DNA from: an uncultured Collinsella sp.
Lineage (GTDB): Bacteria > Actinomycetota > Coriobacteriia > Coriobacteriales > Coriobacteriaceae
Assembly: GCA_934650095.1 (NCBI GenBank)
Contig: CAKUFT010000016.1
Coordinates: 1 to 37,853 of the forward strand
Reading direction: 5' to 3'
Length of the DNA: 37,853 nt
Below, piece by piece: positions 1 through 37,853 of this stretch. The notes beneath the pieces were generated by a model. That model searched no databases. It was given only the letters and a program-made list of their open reading frames with translations, and was not told the DNA's origin. A program made the translations under genes and the position numbers. Each line of letters opens with the position of its first letter. Position 1 is the stretch's first letter.

Positions 1-2
1 AT

Positions 3-77
3 TCCTCGGTAGCTCAATGGTAGAGCACGCGGCTGTTAACCGCGCTGTTGTAGGTTCGAGTCCTACCCGGGGAGCCA
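3..77 (+). tRNA. tRNA-Asn (anticodon GTT)
   Basis: The sequence folds as a full cloverleaf. The 7-bp acceptor stem pairs positions 3-9 with 67-73 (one G-T pair), the discriminator is G74 and the CCA end is encoded at 75-77. The anticodon stem is flanked by CGCGG and CCGCG, and its loop CTGTTAA places GTT at 35-37, which reads Asn AAC/AAT codons. The T-arm carries the usual GGTTCGAGTCC. An intrinsic terminator follows at once. Confidence 0.97.
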
Positions 78-83
78 GGTTGT

Positions 84-113
84 AAAACCCGTCGCTTTTG
101 CGGCGGGTTTTTT
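84..113 (+). terminator. Intrinsic terminator after tRNA-Asn
   Basis: AAAACCCGTCGC pairs with GCGGCGGGTTTT across a TTTT loop, and the 3' arm runs into a T tract. It lies 7 nt past the tRNA CCA end, so it most likely ends the tRNA transcript. The stretch from 114 to 271 holds no gene; a weak -10-like TAGAAT at 210-215 may drive the next gene. Confidence 0.9.
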
Positions 114-271
114 CATGCCGCGATTGCTCGGTGCCAACGTTGCCATATCAACATTTCGTGTCGAGGATGTAATCCCTTGGCCCACAACCGCAACATGGCG
201 CGGTCGTTGTAGAATATTGGAATGATTGCTCCCACGACATGGTGCCGCGAGCACCAGAAAAGGAGATTCTT

Positions 272-628
272 GTGTCTGAGACCATTAACGGCAGCCTGAG
301 CGTCTCGAACGACGTTATTGCTGATATTGCCGGTTATGCCGCGATGACGTGCTACGGCGTCGTCGGTATGGCCGAGCAGCTCCAGGGCGCCGAGAGCGTG
401 CGTCTGCTTGCCGGCCAGCGCCTCCGCAAGGGCGTGCTTGTCTCCGCCGACGAGAACGGCCTCACGGTCGACCTTCACGTCGTGCTCGAGAACGGCGTCA
501 ACATGAAGTCCGTCTGCCACAATCTTTCGAGCTCCGTTGCCTTCACCCTGCAGGAGATCGCCCAGATCGATCCCGCCAGCCTTAAGATCGGCATTCACAT
601 CGACGCGCTCAAGAGCCGTCTGAACTAG
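272..628 (+). CDS. Asp23/Gls24 family envelope stress response protein
   Basis: This is a 118-residue protein of the Asp23/Gls24 (DUF322) family, small cytoplasmic proteins that in Firmicutes are often membrane-associated and linked to cell-envelope stress. The N-terminal NGSLSVSNDVIADIAGYAA segment and the middle GLTVDLHVVLENGVNM strand fit the family, in which Gly-Val-rich beta strands alternate with helices. I chose the GTG at 272 over an upstream in-frame ATG at 239 because AAAGGAG lies at 259-265, 6 nt before it. The next gene starts 27 nt downstream and encodes a FakA-like kinase; an Asp23-like gene next to a fakA-like gene is a common Gram-positive pairing. The exact biochemical role of the family is unclear. 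Confidence 0.88.
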   Translation: MSETINGSLSVSNDVIADIAGYAAMTCYGVVGMAEQLQGAESVRLLAGQRLRKGVLVSADENGLTVDLHVVLENGVNMKSVCHNLSSSVAFTLQEIAQIDPASLKIGIHIDALKSRLN

Positions 629-655
629 CATCCGAACACGGAGATTTCACCACTC

Positions 656-2317
656 ATGATTGCAAAGACCATTCGCACCTGTTTTCCGATCGCTGCGGCT
701 GCCGTTTCCGACAAGGCCGAGGAGATCAACAAGCTTAACGTCTTCCCCGTACCCGACGGCGACACCGGCACCAACATGTCGCTCACGCTCGCTTCGGTGA
801 CCAAGGAGCTCTCTGCGCTTCCCGCCGATGCCGACATGGAGGCCATCGCCGGCGCCATCACCCACGGCTCCCTCATGGGCGCTCGCGGTAACTCCGGCGT
901 CATCACCTCGCAGATTCTGCGTGGCGTGGCCGAGGGCCTTGTCTCTGCCGACGAGCCCGTCACGTCCGCCAATATCGCGTTCGCCTTCCGCCGTGCCGTC
1001 AAGGTCGCCTTCCAGGCCGTCCGCAAGCCCATCGAGGGCACGATCCTCACCGTTTTGCGTGACGTCTCGACCAAGGCCGACGAGTGCGAGAAGAAAAAGT
1101 TCTCGGCCGAGGAAGCCCTCGATGCCATCGTCGTCGAGGCCTACCAGTCCGTTGCCCGCACGCCCGACCTACTGCCTGTTCTGAAGGAGAACGGCGTGGT
1201 CGACTCCGGGGCCTTTGGCTTTGCCATCTTCCTGGAGAGCTTCGTCGCCGCAGCCCTTGGCCGCAGCACCGTTGTTGAGGATTTCTCCGCTACGTTCGAC
1301 TCCGCCGGCTCTGCCCGCGATGCTGCTCTTGGCCGCGTGGAGATTGAGGCCAACGATGACTGGGAGGGCTCGGAGTTCCGTTACTGCAACGAGTTCCTCT
1401 TTAAGGCCGACGCTCCCTTCGACGAGGACGAGTGCCTGAAGTTCCTGGGTTCCATGGGCGACTGCGAGCTGCTCGTGGGTGCCTATCCCGATTACAAGAT
1501 CCATGTGCACTCCAACACCCCCAACCTGGTGCTCGAGCACATGCTGCAGCTTGGCCAGATCTACGAGGTCTTTATCCACAACATGGAGATGGAGGCCCAC
1601 GACCGCACCGCTAAGATCCATGAGGATCAGGAGAAGGCCGCCGAGCCCGCGAAGGCTCTGGGCTTTGTTGCCGTTGCCGCCGGCTCCGGCGAGGCCGACA
1701 TCCTCAAGTCCCTCGGTGTCGACGTGATCGTGTCTGGTGGTCAGACCATGAACCCCTCGACTGCCGACCTGCTGGGCGCCGTGGACCAGGTTAACGCGAC
1801 CTCGGTCATCATCCTGCCCAACAACGGCAACATCCGCATGGCTGCCGAGGCCGCTGCCTCCGCCTGCACCGACAAGAAGGTCGCCGTCGTTCCCACCAAG
1901 ACCGTCCCGCAGGCGTTCTCCGCGCTGTTTGCGGTCCTGCCCGATTCTGAGCTCGAAGACGCCGTCGCCGCTATGGTCGACGCCATCAGCGAGGTCCGCG
2001 ATGGCGAGGTCACCCGCGCCGTGCGCGATTCCAGCGCCTCCGATGGCTCGCCGATTCACTCCGGTGACGTCATGGGTATCATCGCCGGCTCCATCGACGT
2101 GGTCGGCTCCGACGTGAAGCAGGTCACGCTCGACTGCATCAACCGCATGCAGGAGGAAGAGGAGGGCGACGCGCTGACGATTCTGGCCGGCGAGGAGCTG
2201 TCCGACGAGGCCTTCCAGGAGATCGTCGACGCCATCGAGGAGGCTCAGCCCGATCTGGAGATTGACGCCCATCGTGGCGAGCAGCCGCTCTACCCTGTGA
2301 TCTTCTCGATCGAGTAG
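656..2317 (+). CDS. fakA: DhaL/DegV-type fatty acid kinase (FakA/YloV family)
   Basis: At 553 residues it matches the FakA/YloV family in length. FakA phosphorylates fatty acids presented by FakB carrier proteins, so that they can enter phospholipid synthesis through PlsX/PlsY. The N-terminal DhaL-type ATP-binding domain (about 1-200) carries NVFPVPDGDTGTNM, whose aspartates at 34 and 36 would bind Mg-nucleotide, and GARGNSG at 75-81. The C-terminal domain (about 330-553) contains VSGGQTMNPST near residue 360, typical of the family. No fakB gene is present in the window. The plsX gene 4.8 kb downstream belongs to the same pathway. Assignment to the family is firm; the fatty acid substrate is inferred from the characterised Staphylococcus enzyme. 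Confidence 0.88.
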   Translation: MIAKTIRTCFPIAAAAVSDKAEEINKLNVFPVPDGDTGTNMSLTLASVTKELSALPADADMEAIAGAITHGSLMGARGNSGVITSQILRGVAEGLVSADEPVTSANIAFAFRRAVKVAFQAVRKPIEGTILTVLRDVSTKADECEKKKFSAEEALDAIVVEAYQSVARTPDLLPVLKENGVVDSGAFGFAIFLESFVAAALGRSTVVEDFSATFDSAGSARDAALGRVEIEANDDWEGSEFRYCNEFLFKADAPFDEDECLKFLGSMGDCELLVGAYPDYKIHVHSNTPNLVLEHMLQLGQIYEVFIHNMEMEAHDRTAKIHEDQEKAAEPAKALGFVAVAAGSGEADILKSLGVDVIVSGGQTMNPSTADLLGAVDQVNATSVIILPNNGNIRMAAEAAASACTDKKVAVVPTKTVPQAFSALFAVLPDSELEDAVAAMVDAISEVRDGEVTRAVRDSSASDGSPIHSGDVMGIIAGSIDVVGSDVKQVTLDCINRMQEEEEGDALTILAGEELSDEAFQEIVDAIEEAQPDLEIDAHRGEQPLYPVIFSIE

Positions 2318-2327
2318 GCAACTGGCC

Positions 2328-4505
2328 ATGTCCGAGCTGTGCTCCGTGCCGCGCGTCTCGGAGCGCTTTGCCCAGAGCAATGCGCTCGACGAGGATATCG
2401 CGCGACTCAAATATGTTTCGGGTAAACGTGAGGAGGCCCTTCGCCGTCTGGGAATTCGGACGGTGGGGGACCTCCTTCTCCATATCCCTCATCGCTACCT
2501 GGACTTCACTCGCTCGTGGTCCATCGAGATGGCGCCCATCGGCACCGTATGCACGATTATCGCCACGGTTGACCGCATCGTCCAAAAGCAGCCCCGCCCG
2601 CGCATGCAGGTGACCGAGGTTTCGCTTGTGGACGAGACGGGCGTGCTGCAGGTCGCCTTTTTCCGTCAGCCTTGGATTGCCCAGCAGCTCAAGCGGGGCG
2701 ACCGCTTGGCAGTGATGGGTAAGGTCGAGTTTGCCTACGGCTTTAAGCAAATGGCCTCGCCGCACTTTGAAAAGCTCGAGGATGGGCGCGCCGCCGGCAC
2801 CATCTTGCCAGTTCACTACGTTAGTGACGGCGTGAGCCAGGCATGGATGCGCCGTATCGTAAGCGGTGCGCTCGAAGTTGTCGGCAATCCGTTCGATCCC
2901 ATTCCCGCGCCGCTGCGCGTCAAGCGTCGGCTCATGAGCAGCGCCCGCGCGCTGCGCTCGATCCACTTTCCCTCGAGCATGGCTGAGCGCGACATCGCGC
3001 GCCGGCGCCTTGCCTACGAGGAGTGCCTCTACTTGCAACTCGCGCTGCGCCTGCGCAACGACGGCGGCTTGGTCGATGTGGTGCCCTACGCGCACGTTGC
3101 GGGCGAGCATCTGGCCGCGCTTAAACAGGCCCTTCCGTTTTCGCTGAGCGAAGAGCAGGAGGCCGCATTTCAGGGCATCCTGCATGACATGCACGATGGC
3201 GGTCGCGTGATGAATCGCCTGCTGCTGGGCGACGTCGGCACCGGCAAGACTGCCGTTGCCGCCTGCTCGCTGGCCGTTGCCGCCGATAGCGGCACCCAAG
3301 CCTGCGTGATGGCCCCTACGGGCGTGCTGGCGCGTCAATATGCCGATAAGACCGGCCCCTTGCTTTCGCAGGCCGGTATGACCTGGGCACTCCTGACGGG
3401 CGCCACTCCGGCGGTCGAGCGCGAGCGGATCCATGCTCAGCTTCAGTCTGGTGAGCTCGACGTGCTCTTTGGTACGCACGCGGTCCTTTCGGACGACGTG
3501 ACTTTCAATCATCTGTCGCTCGTCGTCATCGACGAGCAGCACCGCTTTGGCGTGGGTCAGCGTAACGCCCTGCGCGCCAAAGGGCCCGGTGCCGATCTGC
3601 TCGTTATGACGGCGACGCCCATCCCGCGCACGTTGGCGCTTTCGGTCTACGGCGATCTGGATACGAGCATCATTCGCCATCGTCCCGTTCCGGGCGCTGG
3701 CGTGACGACGCGTGTCCTCACCGAGTCGAGCCGCGACCTGGCCTATGGCGCCATCCGCGAGGCGCACGAGAAGGGGCAGCAGGCCTACGTGATCTGCCCG
3801 CTTGTGGAGCCGAGCGATTCGGCCGATGAGCTCGAGGACGTACCCGGCATCGCCCGCGACGACGAGGGCCGCGTGACCGTGCCCGTGCCGCTGCATGACA
3901 CGGCGACCGAGCTCGACCGCCTGCGCCTGGCGCTGCCGGGACTTACCATCGAGCGCCTCCATGGCCGCATGCCGGCGGGGGAGAAGGACCGGGTCATCGA
4001 TGCCTTCAAGCGAGGCGAGATCGACGTGCTCGTCTCGACTACGGTGGTCGAGGTGGGCGTTGACGTGCCCAACGCCACCGTCATGGTCATAGAGAACGGC
4101 GAGCGCTTTGGCTTGGCGGCGCTGCATCAGCTGCGTGGCCGTGTAGGCCGCGGTAGCGTCTCGGGCACATGCCTGGTCATGACCCACTCAAAGGGCAATG
4201 GCGGCGCATCGGCGGCGCAAGACCGCCTCCAGTCGCTCGAAAAGACCGCAGACGGCTTTACGCTCGCGCAGATGGACCTGCGCCTGCGTCATGAGGGTGA
4301 GATTCTGGGCTACCGTCAGCATGGCGGCGTGACCTTGCGCTTTGTCGATCTCGATGCCGATGAGGAATTGATCGAATGGGCCCATTTGGACGCAGTCGAG
4401 CTCTTGCGGTATGCTTGCAACCTTGACTCCGTGGCGACGCGCCCTCTGCGCGACGCGGTCGCCACGCGGTATCGACACATCTTTAAGGAGGTCAGCGGAG
4501 GATGA
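2328..4505 (+). CDS. recG: ATP-dependent DNA helicase RecG
   Basis: RecG remodels stalled replication forks and Holliday junctions. The 725-residue protein has the N-terminal wedge/OB-fold region (about 60-170) followed by a superfamily 2 helicase core. Visible motifs are Walker A GDVGTGKT near 301-308, DEQH (motif II), TATPIPRT (motif III), and the RecG/Mfd-type motif region with ENGERFGLAALHQLRGRVGRG. It starts 10 nt after the fakA-like stop. Its stop overlaps the next start as ATGA (4502-4505), which indicates translational coupling with rsmD. It is slightly longer than typical RecG, with extra residues at the N terminus, so a start somewhat further in is possible. Confidence 0.96.
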   Translation: MSELCSVPRVSERFAQSNALDEDIARLKYVSGKREEALRRLGIRTVGDLLLHIPHRYLDFTRSWSIEMAPIGTVCTIIATVDRIVQKQPRPRMQVTEVSLVDETGVLQVAFFRQPWIAQQLKRGDRLAVMGKVEFAYGFKQMASPHFEKLEDGRAAGTILPVHYVSDGVSQAWMRRIVSGALEVVGNPFDPIPAPLRVKRRLMSSARALRSIHFPSSMAERDIARRRLAYEECLYLQLALRLRNDGGLVDVVPYAHVAGEHLAALKQALPFSLSEEQEAAFQGILHDMHDGGRVMNRLLLGDVGTGKTAVAACSLAVAADSGTQACVMAPTGVLARQYADKTGPLLSQAGMTWALLTGATPAVERERIHAQLQSGELDVLFGTHAVLSDDVTFNHLSLVVIDEQHRFGVGQRNALRAKGPGADLLVMTATPIPRTLALSVYGDLDTSIIRHRPVPGAGVTTRVLTESSRDLAYGAIREAHEKGQQAYVICPLVEPSDSADELEDVPGIARDDEGRVTVPVPLHDTATELDRLRLALPGLTIERLHGRMPAGEKDRVIDAFKRGEIDVLVSTTVVEVGVDVPNATVMVIENGERFGLAALHQLRGRVGRGSVSGTCLVMTHSKGNGGASAAQDRLQSLEKTADGFTLAQMDLRLRHEGEILGYRQHGGVTLRFVDLDADEELIEWAHLDAVELLRYACNLDSVATRPLRDAVATRYRHIFKEVSGG

Positions 4506-5146
4506 GAATCATCGGCGGCGAATGGCGCGGTCGCAAGATCGAGGAGCCCCGTGGTCGCGATGTCACCCGCCCCACGACTGATCGCGTGCGCGAGGCGTGC
4601 GCATCTATGGTCATGTCGGCATTCGACTTCGATTTGGACGAGGTCCGCGTGCTGGATGCGTTTGGCGGCTCCGGCGCCTTGGGCATCGAGATGCTCTCGC
4701 GTGGCGCCCGCTCGCTCACGACGTTTGAGATCGATCGGAATGCCGCGCGTCTTATTACCAAGAATATCGAGTCGCTCTGCCGTGACCGTGCACGTTGGCG
4801 CGTGGTGACGGGCGATATGCTGGCAAGCGCCTCGCGCGGTCGTGTTCCGGGCGGCCCCTTCGACTTGGTCCTGCTCGATCCGCCGTATGCCTTTGGTGCC
4901 GAGCCGGTTCAGGAACTGCTGCAGAACCTTGCCCAGCAGGGCCTGCTGGCCCCTGGCGCGTGCGCCCTGTTTGAGCATGCCGCCGCTGACGCGGGCGCGC
5001 ATCCGGCCGGCTTTGAGACCGTGCGCGAGAAGCGCTACGGCATCACCTCGGTTGATCTGCTGCGTTGGGTCGGCGATAGCAAGGACGATAGCGCTGATGC
5101 TAACGATAACGACGAGGCAGTATCCCCGGAGGACGCCCATGAGTGA
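4502..5146 (+). CDS. rsmD: 16S rRNA (guanine966-N2)-methyltransferase RsmD
   Basis: RsmD methylates G966 of 16S rRNA in the 30S subunit using S-adenosylmethionine. The 214-residue protein shows the family opening MRIIGGEWRGRKI, the SAM-binding motif LDAFGGSGALGIE at 51-63, and the catalytic DPPY tetrad at 126-129 within LVLLDPPYAFG. It overlaps recG by 4 nt and coaD by 8 nt; rsmD-coaD adjacency is conserved in many bacteria and supports both calls. The last 20 or so residues are Asp/Asn-rich, beyond the usual domain. Confidence 0.95.
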   Translation: MRIIGGEWRGRKIEEPRGRDVTRPTTDRVREACASMVMSAFDFDLDEVRVLDAFGGSGALGIEMLSRGARSLTTFEIDRNAARLITKNIESLCRDRARWRVVTGDMLASASRGRVPGGPFDLVLLDPPYAFGAEPVQELLQNLAQQGLLAPGACALFEHAAADAGAHPAGFETVREKRYGITSVDLLRWVGDSKDDSADANDNDEAVSPEDAHE

Positions 5147-5636
5147 CACCATCAACCGCGTAATCGTCCCGGGCACCTTTGACCCCATCACCTTTGGCCA
5201 CATCGACGTCATTCGCCGTGCACGCCGCATCTTTCCCAGCGTGATCGTGGCCGTCGCCGAGTCGCAGGGCAAAAACGGCGTGGGCACCACCTTTATGCTC
5301 GACGAGCGCGTGGCGCTGGCCCGCGAGGCACTGGGCGATATCGAAGGCGTCGAGGTCCTGCCCTTTACCGGCCTTTTGGTCGACTTCGCTCGCGAGCAGG
5401 GCGCCGGTGCCGTGGTCAAGGGCCTGCGTGCCATGACCGACTTCGAGTACGAGCTTCAGCAGGCCGACCTCAACTACCGCCTGGACAACGAGCTGGAGTC
5501 CATCTTTGTCATGAGTGCGCCGCAGTACGGATATATCTCGAGCTCGGTGGTCCGACAGATTGCCTCGCTTGGCAGCGACGTGTCGACGTTTGTGCCGCCC
5601 AATGTGGTCGAAGCGCTCAAACATCGCTTTTCGTGA
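5139..5636 (+). CDS. coaD: Pantetheine-phosphate adenylyltransferase CoaD
   Basis: CoaD transfers AMP from ATP to 4'-phosphopantetheine, the penultimate step of coenzyme A synthesis. The 165-residue length is typical. PGTFDPITFGH at 11-21 contains the nucleotidyltransferase TxGH motif (T18, G20, H21). KGLRAMTDFEYE at 94-105 and YISSS at 132-136 are the usual substrate and ATP contacts. The start is the ATG at 5139, with GGAGGA 8 nt upstream, inside the end of rsmD. The reading frame is open further upstream, but that part lies entirely within rsmD and is not homologous to anything recognisable. Confidence 0.96.
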   Translation: MSDTINRVIVPGTFDPITFGHIDVIRRARRIFPSVIVAVAESQGKNGVGTTFMLDERVALAREALGDIEGVEVLPFTGLLVDFAREQGAGAVVKGLRAMTDFEYELQQADLNYRLDNELESIFVMSAPQYGYISSSVVRQIASLGSDVSTFVPPNVVEALKHRFS

Positions 5637-5660
5637 CGTTTTTTATTGCCTGGTGGCATG

Positions 5661-5669
5661 TGGTAAACT
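5661..5669 (+). promoter_or_regulatory. Candidate extended -10 promoter
   Basis: TGGTAAACT is an extended -10 (TGn followed by TAAACT). The -35 region 17 bp upstream (TTTTAT) is poor. It sits in the 68-nt gap between coaD and the SepIVA-like gene, 36 nt before that gene's start, and shares the GGTA core seen upstream of several other genes here. Confidence 0.4.
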
Positions 5670-5704
5670 AGCACGATGATATGTTACCTATGAAAGGAGA
5701 CCGG

Positions 5705-6202
5705 ATGCCGGGCGAGAATTTTCCTGGCGATAGGATCGTCAGCTTGGTCGATGAGCTCGAAGGGCTGATCGAGGAAGCCAAGCCGCCTTTCGGCAAGAAC
5801 GCTCAGTTCAAGGTCATCGACGCCGACGTGTTCTTCAACATCCTCGACGAGATCCGCATGAGCTATCCCGAGGAGTGGCAGAAGTCCCGCCGTATCCTCA
5901 AGGAGCGCGAGGAGCTTATGGCTTCCGCCGCCGCTCAGGCCGATTCCATCATCGCCGACGCTCAGCAGCAGGCCCTCACCATCGCCGGTGAGCAGGAGAT
6001 CGTCCGCTTGGCGCAACAGCAGGCCGACGATATCCGCGACCGTGCCCAGCAGTACGAGCGCGAGACGCGCTATGCCGCCGAGGACTACGCCGAGCAGGTC
6101 TTTACGCACCTGGAGGAGAACCTTAAGAGCTTGACCGGCACCGTCACCCGTTGCCGTCAGCAGCTCAACGAGGGTGCCGCCCAGCAGAACGGTCAGTGGT
6201 AA
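5705..6202 (+). CDS. SepIVA/DivIVA-like coiled-coil protein
   Basis: This 165-residue, Gln/Ala/Glu-rich protein is predicted to be a long coiled coil from about 58 to 160. It also resembles ATP-synthase b-subunit tails. Its N-terminal block (LVDELEGLIEEAK at 14-26, then DVFFNILDEIRMSYPEEW) aligns by eye with mycobacterial SepIVA (Rv2927c), a DivIVA-domain septation factor whose gene also lies next to a DUF177 gene and rnc. The matching neighbourhood strengthens this reading. I start at the ATG at 5705, preceded by AAAGGAG at 5692-5698, instead of an in-frame ATG at 5681 that lacks a good ribosome-binding site. No enzymatic motif or membrane segment is visible. A role in cell division or polar growth is inferred only from this similarity. 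Confidence 0.72.
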   Translation: MPGENFPGDRIVSLVDELEGLIEEAKPPFGKNAQFKVIDADVFFNILDEIRMSYPEEWQKSRRILKEREELMASAAAQADSIIADAQQQALTIAGEQEIVRLAQQQADDIRDRAQQYERETRYAAEDYAEQVFTHLEENLKSLTGTVTRCRQQLNEGAAQQNGQW

Positions 6203-6756
6203 TGGCTGAGTTCCCGAGTGTTACCGTCGACCTTTCCGAGCAGCTCGAGTTTCCCGGAGACTCGTATCCGCTGACCGGTAAGGTCGATGTGACCACCTAC
6301 ACGGTGGGCGAGAAGGAGTACCAGCTACAGGATGGTATTGACTATGACGTGGTCTTTACCAATGCCGGTACCGGTGTTCTGCTCACGGGCATGGTCCGCG
6401 CGCACGCTACCGGCGAGTGCGATCGCTGCCTGGAGCCCGCTTCGTTTGACATTGCCGGCGAGATCGAGGAGTTCTACCTCTTTAACGAGCCCGAGGATCC
6501 CGAGGCCTACGAGGACGGCTACGAGCTGCTGGGCGAGGATCGCATCGTCGATCTGGGTGAGCCCATCAACGACGCGGTCGTCATGGACACGCCGTTCGTG
6601 GTTCTCTGCACGCCCGATTGCCGCGGTCTTTGCCCGGTCTGCGGTGGTAATCTCAACGTCGAGCAATGCGATTGCGCTGCCCAGGCAGAGGCCGAATGGG
6701 CCGAAGCCACGGAAAATCCATTTGCAGCATTAAAGAATCTCAAGCTTGATGAGTAA
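6202..6756 (+). CDS. yceD: YceD family (DUF177) protein
   Basis: YceD/DUF177 proteins are conserved upstream of rpmF in most bacteria and have been implicated in 23S rRNA accumulation, although the mechanism is unsettled. This 184-residue copy has GECDRCLEPASF near 73-84 and a Cys-rich CTPDCRGLCPVCGGNLN segment near 137-153 that could bind a metal. The acidic middle (EPEDPEAYEDG) is usual. The ATG at 6202 shares its A with the preceding TAA stop, so translation is probably coupled to the SepIVA-like gene. The 64-nt gap to rpmF contains a candidate promoter. Confidence 0.92.
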   Translation: MAEFPSVTVDLSEQLEFPGDSYPLTGKVDVTTYTVGEKEYQLQDGIDYDVVFTNAGTGVLLTGMVRAHATGECDRCLEPASFDIAGEIEEFYLFNEPEDPEAYEDGYELLGEDRIVDLGEPINDAVVMDTPFVVLCTPDCRGLCPVCGGNLNVEQCDCAAQAEAEWAEATENPFAALKNLKLDE

Positions 6757-6761
6757 AACTG

Positions 6762-6770
6762 TGGTAGTAT
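6762..6770 (+). promoter_or_regulatory. Candidate extended -10 promoter for rpmF
   Basis: TGGTAGTAT combines the TGn extension with a TAGTAT hexamer, 51 nt before the rpmF ATG. No convincing -35 lies at 17 bp. It would give rpmF its own transcript besides read-through from yceD. Confidence 0.42.
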
Positions 6771-6820
6771 CGCTACTTGCGCGTAATCGCCACACTGGAT
6801 AGTTCATAAGGAAGGTCACT

Positions 6821-7000
6821 ATGCCCGTACCTAAACAAAAGCAGGGTCGTATCCGCACTCACACCCGTCGTTCCGCCAACATGAAGATCTCGGCTGCGGC
6901 TCAGTCCACGTGCCCCCGTTGCGGCGCTGTCAAGCTCCCGCACCACGTGTGCCCCAGCTGCGGTTTCTACAAGGACCGCGAGGTTATCGTTACCGAGTAA
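6821..7000 (+). CDS. rpmF: 50S ribosomal protein bL32
   Basis: This 59-residue protein begins MPVPKQKQGRIRTHTRRS, a typical bL32 start, and carries CPRCG at 31-35 and CPSCG at 44-48, so it is the zinc-binding (C+) form of the large-subunit protein. The ending GFYKDREVI matches the family. AAGGAAGG precedes the ATG at 6821. It sits in the conserved yceD-rpmF-plsX order and is followed by a strong terminator, so rpmF probably ends one transcription unit. Confidence 0.97.
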   Translation: MPVPKQKQGRIRTHTRRSANMKISAAAQSTCPRCGAVKLPHHVCPSCGFYKDREVIVTE

Positions 7001-7040
7001 CTGTATACTCTGGATACGATGCCGTTCCAAATGGAACCAC

Positions 7041-7070
7041 AATGGCCGGCTCAATGAGTCGGCCATTTTT
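7041..7070 (+). terminator. Intrinsic terminator after rpmF
   Basis: AATGGCCG at 7041-7048 pairs with CGGCCATT at 7060-7067, and the inner CTCA/TGAG extends the stem so that almost no loop remains. Five T residues end the element at 7070. A small upstream hairpin (GTTCC/GGAAC, 7024-7037) precedes it. It separates rpmF from plsX. Confidence 0.85.
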
Positions 7071-7087
7071 GTATAAGGAGCATGTAT

Positions 7088-8107
7088 ATGAGTAACGTTC
7101 GCGTTTGTGTAGACGTTGTGGGCGGAGACGAGAAGCCCCAGGTTGTTCTCGATGGTATTGAGGCTGCCCTTGCGGCCGACCCTGATATCGAGGTTCTGGC
7201 TGCCGGCCCCGTCGAAATCGTCAACCCCTTTGCCGCCTCTCATGCGCGCGTCGAAGCCCTGGAGGCTCCCGACGTTATCGCCATGGACGACGATCCCATT
7301 CGTGCCGTGATGACCAAGCGCAAATCGTCGATCGTGCTGTCGTGCCGCGCCATCAAGAAGGGAAATGCGGACGCGTTCTTCTCCGCTGGCTCCACTGGTG
7401 CCATGACCGCAGCCGCCACCGCCTATGTGACGCCCTTTAGGTATCAGGCCGAGGGCAAGAAGCAGCCGGTGCGCCCCTGCCTCACCAATGCACTGCCCAA
7501 CCGCGCCGGCGGCCTGACGGTGCTGTGCGATATGGGTGCCAACCCCGATGTCGAGGTCGACGATATGGTGCGCTTTGCCCAGATGGGTAGCGCCTATGCC
7601 CGCGTCGTCTTGGGCATCGAGCATCCCCGCGTGGGTCTTCTTGGTAACGGTACCGAGGATGAGAAGGGCTCCAACTTTACCAAGGCCTGCTTCCCGGCTA
7701 TGAAGGCTGCCGTCCCCGGCTTTGTGGGCAACTGCGAGGGCACCGATATTACCTCGGGTAATTTTGACGTTGTCGTTGCCGACGGCATGTCGGGAAACAT
7801 TGCCCTTAAGGCCACCGAGGGCGCTGCCAAGTTTTTGCTGCAGGAGCTCAAGGGAGCCTTTACGTCCTCGTTCGGCACCAAGATCGCCGCGCTGCTCATG
7901 AAGCAGCAGATGCGCGAGATAAAGGCCAAGCTTTCGGGTGACGCCAAGGGCGGCGCGATTCTTTTGGGCTTGCGCGGCGTTGTCCTGATCGGCCATGGCG
8001 CTACCTCGGTCGAGGCCGTCAAAAACGGTACGCTCGCGGCGGCTGAAGCCGTGCGCGCCGGGCTGGTCGAGAATGTCGCCAACTCTATGGACGGTATCGT
8101 TTTGTAA
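7088..8107 (+). CDS. plsX: Phosphate acyltransferase PlsX
   Basis: PlsX converts acyl-ACP to acyl-phosphate, the donor for PlsY in phospholipid synthesis, and acts peripherally at the membrane. The 339-residue length fits. VDVVGGDEKPQVVLDGI at the N terminus, FFSAGSTGAMTAAA, LCDMGANPDVEVDD, GLLGNGTEDEKGS and the Gly-rich VVADGMSGNIALKATEGA are family signatures. ATG 7088 is preferred over the in-frame ATG at 7082, because AAGGAG at 7075-7080 is 7 nt from the former and only 1 nt from the latter. The short terminator-separated gap from rpmF means it needs either its own promoter or read-through. acpP follows. Confidence 0.95.
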   Translation: MSNVRVCVDVVGGDEKPQVVLDGIEAALAADPDIEVLAAGPVEIVNPFAASHARVEALEAPDVIAMDDDPIRAVMTKRKSSIVLSCRAIKKGNADAFFSAGSTGAMTAAATAYVTPFRYQAEGKKQPVRPCLTNALPNRAGGLTVLCDMGANPDVEVDDMVRFAQMGSAYARVVLGIEHPRVGLLGNGTEDEKGSNFTKACFPAMKAAVPGFVGNCEGTDITSGNFDVVVADGMSGNIALKATEGAAKFLLQELKGAFTSSFGTKIAALLMKQQMREIKAKLSGDAKGGAILLGLRGVVLIGHGATSVEAVKNGTLAAAEAVRAGLVENVANSMDGIVL

Positions 8108-8152
8108 GAGCGAGTTAGAGCGCTGTTATGCGCTTCGCGGCCTGCGTCGTGG

Positions 8153-8160
8153 GGTAGAAT
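8153..8160 (+). promoter_or_regulatory. Candidate -10 (GGTAGAAT) for acpP
   Basis: GGTAGAAT sits 72 nt before the acpP start, in the plsX-acpP gap. No clear -35 is seen. If used, transcription would begin near 8167, just before the hairpin at 8173-8202, which would then lie in the acpP leader. Confidence 0.35.
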
Positions 8161-8172
8161 CAAAACCGTGTC

Positions 8173-8202
8173 TTGGTGCCGCCCGCGCGGCGCCAATCTT
8201 TT
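8173..8202 (+). terminator. Hairpin with T-rich tail between plsX and acpP
   Basis: TTGGTGCCGC (8173-8182) pairs with GCGGCGCCAA (8187-8196) over a CCGC loop, with one T-G wobble, and is followed by TCTTTT. It can end plsX transcripts or, if the upstream -10 is active, attenuate acpP transcription. Confidence 0.6.
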
Positions 8203-8231
8203 GGTATTCATGCACTATGAGAGGAAGCGCT

Positions 8232-8474
8232 ATGGACCGCTCCGAAATCTTCGACAAGATCGCCGAGGTCGCTGCTGACGTTCTGGGCGTCGATGTTGCC
8301 GAGATTAGCGATGAGACCACGTTTGACGATCTCGATGCCAATTCGCTCGAGCGCCTGCAGCTGGTTACGGCTATCGAGGACGAGTTCAACCTCGAGATCG
8401 ATGACGAGACCCTGCTCTCGCTCAACTCTGTCGCCGACGCTGTCGACGCGATCGAAAACGCCAGGGAGGCTTAG
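8232..8474 (+). CDS. acpP: Acyl carrier protein
   Basis: This 80-residue acidic protein has the carrier fold and the phosphopantetheine attachment serine S38 in LDANSLERLQLV. The usual Asp of the Asp-Ser-Leu motif is Asn here (N37). The ATG at 8232 is preceded by GAGAGGAAG; an in-frame ATG at 8217 would place that Shine-Dalgarno sequence inside the gene. It carries acyl chains for fatty acid synthesis and donates them to PlsX, encoded next door. The rnc TTG start follows after 3 nt, so the two are coupled. Since it lies beside plsX and rnc, it is likely the main ACP, but another copy elsewhere cannot be excluded. Confidence 0.93.
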   Translation: MDRSEIFDKIAEVAADVLGVDVAEISDETTFDDLDANSLERLQLVTAIEDEFNLEIDDETLLSLNSVADAVDAIENAREA

Positions 8475-8477
8475 GTC

Positions 8478-9203
8478 TTGGCTTTATCCGAACGACTTAC
8501 GCGCGCCCAGGAGATTCTGGGCCACGAGTTCAATGACAAGGTGCTGCTGCGCGCGGCCCTTACGCATCCTTCGGCCGTCGAAGGCCAGCCAGTCTCGGCA
8601 AGCTACGAGCGTCTTGAGTTCTTGGGTGATTCCATTTTGGGCGCCGTGGTCGCCCGTTCGCTCTTTGAGTCCTATCCGGAGTTTGACGAGGGCAAGCTCA
8701 CGCGCCTGAAGGTGTCGCTTGTCTCGGGCGCTACGCTGTCCGAGGTGTCGCATGAGCTGGGCATCGACGACATCATTATCTTTGGTGCCTCCGAGACCGG
8801 TACCGGTGCGCGCGGCCTGCACTCGGCGCTCGAGAACGTCTACGAGTCGCTCGTGGGCGCGCTGTACCTGGATGCCGGCTGGGATGCCGCAGCGGAGTTT
8901 ATCCATCGTACGCTCAAGCCGCACCTGGCCTCCGAGCGTGCCGAGCACCCCGCGAACCCCAAGTCGTTCTTGCAGGAGTGCGTGCAGGCAGACGGCCACG
9001 AGCCTCCCGCGTATAAGCTGGTCGGCTCCGAGGGCCCCGCGCATGCGCCCACCTTTACCGCTGTTGTGCTTATCGACGGTATTCGCCAGGGCCGCGGCAC
9101 CGGTTCCTCCAAGAAGGAGGCCGAGGGAGCCGCTGCGCTCGAGGCACTCGACCGCATGGGCTACACCACCAACGGCGTGATTCTCAACAAGAAGCCTGTT
9201 TAA
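8478..9203 (+). CDS. rnc: Ribonuclease III
   Basis: RNase III cleaves double-stranded RNA during rRNA maturation and mRNA decay. The 241-residue protein has the endonuclease domain (1-150) with the signature ERLEFLGDS at 44-52, providing E47 and D51. A double-stranded RNA-binding domain (about 160-228) ends in the typical GTGSSKKEAEGAAA. The second metal-binding pair, usually Asp-x-x-Glu, reads N120-V-Y-E123, so one carboxylate is missing. The start is TTG at 8478 with AGGGAGG 8 nt upstream. The rnc-smc-ftsY order is conserved in actinobacteria and Firmicutes. Confidence 0.95.
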   Translation: MALSERLTRAQEILGHEFNDKVLLRAALTHPSAVEGQPVSASYERLEFLGDSILGAVVARSLFESYPEFDEGKLTRLKVSLVSGATLSEVSHELGIDDIIIFGASETGTGARGLHSALENVYESLVGALYLDAGWDAAAEFIHRTLKPHLASERAEHPANPKSFLQECVQADGHEPPAYKLVGSEGPAHAPTFTAVVLIDGIRQGRGTGSSKKEAEGAAALEALDRMGYTTNGVILNKKPV

Positions 9204-9213
9204 GCGAGGAACC

Positions 9214-12200
9214 GTGTATCTCAAGTCCCTCACGCTCAAAGGGTTCAAGTCGTTTGCCGACCGCGCCCATATGTCATTTGAGCCGGGCCTGACCGTCATC
9301 GTCGGTCCCAACGGCTCGGGAAAATCGAACATCTCCGACTCGATTCTGTGGGTCCTGGGCGAGCAGAGCGCCAAGCAGCTGCGCGGCCAGGCCATGGAGG
9401 ACGTCATCTTCTCGGGCTCGTCGGCACGCAAGCCGGTGGGTGTCGCCGAGGTCACGCTGGTGCTCGATAACTCGGACCATATGCTGCCCGTCGATTTTGA
9501 CGAGGTCGCCATCACCCGTCGCATGTATCGCTCGGGCGAAAGCGAGTACCTCATCAACTCGAGTCCGTGCCGCCTGATGGACATTCAGGACATCCTGCAC
9601 GATTCGGGCCTGGGCAAGGATACGCATTCCATCATCAGCCAGGGCAAGCTCGATGCCATTTTGCAGAGCCGCCCCGAGGAGCGCCGTGCCCTCATCGAGG
9701 AGGCCGCCGGCATCTCCAAGCACAAGCGCCGCAAGGAGCGTGCGCTCAAAAAGATTAAGTCGATGGACGAGCACCTGACGCGTGCCCGCGACATCAATAA
9801 GGAAATTGCCCGTCAGCTGCGACCGCTGGAGCGTCAGGTCGATCGTGCGCGCAAGTACAAAGAGCTGTCCTCGCGCGCAAACGAACTTACGCAGATGCTG
9901 GCCGTCGACGAGCTTCGTTCGCTGCAGTCGCAGTGGAACGACTTGGAGAGCCGCTCCAAGGAGGGCGCCGCCGAGCTTGAGCTTGCGCAGTACCGCTTGG
10001 GCGAAAAGGAACGCGAGCTCGAGAAGCTCCAGGTCATGCTTGAGGAAAAGGGCCTGTTTGTGGGCGATCTGGGCGAGCAGCGCCGCCATATGCAAGACGT
10101 GGTCGGTCGCATTAACTCCGATATGCGCCTGCTCGAGGAAAAGGGCCATAACATGGTGTCGCGCCTATCCGATATGCGCGGCCAGATCTCGAGCTCTGAG
10201 CATCAGCGCCGTCGCGTGGTCGAGGAGCTTGAGGATGCGCGCACCCAGCTTGAGGAAGTGACCGGCGCCCATATGCAGGCCCAGGAGGATGTTGACGCCG
10301 CCGGTCCTGCCGCCGCCGAGCTCCACGAGCGACGCGTGGCTCTCGACAATCAGATTTCGCGGCTTACGCGTGAGCAACGCGATGTGCAGCGTGGGGCCGA
10401 TAACGCGGCGCTCGAACTCGCCAAGGTGAAGGACTCGCTGAGCAACGCCGAGGTCGAGGACAACATGTACGCCTCGCGCTTGGAGCAGATCGACGAGCAG
10501 CTCGAGGAAGTTACGGCCTCGCTCGAGAGCCGTCGCGAACGCGCCGAGGAGCTTGAGGGTGCTCTTGAGGAAGCGCGCCAGGCTCAGGTCGATGCGCGTG
10601 AAGCCACCGAGACGGCGCGCGCGGCCCTGAAGGACCTGCGTGCCCGCGAGAGCGAGGCACGCAACAAGTTATCCGAGGTGCGCTCGGAGCTTGCCAGCCA
10701 AAAGAAGCTCGATGCCCGCATGGCTGACAGCTCGCCGCTGGTGAGCCGTCTGATGGGTGCGCTGGGCGATGATGTCTCGGGTCGTCTGGGCGACGTGCTC
10801 GAGGCCCCTCGTGAGCTCGAGGGCCTGGTCGAGCAGCTGCTTGCCGGCGATATCGATGCTCTTTTGTTTGATGACGCAGCCAAGCTTGAGCGCGCCGGTC
10901 GTGCGGCTCTGGACCAAAAGAAGGCCTCGGGCGAGGCGCTGCTGGTGGCGCGCCGCGTGAGCGCCTCTGCTGCCGCTAAGGGCGCTGCCGGTTCCCGCCT
11001 GGTCGATCGTCTGTCCGTGCGTGCAGGCTACGGTCCCGTCCTCGAGGCGCTGCTCGGCGGTTATTACGTCGTGGACGATCTTGCTGCCGCGCTGTCGGCG
11101 CCGGTCGTTGACGGCGTGACTTACGTTACCCCCGATGGCGCCCGCGTCGCCTGCGGCGGCCTGGTGCGCGTGGGCCTCAATGCCGGCGAGGCGTCGGGTG
11201 CCTTGGAGCGCAAGCGCCGTATCCGCGAGCTGGAGGGGCTTGAGCCCGATTTGGCCGCTGTGTTTGAGCATGTTTCGGATCAAGTCGTCGAGGCCAATGC
11301 GGCCGTCGAAGAGGCGCGTGCCGCCGAGGGCGATGCCGCCGGCGAGATCGCCCGTCTTGAGGGCGAGCGCCGCTCGCTGCTCTCCGAGATCGGCCGCTTG
11401 GAGCAAAGCGCCAACAATGCCGAGGTCGAGCGCGTGCGTATTTCCAAGCGCCGTGAGCAGGCTGCCGAGGCCGTTCGCGCTGCGCGCCCGCGCGTGGACG
11501 AGCTCGCCCGTTCGCGGGACGAGGCTCGAGCGCAGGCAAGCGACCTGGGCCTTCAGATTGCCGAGGCCAACGACGAACTCGACCGTGTTCGCCGTGACGA
11601 TTCCGAGGCTGCCGGCAAGCTCGCCGACGCCAAGGTTCGCCTAGCCCAGACAAGCGAACGCCTTCGTTCGCTGAAGGGCCGTGTGCCCGACCTGGAGCAT
11701 CGTCTTGAGGGTTTCGACCGCCGTATCCGCGGAACACGCCAGGCCTCGCGCTCACTCGAGCTGCTGCGCCTGCGCGTCGACCCCATGCACGAACGCTATT
11801 CGGCCCTGTTGGAACGCGCGTCGGATTGGGCAGCGCGCCTGCGTGACCAGGCCTCTCTGGAGGAGGCGGACTCCGCTTCGCTCAAGAAGACCATCGAGGA
11901 TGCTAAGGCAGAGGTTGCCCGCGCTAAGGAGCGGGTCGATACCGCCGCCGCGACGCAAAACGAGTTTAAGGTCGCGCGTGGCAAGCTCGAGGTGCAGGTA
12001 GGGGCCGCCATCAAGGCCATTACCGCCGATGGCACCACGGTGCTCGAGGAAGCGCTCATGCTTCCTGCGCCCACCGACCGCGATGCCGCCGAGCGCGAGC
12101 TCAACCAGCTTGTGCGCCAGATCAACAACCTTGGTCCCGTTAACCAAGTTGCCATGGAGGAGTACGAGCAGCTCAAGCGCCGCGCCGACTACATCGAGGA

Positions 12201-12750
12201 GCAGCTGGCCGATCTGGAGAGCGCGCGCAAGGCGCTCACCAAGATCACCGTTGCCATTGACCGTAAGATGCGCAAGGCGTTCCTGGTGACGTTTGAGAAG
12301 GTCGACGCGAACTTCCGCGATATCTTCGCCATGCTGTTCCCGGGCGGTCAGGCTCATCTGGAGATGACCGATCCCGAGCATCCGGCCGAGACGGGTATCG
12401 AGGTCGTGGCGCAGCCGCGCGGCAAGCGCATCACCAAGATGATGCTCATGTCGGGCGGCGAGAAGAGTCTGACGGCGCTCGCCCTGCTCTTTGCCGTGTA
12501 CCGCACGCGCACGGTACCGTTCTATGTGCTGGACGAGGTCGAGGCAGCGCTTGATGACGCCAACCTGTCCAAGCTCATTGGCGCCCTCGATGTGCTGCGT
12601 TCCGATACGCAGCTCTTGGTCATTTCGCATCAGCGCCGTACTATGGAGGACGCTGACGTTCTCTATGGCGTCTCGATGCAAGCCGACGGCGTCAGCCGCG
12701 TCGTCTCGCAAAAACTCGATCGCGAAACCGGAAAGGTCGTGAATGCATAA
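9214..12750 (+). CDS. smc: Chromosome segregation protein SMC
   Basis: SMC is the ATPase of the bacterial condensin that compacts and segregates chromosomes, usually with ScpA and ScpB, whose genes are not in this window. The 1178-residue length is typical. The head begins with LKGFKSFADRA and Walker A GPNGSGKSN at 31-39. Coiled coils run about 170-500 and 670-1010 around a hinge at about 510-660. The C-terminal head carries the ABC signature MSGGEKSLTALALLFA near 1078-1093 and Walker B VLDEVEAALDDAN near 1106. The GTG start at 9214 follows CGAGGA. Its TAA shares an A with the ftsY ATG. Confidence 0.97.
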   Translation: MYLKSLTLKGFKSFADRAHMSFEPGLTVIVGPNGSGKSNISDSILWVLGEQSAKQLRGQAMEDVIFSGSSARKPVGVAEVTLVLDNSDHMLPVDFDEVAITRRMYRSGESEYLINSSPCRLMDIQDILHDSGLGKDTHSIISQGKLDAILQSRPEERRALIEEAAGISKHKRRKERALKKIKSMDEHLTRARDINKEIARQLRPLERQVDRARKYKELSSRANELTQMLAVDELRSLQSQWNDLESRSKEGAAELELAQYRLGEKERELEKLQVMLEEKGLFVGDLGEQRRHMQDVVGRINSDMRLLEEKGHNMVSRLSDMRGQISSSEHQRRRVVEELEDARTQLEEVTGAHMQAQEDVDAAGPAAAELHERRVALDNQISRLTREQRDVQRGADNAALELAKVKDSLSNAEVEDNMYASRLEQIDEQLEEVTASLESRRERAEELEGALEEARQAQVDAREATETARAALKDLRARESEARNKLSEVRSELASQKKLDARMADSSPLVSRLMGALGDDVSGRLGDVLEAPRELEGLVEQLLAGDIDALLFDDAAKLERAGRAALDQKKASGEALLVARRVSASAAAKGAAGSRLVDRLSVRAGYGPVLEALLGGYYVVDDLAAALSAPVVDGVTYVTPDGARVACGGLVRVGLNAGEASGALERKRRIRELEGLEPDLAAVFEHVSDQVVEANAAVEEARAAEGDAAGEIARLEGERRSLLSEIGRLEQSANNAEVERVRISKRREQAAEAVRAARPRVDELARSRDEARAQASDLGLQIAEANDELDRVRRDDSEAAGKLADAKVRLAQTSERLRSLKGRVPDLEHRLEGFDRRIRGTRQASRSLELLRLRVDPMHERYSALLERASDWAARLRDQASLEEADSASLKKTIEDAKAEVARAKERVDTAAATQNEFKVARGKLEVQVGAAIKAITADGTTVLEEALMLPAPTDRDAAERELNQLVRQINNLGPVNQVAMEEYEQLKRRADYIEEQLADLESARKALTKITVAIDRKMRKAFLVTFEKVDANFRDIFAMLFPGGQAHLEMTDPEHPAETGIEVVAQPRGKRITKMMLMSGGEKSLTALALLFAVYRTRTVPFYVLDEVEAALDDANLSKLIGALDVLRSDTQLLVISHQRRTMEDADVLYGVSMQADGVSRVVSQKLDRETGKVVNA

Positions 12751-13667
12751 TGGGATTCTTTGACGCTCTCTCGCGCGGACTTGAGCGCAGCCGCGAGGCA
12801 CTCAACGAGGTCTTCTACTTTGGCGGCGAGGTTGACGAGGACTTTTGGGAGGACCTTGAGGACACCCTCGTTATGGGTGATATGGGTGCCGAGGTCGCGA
12901 TCAAGGTGTCCGATGACCTGCGCGAGACGGCCGCCAAGAAGAACCTCAAGACCGCCCCGCAGCTCCGTCGCGCCCTGGCCGAGCAGCTCGAGCAGCACTT
13001 TGTGCCCATCGAGCGCGATCCGTTCTCCGACACGCCGAGCTGCGTGCTGTTTGTAGGCATTAACGGTGCCGGCAAGACCACGACGGTCGGTAAGATCGCG
13101 AGCGCCATGGCTGCCCGCGGCAAGAATGTCGTGATCGGTTCGGCCGATACCTTCCGCGCTGCCGCCATCGAGCAGCTTGATGTGTGGGGCCAGCGTGCCG
13201 GCGTCCCCGTCATCAAGCGCGATCGCGGCTCCGATCCGGCAAGCGTTTGCTACGACGTGCTCGACGAGGCCGATAAACGCGGCAGCGACCTGGTGCTTAT
13301 CGACACCGCCGGCCGCCTGCACACGAGCCCCGAGCTCATGCGCGAACTCGCCAAGGTGGTCAACGTGACGCGTAAGCGCGCCGCCAATATGGCCGCCGGC
13401 CCCATGCCCGTCTCGGTCGTGCTCGTGATCGATGCCGCCACCGGCCAGAACGGTCTGAACCAGGCGCTCGAGTTTAACGAGGCACTGGGTCTGGACGGTA
13501 TTATCATGACCAAGCTCGACGGCACGGCAAAGGGCGGTATCGCCATGGCCGTGGCCGAGAAGCTCAAGCTCCCGATCCTGCGCATCGGCGTGGGTGAGCA
13601 GGTCGATGACCTGCAGGAGTTTAACGCCAAAGATTTCTGCCGCGCCCTGGTGGGCGAGTCCGACTAA
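12750..13667 (+). CDS. ftsY: Signal recognition particle receptor FtsY
   Basis: FtsY is the membrane-associated GTPase that receives SRP-bound ribosomes for co-translational insertion. The 305-residue form is an NG-domain protein without the long acidic N-terminal A domain found in E. coli. G motifs are GINGAGKTTTVGK near 103, DTAGRLHT near 185 and TKLDGTAKGG near 254. It overlaps the smc stop by one base and is followed 10 nt later by ffh, so both SRP partners are made from one transcript. Confidence 0.96.
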   Translation: MGFFDALSRGLERSREALNEVFYFGGEVDEDFWEDLEDTLVMGDMGAEVAIKVSDDLRETAAKKNLKTAPQLRRALAEQLEQHFVPIERDPFSDTPSCVLFVGINGAGKTTTVGKIASAMAARGKNVVIGSADTFRAAAIEQLDVWGQRAGVPVIKRDRGSDPASVCYDVLDEADKRGSDLVLIDTAGRLHTSPELMRELAKVVNVTRKRAANMAAGPMPVSVVLVIDAATGQNGLNQALEFNEALGLDGIIMTKLDGTAKGGIAMAVAEKLKLPILRIGVGEQVDDLQEFNAKDFCRALVGESD

Positions 13668-13677
13668 GGAGTGACTA

Positions 13678-15153
13678 GTGTTTGATTCTCTGAGCGATCG
13701 CCTCAACGACACATTTGACCGCCTGCGCGGTAAGGGTAAGCTGACCGAGGCCGATATCACTTCGGCTATGCGCGACATTCGCATGGCGCTGCTCGAGGCC
13801 GACGTCAACTTTAAGGTCGTCAAGGAGTTCGTCGCCAAGACGAAGGAACGCTGCATGACCGCCGAGGTCATGGAGTCGCTGTCGCCGGCGCAAAACGTCG
13901 TCAAAATCGTGCTCGACGAGCTCACCGAGATGCTCGGCTCCACCGAGAGCAAGCTCGTCTTTAGCAACCGTATCCCTAACGTCATCATGCTTGTGGGCCT
14001 GCAGGGCTCCGGTAAGACTACGGCTGCCGTAAAGCTTGCCTACCTGCTCAAGAAGCAAGGCCGCTCGCCGCTGCTCGCCGCGTGCGACGTCTACCGTCCC
14101 GCCGCTGCCGACCAGCTGGCCACGCTCGGCGGCGAGATCGGCGTGCCGGTCTTCCGCGGCGATGGTGCGCACCCAGTCGACATTGCTAAGGGTGCCATCC
14201 AAGAGGCCGTCGACCACCTGCGTGATGTTGTCATCGTCGATACCGCCGGCCGTCTGCAGATCGATGAGCAGATGATGCAGGAGGCCGTCGACATCAAGAA
14301 GGCCGTCAAGCCCGACCAGGTGCTGATGGTCGTCGACGCCATGACCGGCCAGGACATCGTCAACGTCGTTTCGACCTTTGCGGAGCGCACTGACTTTGAC
14401 GGCGTGATCATCTCCAAGCTTGACGGTGACGCCCGTGGCGGTGGCGCGCTTTCGGTTCGTCAGGTGACCGGTAAGCCCATCAAGTTCGTGAGTATGGGCG
14501 AGAAGCCCGATTCGCTCGAGCCGTTCTATCCCGATCGCATGGCCAAGCGCATTCTGGGCATGGGCGACGTCGTCGGTATCATCGAGAAGGCCCAGGAAGC
14601 GGCCGATGCCGAGCAGCTCGAGGCTGCCGAACGTATGCTGCGCGAGGGCTTCACCATGAACGACATGCTCGACCAGATGAAGGCCGTCAAGAAGATGGGC
14701 GGCATGAAGGGTATCCTGGGCATGCTTCCCGGCGGTCAGCGCGCGCTCAACCAGATGGGCGGCAACCTGGACGAGGGCATCTTCGATAAGAACGAGGCCA
14801 TCATCATGTCGATGACCAAGGAGGAGCGCCTGCGTCCCTCTATCATCAACGGCCAGCGCCGTGCCCGCATTGCCAAGGGCGCCGGCGTGACCCCCACCGA
14901 GGTCAACAGCCTTATGAAGCAGTGGGGCGAGATGAACAAGATGATGGGCCGTATGCGCACGATGGCCAATCAGGCGCAGGCCGGCGGCAAGAAGGGCAAA
15001 AAGGGTAAGAAGGGCAAGAAGATGCGTATGCCCAATATCCCCGGTCTGGACGCCATAGGTCTGGGCGGCATGGGCGGCCTGGGAACGGGCAGCCCCAAGT
15101 CCGATATGGACCTGCTGCGCCAGATGGAAGCGCAGATGCGCAACAAGAAGTAA
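13678..15153 (+). CDS. ffh: Signal recognition particle protein Ffh
   Basis: Ffh binds SRP RNA and signal sequences. The 491-residue protein has the N domain, the G domain (GLQGSGKTTAAVK near 107, DTAGRLQ near 188, SKLDGDARGG) and the methionine-rich M domain (about 305-440, including MKKMGGMKGILGMLPGG). The tail is Gly/Lys-rich with repeated KKGKKGKK and then Met/Gly-rich, probably disordered and possibly RNA-binding. The GTG at 13678 lies 6 nt past AAGGAG; a GTG at 13671 would be too close. A strong hairpin follows the stop. Confidence 0.96.
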   Translation: MFDSLSDRLNDTFDRLRGKGKLTEADITSAMRDIRMALLEADVNFKVVKEFVAKTKERCMTAEVMESLSPAQNVVKIVLDELTEMLGSTESKLVFSNRIPNVIMLVGLQGSGKTTAAVKLAYLLKKQGRSPLLAACDVYRPAAADQLATLGGEIGVPVFRGDGAHPVDIAKGAIQEAVDHLRDVVIVDTAGRLQIDEQMMQEAVDIKKAVKPDQVLMVVDAMTGQDIVNVVSTFAERTDFDGVIISKLDGDARGGGALSVRQVTGKPIKFVSMGEKPDSLEPFYPDRMAKRILGMGDVVGIIEKAQEAADAEQLEAAERMLREGFTMNDMLDQMKAVKKMGGMKGILGMLPGGQRALNQMGGNLDEGIFDKNEAIIMSMTKEERLRPSIINGQRRARIAKGAGVTPTEVNSLMKQWGEMNKMMGRMRTMANQAQAGGKKGKKGKKGKKMRMPNIPGLDAIGLGGMGGLGTGSPKSDMDLLRQMEAQMRNKK

Positions 15154-15176
15154 CGGCTTGATTGAGTCGAATATGA

Positions 15177-15212
15177 CGAAGGCCGCCTGGATGGTGTTCC
15201 AGGCGGCCTTCG
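15177..15212. terminator. Strong hairpin between convergent genes
   Basis: CGAAGGCCGCCTGGA pairs perfectly with TCCAGGCGGCCTTCG over a 6-nt loop (15 bp). It lies 23 nt past the ffh stop and before the end of the minus-strand gene. No T tract follows on either strand, so it may be a poor Rho-independent terminator or a shared 3'-end stabiliser. Confidence 0.55.
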
Positions 15213-15266
15213 CCGTAGTTTGGCTTGTTGTGTGTGTTGCGCGTGTTGGCGCCGAGGTATTTGCTG

Positions 15267-16031
15267 CTAGTGACAGCCGCAGCCCTCGTGGCCCTCGTGC
15301 TCGTGATGACCGTGGCAACCGCAGGATTCGCCATGCTCATGAGTGTGCTCGTGGTCGTGACCGTGGCAGTCACAGGTGGCCTCGCCGGTCTGCGCGAGTG
15401 TGCCCGCAATGAGGGCCTCGACGCAGGCATCGCAGCTGCCCTGGGCGCCCGCATAGACCGTGATGCCGGCCTGGGTGAGCGCGTTGATGGCGCCGCCGCC
15501 GATGCCGCCGCAGATGAGTGTGTCGACGCCACCGTTGGCGAGCAGACCCGCCAAGGCGCCGTGGCCGGTGCCTCCGGTGCCCACGACCTGTTCGTTGAGC
15601 ACCTTGCCATTCTGGATGTCGTAGATCTTGAACTGCTCGCTACGGCCAAAGTGCATAAAGATGTTGCCGTTGTCGTACGTCGTTGCCACCCTCATGGCGC
15701 CGACCTCCTTTGCTGGCCATGCGGCCGTCGTTGCGGTGATGGGGGAGTACGCGATAGTGCCGCCCTCGATGACGAGCGCCCGCCCGTTGACCAGCGCGTT
15801 TGCCACCTTGCGATGTGCGCGGCTGCAGATGGTCGCCACGGTGGCGCGGGCGATGCCCATTTGCTGGGCGACAGCCTCCTGATTGAGGCCTTCCAGGTCG
15901 CACAGGCGCAGGACTTCGAGCTCATCGACCGTCATGTCAATCGCGTCTCCGCTGGCCAGGCCATCGGGGGTAAAGCCACGATATTCGGGGATGATCCCAA
16001 CGCGGCGCAGTTTTTCGCGTCTTCCTGCCAT
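15267..16031 (-). CDS. DUF134-NifX fusion protein with His/Cys-rich tail
   Basis: This 254-residue protein joins two domains. Residues 1-95 are a DUF134 domain with a sigma-region-4-like helix-turn-helix (MTVDELEVLRLCDLEGLNQE then MGIARATVATICSRAHRKVA). Residues 113-215 are a dinitrogenase iron-molybdenum cofactor (NifX/NifB C-terminal) domain, with FMHFGRSEQFKIYDI and LICGGIGGGAINAL. The tail at 220-254 has 12 His and 6 Cys in 35 residues, a likely metal-binding segment. ATG 16031 is preceded by GGAG; the frame extends further upstream without a better start. A strong internal Shine-Dalgarno precedes Met113. No nitrogenase genes are near, so a role in metal or Fe-S sensing is only inferred. 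DUF134 and NifX genes usually occur as separate neighbours. Confidence 0.85.
   Translation of the reverse strand: MAGRREKLRRVGIIPEYRGFTPDGLASGDAIDMTVDELEVLRLCDLEGLNQEAVAQQMGIARATVATICSRAHRKVANALVNGRALVIEGGTIAYSPITATTAAWPAKEVGAMRVATTYDNGNIFMHFGRSEQFKIYDIQNGKVLNEQVVGTGGTGHGALAGLLANGGVDTLICGGIGGGAINALTQAGITVYAGAQGSCDACVEALIAGTLAQTGEATCDCHGHDHEHTHEHGESCGCHGHHEHEGHEGCGCH
15693..15711 (-). promoter_or_regulatory. Internal ribosome-binding site and ATG (Met113)
   Basis: On the minus strand AAAGGAGG (15704-15711) lies 8 nt before an in-frame ATG (15693-15695). This is a stronger site than the one at the first start. Initiation here would make a 142-residue stand-alone NifX-like protein with the metal-binding tail, beginning MRVATTYDNG as free-standing NifX-family proteins do. 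Confidence 0.7.
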
Positions 16032-16045
16032 ACACACTCCAAACC

Positions 16046-16057
16046 TGACATATGTCA
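16046..16057. promoter_or_regulatory. Palindromic operator candidate, promoter-distal copy
   Basis: TGACATATGTCA is a perfect 12-bp palindrome. It lies just downstream of the predicted -10 of the DUF134-NifX gene, over the expected start of transcription, where a bound protein would repress. A near copy lies 53 bp away. Confidence 0.6.
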
Positions 16058-16062
16058 ACAAT

Positions 16063-16090
16063 AGAATAGCGCGCATGAGGAACCACGCAA
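16063..16090 (-). promoter_or_regulatory. Promoter of the DUF134-NifX gene
   Basis: On the minus strand TTGCGT (16085-16090) and TATTCT (16063-16068) are separated by 16 bp, a reasonable sigma-70-type pair. It is bracketed by two matching palindromes, which supports regulated use. Confidence 0.5.
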
Positions 16091-16097
16091 GGTATTT

Positions 16098-16111
16098 CTG
16101 GCATATGTCAG
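16098..16111. promoter_or_regulatory. Palindromic operator candidate, upstream copy
   Basis: CTGGCATATGTCAG is a 14-bp palindrome with one mismatched pair. It shares CATATGTCA and the outer TG with the copy at 16046-16057. It lies just upstream of the predicted -35 of the minus-strand promoter. Confidence 0.55.
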
Positions 16112-16178
16112 AAAAAGGCTAAGCCGCTGCGTTTGCGATTATGGGGCCATGCTGCCGTGCATTGCGTGTGCCGACCCA

Positions 16179-16214
16179 AGTGTCCAATCCGACACTGCGC
16201 GCCTGGGCTACAAT
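16179..16214 (+). promoter_or_regulatory. thyA promoter region with inverted repeat
   Basis: TACAAT at 16209-16214 is a good -10, 34 nt before the thyA ATG, but no -35 consensus is evident. The -35 zone is instead occupied by a perfect inverted repeat, AGTGTC (16179-16184) and GACACT (16191-16196) with a 6-nt spacer, which may bind a regulator. Confidence 0.4.
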
Positions 16215-16248
16215 AAAAATCGCTTATAGGCGACTGACGGGAGGGTCA

Positions 16249-17097
16249 ATGAGCAAGGCTGATCAACAGTTTGTATCCATGTGCCGCGATATTCTGGACC
16301 ATGGCACCACCACCGAGGGCCAAAAGGTCCGTCCGGTGTGGGAAGACGGCACCCCTGCCTATACCATTAAAAACTTTGGCGTTACGGCACGCTACGACCT
16401 GCGCGAGGAGTTTCCCGCGCTTACGCTGCGTCGAACGGCGCTCAAGTCCGCCATGGACGAGATCCTGTGGATCTATCAAAAGAAGTCCAATAACGTCCAT
16501 GATCTCAACAGCCATATTTGGGATGAATGGGCCGACGAGACCGGCTCCATCGGCAAGGCCTACGGGTATCAGATTGGGCAGAAGAGCCATTATGCCGAGG
16601 GCGACTTCGACCAGATGGATCGCGTGCTGTACGACCTTAAGAACACGCCGTACAGTCGCCGCATCATGACCAACACGTACGTGTTTAGTGACCTGTCCGA
16701 GATGCACCTGTATCCGTGCGCCTACAGCGTGACCTATAACGTGACGCAGCGCCCGCAGGACGATAAGCCCACGCTCAACATGATTCTCAACCAGCGCAGC
16801 CAGGACATTTTGGCCGCGAATAACTGGAACGTGTGCCAGTACGCCATCTTGCTGATGATGGTCGCGCAGTCGGTCGATATGATTCCCGGCGAGCTGCTGC
16901 ATGTGATTGCCGATGCCCACATTTACGACCGCCATGTCGACATCATCCGCGAACTTATCGAGCGTCCGCAGTTTGCGGCGCCCAAGGTAACGCTTAACCC
17001 CGATGTGCACGATTTCTACGCGTTTACGACCGACGACCTGATCGTCGAGGGCTACGAGCACGGCCCGCAGGTCAAGAACATCCCCATTGCGGTATAG
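16249..17097 (+). CDS. thyA: Thymidylate synthase ThyA
   Basis: ThyA methylates dUMP to dTMP with methylene-tetrahydrofolate, yielding dihydrofolate. The 282-residue protein shows the active-site cysteine C157 in LYPCAYSVTY, the phosphate-binding QRSQD, the WNVCQYA segment with the substrate-contacting Asn, and ADAHIYDRH. The catalytic loop differs from the E. coli type (PPCH) by having Ala after the Cys, as in some Gram-positive enzymes. ATG 16249 follows GGGAGG; an upstream ATG in frame at 16141 would read through the promoter. folA follows directly and recycles the dihydrofolate produced. Confidence 0.95.
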   Translation: MSKADQQFVSMCRDILDHGTTTEGQKVRPVWEDGTPAYTIKNFGVTARYDLREEFPALTLRRTALKSAMDEILWIYQKKSNNVHDLNSHIWDEWADETGSIGKAYGYQIGQKSHYAEGDFDQMDRVLYDLKNTPYSRRIMTNTYVFSDLSEMHLYPCAYSVTYNVTQRPQDDKPTLNMILNQRSQDILAANNWNVCQYAILLMMVAQSVDMIPGELLHVIADAHIYDRHVDIIRELIERPQFAAPKVTLNPDVHDFYAFTTDDLIVEGYEHGPQVKNIPIAV

Positions 17098-17106
17098 GTG
17101 GCAGGT

Positions 17107-17625
17107 ATGACGTGTAAGCTTTCTGCCATCGTCGCCGTGTGTGACGACTGGGGCATTGGCTGCGAGGGCGATATGGTCGTGTCCAATCGCGCCGACATGC
17201 GCCATTTTGTGGCGTGTACCAAGGGCTGTCCGGTCATCATGGGACGCAAGACGCTGCTGAGTTTTCCCGGTGGACGTCCGCTCAAGAATCGTCGCAATAT
17301 CGTGCTCACGCGTGACGAGGACTTTGCGCCAGAGGGTGTCGATGTGGTGCATAGCGTTGACGAGGCGCTTGCTGCGGTTGCTGACGAGTCCATAGCGTGG
17401 GTGATCGGCGGCGGCGAGGTGTATCGACAGTTTTTGCCGTACTGCGTGGAGGCCGAGGTCACGCATAACCACTGCGTGCATGCGGTTGATACGTATTTTC
17501 CCGACCTGAATGCCGATCCCGAGTGGGAAGTTGCGCATGCTGGTGAGCCGGCGGTTGCCGCTGCCGGCGAGGGCGACGAGGGCCTCAGGTATGAGTTCGT
17601 CACATATCGTCGCGTCGAGGCGTAA
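17107..17625 (+). CDS. folA: Dihydrofolate reductase
   Basis: It reduces dihydrofolate to tetrahydrofolate with NADPH. The 172-residue protein has AIVAVCDDWGIGCEGD at the N terminus, the catalytic acidic residue in NRADMRHF, the NADPH-binding VIMGRKTLLSFPGGRPL, RRNIVLTR, and the late VIGGGEVYRQFLP. The ATG at 17107 is favoured because AGGTGG lies 5 nt upstream; a GTG at 17098 directly after the thyA stop is also in frame. The thyA-folA pair forms a thymidylate-cycle operon. Confidence 0.93.
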   Translation: MTCKLSAIVAVCDDWGIGCEGDMVVSNRADMRHFVACTKGCPVIMGRKTLLSFPGGRPLKNRRNIVLTRDEDFAPEGVDVVHSVDEALAAVADESIAWVIGGGEVYRQFLPYCVEAEVTHNHCVHAVDTYFPDLNADPEWEVAHAGEPAVAAAGEGDEGLRYEFVTYRRVEA

Positions 17626-17641
17626 AACCGATTATCCCTTC

Positions 17642-17690
17642 GGTATGATCGGGTTGGAATGAGTGACGGGGCGGCGCATGGCGTTGCCCC
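17642..17690 (+). promoter_or_regulatory. -10-like motif followed by a leader hairpin
   Basis: GGTATGAT at 17642-17649 resembles the -10 motif seen before other genes here. Eighteen nt later GGGGC and GCCCC (about 17668-17690), with inner GCGC/GCG pairing, form a hairpin followed by GATTATT. It could end the thyA-folA transcript or sit in the leader of the methyltransferase gene. Confidence 0.4.
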
Positions 17691-17734
17691 GATTATTGTA
17701 TGTGTGCTGTCAAGAAGGGTACGGGCTGGCTGCT

Positions 17735-18649
17735 ATGACTGATGCCGTTGAGGTTCTGCGAATTGATTCGCTCGAGGACGAGCGGCTCGATGCCTACGTG
17801 CGACTGACCGAGCGCGAGCTGCGCTGCGTGTTGGAGCCGCAAAAGGGCATCTTTATCGCCGAGAGTGCCAAGGTTATTGAGCGCGCGGTGCGTGCCGGAT
17901 ACCAGCCGGTGAGCTTTCTTTTGGGCGAACGCTGGCTCGATCAGATGATGCCGCTGTTTGAGCGCCTGGTTGTGCGCGAGGGCGCGGGTCCGGTTCCTGT
18001 GTTCGTGGCCTCCATGGAGCTCATGGAGCAGTTGACGGGTTTTAACGTGACGCGCGGTGCGCTGGCGGCGTTCCGTCGCCCGCGACAGATTCCGGTCGAT
18101 GAGTTTCTCGACGGCGTCGTCGAGGCGGCGGGGGAGCGCCCGGTGCGCGTATGCGTGCTCGAGGGCATTGTCGACCATACCAATGTGGGCGCGATTTTCC
18201 GTTCGGCGGCCGCATTGAACGTTGACGGTATTTTGGTCAGCCCTACGTGTTGCGATCCGCTGTATCGTCGCTCGGCTCGTGTGAGCATGGGCACGGTGTT
18301 TCAGGTGCCGTGGACGCGTATTGGCAGCGAGGCGCGCGTATGGCCGCACGATGGCCTGGCTGCGCTGCACAATGCCGGGTTCTCCTGTGCCGCTATGGCG
18401 CTGACGGACGACTCCGTTTCGTTGGACGATTCTGCGCTGCAGGAGATTGACCGCCTCGCGATCTTTATGGGCACCGAGGGTGCCGGCTTGGGCGCCAAGA
18501 CCATCGCGGGCTGCGACCGCGCCGTGCGCATTCCGATGGCGCACGGGGTCGATTCGCTCAACGTGGCCGCGGCGAGTGCCGTCGCCTTTTGGCAGCTGTG
18601 CCCGCACATGAGCAATGAGTACCACTATCAGCCGGGTTTGTATCACTAG
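17735..18649 (+). CDS. TrmH/SpoU family RNA 2'-O-methyltransferase
   Basis: SpoU-class enzymes methylate ribose 2'-O positions of tRNA or rRNA with SAM, using a knotted fold. The 304-residue protein has an N-terminal substrate-binding part (GIFIAESAKVIERAVRAGY). The C-terminal knot carries motif 1 DHTNVGAIFRSAAALNVDGIL, motif 2 IFMGTEGAGLG and motif 3 IPMAHGVDSLNVAAASAVAF. Two earlier in-frame starts (17663, 17678) lie in or before a hairpin. I chose the ATG at 17735 because relatives begin near the IDSLEDERLDAY segment, although its Shine-Dalgarno (GAAGGG, 15 nt away) is distant. The target nucleotide cannot be told from sequence. Confidence 0.88.
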   Translation: MTDAVEVLRIDSLEDERLDAYVRLTERELRCVLEPQKGIFIAESAKVIERAVRAGYQPVSFLLGERWLDQMMPLFERLVVREGAGPVPVFVASMELMEQLTGFNVTRGALAAFRRPRQIPVDEFLDGVVEAAGERPVRVCVLEGIVDHTNVGAIFRSAAALNVDGILVSPTCCDPLYRRSARVSMGTVFQVPWTRIGSEARVWPHDGLAALHNAGFSCAAMALTDDSVSLDDSALQEIDRLAIFMGTEGAGLGAKTIAGCDRAVRIPMAHGVDSLNVAAASAVAFWQLCPHMSNEYHYQPGLYH

Positions 18650-18716
18650 GCAGATAGTTCGCACCGGGCTCTGACTCGGGGTGTTTCGGTCGACGCCGGT
18701 CGGTGCTAAGCTGCTA

Positions 18717-18743
18717 TTGACTTCGGTCTTAAATTGCTATTTT
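18717..18743 (+). promoter_or_regulatory. Candidate promoter of the MATE gene
   Basis: TTGACT at 18717-18722 is a near-consensus -35. TATTTT at 18738-18743 is a weak -10 at a short 15-bp spacing. It lies in the 125-nt gap before the MATE gene, which otherwise holds only a 9-nt direct repeat (CGGTCGACG at 18687 and 18746). Confidence 0.35.
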
Positions 18744-18774
18744 GTCGGTCGACGTACGCTGGTGGGGAGGGCGT

Positions 18775-20124
18775 GTGGCTAAGAAATCTACGGCTATCGA
18801 TGTGACGCAGGGTGTTATTTGGCAGCAGCTGCTTTCGCTGTGCGTCCCTATCTTCTTTAGCTCGTTTTTTCAGCAGGCTTACACGCTTATCGGTACGTAT
18901 ATCGTCGGTCAGTTTGGCGGTAAGCTCGCGCTGGGTGGCATTCAGGCCACGATGGTGCTTACGGAGCTCTGCATTGGTTTTTGCGTCGGTGTGGGTGCCG
19001 GCTGTGCGGTCATTACGGGCCAGTTTTTTGGTCAGCACGATGACGAGCGCCTGAGCCGATCGGTCCATACGGCCATGACGCTCGCGCTGGTGGGCGGTAT
19101 CGTTTTCTCGATTCTTGGCATAGTGTTCGTTGAGCCCATGCTGGTGCTGATGAACACGCCGCATGAACTATTGGCCGAGGGCGTGGCCTATGCCCGTTGC
19201 TATTTTGCCGCCATGGTTGCGGCGCTGCTGCTCAATATGGGAACGGCATTGCTGCGCGCCGTGGGCGACACGCGCGGGCCTGCTGTGATCATCGCTTCCG
19301 GCTGCCTTGTTAATGCGGTGCTGGATGTCATCTTCGTTGCCGTGCTTCATATGGAGGCTCTGGGCTGTGGCATCGCGGTGGCGCTGACCATTTGCTCCAA
19401 CGCCACGATGATCGTGATTCGTATGATGCACGCACCGGGTGCGTGGCGGCTTTCACTGTCCAAACTCGGCATTGATCCTGGCATTTGTAAGAGTATGATC
19501 TCATGTGGTCTGCCGCTTGGCTTTCAGTCTGCTGCGTATTCGATTTCCAACGTTTTGATTCAGGTGTCGGTCAACTCGTTTGGCGCCGATGTCACCACGG
19601 CGTGGGGTCTTTCGGGCCGCCTGGATGGCATTGTCTGGATGGTTACCGAGGCGCTCGGCGTGTCGATCACTACGTTCTCGGCGCAGAACTTTGGCGCGCG
19701 CAATTACGAGCGCATGCGCAAGGGCTACCATACGTCGCTTATACTGTCGTTTATGCTCATTGGTGGCTTGTCTGCCGTGCTGCTGGTGTTCTCGGGTCCG
19801 CTGTCTCGTCTGTTTGTCGACGATGCTTCGATCTCGGCGTACACCACGACCATCCTCCATTTCATTGCGCCGTTCTATGCGATTTTCTCGATTATCGAGA
19901 ACGCCTCGGGTTCCATCCGCGGCGCCGGCGTGAGCTTGCAGCCTATGGTGCTTACGATTTTCGGCACCGTCGTGCTCAGAGTTATCTGGGTGTTTGCGAT
20001 CATGCCCTTCGACCCCTCGCTCGAACACCTGCTGTTGGTCTACCCCGTAACCTGGGTCATCACGGCAACGATGTTCACCATCTACCACCACAGCGGCAAC
20101 TGGCTAGGTCGCGCCACCGCCTAA
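18775..20124 (+). CDS. MATE family efflux transporter
   Basis: This 449-residue integral membrane protein has about 12 hydrophobic segments in two similar halves, as in the MATE superfamily, which exports cationic drugs or metabolites using Na+ or H+ gradients. The opening LLSLCVPIFFSSFFQQAYTLIGTYIVGQF and the later NMGTALLRAVGDTRGPAVI and NFGARNYERMRKGY are MATE hallmarks. I chose GTG 18775 because GGGGAGG precedes it by 4-5 nt, although a TTG at 18742 is also in frame. It is monocistronic, with a hairpin after it. The substrate is unknown. Confidence 0.93.
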   Translation: MAKKSTAIDVTQGVIWQQLLSLCVPIFFSSFFQQAYTLIGTYIVGQFGGKLALGGIQATMVLTELCIGFCVGVGAGCAVITGQFFGQHDDERLSRSVHTAMTLALVGGIVFSILGIVFVEPMLVLMNTPHELLAEGVAYARCYFAAMVAALLLNMGTALLRAVGDTRGPAVIIASGCLVNAVLDVIFVAVLHMEALGCGIAVALTICSNATMIVIRMMHAPGAWRLSLSKLGIDPGICKSMISCGLPLGFQSAAYSISNVLIQVSVNSFGADVTTAWGLSGRLDGIVWMVTEALGVSITTFSAQNFGARNYERMRKGYHTSLILSFMLIGGLSAVLLVFSGPLSRLFVDDASISAYTTTILHFIAPFYAIFSIIENASGSIRGAGVSLQPMVLTIFGTVVLRVIWVFAIMPFDPSLEHLLLVYPVTWVITATMFTIYHHSGNWLGRATA

Positions 20125-20152
20125 CACATCCATCGGGTACCCGTGCTTAGTC

Positions 20153-20224
20153 GCGGTGAAATAATTCCTGATTCGTGCTTAGAGGCATCGAAACAGGAAC
20201 TATTCCACCGCAATTTATTTTTAT
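20153..20224 (+). terminator. Long hairpin with T-rich tail after the MATE gene
   Basis: GCGGTGAAATAATTCCTG (20153-20170) pairs with the segment at 20194-20211 with two mismatches. The loop can pair further (TTCGTGC with GCATCGAA). AATTTATTTTTAT follows, so it could end MATE transcripts. The two mismatches become G-T pairs on the minus strand, so it may also act on cobO transcripts coming the other way. Confidence 0.6.
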
Positions 20225-20253
20225 GTCCTGTGGGGGATGGGGAAACGGATCAA

Positions 20254-20739
20254 TTAGTATTCGATGCCTTGGCGGGCTAGGAGACCTTCGTCGAAGTAGT
20301 GCTTGACGGGGCGCATTTCGGTGACCAGGTCGGCGAGGTCCGCCAGCGGCAGCAGGCCGCGCCCGGTCAACACGAGCTCCGTGGTGGTCGGTTTCATCGC
20401 AATCAACGCTTCGACATCTTCGTGTGTCACAAAGCCCCGTCGCATGGCTTCTCCCAGCTCATCCAAGATCAGCACGTCGACCTGGCTAATCTGCTCGCGT
20501 GCCAGCTCCATGATCTGTGCGGCACAGGCTTCGGGCGTGTCGCGGTCGGCCTGTACGATGCGTAGTCCCAATCGAGGTGCTGCGTCATGTTCGGCGCAGT
20601 GCAGCTTCTTGGCAAACTGAAGCATGAGCACGTTAAGTCCATAGCCCGTGGCGCGCAGCGCGAGCCCCAGCGCAGCCGTCGTCTTGCCCTTGCCGTCGCC
20701 CGTATAGATTTGAACCTTGCCGACTTCCAGTGATGCCAT
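20254..20739 (-). CDS. cobO: Cob(I)alamin adenosyltransferase (CobA/CobO type)
   Basis: The enzyme adenosylates cob(I)alamin with ATP to give adenosylcobalamin. The 161-residue protein begins with the inverted P-loop-like GDGKGKTTA at 14-22, followed by LGLALRATGYG, VLILDELGEAM (Walker-B-like) and LVLTGRG, all typical of the CobA/CobO family. It is a little shorter than E. coli CobA (BtuR). AAAGGA precedes the start. No cobalamin synthesis genes are nearby, so it may serve corrinoid salvage. It is divergent from ftsH across a 92-nt gap. Confidence 0.93.
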   Translation of the reverse strand: MASLEVGKVQIYTGDGKGKTTAALGLALRATGYGLNVLMLQFAKKLHCAEHDAAPRLGLRIVQADRDTPEACAAQIMELAREQISQVDVLILDELGEAMRRGFVTHEDVEALIAMKPTTTELVLTGRGLLPLADLADLVTEMRPVKHYFDEGLLARQGIEY

Positions 20740-20831
20740 CTCTGTCCTTTCGTGCCCGGCGTCGGTTTATCGCCGGCCGGGTTGGGTATTCTAGTTAGCA
20801 TTATCAACCCCAGTAGATGGAGTTCAAGCAG

Positions 20832-22724
20832 ATGGAGATGGATGACAACAAACGTAGACGGAATATGATCCTCTACGTGCTCATCGCCTTCGTCGTCTAC
20901 CTCGTGCTCTCGACCGTTCTGTTCCCCAACATCGGTCACACGCAGCAGATTACGAAGACCGACTACTCGACGTTTGTCAAAGCGCTCGATAAGAAGAGCG
21001 TCGACAAGGTCGAGTACAACACGGACGATTACACGATTTATTACACCAAGAAGGGCGAGGACGAGAACATCGCCTACAAGACGACCGGTGTGCCGAACGA
21101 TGCGGGCTTTACCGATCGCGTGCTTGAGTCCGGTGCTTCGTTGGAGTCGGTTGTTCCCGATAAAAACTCGGGTTTGATGACCTACTACCTGCTCACGCTC
21201 ATTCTTCCCATGGCGATTTTCTTCCTCATCGGCTGGTGGCTCAACCGCCGCATGAAGAAGGCTATGGGCGATGATGGCCCGTCGATGAACTTTGGCGGCG
21301 GCGGTTTTGGCGGCGGCGGACTGGGTAAGTCCGGCGCGCGCGTGATCGCCTCCAAGGACGTGGGCGTGACCTTTAAGGACGTCGCCGGCCAGGAAGAGGC
21401 CAAGGAGTCCCTCAAGGAGGTCGTTGACTTTCTGGAGAAGCCGCAGCGTTACGAGGAGATCGGCGCCAAGCTGCCGCGCGGTGCCCTACTCGTTGGCCCT
21501 CCGGGCACCGGTAAGACCCTGCTCGCCAAGGCTGTTGCCGGCGAGGCGGGCGTGCCGTTCTTTAGCATTTCGGGTTCTGAGTTCGTTGAGATGTTCGTCG
21601 GCCGCGGCGCTGCCAAGGTGCGTGACCTGTTTAAGCAGGCCAAGGAAAAGGCCCCGTGCATCGTTTTTATCGACGAGATCGATACCATCGGCAAGAAGCG
21701 CGATGGCGGTGGCTTTAGCGGTAATGACGAGCGCGAGCAGACGCTTAATCAGCTGCTGACTGAGATGGACGGCTTCGACAACCATAAGGGTATCGTTGTC
21801 CTCGCCGCAACCAACCGTCCCGACAGCCTTGACCCGGCCCTGCTGCGCCCCGGTCGTTTTGATCGCCGTATTCCCGTTGAGCTGCCCGACCTGACCGGTC
21901 GTAAGAACATTCTTGAGCTTCATTCCAAGAGCGTGAAGACCGAGCCACCGATCGATCTGACCGCGATTGCCCGCGCCACGCCCGGTGCCTCGGGCGCCGA
22001 CCTGGCCAACATTATCAACGAGGGCGCCCTTCGCGCCGTCCGCGAGGGTCGCAAGCGCGCCACGCAGGACGACTTTGAGGAGTCGGTGGAGGTCGTCATC
22101 GCCGGTCAGCAGCGTAAGTCCACAGTGCTGTCCGACCACGAGAAGCAGGTCGTTTCCTACCACGAGATCGGTCACGCTATCGTTGCTGCCCGCCAGAAGG
22201 GCTCCGCGCCGGTCACCAAGATTACCATCGTGCCGCGCACGAGCGGTGCTCTGGGCTACACCATGCAGGTCGAGGAGGACGAGCGCTTCCTGACCACGCG
22301 CCAGGAGGTCTTGGACAAGCTCGCCGTCTACTGCGGTGGTCGCGCGGCCGAGGAGCTCATCTTTGGTGAGATGACGACCGGCGCTGCCAACGACATCGAG
22401 CAGGCCACCAAGCTTGCCCGCAATATGGTGACGCGCTTTGGTATGTCTGACGAGTTTGGCATGATGGCGCTCGGAACCGTTCAGAACGCGTACCTCAACC
22501 AGGAAACGTCGCTCACCTGCGCTCCCGGTACTGCCGAGCGTGTGGACGCGATTGTCGCCAAGTTGATCGAGGATGCGCACGATCGCGCCCTGCAGATCCT
22601 CAAGGAGAACAAGTTCAAGCTCCATGAGCTGGCTCGTTATCTGTACAAGAAGGAGACCATCACGGGCGAGGAGTTCATGAATCTCCTCACGCGTGAGAAC
22701 CCGCTGATGCCGAAGCAACAGTAA
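20832..22724 (+). CDS. ftsH: ATP-dependent zinc metalloprotease FtsH
   Basis: FtsH is a membrane-anchored AAA+ protease that degrades damaged membrane and regulatory proteins. From the chosen start it has 630 residues. Two transmembrane segments (about 12-30 and 115-138) flank an extracytoplasmic domain. The AAA domain has Walker A GPPGTGKT at 222-229, Walker B VFIDEID near 280 and the SRH region with RPGRFDRR. The zinc motif HEIGH is at 444-448. A Gly/Phe-rich linker follows the second membrane segment. I prefer ATG 20832, with GGAG 9 nt upstream, to ATG 20817, which lacks a ribosome-binding site; ATG 20838 is also possible. A terminator follows. Confidence 0.96.
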
Positions 22725-22743
22725 GTCTGGTCGCATAGCGTCG

Positions 22744-22782
22744 AACGCCCCATTTGAGTGATGATCTCAAATGGGGCGTTTT
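22744..22782 (+). terminator. Intrinsic terminator after ftsH
   Basis: AACGCCCCATTTGAG (22744-22758) and its perfect complement (22766-22780) form a 15-bp stem over a 7-nt loop, ending in TTTT. It begins 20 nt after the ftsH stop and directly precedes the DUF523 gene. Confidence 0.88.
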
Positions 22783-22799
22783 GCTGGGAAAGGATGGAA

Positions 22800-23255
22800 A
22801 TGAAGATCGTGGTGAGCGCTTGCTTGATGGGCGAGAGCTGCAAGTACAACGGGCTCGACAACTATCATCGCGAGCTGGTCGAGGCTTGCGAACGAACCGG
22901 GACCGAGGTGCTCCTCGTGTGCCCAGAGGTTTTTGGAGGTCTGCCCACGCCGCGCGATCCGTCCGAGATCGTGGATGGTGAGGTTCGCACCCGCGAGGGC
23001 GTGTCGGTCGATCGCGAGTTTCGCCTGGGTGCCCAGCGCGCGCTCGATATGTGCGAGCAGGCAGGCGGTTCGGACGAGATTGCCATGTGCGTACTGCAGG
23101 ACCGCAGCCCCTCATGCGGCGTGGGCCGTATCTACGACGGGTCCTTCAGCGGCACGCTCACGGCTGGCAACGGTGTCTTCGTCGATCTACTCCTGCGTCA
23201 CGGCTACCGCGTAATCCCCGCAAGTGAATTCGACCCGAGTATGCTGCAGCAATAA
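22800..23255 (+). CDS. DUF523 family protein
   Basis: This 151-residue cytoplasmic protein is recognisable as DUF523: VSACLMGESCKYNG at the N terminus, VCPEVFGGLPTPRDPSEI in the middle and LQDRSPSCGVGRIYDGSF. The conserved Cys residues in these three motifs suggest a metal or Fe-S site, but the family function is not established. AAAGGATGG precedes the ATG at 22800; an ATG at 22794 is also in frame. The frame remains open upstream into the ftsH terminator, which argues against an earlier start. The stop codon is embedded in a terminator-like repeat. Confidence 0.87.
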   Translation: MKIVVSACLMGESCKYNGLDNYHRELVEACERTGTEVLLVCPEVFGGLPTPRDPSEIVDGEVRTREGVSVDREFRLGAQRALDMCEQAGGSDEIAMCVLQDRSPSCGVGRIYDGSFSGTLTAGNGVFVDLLLRHGYRVIPASEFDPSMLQQ

Positions 23256-23294
23256 AACCGCCACAAAGGTGCCTGTCCCCTTTGTGGCGGTTTT
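23254..23294 (+). terminator. Terminator within a dispersed repeat (copy 1)
   Basis: AAAACCGCCACAAAGG (23254-23269) pairs perfectly with the segment at 23279-23294 over a 9-nt loop, with a TTTT end. It overlaps the DUF523 stop codon. The core CCACAAAGGTGCCTGTCCCC reappears in inverted orientation at 30976-31002. It is symmetrical enough to serve the minus-strand gldA-like gene as well, which ends 7 nt away. Confidence 0.85.
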
Positions 23295-23300
23295 GGTCGG

Positions 23301-24389
23301 TTAGGCCAGGAGCGTGTGTCCGTAGGCGTTGGCGGCCTTGATGGCGGCGGCGAACTTCTCGTCGGTGAAGGGCTCCGGGTTGCCCTGCTTCCACTCGTTG
23401 GTGGCATGCGCGAACTCGCACAGGGCGGGGATGTCCGCCTCGGTAAGGCCGACCTGCTCAAGCGTCACGGGCAGGCCCATCTGCTTGTTAAAGGCGGCGT
23501 AGCACTCAAGGTTCTCGGTATCGCCCGTATAGGCAAACAGCACGAGCACGCCCAGGCTCACGACCTCGCCGTGCAGGTAGGAGCCCTCGCGCGGAATGCT
23601 GCAGCTGGCGTTGTAGAAGGCGTGCGCCACGCTCGAGTTGTAGTAGTAATCGTTTTGGTTCGTGAGGTTCGAGACGTAGCCTGTGTTGACCACGATGTCG
23701 AGCGCGATTTGCTTGACGGCCTCGCTCGACAGGTTCTCGCGCACGTCCTCAAGACCCTGGACGCCATAGGTAAACAGCGGCTCGGAGCAGGTGTGGGCAA
23801 GCGCCAGGCCAAGGCCGGCCGTGTGCTCCAGGTTGCCGGCGCTCGTGGCGTACTCGACCTCGGGCTGCTTGGACAGGGCGTCGCCCACACCGGCCCAGAA
23901 GTACTCCGCCGGCGCCTCGGCGATGATCTTGGGGTTGATGAAGATATGCGCTGGGCGGTTGGGATACGAATAACCCTCGAGCGAGCCGTCGTCGTTGTAC
24001 ACGACGGCAATGGCGGTCGCGGCAGAGCAGTTGGAGCAGATCGTCGGGACGGTGAAGACGATCTTCTTGAGCTCGATAGCCGCGGTCTTGACGGTGTCGA
24101 GCGCTTTTCCGCCTCCGCATGCGATAAGCACGTCAGCCTCCTGGCAGGCAGGGGAGTTCACGAGCTTGGCAATGTTGGCGCGCGTGCTGTTGGTGCCGTA
24201 GACGCGCGTCTCCAGAACCTCGACATCGGTGCCCTCAAGTGCCGCCTCGATGCCGGGCAGCGCCGCGGCCAGGGCTCGCTTGCCGCCAATGATGGCAACC
24301 TTCGTCGCTCCGTACTCTGCCAGTGCGGCGGGCAGCTCGGCAAAGCAGTCCTCGCCAACGGTGTAGTCGCTCATTCCAATCGTGCGCAT
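23301..24389 (-). CDS. gldA: Iron-containing alcohol dehydrogenase family, glycerol dehydrogenase-like
   Basis: Glycerol dehydrogenase oxidises glycerol to dihydroxyacetone with NAD. The 362-residue protein has the nucleotide-binding CGGGKALDTVK at 91-101 and metal ligands D170, H256 and H273 (in GVGDALSK, SVAHAFYNA and YLHGEVVSLG), matching the Asp-His-His set of GldA. The start at 24389 has AGAAGG about 8 nt upstream; Met6 is an alternative. It is transcribed away from the ileS T-box, with a repeat-type terminator at its 3' end. Substrate could be another polyol, so the gene symbol is tentative. Confidence 0.85.
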   Translation of the reverse strand: MRTIGMSDYTVGEDCFAELPAALAEYGATKVAIIGGKRALAAALPGIEAALEGTDVEVLETRVYGTNSTRANIAKLVNSPACQEADVLIACGGGKALDTVKTAAIELKKIVFTVPTICSNCSAATAIAVVYNDDGSLEGYSYPNRPAHIFINPKIIAEAPAEYFWAGVGDALSKQPEVEYATSAGNLEHTAGLGLALAHTCSEPLFTYGVQGLEDVRENLSSEAVKQIALDIVVNTGYVSNLTNQNDYYYNSSVAHAFYNASCSIPREGSYLHGEVVSLGVLVLFAYTGDTENLECYAAFNKQMGLPVTLEQVGLTEADIPALCEFAHATNEWKQGNPEPFTDEKFAAAIKAANAYGHTLLA

Positions 24390-24510
24390 AGCAACCTTCT
24401 TTCGCTCGATAAAGTGCTTTCAGGTATTTTGCTCCAAGAGAAGGTCTGCGTCCGTGAGAAATTTCGAACGTATAAAACCAGTGTTGAGGGTTTTTCGCTG
24501 GCGCGGACCG

Positions 24511-24519
24511 TGCTACCAT
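24511..24519 (+). promoter_or_regulatory. Promoter of the ileS T-box transcript
   Basis: TGCTACCAT is an extended -10 (TGn plus TACCAT). A weak T-rich -35 (TTTTTC) lies 17 bp upstream. Transcription would begin near 24526, just before the 5' side of T-box Stem I. The 120 nt upstream, towards the gldA-like start, hold no gene. Confidence 0.5.
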
Positions 24520-24525
24520 ACAGCG

Positions 24526-24832
24526 CATAAGCGTTGATGGGGACGAGTAGTCGGCCATCCGCATGCCACAGAGAGCGGGGAGTGCTGAGAGCCCGTGCAT
24601 GTGTCCGATGAAAATCACCCCGGAGCTGCGGTCCCAACGGACGTGCCGAACAGGCTCGTCTTAGTAGACATCGCCGAGATGGTCGTCGATACAGACCAGC
24701 CGAGTAACGGATGCGAGCGCGCGGCGACGCGGGCGAGGGCATCTAAGCTGGGTGGTTAAGCGAAGAGCTTTTACGGGCAGTCTGTCCGTTTGGTGGCGCT
24801 TCGTCCCAGCTTGCAGGGACGGGCGCTTTTTT
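24526..24832 (+). ncRNA. T-box leader (Ile) with antiterminator and terminator
   Basis: Stem I has a basal helix GGGG (24539-24542) with CCCC (24617-24620) and an upper helix TCGG (24551-24554) with CCGA (24604-24607). Between them lie GAGTAG on the 5' side and the specifier loop on the 3' side, with the Ile codon ATC at 24613-24615 followed by A. The distal part contains AGAGAGCGGGG. The antiterminator pairs GCTGGG (24747-24752) with CCCAGC (24805-24810) and AAGCG with CGCTT around the tRNA-binding TGGT at 24753-24756. The competing terminator pairs CGTCCC (24802-24807) with GGGACG (24816-24821) and ends in six T. Uncharged tRNA-Ile should favour read-through into ileS, 43 nt downstream. Confidence 0.93.
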
Positions 24833-24875
24833 GGTGCCCAGAGGGCGTGCGCGCCCACGACAAGAAAGGGGTACC

Positions 24876-27677
24876 GTGGCAAACGAGTACAAGCAGACGA
24901 TGAATCTGCCCAAAACCGGATTTCCCATGCGTGCCGGTCTTTCCAAGTCCGAGCCCAAGCGACTCAAGGACTGGCAGGACAACAAGGTCTACGAGCAAGT
25001 TCTGAAGAAGAACGAGGGTCACAAGAAGTTCGTGCTGCACGACGGCCCTCCGTACGCGAACGGCCCCATCCACATCGGCCACGCCATGAACAAGATCTCC
25101 AAGGACATGATCAACCGTTACTGGATGATGCAGGGCTGCGAAGTTCCCTATGTCCCCGGTTGGGACTGCCACGGTCAGCCGATCGAGCACAAGGTCGAGG
25201 AGAAGCTCGGCACCGAGAAGTTCAACCAGACTTCCACGGCTAAGATCCGCGAGCTCTGCAACAAGTTCGCTGTCGAGAACATCGAGCTGCAGAAGGCCGG
25301 TTTCCGCCGCCTGGGCGTGCTCGGCGACTGGGACAACCCCTATCTGACGCTCTATCACCAGCACGATGCCGCCGATATCGAGGTCTTTAAGGCTATGTTC
25401 GACAAGGGCATGATCTATCGCGGTCACAAGCCCGTTCACTGGTGCAAGCACTGCCACACCGCTCTTGCCGAGGCCGAGATCGAGTACTCTGACGAGACGA
25501 GCCCCTCCATCTTCGTGCGCTTTGAGATGACCTCCAAGCCCGCCGGCCTCGAGAACTTCGACGGCCCGGTCGACTTCATCATCTGGACGACCACGCCGTG
25601 GACCATCCCCTCCGACCAGGCAGTTTCCCTCAAGCCCGGCGCCGCTTACGTCGCCGTCGAGCACGACGGTCGCGCCGAGGTCATGCTCGAGGATCTGGCT
25701 CCCAAGTGCTGCGAGGAGTTTGGCTGGGAGTACACCCCGGTCATGGTCGACGGCAAGCCCTACGTGGTTCCCGCCGAGACCTTCCACCACATCCACTACA
25801 AGCAGCCGATCTTCGACGGTGTCGAGGGCGTGGCGCTGCTGGCCGATTACGTCGGTGTCGACGACGGTACCGGTATCGTCCACAACTCACCCGGCCACGG
25901 CGTCGACGACTACTTCGCCTGCCTCAAGGAGGGCATCACCGACATCTGCATGCCGGTCGATGACGACGGCAAGTTCTACACCGGCGAGGAGTTTGGTACC
26001 GGCGGCCCCTTCAGCGGTATGGATACCGACGAGGCCAACCCGCACATCATCGAGTTCCTGCGCGAGCGCGGAACCCTGGTCCTCGAGAAGAAGATCACGC
26101 ACAGCTATCCGCACTGCTGGCGCTGCAAGCACCCGGTGCTCTTCCGTGCTACCGATCAGTGGTTTGTCTCGATGGACAAGACCGGTCTGCGCGAGCAGGC
26201 TGGCAAGGAGGTCCGCGAGAACGTCAAGTGGTATCCTGCCCACGCCGCCAACCGCATCGGCGCTATGGTCGAGCAGCGTCCCGACTGGTGCATCAGCCGC
26301 CAGCGTAACTGGGGCGTGCCTATCCCCAGCTACACCTGCGCCGACTGCGGCGAGAAGGTCATGAACGACGCCACGCTCGACGCTGTCATCAAGCTCTTCC
26401 ACGAGAAGGGCTCCGACGCCTGGTTCACCGACGCTCCCGAGAGCTACCTGGGCGAGGCATGCGTCTGCCCCAAGTGCGGTGGCCATCACCTCAAGGCCGA
26501 TAAGGACATCCTCGACGTGTGGTGGGATTCCGGCGTCTCCTGGAAGGCCGTCTGCGAGTACCGTCCCGAGCTGGAGTATCCGGCGGATGTGTACCTCGAG
26601 GGCTCCGACCAGCACCGCGGTTGGTTCCAGAGTTCGCTGCTCACCTCGGTGGGCGCTAACGGCCACGCTCCGTACAAGGCCGTCGTCTCGCAGGGCTTCA
26701 CCCTCGATGGCCAGGGCCGCAAGATGTCCAAGTCGCTCGGCAACGTCATCGACCCCAACAAGGTCTGCGACGAGATGGGCGCCGACATCATCCGTCTGTG
26801 GGTTGCCTCCGTCGATACCAGCTCCGACGTGTCCATCGACCACGAGATTCTCGCTCGTACGTCCGATGCCTACCGTCGTTTCCGCAACACGCTGCGCTTC
26901 CTGCTCTCCGAGCTCGAGGGTCAGTTTGAGCCCGAGACCGACGGCGTCGCCTTTGCCGACCTGCTGCCGCTCGACAAGCTCATGGTTGCCCGCCTGACCC
27001 AGGTCCAGGCCGAGGTCGACGATGCCTACGCCAGCTACGAGTTCCCGCGCGCTTACCGTGCGCTTTACGACTTCGTGGTTACCGAGCTTTCTAACGTGTA
27101 CCTCGACGCCCTGAAGGACCGTCTGTATTGCGACAAGCCCGGCTCGCTCGAGCGCCGCAGCGCCCAGACCGTGCTGGCTGAGCTCTTCTCGATGCTCATG
27201 CGCGATCTGCAGCCGATCCTGTCCTACACGGTCGACGAGGCCATGGCCTATGCGCCTGCCGGCTGCGTCGATCACCAGAAGTACGCTGCGCTGCTCGATT
27301 GGTATAAGTCGCCCATTACGGTCGACGAGGCCAATGAGTTCGAGGGCGTGCTCGAGGCTTCACTCGAGCTCCGTAGCGCCGTGACCAAGGCCCTTGAGGA
27401 TGCCCGCTCCGCTGGCACCTTCACTAAGAGCCAGCAGGTCCGCGTCAAGGCGGTCGTTCCCGCCGAGATGTACGCGCTGCTGACCGGCGACAAGGCCGTC
27501 GACCTGGCCGAGTTCTACATCGTCTCCGCTGTTGAACTGACCCAGGGCGAGGAGCTCTCCGTTGCCATCGAGGCTGCCGAGGGCGAGTGCTGCGACCGTT
27601 GCTGGAACTATCGCACCACCGTCGGCGAGTACAACGGCCACGCGCATATCTGTAAACGCTGCGCCGAGGCGCTGTAG
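24876..27677 (+). CDS. ileS: Isoleucyl-tRNA synthetase
   Basis: IleRS charges tRNA-Ile and edits misactivated valine. The 933-residue protein has the class I motif HIGH at 66-69 in PYANGPIHIGHA and KMSKS at 616-620. It also has the editing domain in between (including FIIWTTTPWTIPS and GTGIVHNSPGHGVDDY) and a C-terminal zinc-binding segment with CDRCW and CKRC. The GTG at 24876 follows AAAGGGG; the open frame before it overlaps the T-box terminator. Expression is expected to be controlled by the upstream T-box. This is the shorter bacterial (IleS1-like) type. Confidence 0.97.
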   Translation: MANEYKQTMNLPKTGFPMRAGLSKSEPKRLKDWQDNKVYEQVLKKNEGHKKFVLHDGPPYANGPIHIGHAMNKISKDMINRYWMMQGCEVPYVPGWDCHGQPIEHKVEEKLGTEKFNQTSTAKIRELCNKFAVENIELQKAGFRRLGVLGDWDNPYLTLYHQHDAADIEVFKAMFDKGMIYRGHKPVHWCKHCHTALAEAEIEYSDETSPSIFVRFEMTSKPAGLENFDGPVDFIIWTTTPWTIPSDQAVSLKPGAAYVAVEHDGRAEVMLEDLAPKCCEEFGWEYTPVMVDGKPYVVPAETFHHIHYKQPIFDGVEGVALLADYVGVDDGTGIVHNSPGHGVDDYFACLKEGITDICMPVDDDGKFYTGEEFGTGGPFSGMDTDEANPHIIEFLRERGTLVLEKKITHSYPHCWRCKHPVLFRATDQWFVSMDKTGLREQAGKEVRENVKWYPAHAANRIGAMVEQRPDWCISRQRNWGVPIPSYTCADCGEKVMNDATLDAVIKLFHEKGSDAWFTDAPESYLGEACVCPKCGGHHLKADKDILDVWWDSGVSWKAVCEYRPELEYPADVYLEGSDQHRGWFQSSLLTSVGANGHAPYKAVVSQGFTLDGQGRKMSKSLGNVIDPNKVCDEMGADIIRLWVASVDTSSDVSIDHEILARTSDAYRRFRNTLRFLLSELEGQFEPETDGVAFADLLPLDKLMVARLTQVQAEVDDAYASYEFPRAYRALYDFVVTELSNVYLDALKDRLYCDKPGSLERRSAQTVLAELFSMLMRDLQPILSYTVDEAMAYAPAGCVDHQKYAALLDWYKSPITVDEANEFEGVLEASLELRSAVTKALEDARSAGTFTKSQQVRVKAVVPAEMYALLTGDKAVDLAEFYIVSAVELTQGEELSVAIEAAEGECCDRCWNYRTTVGEYNGHAHICKRCAEAL

Positions 27678-27774
27678 GTTTCGGCGTTCGTAGAACGCCG
27701 AAACCTACCGACGCTGCAAACGCCCTTTAGGTTACGCGGTTTTACAAACCGCGTAACTGCTTGACGCTGCAAAC
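27675..27774. repeat. Two tandem 53-bp hairpin units
   Basis: Each unit has a 12-bp perfect hairpin with a 3-nt loop, then GACGCTGCAAAC. Unit 1 hairpin is 27678-27704 with the 12-mer at 27710-27721; unit 2 hairpin is 27731-27757 with the 12-mer at 27763-27774. Both offsets are exactly 53 bp. Four of the 12 stem pairs differ between units and all four are compensated on the other arm. The first hairpin directly follows the ileS stop codon, which can also be drawn into the stem. No open reading frame of note lies between here and lspA. Confidence 0.8.
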
Positions 27775-27870
27775 CCGCCAGAGCGGCAATCTGCCTTTCA
27801 GCTTCGGCGGCATGACCAGAAGGTCTATGCCGCCTTGCTTCAAGGCACCTTGCTCGCTCTGACGGGTTTT
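27771..27870 (+). terminator. Long rod-like stem-loop downstream of ileS
   Basis: Successive helices are AAACCCG/CGGGTTT, CAGAGCG/CGCTCTG, GCAA/TTGC, TGCCTT/AAGGCA, GGCGGCAT/ATGCCGCC and GACC/GGTC closing an AGAA loop, about 36 bp in all. The 3' end runs into TTTT. It may terminate ileS transcripts or protect their 3' end. Much of the helix is interrupted by small bulges, unlike a simple terminator, so another role is possible. Confidence 0.55.
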
Positions 27871-27912
27871 CGCTGTCGGTGACGATTGAGCGACGTTTCC
27901 ATTGTTGGACAC

Positions 27913-27920
27913 TATAAGAT
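27913..27920 (+). promoter_or_regulatory. Candidate -10 for lspA
   Basis: TATAAGAT offers overlapping -10 hexamers (TATAAG, TAAGAT) 50 nt before the lspA start. A convincing -35 is lacking. It follows the structured region and is the only promoter-like element seen before lspA-rluD. Confidence 0.35.
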
Positions 27921-27969
27921 GGATATTTGTGTTTAACGGAATTCGGTTCTCTGAGGGTAGGGGATTGAT

Positions 27970-28569
27970 TTGGGTCGTACTGGGGATATGACGCCGCCTT
28001 TGCGTTGGCGGTTGGGTGTTGCTGGTGGGGTGGCACTGGTTGTGCTGCTTGTTGACCAGCTGACCAAGCTTGCGGTTCGTGTCGTTGGCGATGCTCTGCA
28101 TGTGACTGTTATCCCCGGTGTGATCGACTTCCTTTTCGTGCGTAACATCGGTGCCGCCTTTAGCATGGGCGAGGGGCATGGCATCGCGTTTGCCGTGCTG
28201 GCGTTGGCGGTCATTATCGCTATTGCTGTGTACCTCGTTCGTGCACCCCAGCTCGCTCATCTTGAGGTTGTGGGCATGGCGATGGTCGCGGGCGGTGCTA
28301 TCGGCAACGCTATCGATCGTTTGGCTTTTGGCTTTGTGACCGATTTTATTGCCACCACCTTCATTGACTTTCCCGTCTTTAACGTGGCCGATATCGGCAT
28401 CACCGTAGGCGTTGTGCTTGCCCTCATTGGCTACATGTTCTTGAGCCCTGCGGCCCGCGAGGTCGATGCGACCGCCGAGCTTAACGCCCGTGACGAGGCC
28501 CGCGCTAAGCGCAAGGCTAAACAACGTGGGGAGCGTGCCCGCAAGATTCGCGAAAGGAATGAGCGCTAA
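27970..28569 (+). CDS. lspA: Lipoprotein signal peptidase (signal peptidase II)
   Basis: LspA cleaves the signal peptide of prolipoproteins in the membrane. It has four hydrophobic segments and the motifs VDQLTKLAVR, NIGAAFSMG, GNAIDRLAFGFVTDFI and FNVADIGITVG; the catalytic aspartates are D116 and D141. At 199 residues it is longer than most because of a charged, Lys/Arg-rich cytoplasmic tail of about 35 residues. The start is TTG 27970, chosen for AGGGTAGGGG just upstream; ATG 27988 is the alternative. Its TAA shares an A with the rluD ATG, the common lspA-rluD coupling. Confidence 0.94.
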   Translation: MGRTGDMTPPLRWRLGVAGGVALVVLLVDQLTKLAVRVVGDALHVTVIPGVIDFLFVRNIGAAFSMGEGHGIAFAVLALAVIIAIAVYLVRAPQLAHLEVVGMAMVAGGAIGNAIDRLAFGFVTDFIATTFIDFPVFNVADIGITVGVVLALIGYMFLSPAAREVDATAELNARDEARAKRKAKQRGERARKIRERNER

Positions 28570-29582
28570 TGGCCGACATCCATATTCTCGTTGCCGACGA
28601 TACCGCTGGCCAGCGTCTTGACGCCTATCTGGGCGCCAACGACGGCTGCCCCACGCGCTCCGCTTGCGCGCATCTGATCGAGGGCGGTGCCGTTGCCGTC
28701 AACGGCGAGACCTGCCTATCTAAAAAGTATGCCGTGCGCTCCGGCGACCGTATTTCGGTCGATTTGCCCGAGCCGCACGATCCCACCGACGTGATTCCCG
28801 AGGCCATTCCCCTCGATATCCGCTACGAGGACGACTACCTCATCGTGCTCTCCAAGCAGCGCGGTCTGGTGTGCCATCCCGCTCATGGCCACGAGAGCGG
28901 CACCCTTGCGAACGCCTTGGTCTATCACTGTGGTATCGACCATCTGGGCACCGTGCAGGGTGAGGACCGCCCCGGCATCGTACATCGCCTGGATCGTGAC
29001 ACCTCGGGCCTTATGCTCGCGGCAAAAGACGACGACACCCAGCGCGCACTCCAGAATCTTATCCGCACGCGTACGCTCGACCGCCGCTACATTACGCTCG
29101 TCCACGGCCACATTGCCATGGACGAGGGCACCATTAACACCGGTATCGCCCGTTCTACGCGCGACCGTGTCAAGATGGCGGTTTCGGACGATCCTTTCGC
29201 GCGCCAGGCCATTACGACCTTTAGGGTCCTCGAGCGCTTCGATTCCACGCGTTTTGACGACGGCTACACGCTCGTCGAGTGCCACCTGTTTACCGGCCGC
29301 ACGCATCAGATTCGCGTGCATATGCGCCACATCAACCACGCCTGCGTGGGCGATCCACTCTATGGCAAGTGCGATGCACGCGCCGACCAGGGTCTGACCA
29401 GGCAATTCCTTCATTCCTGGCGCGTCGCATTCGACCATCCCGTGTCGGGGGAGCGCATTGAGTGCCGCGACGAGCTGCCGTGGGATCTCGCTGCGGTTCT
29501 TGACGACCTGGCCCCGCGTTCGCTTGGCCGCACCGCTGCCGGCGACGAAATCGTTCCGCAGCTCGGTCTGCTCGAAGTCTAG
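28569..29582 (+). CDS. rluD: RluA/RluD family pseudouridine synthase
   Basis: It isomerises uridines in 23S rRNA (or tRNA). The 337-residue protein has an N-terminal S4 RNA-binding domain (GQRLDAYLGANDG to about residue 70), then the catalytic domain with HRLDRDTSGL at 139-148, where D142 is the catalytic aspartate. RTLDRRYITLVHG and LFTGRTHQIRVHMRHI follow. It directly overlaps lspA by one base. The precise target is not determined by sequence, so RluD is the likely but not proven member. Confidence 0.9.
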   Translation: MADIHILVADDTAGQRLDAYLGANDGCPTRSACAHLIEGGAVAVNGETCLSKKYAVRSGDRISVDLPEPHDPTDVIPEAIPLDIRYEDDYLIVLSKQRGLVCHPAHGHESGTLANALVYHCGIDHLGTVQGEDRPGIVHRLDRDTSGLMLAAKDDDTQRALQNLIRTRTLDRRYITLVHGHIAMDEGTINTGIARSTRDRVKMAVSDDPFARQAITTFRVLERFDSTRFDDGYTLVECHLFTGRTHQIRVHMRHINHACVGDPLYGKCDARADQGLTRQFLHSWRVAFDHPVSGERIECRDELPWDLAAVLDDLAPRSLGRTAAGDEIVPQLGLLEV

Positions 29583-29600
29583 CCAGTATTAGGTGGTTTC

Positions 29601-29629
29601 TTGAACTCGGTTAGCCTGCGGTAAGATAT
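29601..29629 (+). promoter_or_regulatory. Candidate promoter of the glycosyltransferase gene
   Basis: TTGAAC at 29601-29606 is a fair -35. The -10 may be TAAGAT (29622-29627, 15-bp spacer) or AGATAT (29624-29629, 17-bp spacer), within the recurrent GGTAAGAT. It lies 36 nt before the coding start. Confidence 0.4.
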
Positions 29630-29664
29630 ACGGTTGTTTACGTAACGCGTTGCTGGGAGCCTGC

Positions 29665-30960
29665 ATGCTCGCCTTTTTACAAACCAACACACCCATCGTG
29701 ATCTTCAACCAGATTGTGGTTACGCTGCTTACGGTCTGCTTTCTGTACCAGGTGGTCTTCTTTGTCATTGGTGCTCTCCGTGGTGAGGTCGCGCCCCCTA
29801 AGGCCAAAAAGCTGCATCGTTATGCCTTCTTTATCGCGGCGCATAACGAGGAGGCCGTGATCGCCAACCTTGTTCGCTCCATCAAGGACCAGGATTATCC
29901 GTCTGAGCTTATCGAGGTCTTCGTGGTCGCCGATGCCTGCACCGACAACACGGCGCAGCTCGCGCGCGAGGCGGGCGCCGTCGTCTATGAGCGTAACGAC
30001 CTGGCCCGTAAGGGCAAGAGCTGGGTCATGGACTTTGGTTTTGATCGCATTCTCAACGAGTATCCCGATACTTTTGAGGGCTATTTCATCTTTGACGCCG
30101 ACAACGTTATTTCCCGCGATTACGTCTCCAAGATGAACGATGCCTTTGACCAGGGCTTCCATGTGGTCACGAGCTATCGTAACTCCAAGAACTTCGGCAG
30201 CTCTTGGATCTCGGCGGCTAATGCCACCTGGTATCTGCGCGAGGCACGCTTCCTCAACAACGCGCGCAACATCTGCAAGACGTCTTGTGCCGTCTCGGGC
30301 TCGGGCTACCTCATCTCCGCCAGTGTTATCGAGGGCATGCACGGCTGGCAGTTCCATACACTGACCGAGGACATCCAGTTCACCACGTTCTGCGCCATTC
30401 ACGGCATCCGCATCGGCTATGCGCCGGCTGAGTTCTTTGACGAGCAGCCGGTGACGTTTAAGGCGTCCTGGAAACAGCGCATGCGTTGGACCAAGGGCTT
30501 CTACCAGGTCTTTTTTACCTACGGCAAGCATCTTGTCAAATCGACGTTTCGCTATCATCGCTTTGCCGCCTACGACATGTTTATGACCATCGCCCCGGGT
30601 ATGCTGCTATCGCTGATCTCGATGCTCGCCAATGCGACGTTCCTGATCGTTGGTGGCCTTTCGCATGGTTTCTTGGCTACTGAGGTCGAGATGCAGGCTT
30701 GTGCCGCCTCGCTTATCATGACGTTCGTGATGATGTACCAGACCTTCTTTATCCTGGCGCTGCTCACGACCATCTTTGAGTACAAGCACATTCATTGCGC
30801 TCAAAAGTGGCGCCTGGTGACCAACCTGTTTACCTTCCCGATCTTTATGTTCAGCTATATCCCCATCACGGTTGCCGCGCTGTTCCTAAAGGTCGACTGG
30901 GTTCCGACGCAGCACGCCGTCAGCGTAACCCTCGACGAGGTTATGCAAGGCGCCAAATAA
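29665..30960 (+). CDS. Processive family 2 glycosyltransferase (membrane)
   Basis: This 431-residue protein resembles cellulose/hyaluronan/poly-GlcNAc synthases. One N-terminal membrane segment (about 12-36) precedes a GT-A domain with FIAAHNEEAVIANLVRSI, VVADACTDNT, the metal-binding DAD at 144-146, SGSGYLI, TED at 234-236 and the processive-enzyme motif QRMRW at 271-275. Three or four C-terminal membrane segments follow. I chose ATG 29665 because GGGAG is 5 nt upstream; an earlier frame start at 29650 has none. It likely polymerises a nucleotide sugar across the membrane, but no export, PilZ or deacetylase partner is present. Product and donor sugar are unknown. Confidence 0.87.
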   Translation: MLAFLQTNTPIVIFNQIVVTLLTVCFLYQVVFFVIGALRGEVAPPKAKKLHRYAFFIAAHNEEAVIANLVRSIKDQDYPSELIEVFVVADACTDNTAQLAREAGAVVYERNDLARKGKSWVMDFGFDRILNEYPDTFEGYFIFDADNVISRDYVSKMNDAFDQGFHVVTSYRNSKNFGSSWISAANATWYLREARFLNNARNICKTSCAVSGSGYLISASVIEGMHGWQFHTLTEDIQFTTFCAIHGIRIGYAPAEFFDEQPVTFKASWKQRMRWTKGFYQVFFTYGKHLVKSTFRYHRFAAYDMFMTIAPGMLLSLISMLANATFLIVGGLSHGFLATEVEMQACAASLIMTFVMMYQTFFILALLTTIFEYKHIHCAQKWRLVTNLFTFPIFMFSYIPITVAALFLKVDWVPTQHAVSVTLDEVMQGAK

Positions 30961-30968
30961 CCACCACC

Positions 30969-31010
30969 AAAACCACCACAATGGGGACAGGCACCTTTGT
31001 GGTGGTTTTT
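30969..31010 (+). terminator. Terminator within a dispersed repeat (copy 2, inverted)
   Basis: AAAACCACCACAA (30969-30981) pairs with TTGTGGTGGTTTT (30997-31009) over a 15-nt loop containing GGGGACAGGCACCT, and ends in T. Read on the minus strand, its 27-nt core differs from copy 1 (23261-23287) by a single base. It starts 8 nt after the glycosyltransferase stop. Confidence 0.85.
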
Positions 31011-31041
31011 GCTTTGGGACCGATGTTCGAGGAGGTGCTCG

Positions 31042-31464
31042 ATGGTCTATATCCCGTTTTGGCTGTGCGCCATCACCGGCGCCATCATCGACGCGCGTGA
31101 GCGGCGGTTCCCGAATGCGCTTGCCGGAGCATGTGCCGTAGCGGCTTTTGCGGGCGTATGGCTTGATTGCGGCGTGGATACGGCGCTTGACCACGCAGGC
31201 CCTGCCGTCATCGTGTACCTTGCTCTCGTGCTGACTGAGTGCCTCTGGCGGCGCCTCCGTCAGGCCCCGGGTATTGGCATGGGGGATGCCAAGGCGCTCT
31301 TCGCGTTTTGTACGCTCGATCCCATGGGCGGCATCGTGGCATTTGCCGCCGCGCTCCTGGTTCTGGCTACCATCTGCCTCATCACAAAATCGCGCTCCCT
31401 GCCATTGCTACCGTTTTTGGTGCCGATTTTTGCCATAATCGAGGTCGTGGGCTGCACATTGTAA
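31042..31464 (+). CDS. Prepilin peptidase-like protein (A24 family)
   Basis: This 140-residue membrane protein carries the two aspartates of A24 aspartic proteases: D17 in GAIIDARERRFPN and D82 in GIGMGDAK, the GxGD motif. About four hydrophobic segments surround them. It lacks the N-terminal methylase domain of full-size PilD, as in short TadV/CpaA-like enzymes. GAGGAGG precedes the ATG. No pilin or secretion genes are in the window, so its substrate must be encoded elsewhere, if it is active. The gene follows the repeat-type terminator and precedes the dGTPase-like gene by 31 nt. Confidence 0.82.
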   Translation: MVYIPFWLCAITGAIIDARERRFPNALAGACAVAAFAGVWLDCGVDTALDHAGPAVIVYLALVLTECLWRRLRQAPGIGMGDAKALFAFCTLDPMGGIVAFAAALLVLATICLITKSRSLPLLPFLVPIFAIIEVVGCTL

Positions 31465-31495
31465 CCGATTGCGCGTCCTTCTTAAGGAGCATGCC

Positions 31496-32743
31496 ATGGC
31501 AACTAATCAAGAAACGGCCGTCATTAAGGCGCGCATGGATCGTATTCCCTCGGCGTTGTCCCCCGAACTTGTCGAGCGCATTTCCGCCGATCGTGCTTCG
31601 GGTGCTGTCAACCCGTATCGTTGCAACGACGACCAGGTCATTCGTCGTATTGATCGCGCTGCCGACAAAAGCACGCTTATGCGTCCGGCATTTATGCGCG
31701 ATACCGAAAAGATTCTTCATCTTCCGGCGTACACGCGTTATGCAGGCAAAACGCAGGTATTTAGCTTTCGTAGCAACGATGACCTGTCGCGCCGTGGTTT
31801 GCATGTACAGCTTGTCTCGCGCATTGCGCGCGACATCGGCCGCGCCCTGGGGCTCAACTGCGATCTGATCGAGGCGATTGGCCTGGGCCACGACTTGGGC
31901 CACACGCCCTTTGGCCATGCCGGTGAGCGATTCCTCAACGATATCTACCACGAGCGCACGGGTCGCTATTTTTTTCATAACGTGCAGTCGGTCCGCGTGC
32001 TCGACGCCCTGTATGGCCGCAACGTGTCGCTTCAGACACTCGATGGCGTGCTATGCCACAACGGCGAGTACGAACAGCGTGTTTTTGAGCTTTCGGACAT
32101 GGGTTCCTTTGACCAGTTCGACCGAACCGTTGAGGAATGCATTGCCACAGGCTATAGCGCGATTGAGCACCTGCGTCCCATGACGCTCGAGGGCTGCGTG
32201 GTGCGTATCTCGGATATCCTTGCCTACGTCGGTCGCGATCGTCAGGACGCCATTGCGGCCGGCCTGCTGTCTCTCGACGCTTTTGATGATGGGCGGGGCG
32301 GCGCCTATAACAGCTGGATCCTCACGCACGCTTCCATCGATATCGTTGAGCATAGCTACGGCAAACCGCGTATCGAGATGAGCGAGGACCTGTTTGAGGA
32401 GATCCGCCGGGCCAAGCGCGAGAACTACGAGAAGATCTACAGCAAGGGCGGTATCGAGGGCGATTCCGAGTCGGAGCTGCGCGAGGCATTCGAAAAGCTC
32501 TACGATCGTTGCCTGCAGGATCTAAATAAAGACGACGAGTCCTCTTACATATTTAAGCATCATATTTCGCGCATAGAGCAGCAGCTTTCCTACTACGATC
32601 GCATCTATGACTGGCAGGACGACAAGGATCAAGCGGTGGTGGATTACATAGCGAGCATGACGGATGGCTATTTCTGCGAGCTGACGAGCAAGCTATTCCC
32701 TGGTCTGGAGTTTCCGCATCGTACCTATATTAACGAACGGTAG
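31496..32743 (+). CDS. dGTPase-like HD-domain phosphohydrolase
   Basis: This 415-residue protein belongs to the dGTP triphosphohydrolase branch of HD hydrolases, which cut dNTPs to nucleoside and tripolyphosphate. The metal ligands are visible as H103 (GLHVQLVSRIA), H132-D133 (GLGHDLGHTPFGHAGERF) and a later Asp in RISDIL. Residues FFHNVQSVRVLD fit the family. ATG 31496 lies 6 nt past AAGGAG. The C-terminal part is longer and more charged than in the minimal family, and may serve allosteric nucleotide binding. rarA follows after 60 nt, making a nucleotide/DNA maintenance neighbourhood. Confidence 0.87.
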   Translation: MATNQETAVIKARMDRIPSALSPELVERISADRASGAVNPYRCNDDQVIRRIDRAADKSTLMRPAFMRDTEKILHLPAYTRYAGKTQVFSFRSNDDLSRRGLHVQLVSRIARDIGRALGLNCDLIEAIGLGHDLGHTPFGHAGERFLNDIYHERTGRYFFHNVQSVRVLDALYGRNVSLQTLDGVLCHNGEYEQRVFELSDMGSFDQFDRTVEECIATGYSAIEHLRPMTLEGCVVRISDILAYVGRDRQDAIAAGLLSLDAFDDGRGGAYNSWILTHASIDIVEHSYGKPRIEMSEDLFEEIRRAKRENYEKIYSKGGIEGDSESELREAFEKLYDRCLQDLNKDDESSYIFKHHISRIEQQLSYYDRIYDWQDDKDQAVVDYIASMTDGYFCELTSKLFPGLEFPHRTYINER

Positions 32744-32756
32744 TTCGTATCTTTTC

Positions 32757-32764
32757 GGTATACT
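32757..32764 (+). promoter_or_regulatory. Candidate -10 (GGTATACT) for rarA
   Basis: GGTATACT lies 40 nt before the rarA start. TATACT is a good -10, but the 17-bp upstream position holds no -35 consensus. A TTGACA at 32766-32771 has no matching -10 downstream. Confidence 0.4.
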
Positions 32765-32803
32765 ATTGACAACCAAAGCTTTTGATTGATGCATGGGATG
32801 GCT

Positions 32804-34153
32804 ATGGACGACCTTTTTTCTGCCTCGACGCGCGAGCGTTCCTTTAAAAATGCGCCGCTCGCGGTGCGCATGCGTCCCAATTCGCTCGACGAGTACGTAG
32901 GCCAGCAAAAGGCTGTGGGCAAGGGTTCGTGGCTGCGTGCTGCGATTGAACATGATGTGCTATCGAGCGTGATCCTGTACGGGCCTGCCGGTACGGGCAA
33001 GACGACGCTGGCGCATATCATCGCCAACCATACCAAGAGCGAGTTTGTTGAGGTCAGCGCCGTCACGGGTACCGTGAAAGACCTGCGTCGCGTGATTGAC
33101 GAGGCCAAGACGCGACTGAATACGTACGACCGTCGCACCATTCTATTTATCGACGAGATTCACCGTTTTTCGAAGTCGCAGCAGGATGCGCTTTTGCATG
33201 CGGTTGAAAACCGTACCGTCATTATGATCGGCGCCACGACCGAGAACCCGTACTTCGAGGTCAACTCCGCACTGTTGTCGCGTGGGCGCGTGGTAGAGCT
33301 TGATCACCTGAAGGACGAGGATATCGCCACGCTCATCGAGCGTGCGCTCGAGGCGCCGCAGGGTTTGAACGGCAAGTTCTCGGCCGATGAGGATACGGTT
33401 AAGACCATCTGTACGCTGGCTGCGGGCGATGCACGCTCGGCCCTGACGACGCTCGAGCTGGCGAGCGAGATTGCCGTCACGCGTCCCGATACCGAGGGGA
33501 CGCCGGCTCCGGCGGCAGGGGAGCGCTATCTTATCACCGTGGATGACGTGAAGATTGCCAATCCGCGTCGCGGTTTTTCGTATGACAAAAACGGCGACAT
33601 GCACTACGACATTATCAGTGCGTTTATTAAGTCTATGCGCGGCAGCGACCCCGATGCCACGATCTATTGGCTCGCGCGCATGATCGACGCGGGGGAGGAT
33701 CCTAAGTTTATCGCCCGCCGCATTATGATTCAGGCTTCTGAGGATGTTGGCAATGCCGATCCGCAGGCACTTTTGGTAGCGCAAGCCGCGTTTAAGTCTG
33801 CCGAGGTCATTGGCTATCCCGAGTGCCGAATTAACCTAGCTCAGGCTGCACTCTATGTGTGCTTGGCGCCTAAATCCAACGCGTGCGAGGCTTCGATCGA
33901 TGCGGCGCTGGCCGATATCCACTCTAGTGGGCTTCGCGAGGTGCCGAGTTATCTGCGCGATCGCCATCGCCCGGGCAGCGATGAATACGGTGAGTATAAG
34001 TATCCACATGATTATCCCGAAGGCTGGGTCGATCAGCGCTATTTGCCCGAGGGACTGGAGCGCGGCGCGTTCTGGCAGCCTGCCGGCCGTGGTTGGGAAG
34101 AATGGCGCGTAGAGCAAAGCGAACGCGACCGCAGCGGGAATGCACCGAAGTAG
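32804..34153 (+). CDS. rarA: Replication-associated recombination protein RarA (MgsA)
   Basis: RarA is an AAA+ ATPase of the clamp-loader clade that acts at stalled replication forks. The 449-residue protein starts with MDDLFS, close to typical RarA. It has Walker A GPAGTGKT at 60-67, Walker B FIDEIH at 115-120, a sensor 1 segment IGATTENPYFEVNSALLSR, and the C-terminal tetramerisation part with DPDATIYWLARMIDAGEDP. Starts at 32789 and 32798 are also in frame; I chose 32804 because GGGATGG is just upstream and the protein start fits the family. Confidence 0.93.
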   Translation: MDDLFSASTRERSFKNAPLAVRMRPNSLDEYVGQQKAVGKGSWLRAAIEHDVLSSVILYGPAGTGKTTLAHIIANHTKSEFVEVSAVTGTVKDLRRVIDEAKTRLNTYDRRTILFIDEIHRFSKSQQDALLHAVENRTVIMIGATTENPYFEVNSALLSRGRVVELDHLKDEDIATLIERALEAPQGLNGKFSADEDTVKTICTLAAGDARSALTTLELASEIAVTRPDTEGTPAPAAGERYLITVDDVKIANPRRGFSYDKNGDMHYDIISAFIKSMRGSDPDATIYWLARMIDAGEDPKFIARRIMIQASEDVGNADPQALLVAQAAFKSAEVIGYPECRINLAQAALYVCLAPKSNACEASIDAALADIHSSGLREVPSYLRDRHRPGSDEYGEYKYPHDYPEGWVDQRYLPEGLERGAFWQPAGRGWEEWRVEQSERDRSGNAPK

Positions 34154-34207
34154 CTGCTGATAATTTTGTCCCACGTTGCTGCTCTTGGCATGTTCGGCCC
34201 CCTTTGG

Positions 34208-34215
34208 GGTACCAT
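34208..34215 (+). promoter_or_regulatory. Candidate -10 (GGTACCAT) for the sigma-factor operon
   Basis: GGTACCAT lies 39 nt before the first gene of the operon. TTGGCA at 34185-34190 is a possible -35, but the 19-bp spacer is long. CCCC/GGGG pairing (34199-34209) sits between them. Confidence 0.35.
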
Positions 34216-34253
34216 GAAAAGCGTCTGTATTTCGATTCCTTTGGGAGGCTTGT

Positions 34254-34847
34254 ATGAGTCCCATTCAAATCGCCTTGCTGCTGCTCGCCGTTGCCGGCGT
34301 GTGGGCTATCGTTGAGCTTGCGCTCACCCTGCGCAAAACCCGAACCGTTGTCGATTCGCTCGACAAGACGGTGACTGACCTCAACAATACGATTGCCGAG
34401 GCGCAGCCCGTGGTGGCAAAGCTTGATGGCGCCGTTGACGAACTCACTCCGGCACTTGCCCAGGTGGAGCCGCTGCTCAAGTCGAGCAAGACCGCCATTG
34501 ACGCCCTGACGTCCAACCTCGTTGAGGTTGAGGCCGTCGTTCGCGACATTTCCGAGGTCACGGGCAGCATGGCCGAGGCCAGCAATGCTGTGTCGAGCGT
34601 GACCGACTCTGCTGCCGGTGCTGTGCAGAAACTCTTTAATAAGGTGAAGGCTCCCGCGGCCGACGCCGAGCGCAAGCTTTCCGCTGCCGCCGAAGAAGCC
34701 GAGCAGTCGACCGAGCGCGTCCTGATTGGCGAAGCCGGGGACGAGGCCGCCGCGGGTGACGATGGTGCACAGAAGCCTGCCGCTAAAGCAGCCCAGTATT
34801 ACACTTACACGCCCGCCGAGACCTCTGAGGAGTTCTGCGATGAGTAG
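34254..34847 (+). CDS. DUF948-like membrane coiled-coil protein
   Basis: This 197-residue protein has one N-terminal transmembrane segment (about 5-24, IALLLLAVAGVWAIVELAL) followed by a predicted coiled coil (about 28-130) rich in Val/Ala/Asp/Thr heptads, then an Ala/Glu-rich disordered tail. The architecture matches DUF948/YtxG-type general stress proteins, though the similarity is by eye. GGGAGG precedes the start. Its end overlaps the anti-sigma-like gene by 8 nt, so the two are translated together. The coupling suggests it may anchor or sense for the sigma system; this is inference. Confidence 0.7.
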   Translation: MSPIQIALLLLAVAGVWAIVELALTLRKTRTVVDSLDKTVTDLNNTIAEAQPVVAKLDGAVDELTPALAQVEPLLKSSKTAIDALTSNLVEVEAVVRDISEVTGSMAEASNAVSSVTDSAAGAVQKLFNKVKAPAADAERKLSAAAEEAEQSTERVLIGEAGDEAAAGDDGAQKPAAKAAQYYTYTPAETSEEFCDE

Positions 34848-35217
34848 CGAAGCAACCTGCCCTATCACGCTGACCGTTGCCGGTGACCCGCGTCTCGCTC
34901 GCCTTGTGCGCATGACGGCAGCCAACGTTGGTGCCCTGTGCTCTATGTCTGTCGATCGCATTGAGGACATCCGCATGGCTGCCGAGGAGGCTTTCATTTT
35001 TGGTTGCACCGCGGTCGACTGCGACGACATCACCATCAAATTCGATGTCGATGAGACCCACGTTGGCATGGCTATTACCTTTGGCGATCAGGCTACGGTC
35101 GACGAAGACGACCAGGCTGCGGTGTATGCCGAGCTTATCCTCGCGAGCGTTTGCGACTCCTACGAAAAGACTGCGGCGCCCCTGACGCTTTCCCTCGACC
35201 TCAAGGCGGATATTTAA
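34840..35217 (+). CDS. Degenerate RsbW-like anti-sigma factor
   Basis: This 125-residue protein sits directly before a SigB/F-type sigma gene and has the length and secondary-structure pattern of RsbW/SpoIIAB anti-sigma kinases (GHKL fold). The equivalent of the N-box reads MAAEEAFIFGC, so the Asn that binds Mg-ATP is Phe54, and no Gly-rich ATP lid is visible. It may therefore bind sigma without phosphorylating an anti-anti-sigma factor. The start ATG 34840 follows GAGGAG. No STAS-domain partner (RsbV) is encoded in the window. Identification rests on weak similarity and context. Confidence 0.65.
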   Translation: MSSEATCPITLTVAGDPRLARLVRMTAANVGALCSMSVDRIEDIRMAAEEAFIFGCTAVDCDDITIKFDVDETHVGMAITFGDQATVDEDDQAAVYAELILASVCDSYEKTAAPLTLSLDLKADI

Positions 35218-35218
35218 T

Positions 35219-36010
35219 ATGACCGAACGTTCCCGGAGCGGCAAGACCGCTTGGGACAAGGAGAAAACCCGCGAGCTGTTTCGTCGCTACAAGGAGACCG
35301 GTGATCCGGACGCCCGCGAGCAGCTCGTCATGTCCCATATGAACCTGGTAAGGTTTCTTGCCAACAAATTTAAGAATCGCGGCGAGCCGCTCGACGACCT
35401 CATGCAGGTCGGCTATCTGGGTTTGCTCAAGGCTATCGACCGTTTTGACCCCGAGCGCGGACTCGAGTTCACGACGTTTGCGACACCCACTATCTTGGGC
35501 GAGATCAAACGCCATTTCCGCGACAAGGGCTGGAGCGTGCGCGTACCGCGTCGCCTGCAGGAGCTCTCGGCCAAGGTCAACCAGGCTACTGACAAACTTA
35601 CCAACGAGCTGCAGCGTTCGCCCAAGGTTGAGGAGGTCGCTGAGTATCTAGATGTGACCGTCGATGAGGTCCTCGAGGCTATGGAATCGTCTTCGGCCTA
35701 TACCTCGGTGCCCATCGAGGCTCCTGGTGCGTCCGATTCCGACGATGCCCCCTCGATTCTCGATCGCTACGCCGACGACGACAATGAGCTCGACTTTACC
35801 GATGACCGCTTGGTGATCGAGGAAGCCATCCGTGATTTCTCGCCGCGCGAGCGCGAGGTTATCGAGCTGCGCTTTGTAAAGGGCATGACCCAGATCGAGA
35901 TCGCCAAGAAGCTGGGTATATCGCAGGTCCAGGTTTCGCGCCTGCTGCGCCGCACGCTTAAGAAGATTCAGGACAAGATCGACCCCGACGGAGTGATGAT
36001 TCGTTCATGA
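35219..36010 (+). CDS. SigB/SigF/SigG family RNA polymerase sigma factor
   Basis: This 263-residue sigma-70 group 3 protein has region 2 (about 38-107; DLMQVGYLGLLKAIDRFDPERGLEFTTFA and GEIKRHFRDKGW), region 3 (about 115-190) and region 4 (about 200-255) with the helix-turn-helix MTQIEIAKKLGISQVQVSRLL. VRVPRRLQEL is characteristic of the SigB/F branch, which drives general stress or sporulation genes. It starts 2 nt after the anti-sigma-like stop and overlaps the next gene by 4 nt (ATGA). An acidic stretch (DSDDAPSILDRYADDDNELD) lies in the region 3-4 linker. Confidence 0.94.
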   Translation: MTERSRSGKTAWDKEKTRELFRRYKETGDPDAREQLVMSHMNLVRFLANKFKNRGEPLDDLMQVGYLGLLKAIDRFDPERGLEFTTFATPTILGEIKRHFRDKGWSVRVPRRLQELSAKVNQATDKLTNELQRSPKVEEVAEYLDVTVDEVLEAMESSSAYTSVPIEAPGASDSDDAPSILDRYADDDNELDFTDDRLVIEEAIRDFSPREREVIELRFVKGMTQIEIAKKLGISQVQVSRLLRRTLKKIQDKIDPDGVMIRS

Positions 36011-37419
36011 GTGAACACCCCCAACAAACCGATCGCGTGCTGCGCGACACCCGCATTCTGACGCTGCGCATTTGGGCTGTTGTCGGCTGCATTGTCATCG
36101 CCGCTGTCATCTTTAACCTTATGGGCATCCTGGCACCGGTTATCGAGTTTCTTGCCGTCGGCTCCATCATTGCTTTTGTGATGTCCCCGATCACCAACTG
36201 GCTCGAGCACCATGGCGTGAATCGCGGCATCGGTTCGCTTATCGCGCTTATTGTTGTCGTTGCCGTGCTCGTCGGCGTCGTTTGCATCTTGTCGCCGATT
36301 CTTTTTGGTCAGATCATGGAAGTCCTGAGCCGCCTGCCCGAGCAGCTTCGTGTTGCGGGCGGCGATCTCAATGAGATGATCTCGCATGCCAAGACGCTCA
36401 ACAACACGCCGCTCAAGGAGTATTTGGACGATAATCTTTCGTCGCTTGTCACCGTGGCATCGAAGTACGTGTCTCAGATCGCTGCCGAGCTTGGCCGCGG
36501 TGTGTTCCCGCTCATCACCAATACGGCCTCGCAGCTGTTCGTGATCTTCCTGGGTCTGGTGCTCGCGTACTGGATGGCCTGCGACTACCCTCGCATGCAC
36601 CACGAGATTTGCACCATCATCGGTCAGGAGAAGGAGACCTCGTACCGCTTTATGGTCGCCATCCTTTCTCGCTCTGTCGGCGGCTACATGCGCGGTATGG
36701 TCGTGACGTCCATCTGCGGTGGTTTCCTTGCCTTTATCGGTTTTATGATCATCGGCCATCCGTATGCGGCGCTCATGGCTATCTTTACCGGCATCATGCA
36801 TTTGGTTCCGGTCGTCGGTCCATGGGTGAGTGCAGCAATCGCCACAGTGCTCGGGTTCATGTTCAGCCCCATGTTGGCGTTATGGACGCTCATCGTGACG
36901 ATGGTCGCGCAAAACGTCACCGATAACGTGATTTCGCCTAAGGTCATGCAGAGCTCGGTGCAGGTGCATCCCATCATGAGCCTCACGGCGCTCGTTATTG
37001 GCTCGGCGCTCATGGGCCCCATCGGCATGATTATTGCCATCCCGCTTTGTGCGGCCCTCAAGGGCATCTTCGTGTACTACTTCGAGAATGAGACCGGCCG
37101 TCAGCTTGTGGCCTATGACGGCGCCGTGTTTAAGGGCACACCGTACCGCGATGCCGATGGCAACCCGGTCGCCGCCTACGACGCGCTCGGCGACGACACC
37201 TTCATCTACGAGTCCGAGCTCATCGGCAACGAGACTGCGCCCGAGGCCCAGGCGATGCCTAAGCCCGAGTTCGATAATCCCTGGATCAAGCTGTCGGGCC
37301 TGCAGCCCGATGCGACGGGTTTCTTCAAAAACCCCTTCGCCAAAGACGATGATTCCAATTCGGACGACGATACCAAAACAGGTATCGACGGCTCCATGGA
37401 CGATTCGGATTCTAAATAG
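36007..37419 (+). CDS. AI-2E family transporter (UPF0118/PerM-like)
   Basis: This 470-residue integral membrane protein has about seven or eight membrane segments in two groups (36-120 region and 200-350 region) separated by an amphipathic part. It carries LVPVVGPWVSAAIATVLGF and NVTDNVISPKVMQSSVQVHPIM, both typical of the family. Members have been linked to autoinducer-2 export or Na+(Li+)/H+ exchange, but many are uncharacterised. The C-terminal ~90 residues are hydrophilic and end in an Asp/Ser-rich tail. Its ATG overlaps the sigma factor stop, so it is produced with the sigma factor and may be part of the same stress module. Confidence 0.9.
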   Translation: MSEHPQQTDRVLRDTRILTLRIWAVVGCIVIAAVIFNLMGILAPVIEFLAVGSIIAFVMSPITNWLEHHGVNRGIGSLIALIVVVAVLVGVVCILSPILFGQIMEVLSRLPEQLRVAGGDLNEMISHAKTLNNTPLKEYLDDNLSSLVTVASKYVSQIAAELGRGVFPLITNTASQLFVIFLGLVLAYWMACDYPRMHHEICTIIGQEKETSYRFMVAILSRSVGGYMRGMVVTSICGGFLAFIGFMIIGHPYAALMAIFTGIMHLVPVVGPWVSAAIATVLGFMFSPMLALWTLIVTMVAQNVTDNVISPKVMQSSVQVHPIMSLTALVIGSALMGPIGMIIAIPLCAALKGIFVYYFENETGRQLVAYDGAVFKGTPYRDADGNPVAAYDALGDDTFIYESELIGNETAPEAQAMPKPEFDNPWIKLSGLQPDATGFFKNPFAKDDDSNSDDDTKTGIDGSMDDSDSK

Positions 37420-37425
37420 GCCCTA

Positions 37426-37665
37426 TTAACGTTTCTTGAAGTTGTAAATGACAATAAACACGAGCAAAGCGATTGATAAGGGGCCGGCTACATAGAAAAA
37501 GAGAACGTCAATTGCGCGTAGAGTGTAATAAGCCTTATCGCCGGACATTACTGCATACAATACGTAGCCAAATGCTGGTTGGTTTGCGTACCAGCAGGAG
37601 AAGGCCAAGAGCGCTAAAAGTGCTAGTACCAGAAGTGCATTCAGGACAAATCGTTTACTTTTCAT
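37426..37665 (-). CDS. Small two-helix membrane protein, unknown function
   Basis: This 79-residue hydrophobic protein has two predicted membrane segments (about 7-26 and 51-74) with a polar loop (MSGDKAYYTLRAID) between them, and ends with a basic NFKKR. I do not recognise a family. Coding is supported by a strong Shine-Dalgarno (GGAAGGAG, 6 nt before the ATG), a plausible upstream promoter and a composition expected for a membrane protein. It is convergent with the AI-2E-family gene, with only 6 nt between the two stops, and its codon use is less GC-rich than that of its neighbours. Confidence 0.65.
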   Translation of the reverse strand: MKSKRFVLNALLVLALLALLAFSCWYANQPAFGYVLYAVMSGDKAYYTLRAIDVLFFYVAGPLSIALLVFIVIYNFKKR

Positions 37666-37691
37666 CGATCGCTCCTTCCGGGTGACTCTTA

Positions 37692-37720
37692 TATGTAATT
37701 CTACAGCAGTCCTTTTTCAA
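37692..37720 (-). promoter_or_regulatory. Candidate promoter of the small membrane protein gene
   Basis: On the minus strand TTGAAA (37715-37720) and TACATA (37692-37697) are spaced by 17 bp, 27 nt before the start codon. Confidence 0.4.
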
Positions 37721-37757
37721 AGGATCGCACAGTACTGAATAACGTGCACTTTCGCTG

Positions 37758-37787
37758 GAGGGTCGCTGTTTGGCGACCCTCTTTTTT
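37758..37787 (+). terminator. Intrinsic terminator near the window end
   Basis: GAGGGTCGC (37758-37766) pairs with GCGACCCTC (37773-37781) over a 6-nt loop and is followed by six T. It could end read-through from the sigma-factor operon, 340 nt upstream. It also overlaps the -35 of the next promoter. Confidence 0.85.
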
Positions 37788-37813
37788 GCACTGGGGCGGT
37801 GGGATGGTAATAT
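37785..37813 (+). promoter_or_regulatory. Promoter of the next gene beyond the window
   Basis: TTTGCA (37785-37790) and TAATAT (37808-37813) are separated by 17 bp. GGTAATAT contains the recurrent GGTA motif. A GAGGAG Shine-Dalgarno lies near 37845-37850 at the end of the window, so a coding region probably starts just past 37853. Its identity cannot be seen. Confidence 0.55.
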
Positions 37814-37853
37814 CGTTACGTTTGAACTGTTTCGATGTGAAACCGAGGAGATT

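Follow-up and report, generated by a model that had tools for sequence, protein, structure and literature searches.

We report that in fusions of a DUF134 domain with a NifX-like domain the internal start at the junction is, on the evidence of sequence comparison, selected as a start, a result that is new here. On this basis we propose that such a gene constitutes a one-gene circuit, in which an autoregulatory fusion protein and a free NifX-like domain would be made as two in-frame products, a reading to which we assign a probability of about 0.7. The gene was analyzed in the window, the whole stretch of 37,853 nucleotides from an uncultured Collinsella sp., to which all positions refer. Internal starts are reportedly the subject of work by Meydan et al. 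in 2019 and McBride et al. in 2020.

The full-length gene occupies positions 15267..16031 of the minus strand and encodes 254 residues from an ATG at 16029-16031. A reading of the letters without database searches (the sequence-only reading) had described one minus-strand frame with a DUF134 and a NifX-type domain, and profile searches bear this out, both matches passing the Pfam cut-offs. Residues 3-93 (15753..16025, minus strand) match the DUF134 helix-turn-helix domain (Pfam PF02001, E 5.7e-21, 75.3 bits, cut-off 27), and residues 121-208 (15408..15671, minus strand) match Nitro_FeMo-Co, the NifX/ORP-type domain (Pfam PF02579, E 5.1e-21, 75.2 bits, cut-off 26.3). A Sigma70_r4 match at residues 36-76 scores just over its cut-off (26.5 versus 24.1 bits), which fits with the DNA binding that the DUF134 domain would be expected to perform. 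The window protein misses the cut-offs for NifX proper (TIGR02663, 15.8 bits, cut-off 112), NifB (TIGR01290, 17.8 bits, cut-off 343.65) and MrpORP (NF041136, 72.5 bits, cut-off 450), the last match covering the Di-Nase part only, with no NTPase part matched.

In a structure model of the window protein (mean pLDDT 81.4, pTM 0.51), the DUF134 domain contains helices at residues 35-46, 51-58 and 62-82, and Met113 opens the first strand (113-120) of the NifX-like fold. By Foldseek, the fold of the C-terminal half resembles those of PH0822, TM1816, MJ0327, ORP and NifX; for DUF134 the structure search matched no solved structure. The final 35 residues (220-254; 15270..15374, minus strand) form a Cys/His-rich tail (6 Cys, 12 His), by composition a candidate metal binder, with pLDDT below 50 at residues 223-254. 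An alternative in-frame ATG at 16076, upstream of the first start, would yield a form of 269 residues; we disfavored it because the extension would cut across a palindrome (16045-16058) and because 254 residues is the length of most of the 120 listed relatives. The fusion is a solitary gene, converging with a downstream neighbor that by eye looks like ffh and diverging from a neighbor that looks like thyA. Between the fusion gene and its convergent neighbor lies an inverted repeat (15172..15217; 20-nt arms, 90% complementary) that could be a terminator.

The window is placed in the Collinsella aerofaciens group: the best 120 of 6308 protein matches are 91-98% identical, both domains are present in all 120 of these listed relatives, and one of them is named for C. 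aerofaciens. The nearest genome used was G001 (22% shared words), together with its relatives. Among 296 genomes of its class, Coriobacteriia, DUF134 gave any match in 42 and a match above cut-off in 32. The open frames that contain the 32 above-cut-off genes measure 207-314 residues, and all 32 genes run into a NifX-like domain (L246 and L247 included). Among the Coriobacteriia that have DUF134 the fusion, whose fixation the sequence-only reading had proposed to examine, is thus fixed, with one copy frameshifted. That copy, from a genome of the Collinsella genus (L085 in G162), is broken past DUF134, in the NifX-like part, and represents either a pseudogene or a sequencing error; its palindrome has one mismatch.

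Fusions also occur in Clostridia and Spirochaetes, the Spirochaete examples coming from metagenome-assembled genomes (MAGs). In the class of a Blautia, DUF134 scores above cut-off in 150 of 391 genomes and only 11 of the DUF134 matches listed lie in frames of at least 200 residues, indicating that separate genes dominate there. A query with the full-length alignment found a stop-free full-length match in 21 of 246 genomes of the Blautia order; in the Dysosmobacter order it gave a strong match in 14 of 197 and a weak one in two more, with many genomes carrying the halves side by side. The earlier statement that the two domains are usually separate neighbors is thus often true of Clostridia. Since all above-cut-off DUF134 genes of Coriobacteriia are fused and fusions are also found in Clostridia and in Spirochaete MAGs, comparison establishes that the fusion did not arise recently and is not an artefact. 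Stop-to-stop frames from 247 loci and the window comprised 149 fused, 66 DUF134-only and 76 NifX-only frames. The fused frames reduce to 114 unique sequences and to 82 clusters at 80% identity, of which 74 form group A (VTYENG type, the window's) and 8 form group B (IAVP type, treated separately). In five Collinsella genomes with intact copies (G001, G143, G168, G109 and G153), the fusion is the sole Nitro_FeMo-Co match, and a free domain could therefore arise there only from the fusion gene.

Two palindromes found by motif match lie upstream of the gene as candidate operators: a proximal one, TTGACATATGTCAG in minus-strand reading (16045..16058), and, 53 bp from it, a distal one, CTGACATATGCCAG in the same reading (16098..16111). 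Both match the pattern YTGRCATATGYCAR, for which the expectation in the window is 0.05 sites when up to one mismatch is allowed. Enough upstream DNA for a scan was available for 72 of the 74 group A representatives, and the pattern occurs at up to one mismatch within 200 nt upstream in 48 of these 72 fusions (0.03 expected from shuffles). Two or more palindromes are found in 26/72, most often spaced by 33 bp (9/26; 53 bp in the window). At separate genes the palindrome is seen in 8 of 66 cases for DUF134 and 5 of 75 for the NifX-like gene.

Genome-wide scans place the sites almost entirely at the fusion. The pattern is present in 20 of 39 Collinsella genomes scanned; 19 of the 39 carry the fusion gene, with a site at the gene in 17 and a one-mismatch site in the other two (G151, with locus L091, and G162, with the frameshifted copy), and 30 of the 31 palindrome sites in carriers are located at the fusion gene. 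Sixteen Collinsella genomes have no above-cut-off gene, two of them (G161 and G186) containing a degenerate match, and four of the 39 lay outside the DUF134 survey, one of them (G1300) with a strict site. Using the stricter pattern YTGACATATGTCAR on 28 other fusion-bearing genomes, we obtained 20 sites in 13 genomes, 18 of the 20 directly upstream of the fusion; an exact site was absent from the other 15 of the 28. The two off-fusion sites were considered as further targets and set aside as chance occurrences, one lying inside an open frame (L258) and one having no clear gene start (L260). A literature search for the string TGACATATGTCA returned, in the portions of text covered, a match only in work on E. 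coli motifs. The palindromes also lie roughly 140-200 bp upstream of the start of the thyA-like gene (by eye, at about 16249; 16045-16249) and might affect that gene too.

Because the palindromes are near-exclusive to the fusion gene in the genomes scanned, the fusion protein is probably a dedicated autoregulator. No sigma-70-like promoter, internal promoters included, was recognized in 15150-16300, and repression by the fusion protein is hence a guess from the position of the sites. The gene could also make two products with no autoregulation, the full-length protein being an activator or acting only on other promoters. The 24 of 72 fusions with no recognized palindrome would suit such an arrangement, and the TTGACA found in many upstream sites could be a plain -35 box; the sites nonetheless form palindromes, many come in pairs with favored spacings, and in the genomes scanned they are nearly confined to the fusion promoter, and we consider this alternative unlikely.

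The predicted second product, the free NifX-like domain with its tail (142 aa; 15267..15695, minus strand), is postulated from a conserved start. Its start codon would be the ATG of Met113 (15693..15695, minus strand), the first residue of strand 113-120, preceded at an 8-nt spacer by the Shine-Dalgarno (SD) sequence AAAGGAGG (15704..15711, minus strand), which is kept across the family; coordinates and spacer agree with those given by the sequence-only reading. The same reading had held this to be a better site than that of the first start, GGAG at 16037..16040 (minus strand). This is true of the window, where pairing with the anti-SD amounts to -12.5 kcal/mol at the internal start versus -5.9 kcal/mol at the first, but not in general: over 73 group A pairs, mean SD energies are about equal (internal -8.36, gene start -8.51 kcal/mol) and in 30 pairs the internal SD binds more strongly. 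Following Lys-C digestion, a short product starting at Met113 (then Arg114) would be represented by the peptide MRVATTYDNGNIFMHFGRSEQFK, whereas EVGAMRVATTYDNGNIFMHFGRSEQFK alone would speak against a short product.

Across the 74 group A representatives at 80% identity, the internal start codon is ATG in 72 (for L056 the ATG taken lies one codon before the domain edge), GTG in one and neither in one (L049), where the start codon has been lost; GTG is also found in 2 of 24 Collinsella alleles. We compared SD energies at this position with those in 300 sets of synonymous recodings that kept each protein and its codon usage. The observed mean of -8.36 kcal/mol stands against -6.30 in the recodings (z -8.5, Fisher p 1.4e-7), and none of the sets was as low. 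An SD at or below -6 kcal/mol is present in 61/74, versus 33.4 expected and a maximum of 44 in the recodings; at the same threshold, control positions in the same genes gave 9/74 at 30 nt upstream and 1/74 at 30 nt downstream, and other in-frame ATGs 47/240. The recoding test gave z -5.8 for 25 representatives at 60% identity and z -5.7 for the 47 representatives not found via the alignment query. Pairing is weaker than -6 kcal/mol in 13/74, three of the representatives (L230, L231 and L046) being weaker than their own null mean. The spacing between SD and start is most often 8 nt (41/74).

RNA structure and synonymous variation point to the same position. In 60-nt windows over the 74 genes, mean folding energy is -4.7 kcal/mol at the internal start, -14.5 at -60 and -8.9 at +60 (Wilcoxon p <1e-9 versus both flanks), and, compared with synonymous recodings, the RNA at the internal start folds less stably (mean z +1.41, t 15.4). 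Among the 24 Collinsella alleles, synonymous diversity reaches its minimum in a window that opens at codon 101 or 102, whether windows span 12, 16, 20 or 24 codons. Codons 102-116, a range picked post hoc after viewing the diversity scan, have a mean synonymous diversity of 0.018 versus 0.208 overall, and none of 20000 randomly drawn codon sets came down to this value of 0.018. In 6-codon windows the lowest begins at codon 124, followed by 107 and 108, so that the quiet stretch extends into the domain too.

Taken at the nucleotide level, as a combination of SD and start codon, the internal start is by these comparisons selected as a start; conservation of the internal SD and ATG among orthologues, which the sequence-only reading had suggested checking, holds in all but L049 of the 74, with 13/74 SDs weak. 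Since very different bacteria have retained a ribosome start site where the two domains meet, two proteins, the fusion and its NifX-like half, are probably made from the fusion gene.

Two accounts of the junction had been offered at the outset, the fusion of adjacent genes by loss of a stop codon and a dual-product gene. Comparison argues strongly for the second, and the first proves too simple. The only clade with alignable fused and split junctions belongs to the Oscillospiraceae (SH-aLRT 99). The fusion is found there in L031 and in L026, of which L027 is a near-copy, and separate genes in L061 and L068, where the two genes share an ATGA overlap and lie in different frames. AAAGGA before the start is common to fused and split forms; the two forms there consequently differ by a frame change and not by a single stop-codon change. 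Another NifX-like gene of this clade (L063), in whose locus no DUF134 was detected, is preceded by TTGACATGTGTC and TATAATG. The tree of the NifX domain (121 rows, 106 columns) intermixes fused and separate forms. Parsimony puts the number of switches in the fused state at 29, or at 7 when the count is restricted to fused and adjacent-split rows, and at least 2 are forced by starred branches (7 of 118 inner branches); rows scored as separate may have a DUF134 gene past the fetched flank. As the tree is poorly resolved, we claim no number of independent fusions.

The alignable split sisters lend some substance to the idea that the internal SD and ATG are relics of a past as separate genes, with only the full-length protein made, as might be the case where a fusion is recent. 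However, the SD and start, the weak RNA structure and the lack of synonymous variation are all retained across linkers that differ in sequence and in length (18-52 residues), and in the few alleles in which Met is replaced by Val the codon is GTG, still a usable start, so that we regard a relic as very unlikely. The conserved element could also be the protein itself, a K-G-E-like linker followed by Met-Arg being required and the SD a by-product. An SD-like core of 4-6 nt is present in 74/74, and its first G pair falls by frame in 55, 15 and 4 genes; the 55 in the main frame often read KGE or KGx, and five of the 19 in other frames (L050, L082, L106, L185 and L247) also contain KG, the frame call there depending on the core picked. 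The other 14 clearly encode different residues, such as KEV in the window, and the recoding test remains significant with amino acids fixed, which makes a protein-level motif highly improbable. Nor is much weight left for a pausing or folding signal, in which the SD-like stretch, lying exactly at the domain boundary, would slow ribosomes between the domains with no initiation, for this needs neither a start codon at the peak spacing of 8 nt (41/74), nor ATG or GTG in 73/74, nor an RNA-structure minimum at the codon.

Internal starts are found in other NifX-domain fusions as well. In group B, 6 of 8 fusions possess, within three codons of the domain start, a start codon whose pairing is at least as strong as -9, and no such start codon with SD was found near the domain start in the other two (L234 and L244). 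MrpORP, according to the parts of PMC6345978 consulted, joins a P-loop NTPase to a Di-Nase domain. Eighteen loci of this type were entered and 13 gave a boundary behind a long N-terminal partner, none being returned for L304, L307, L308, L312 and L322. At the domain edge or one codon before it, 10 of the 13 have an ATG or GTG whose pairing is at least as strong as -8, the exceptions being a weak TTG in L302 and no start in L303 and L306; the synonymous-recoding control covers group A only. Eleven of the 13 derive from the MrpORP search and two (L290 and L292, N-terminal partner unnamed) from another fetch; among the former, an internal start is present in 7/7 above cut-off (L295-L301, with L299-L301 near-copies) and 1/4 below (L305); L290 and L292 have it as well. 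A term search of the main text of PMC6345978 found no mention of internal, truncated or start codon. If MrpORP genes do likewise, a free Di-Nase domain may have been overlooked.

Two intended negative controls were abandoned. Most readable MrpORP genes themselves have an internal start, and for NifX with other partners 17 of 20 fetched regions have the NifX domain N-terminal and were unusable. In this last architecture (L275-L285, L287-L289, L291, L293 and L294) the NifX-like domain is followed by about 100 or more residues, and some of the fetched pieces stop within the frame.

Under the one-gene circuit that we favor, the full-length protein would be a DUF134 DNA-binding domain bearing a NifX/ORP-type cluster-binding domain, and its dimer would bind the paired palindromes before its own gene, setting its own expression according to the metal or metal-sulfur cluster held in the NifX-like domain. 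Ribosomes would also enter at the internal SD and ATG to produce the NifX-like domain and its Cys/His tail as a protein of 142 residues, and this free domain might serve as a carrier or buffer of clusters or metal and possibly titrate the full-length protein as a partner. Here we infer the accumulation of both proteins, the binding of DNA by DUF134, the ligand, the sense of the regulation (repression versus activation) and the role of the free domain. Binding of a metal-sulfur cluster by the NifX-like domain is suggested by analogy with the Di-Nase domain of MrpORP, as presented in the parts of PMC6345978 consulted. A more specific version, which we advance tentatively and think doubtful as a whole, is a metal-cluster homeostat: the fusion would repress its own gene via the twin palindromes, the free domain would hold the cluster and relieve repression through heterodimers with one DNA-binding half, and an internal start for the NifX domain would be general to such fusions (DUF134 of both types, A and B, and MrpORP). 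Were it true, an entire group of genes now annotated with a single protein would in fact encode two each. Among the neighbors of the fusions, rubrerythrin-type and 4Fe-4S ferredoxin lookalikes (by eye) are seen downstream of L052, L054 and L056 and on the opposite strand at L041, which hints at iron or oxidative stress; downstream of L025, two neighbors resemble by eye the halves of a chromate transporter.

For annotation, the proposed circuit means that in Coriobacteriia, Clostridia and Spirochaete MAGs gene callers give one protein where two are probably made. The conserved internal start and the dedicated palindrome pair provide a testable autoregulator role and a candidate DNA site for the little-studied DUF134, and the fusion gene would illustrate how a separate cofactor protein can survive gene fusion. 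In the literature searched (DUF134/UPF0251, NifX regulators and internal initiation), as far as the texts were covered, we found no report of a dual product for DUF134-NifX genes. The term DUF134 also catches DUF1340 to DUF1349, and PMC10434189, in the part consulted, concerns DUF1349 and not DUF134; in the part of PMC5886521 consulted, UPF0251 appears as an entry in a mutation table.

Several known systems resemble parts of this arrangement. TM1816 (1o13), PH0822 (2yx6), MJ0327 (2qtd), ORP (2wfb) and NifX (9ian) have the C-terminal domain fold in common with the window protein, but these stand-alone Nitro_FeMo-Co structures are separate chains without DUF134, and the comparison covers the domain fold. 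MrpORP genes have a C-terminal domain of the same family (Di-Nase) and here an internal SD and start at the domain edge, and differ in their N-terminal partner, a P-loop NTPase in MrpORP and DUF134 in the window. The closest parallel in expression is cas11 within cas8, as with Cas11b of Haloferax, where, in the sections of PMC11899642 consulted, one gene yields a full-length protein and its C-terminal part via an SD-like internal start; those products are CRISPR subunits with no pairing of regulator and cofactor domain, and experimental proof is reported there, whereas the case made here is comparative. Shigella VirF30 and VirF21, as described in the parts of PMC5101355 consulted, likewise show the mRNA of a regulator yielding a full and a shorter protein. 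The short VirF is reportedly made from a leaderless mRNA, whereas the fusion gene would use an SD inside the long mRNA, and the predicted short form of the fusion would be the ligand domain without the DNA-binding half.
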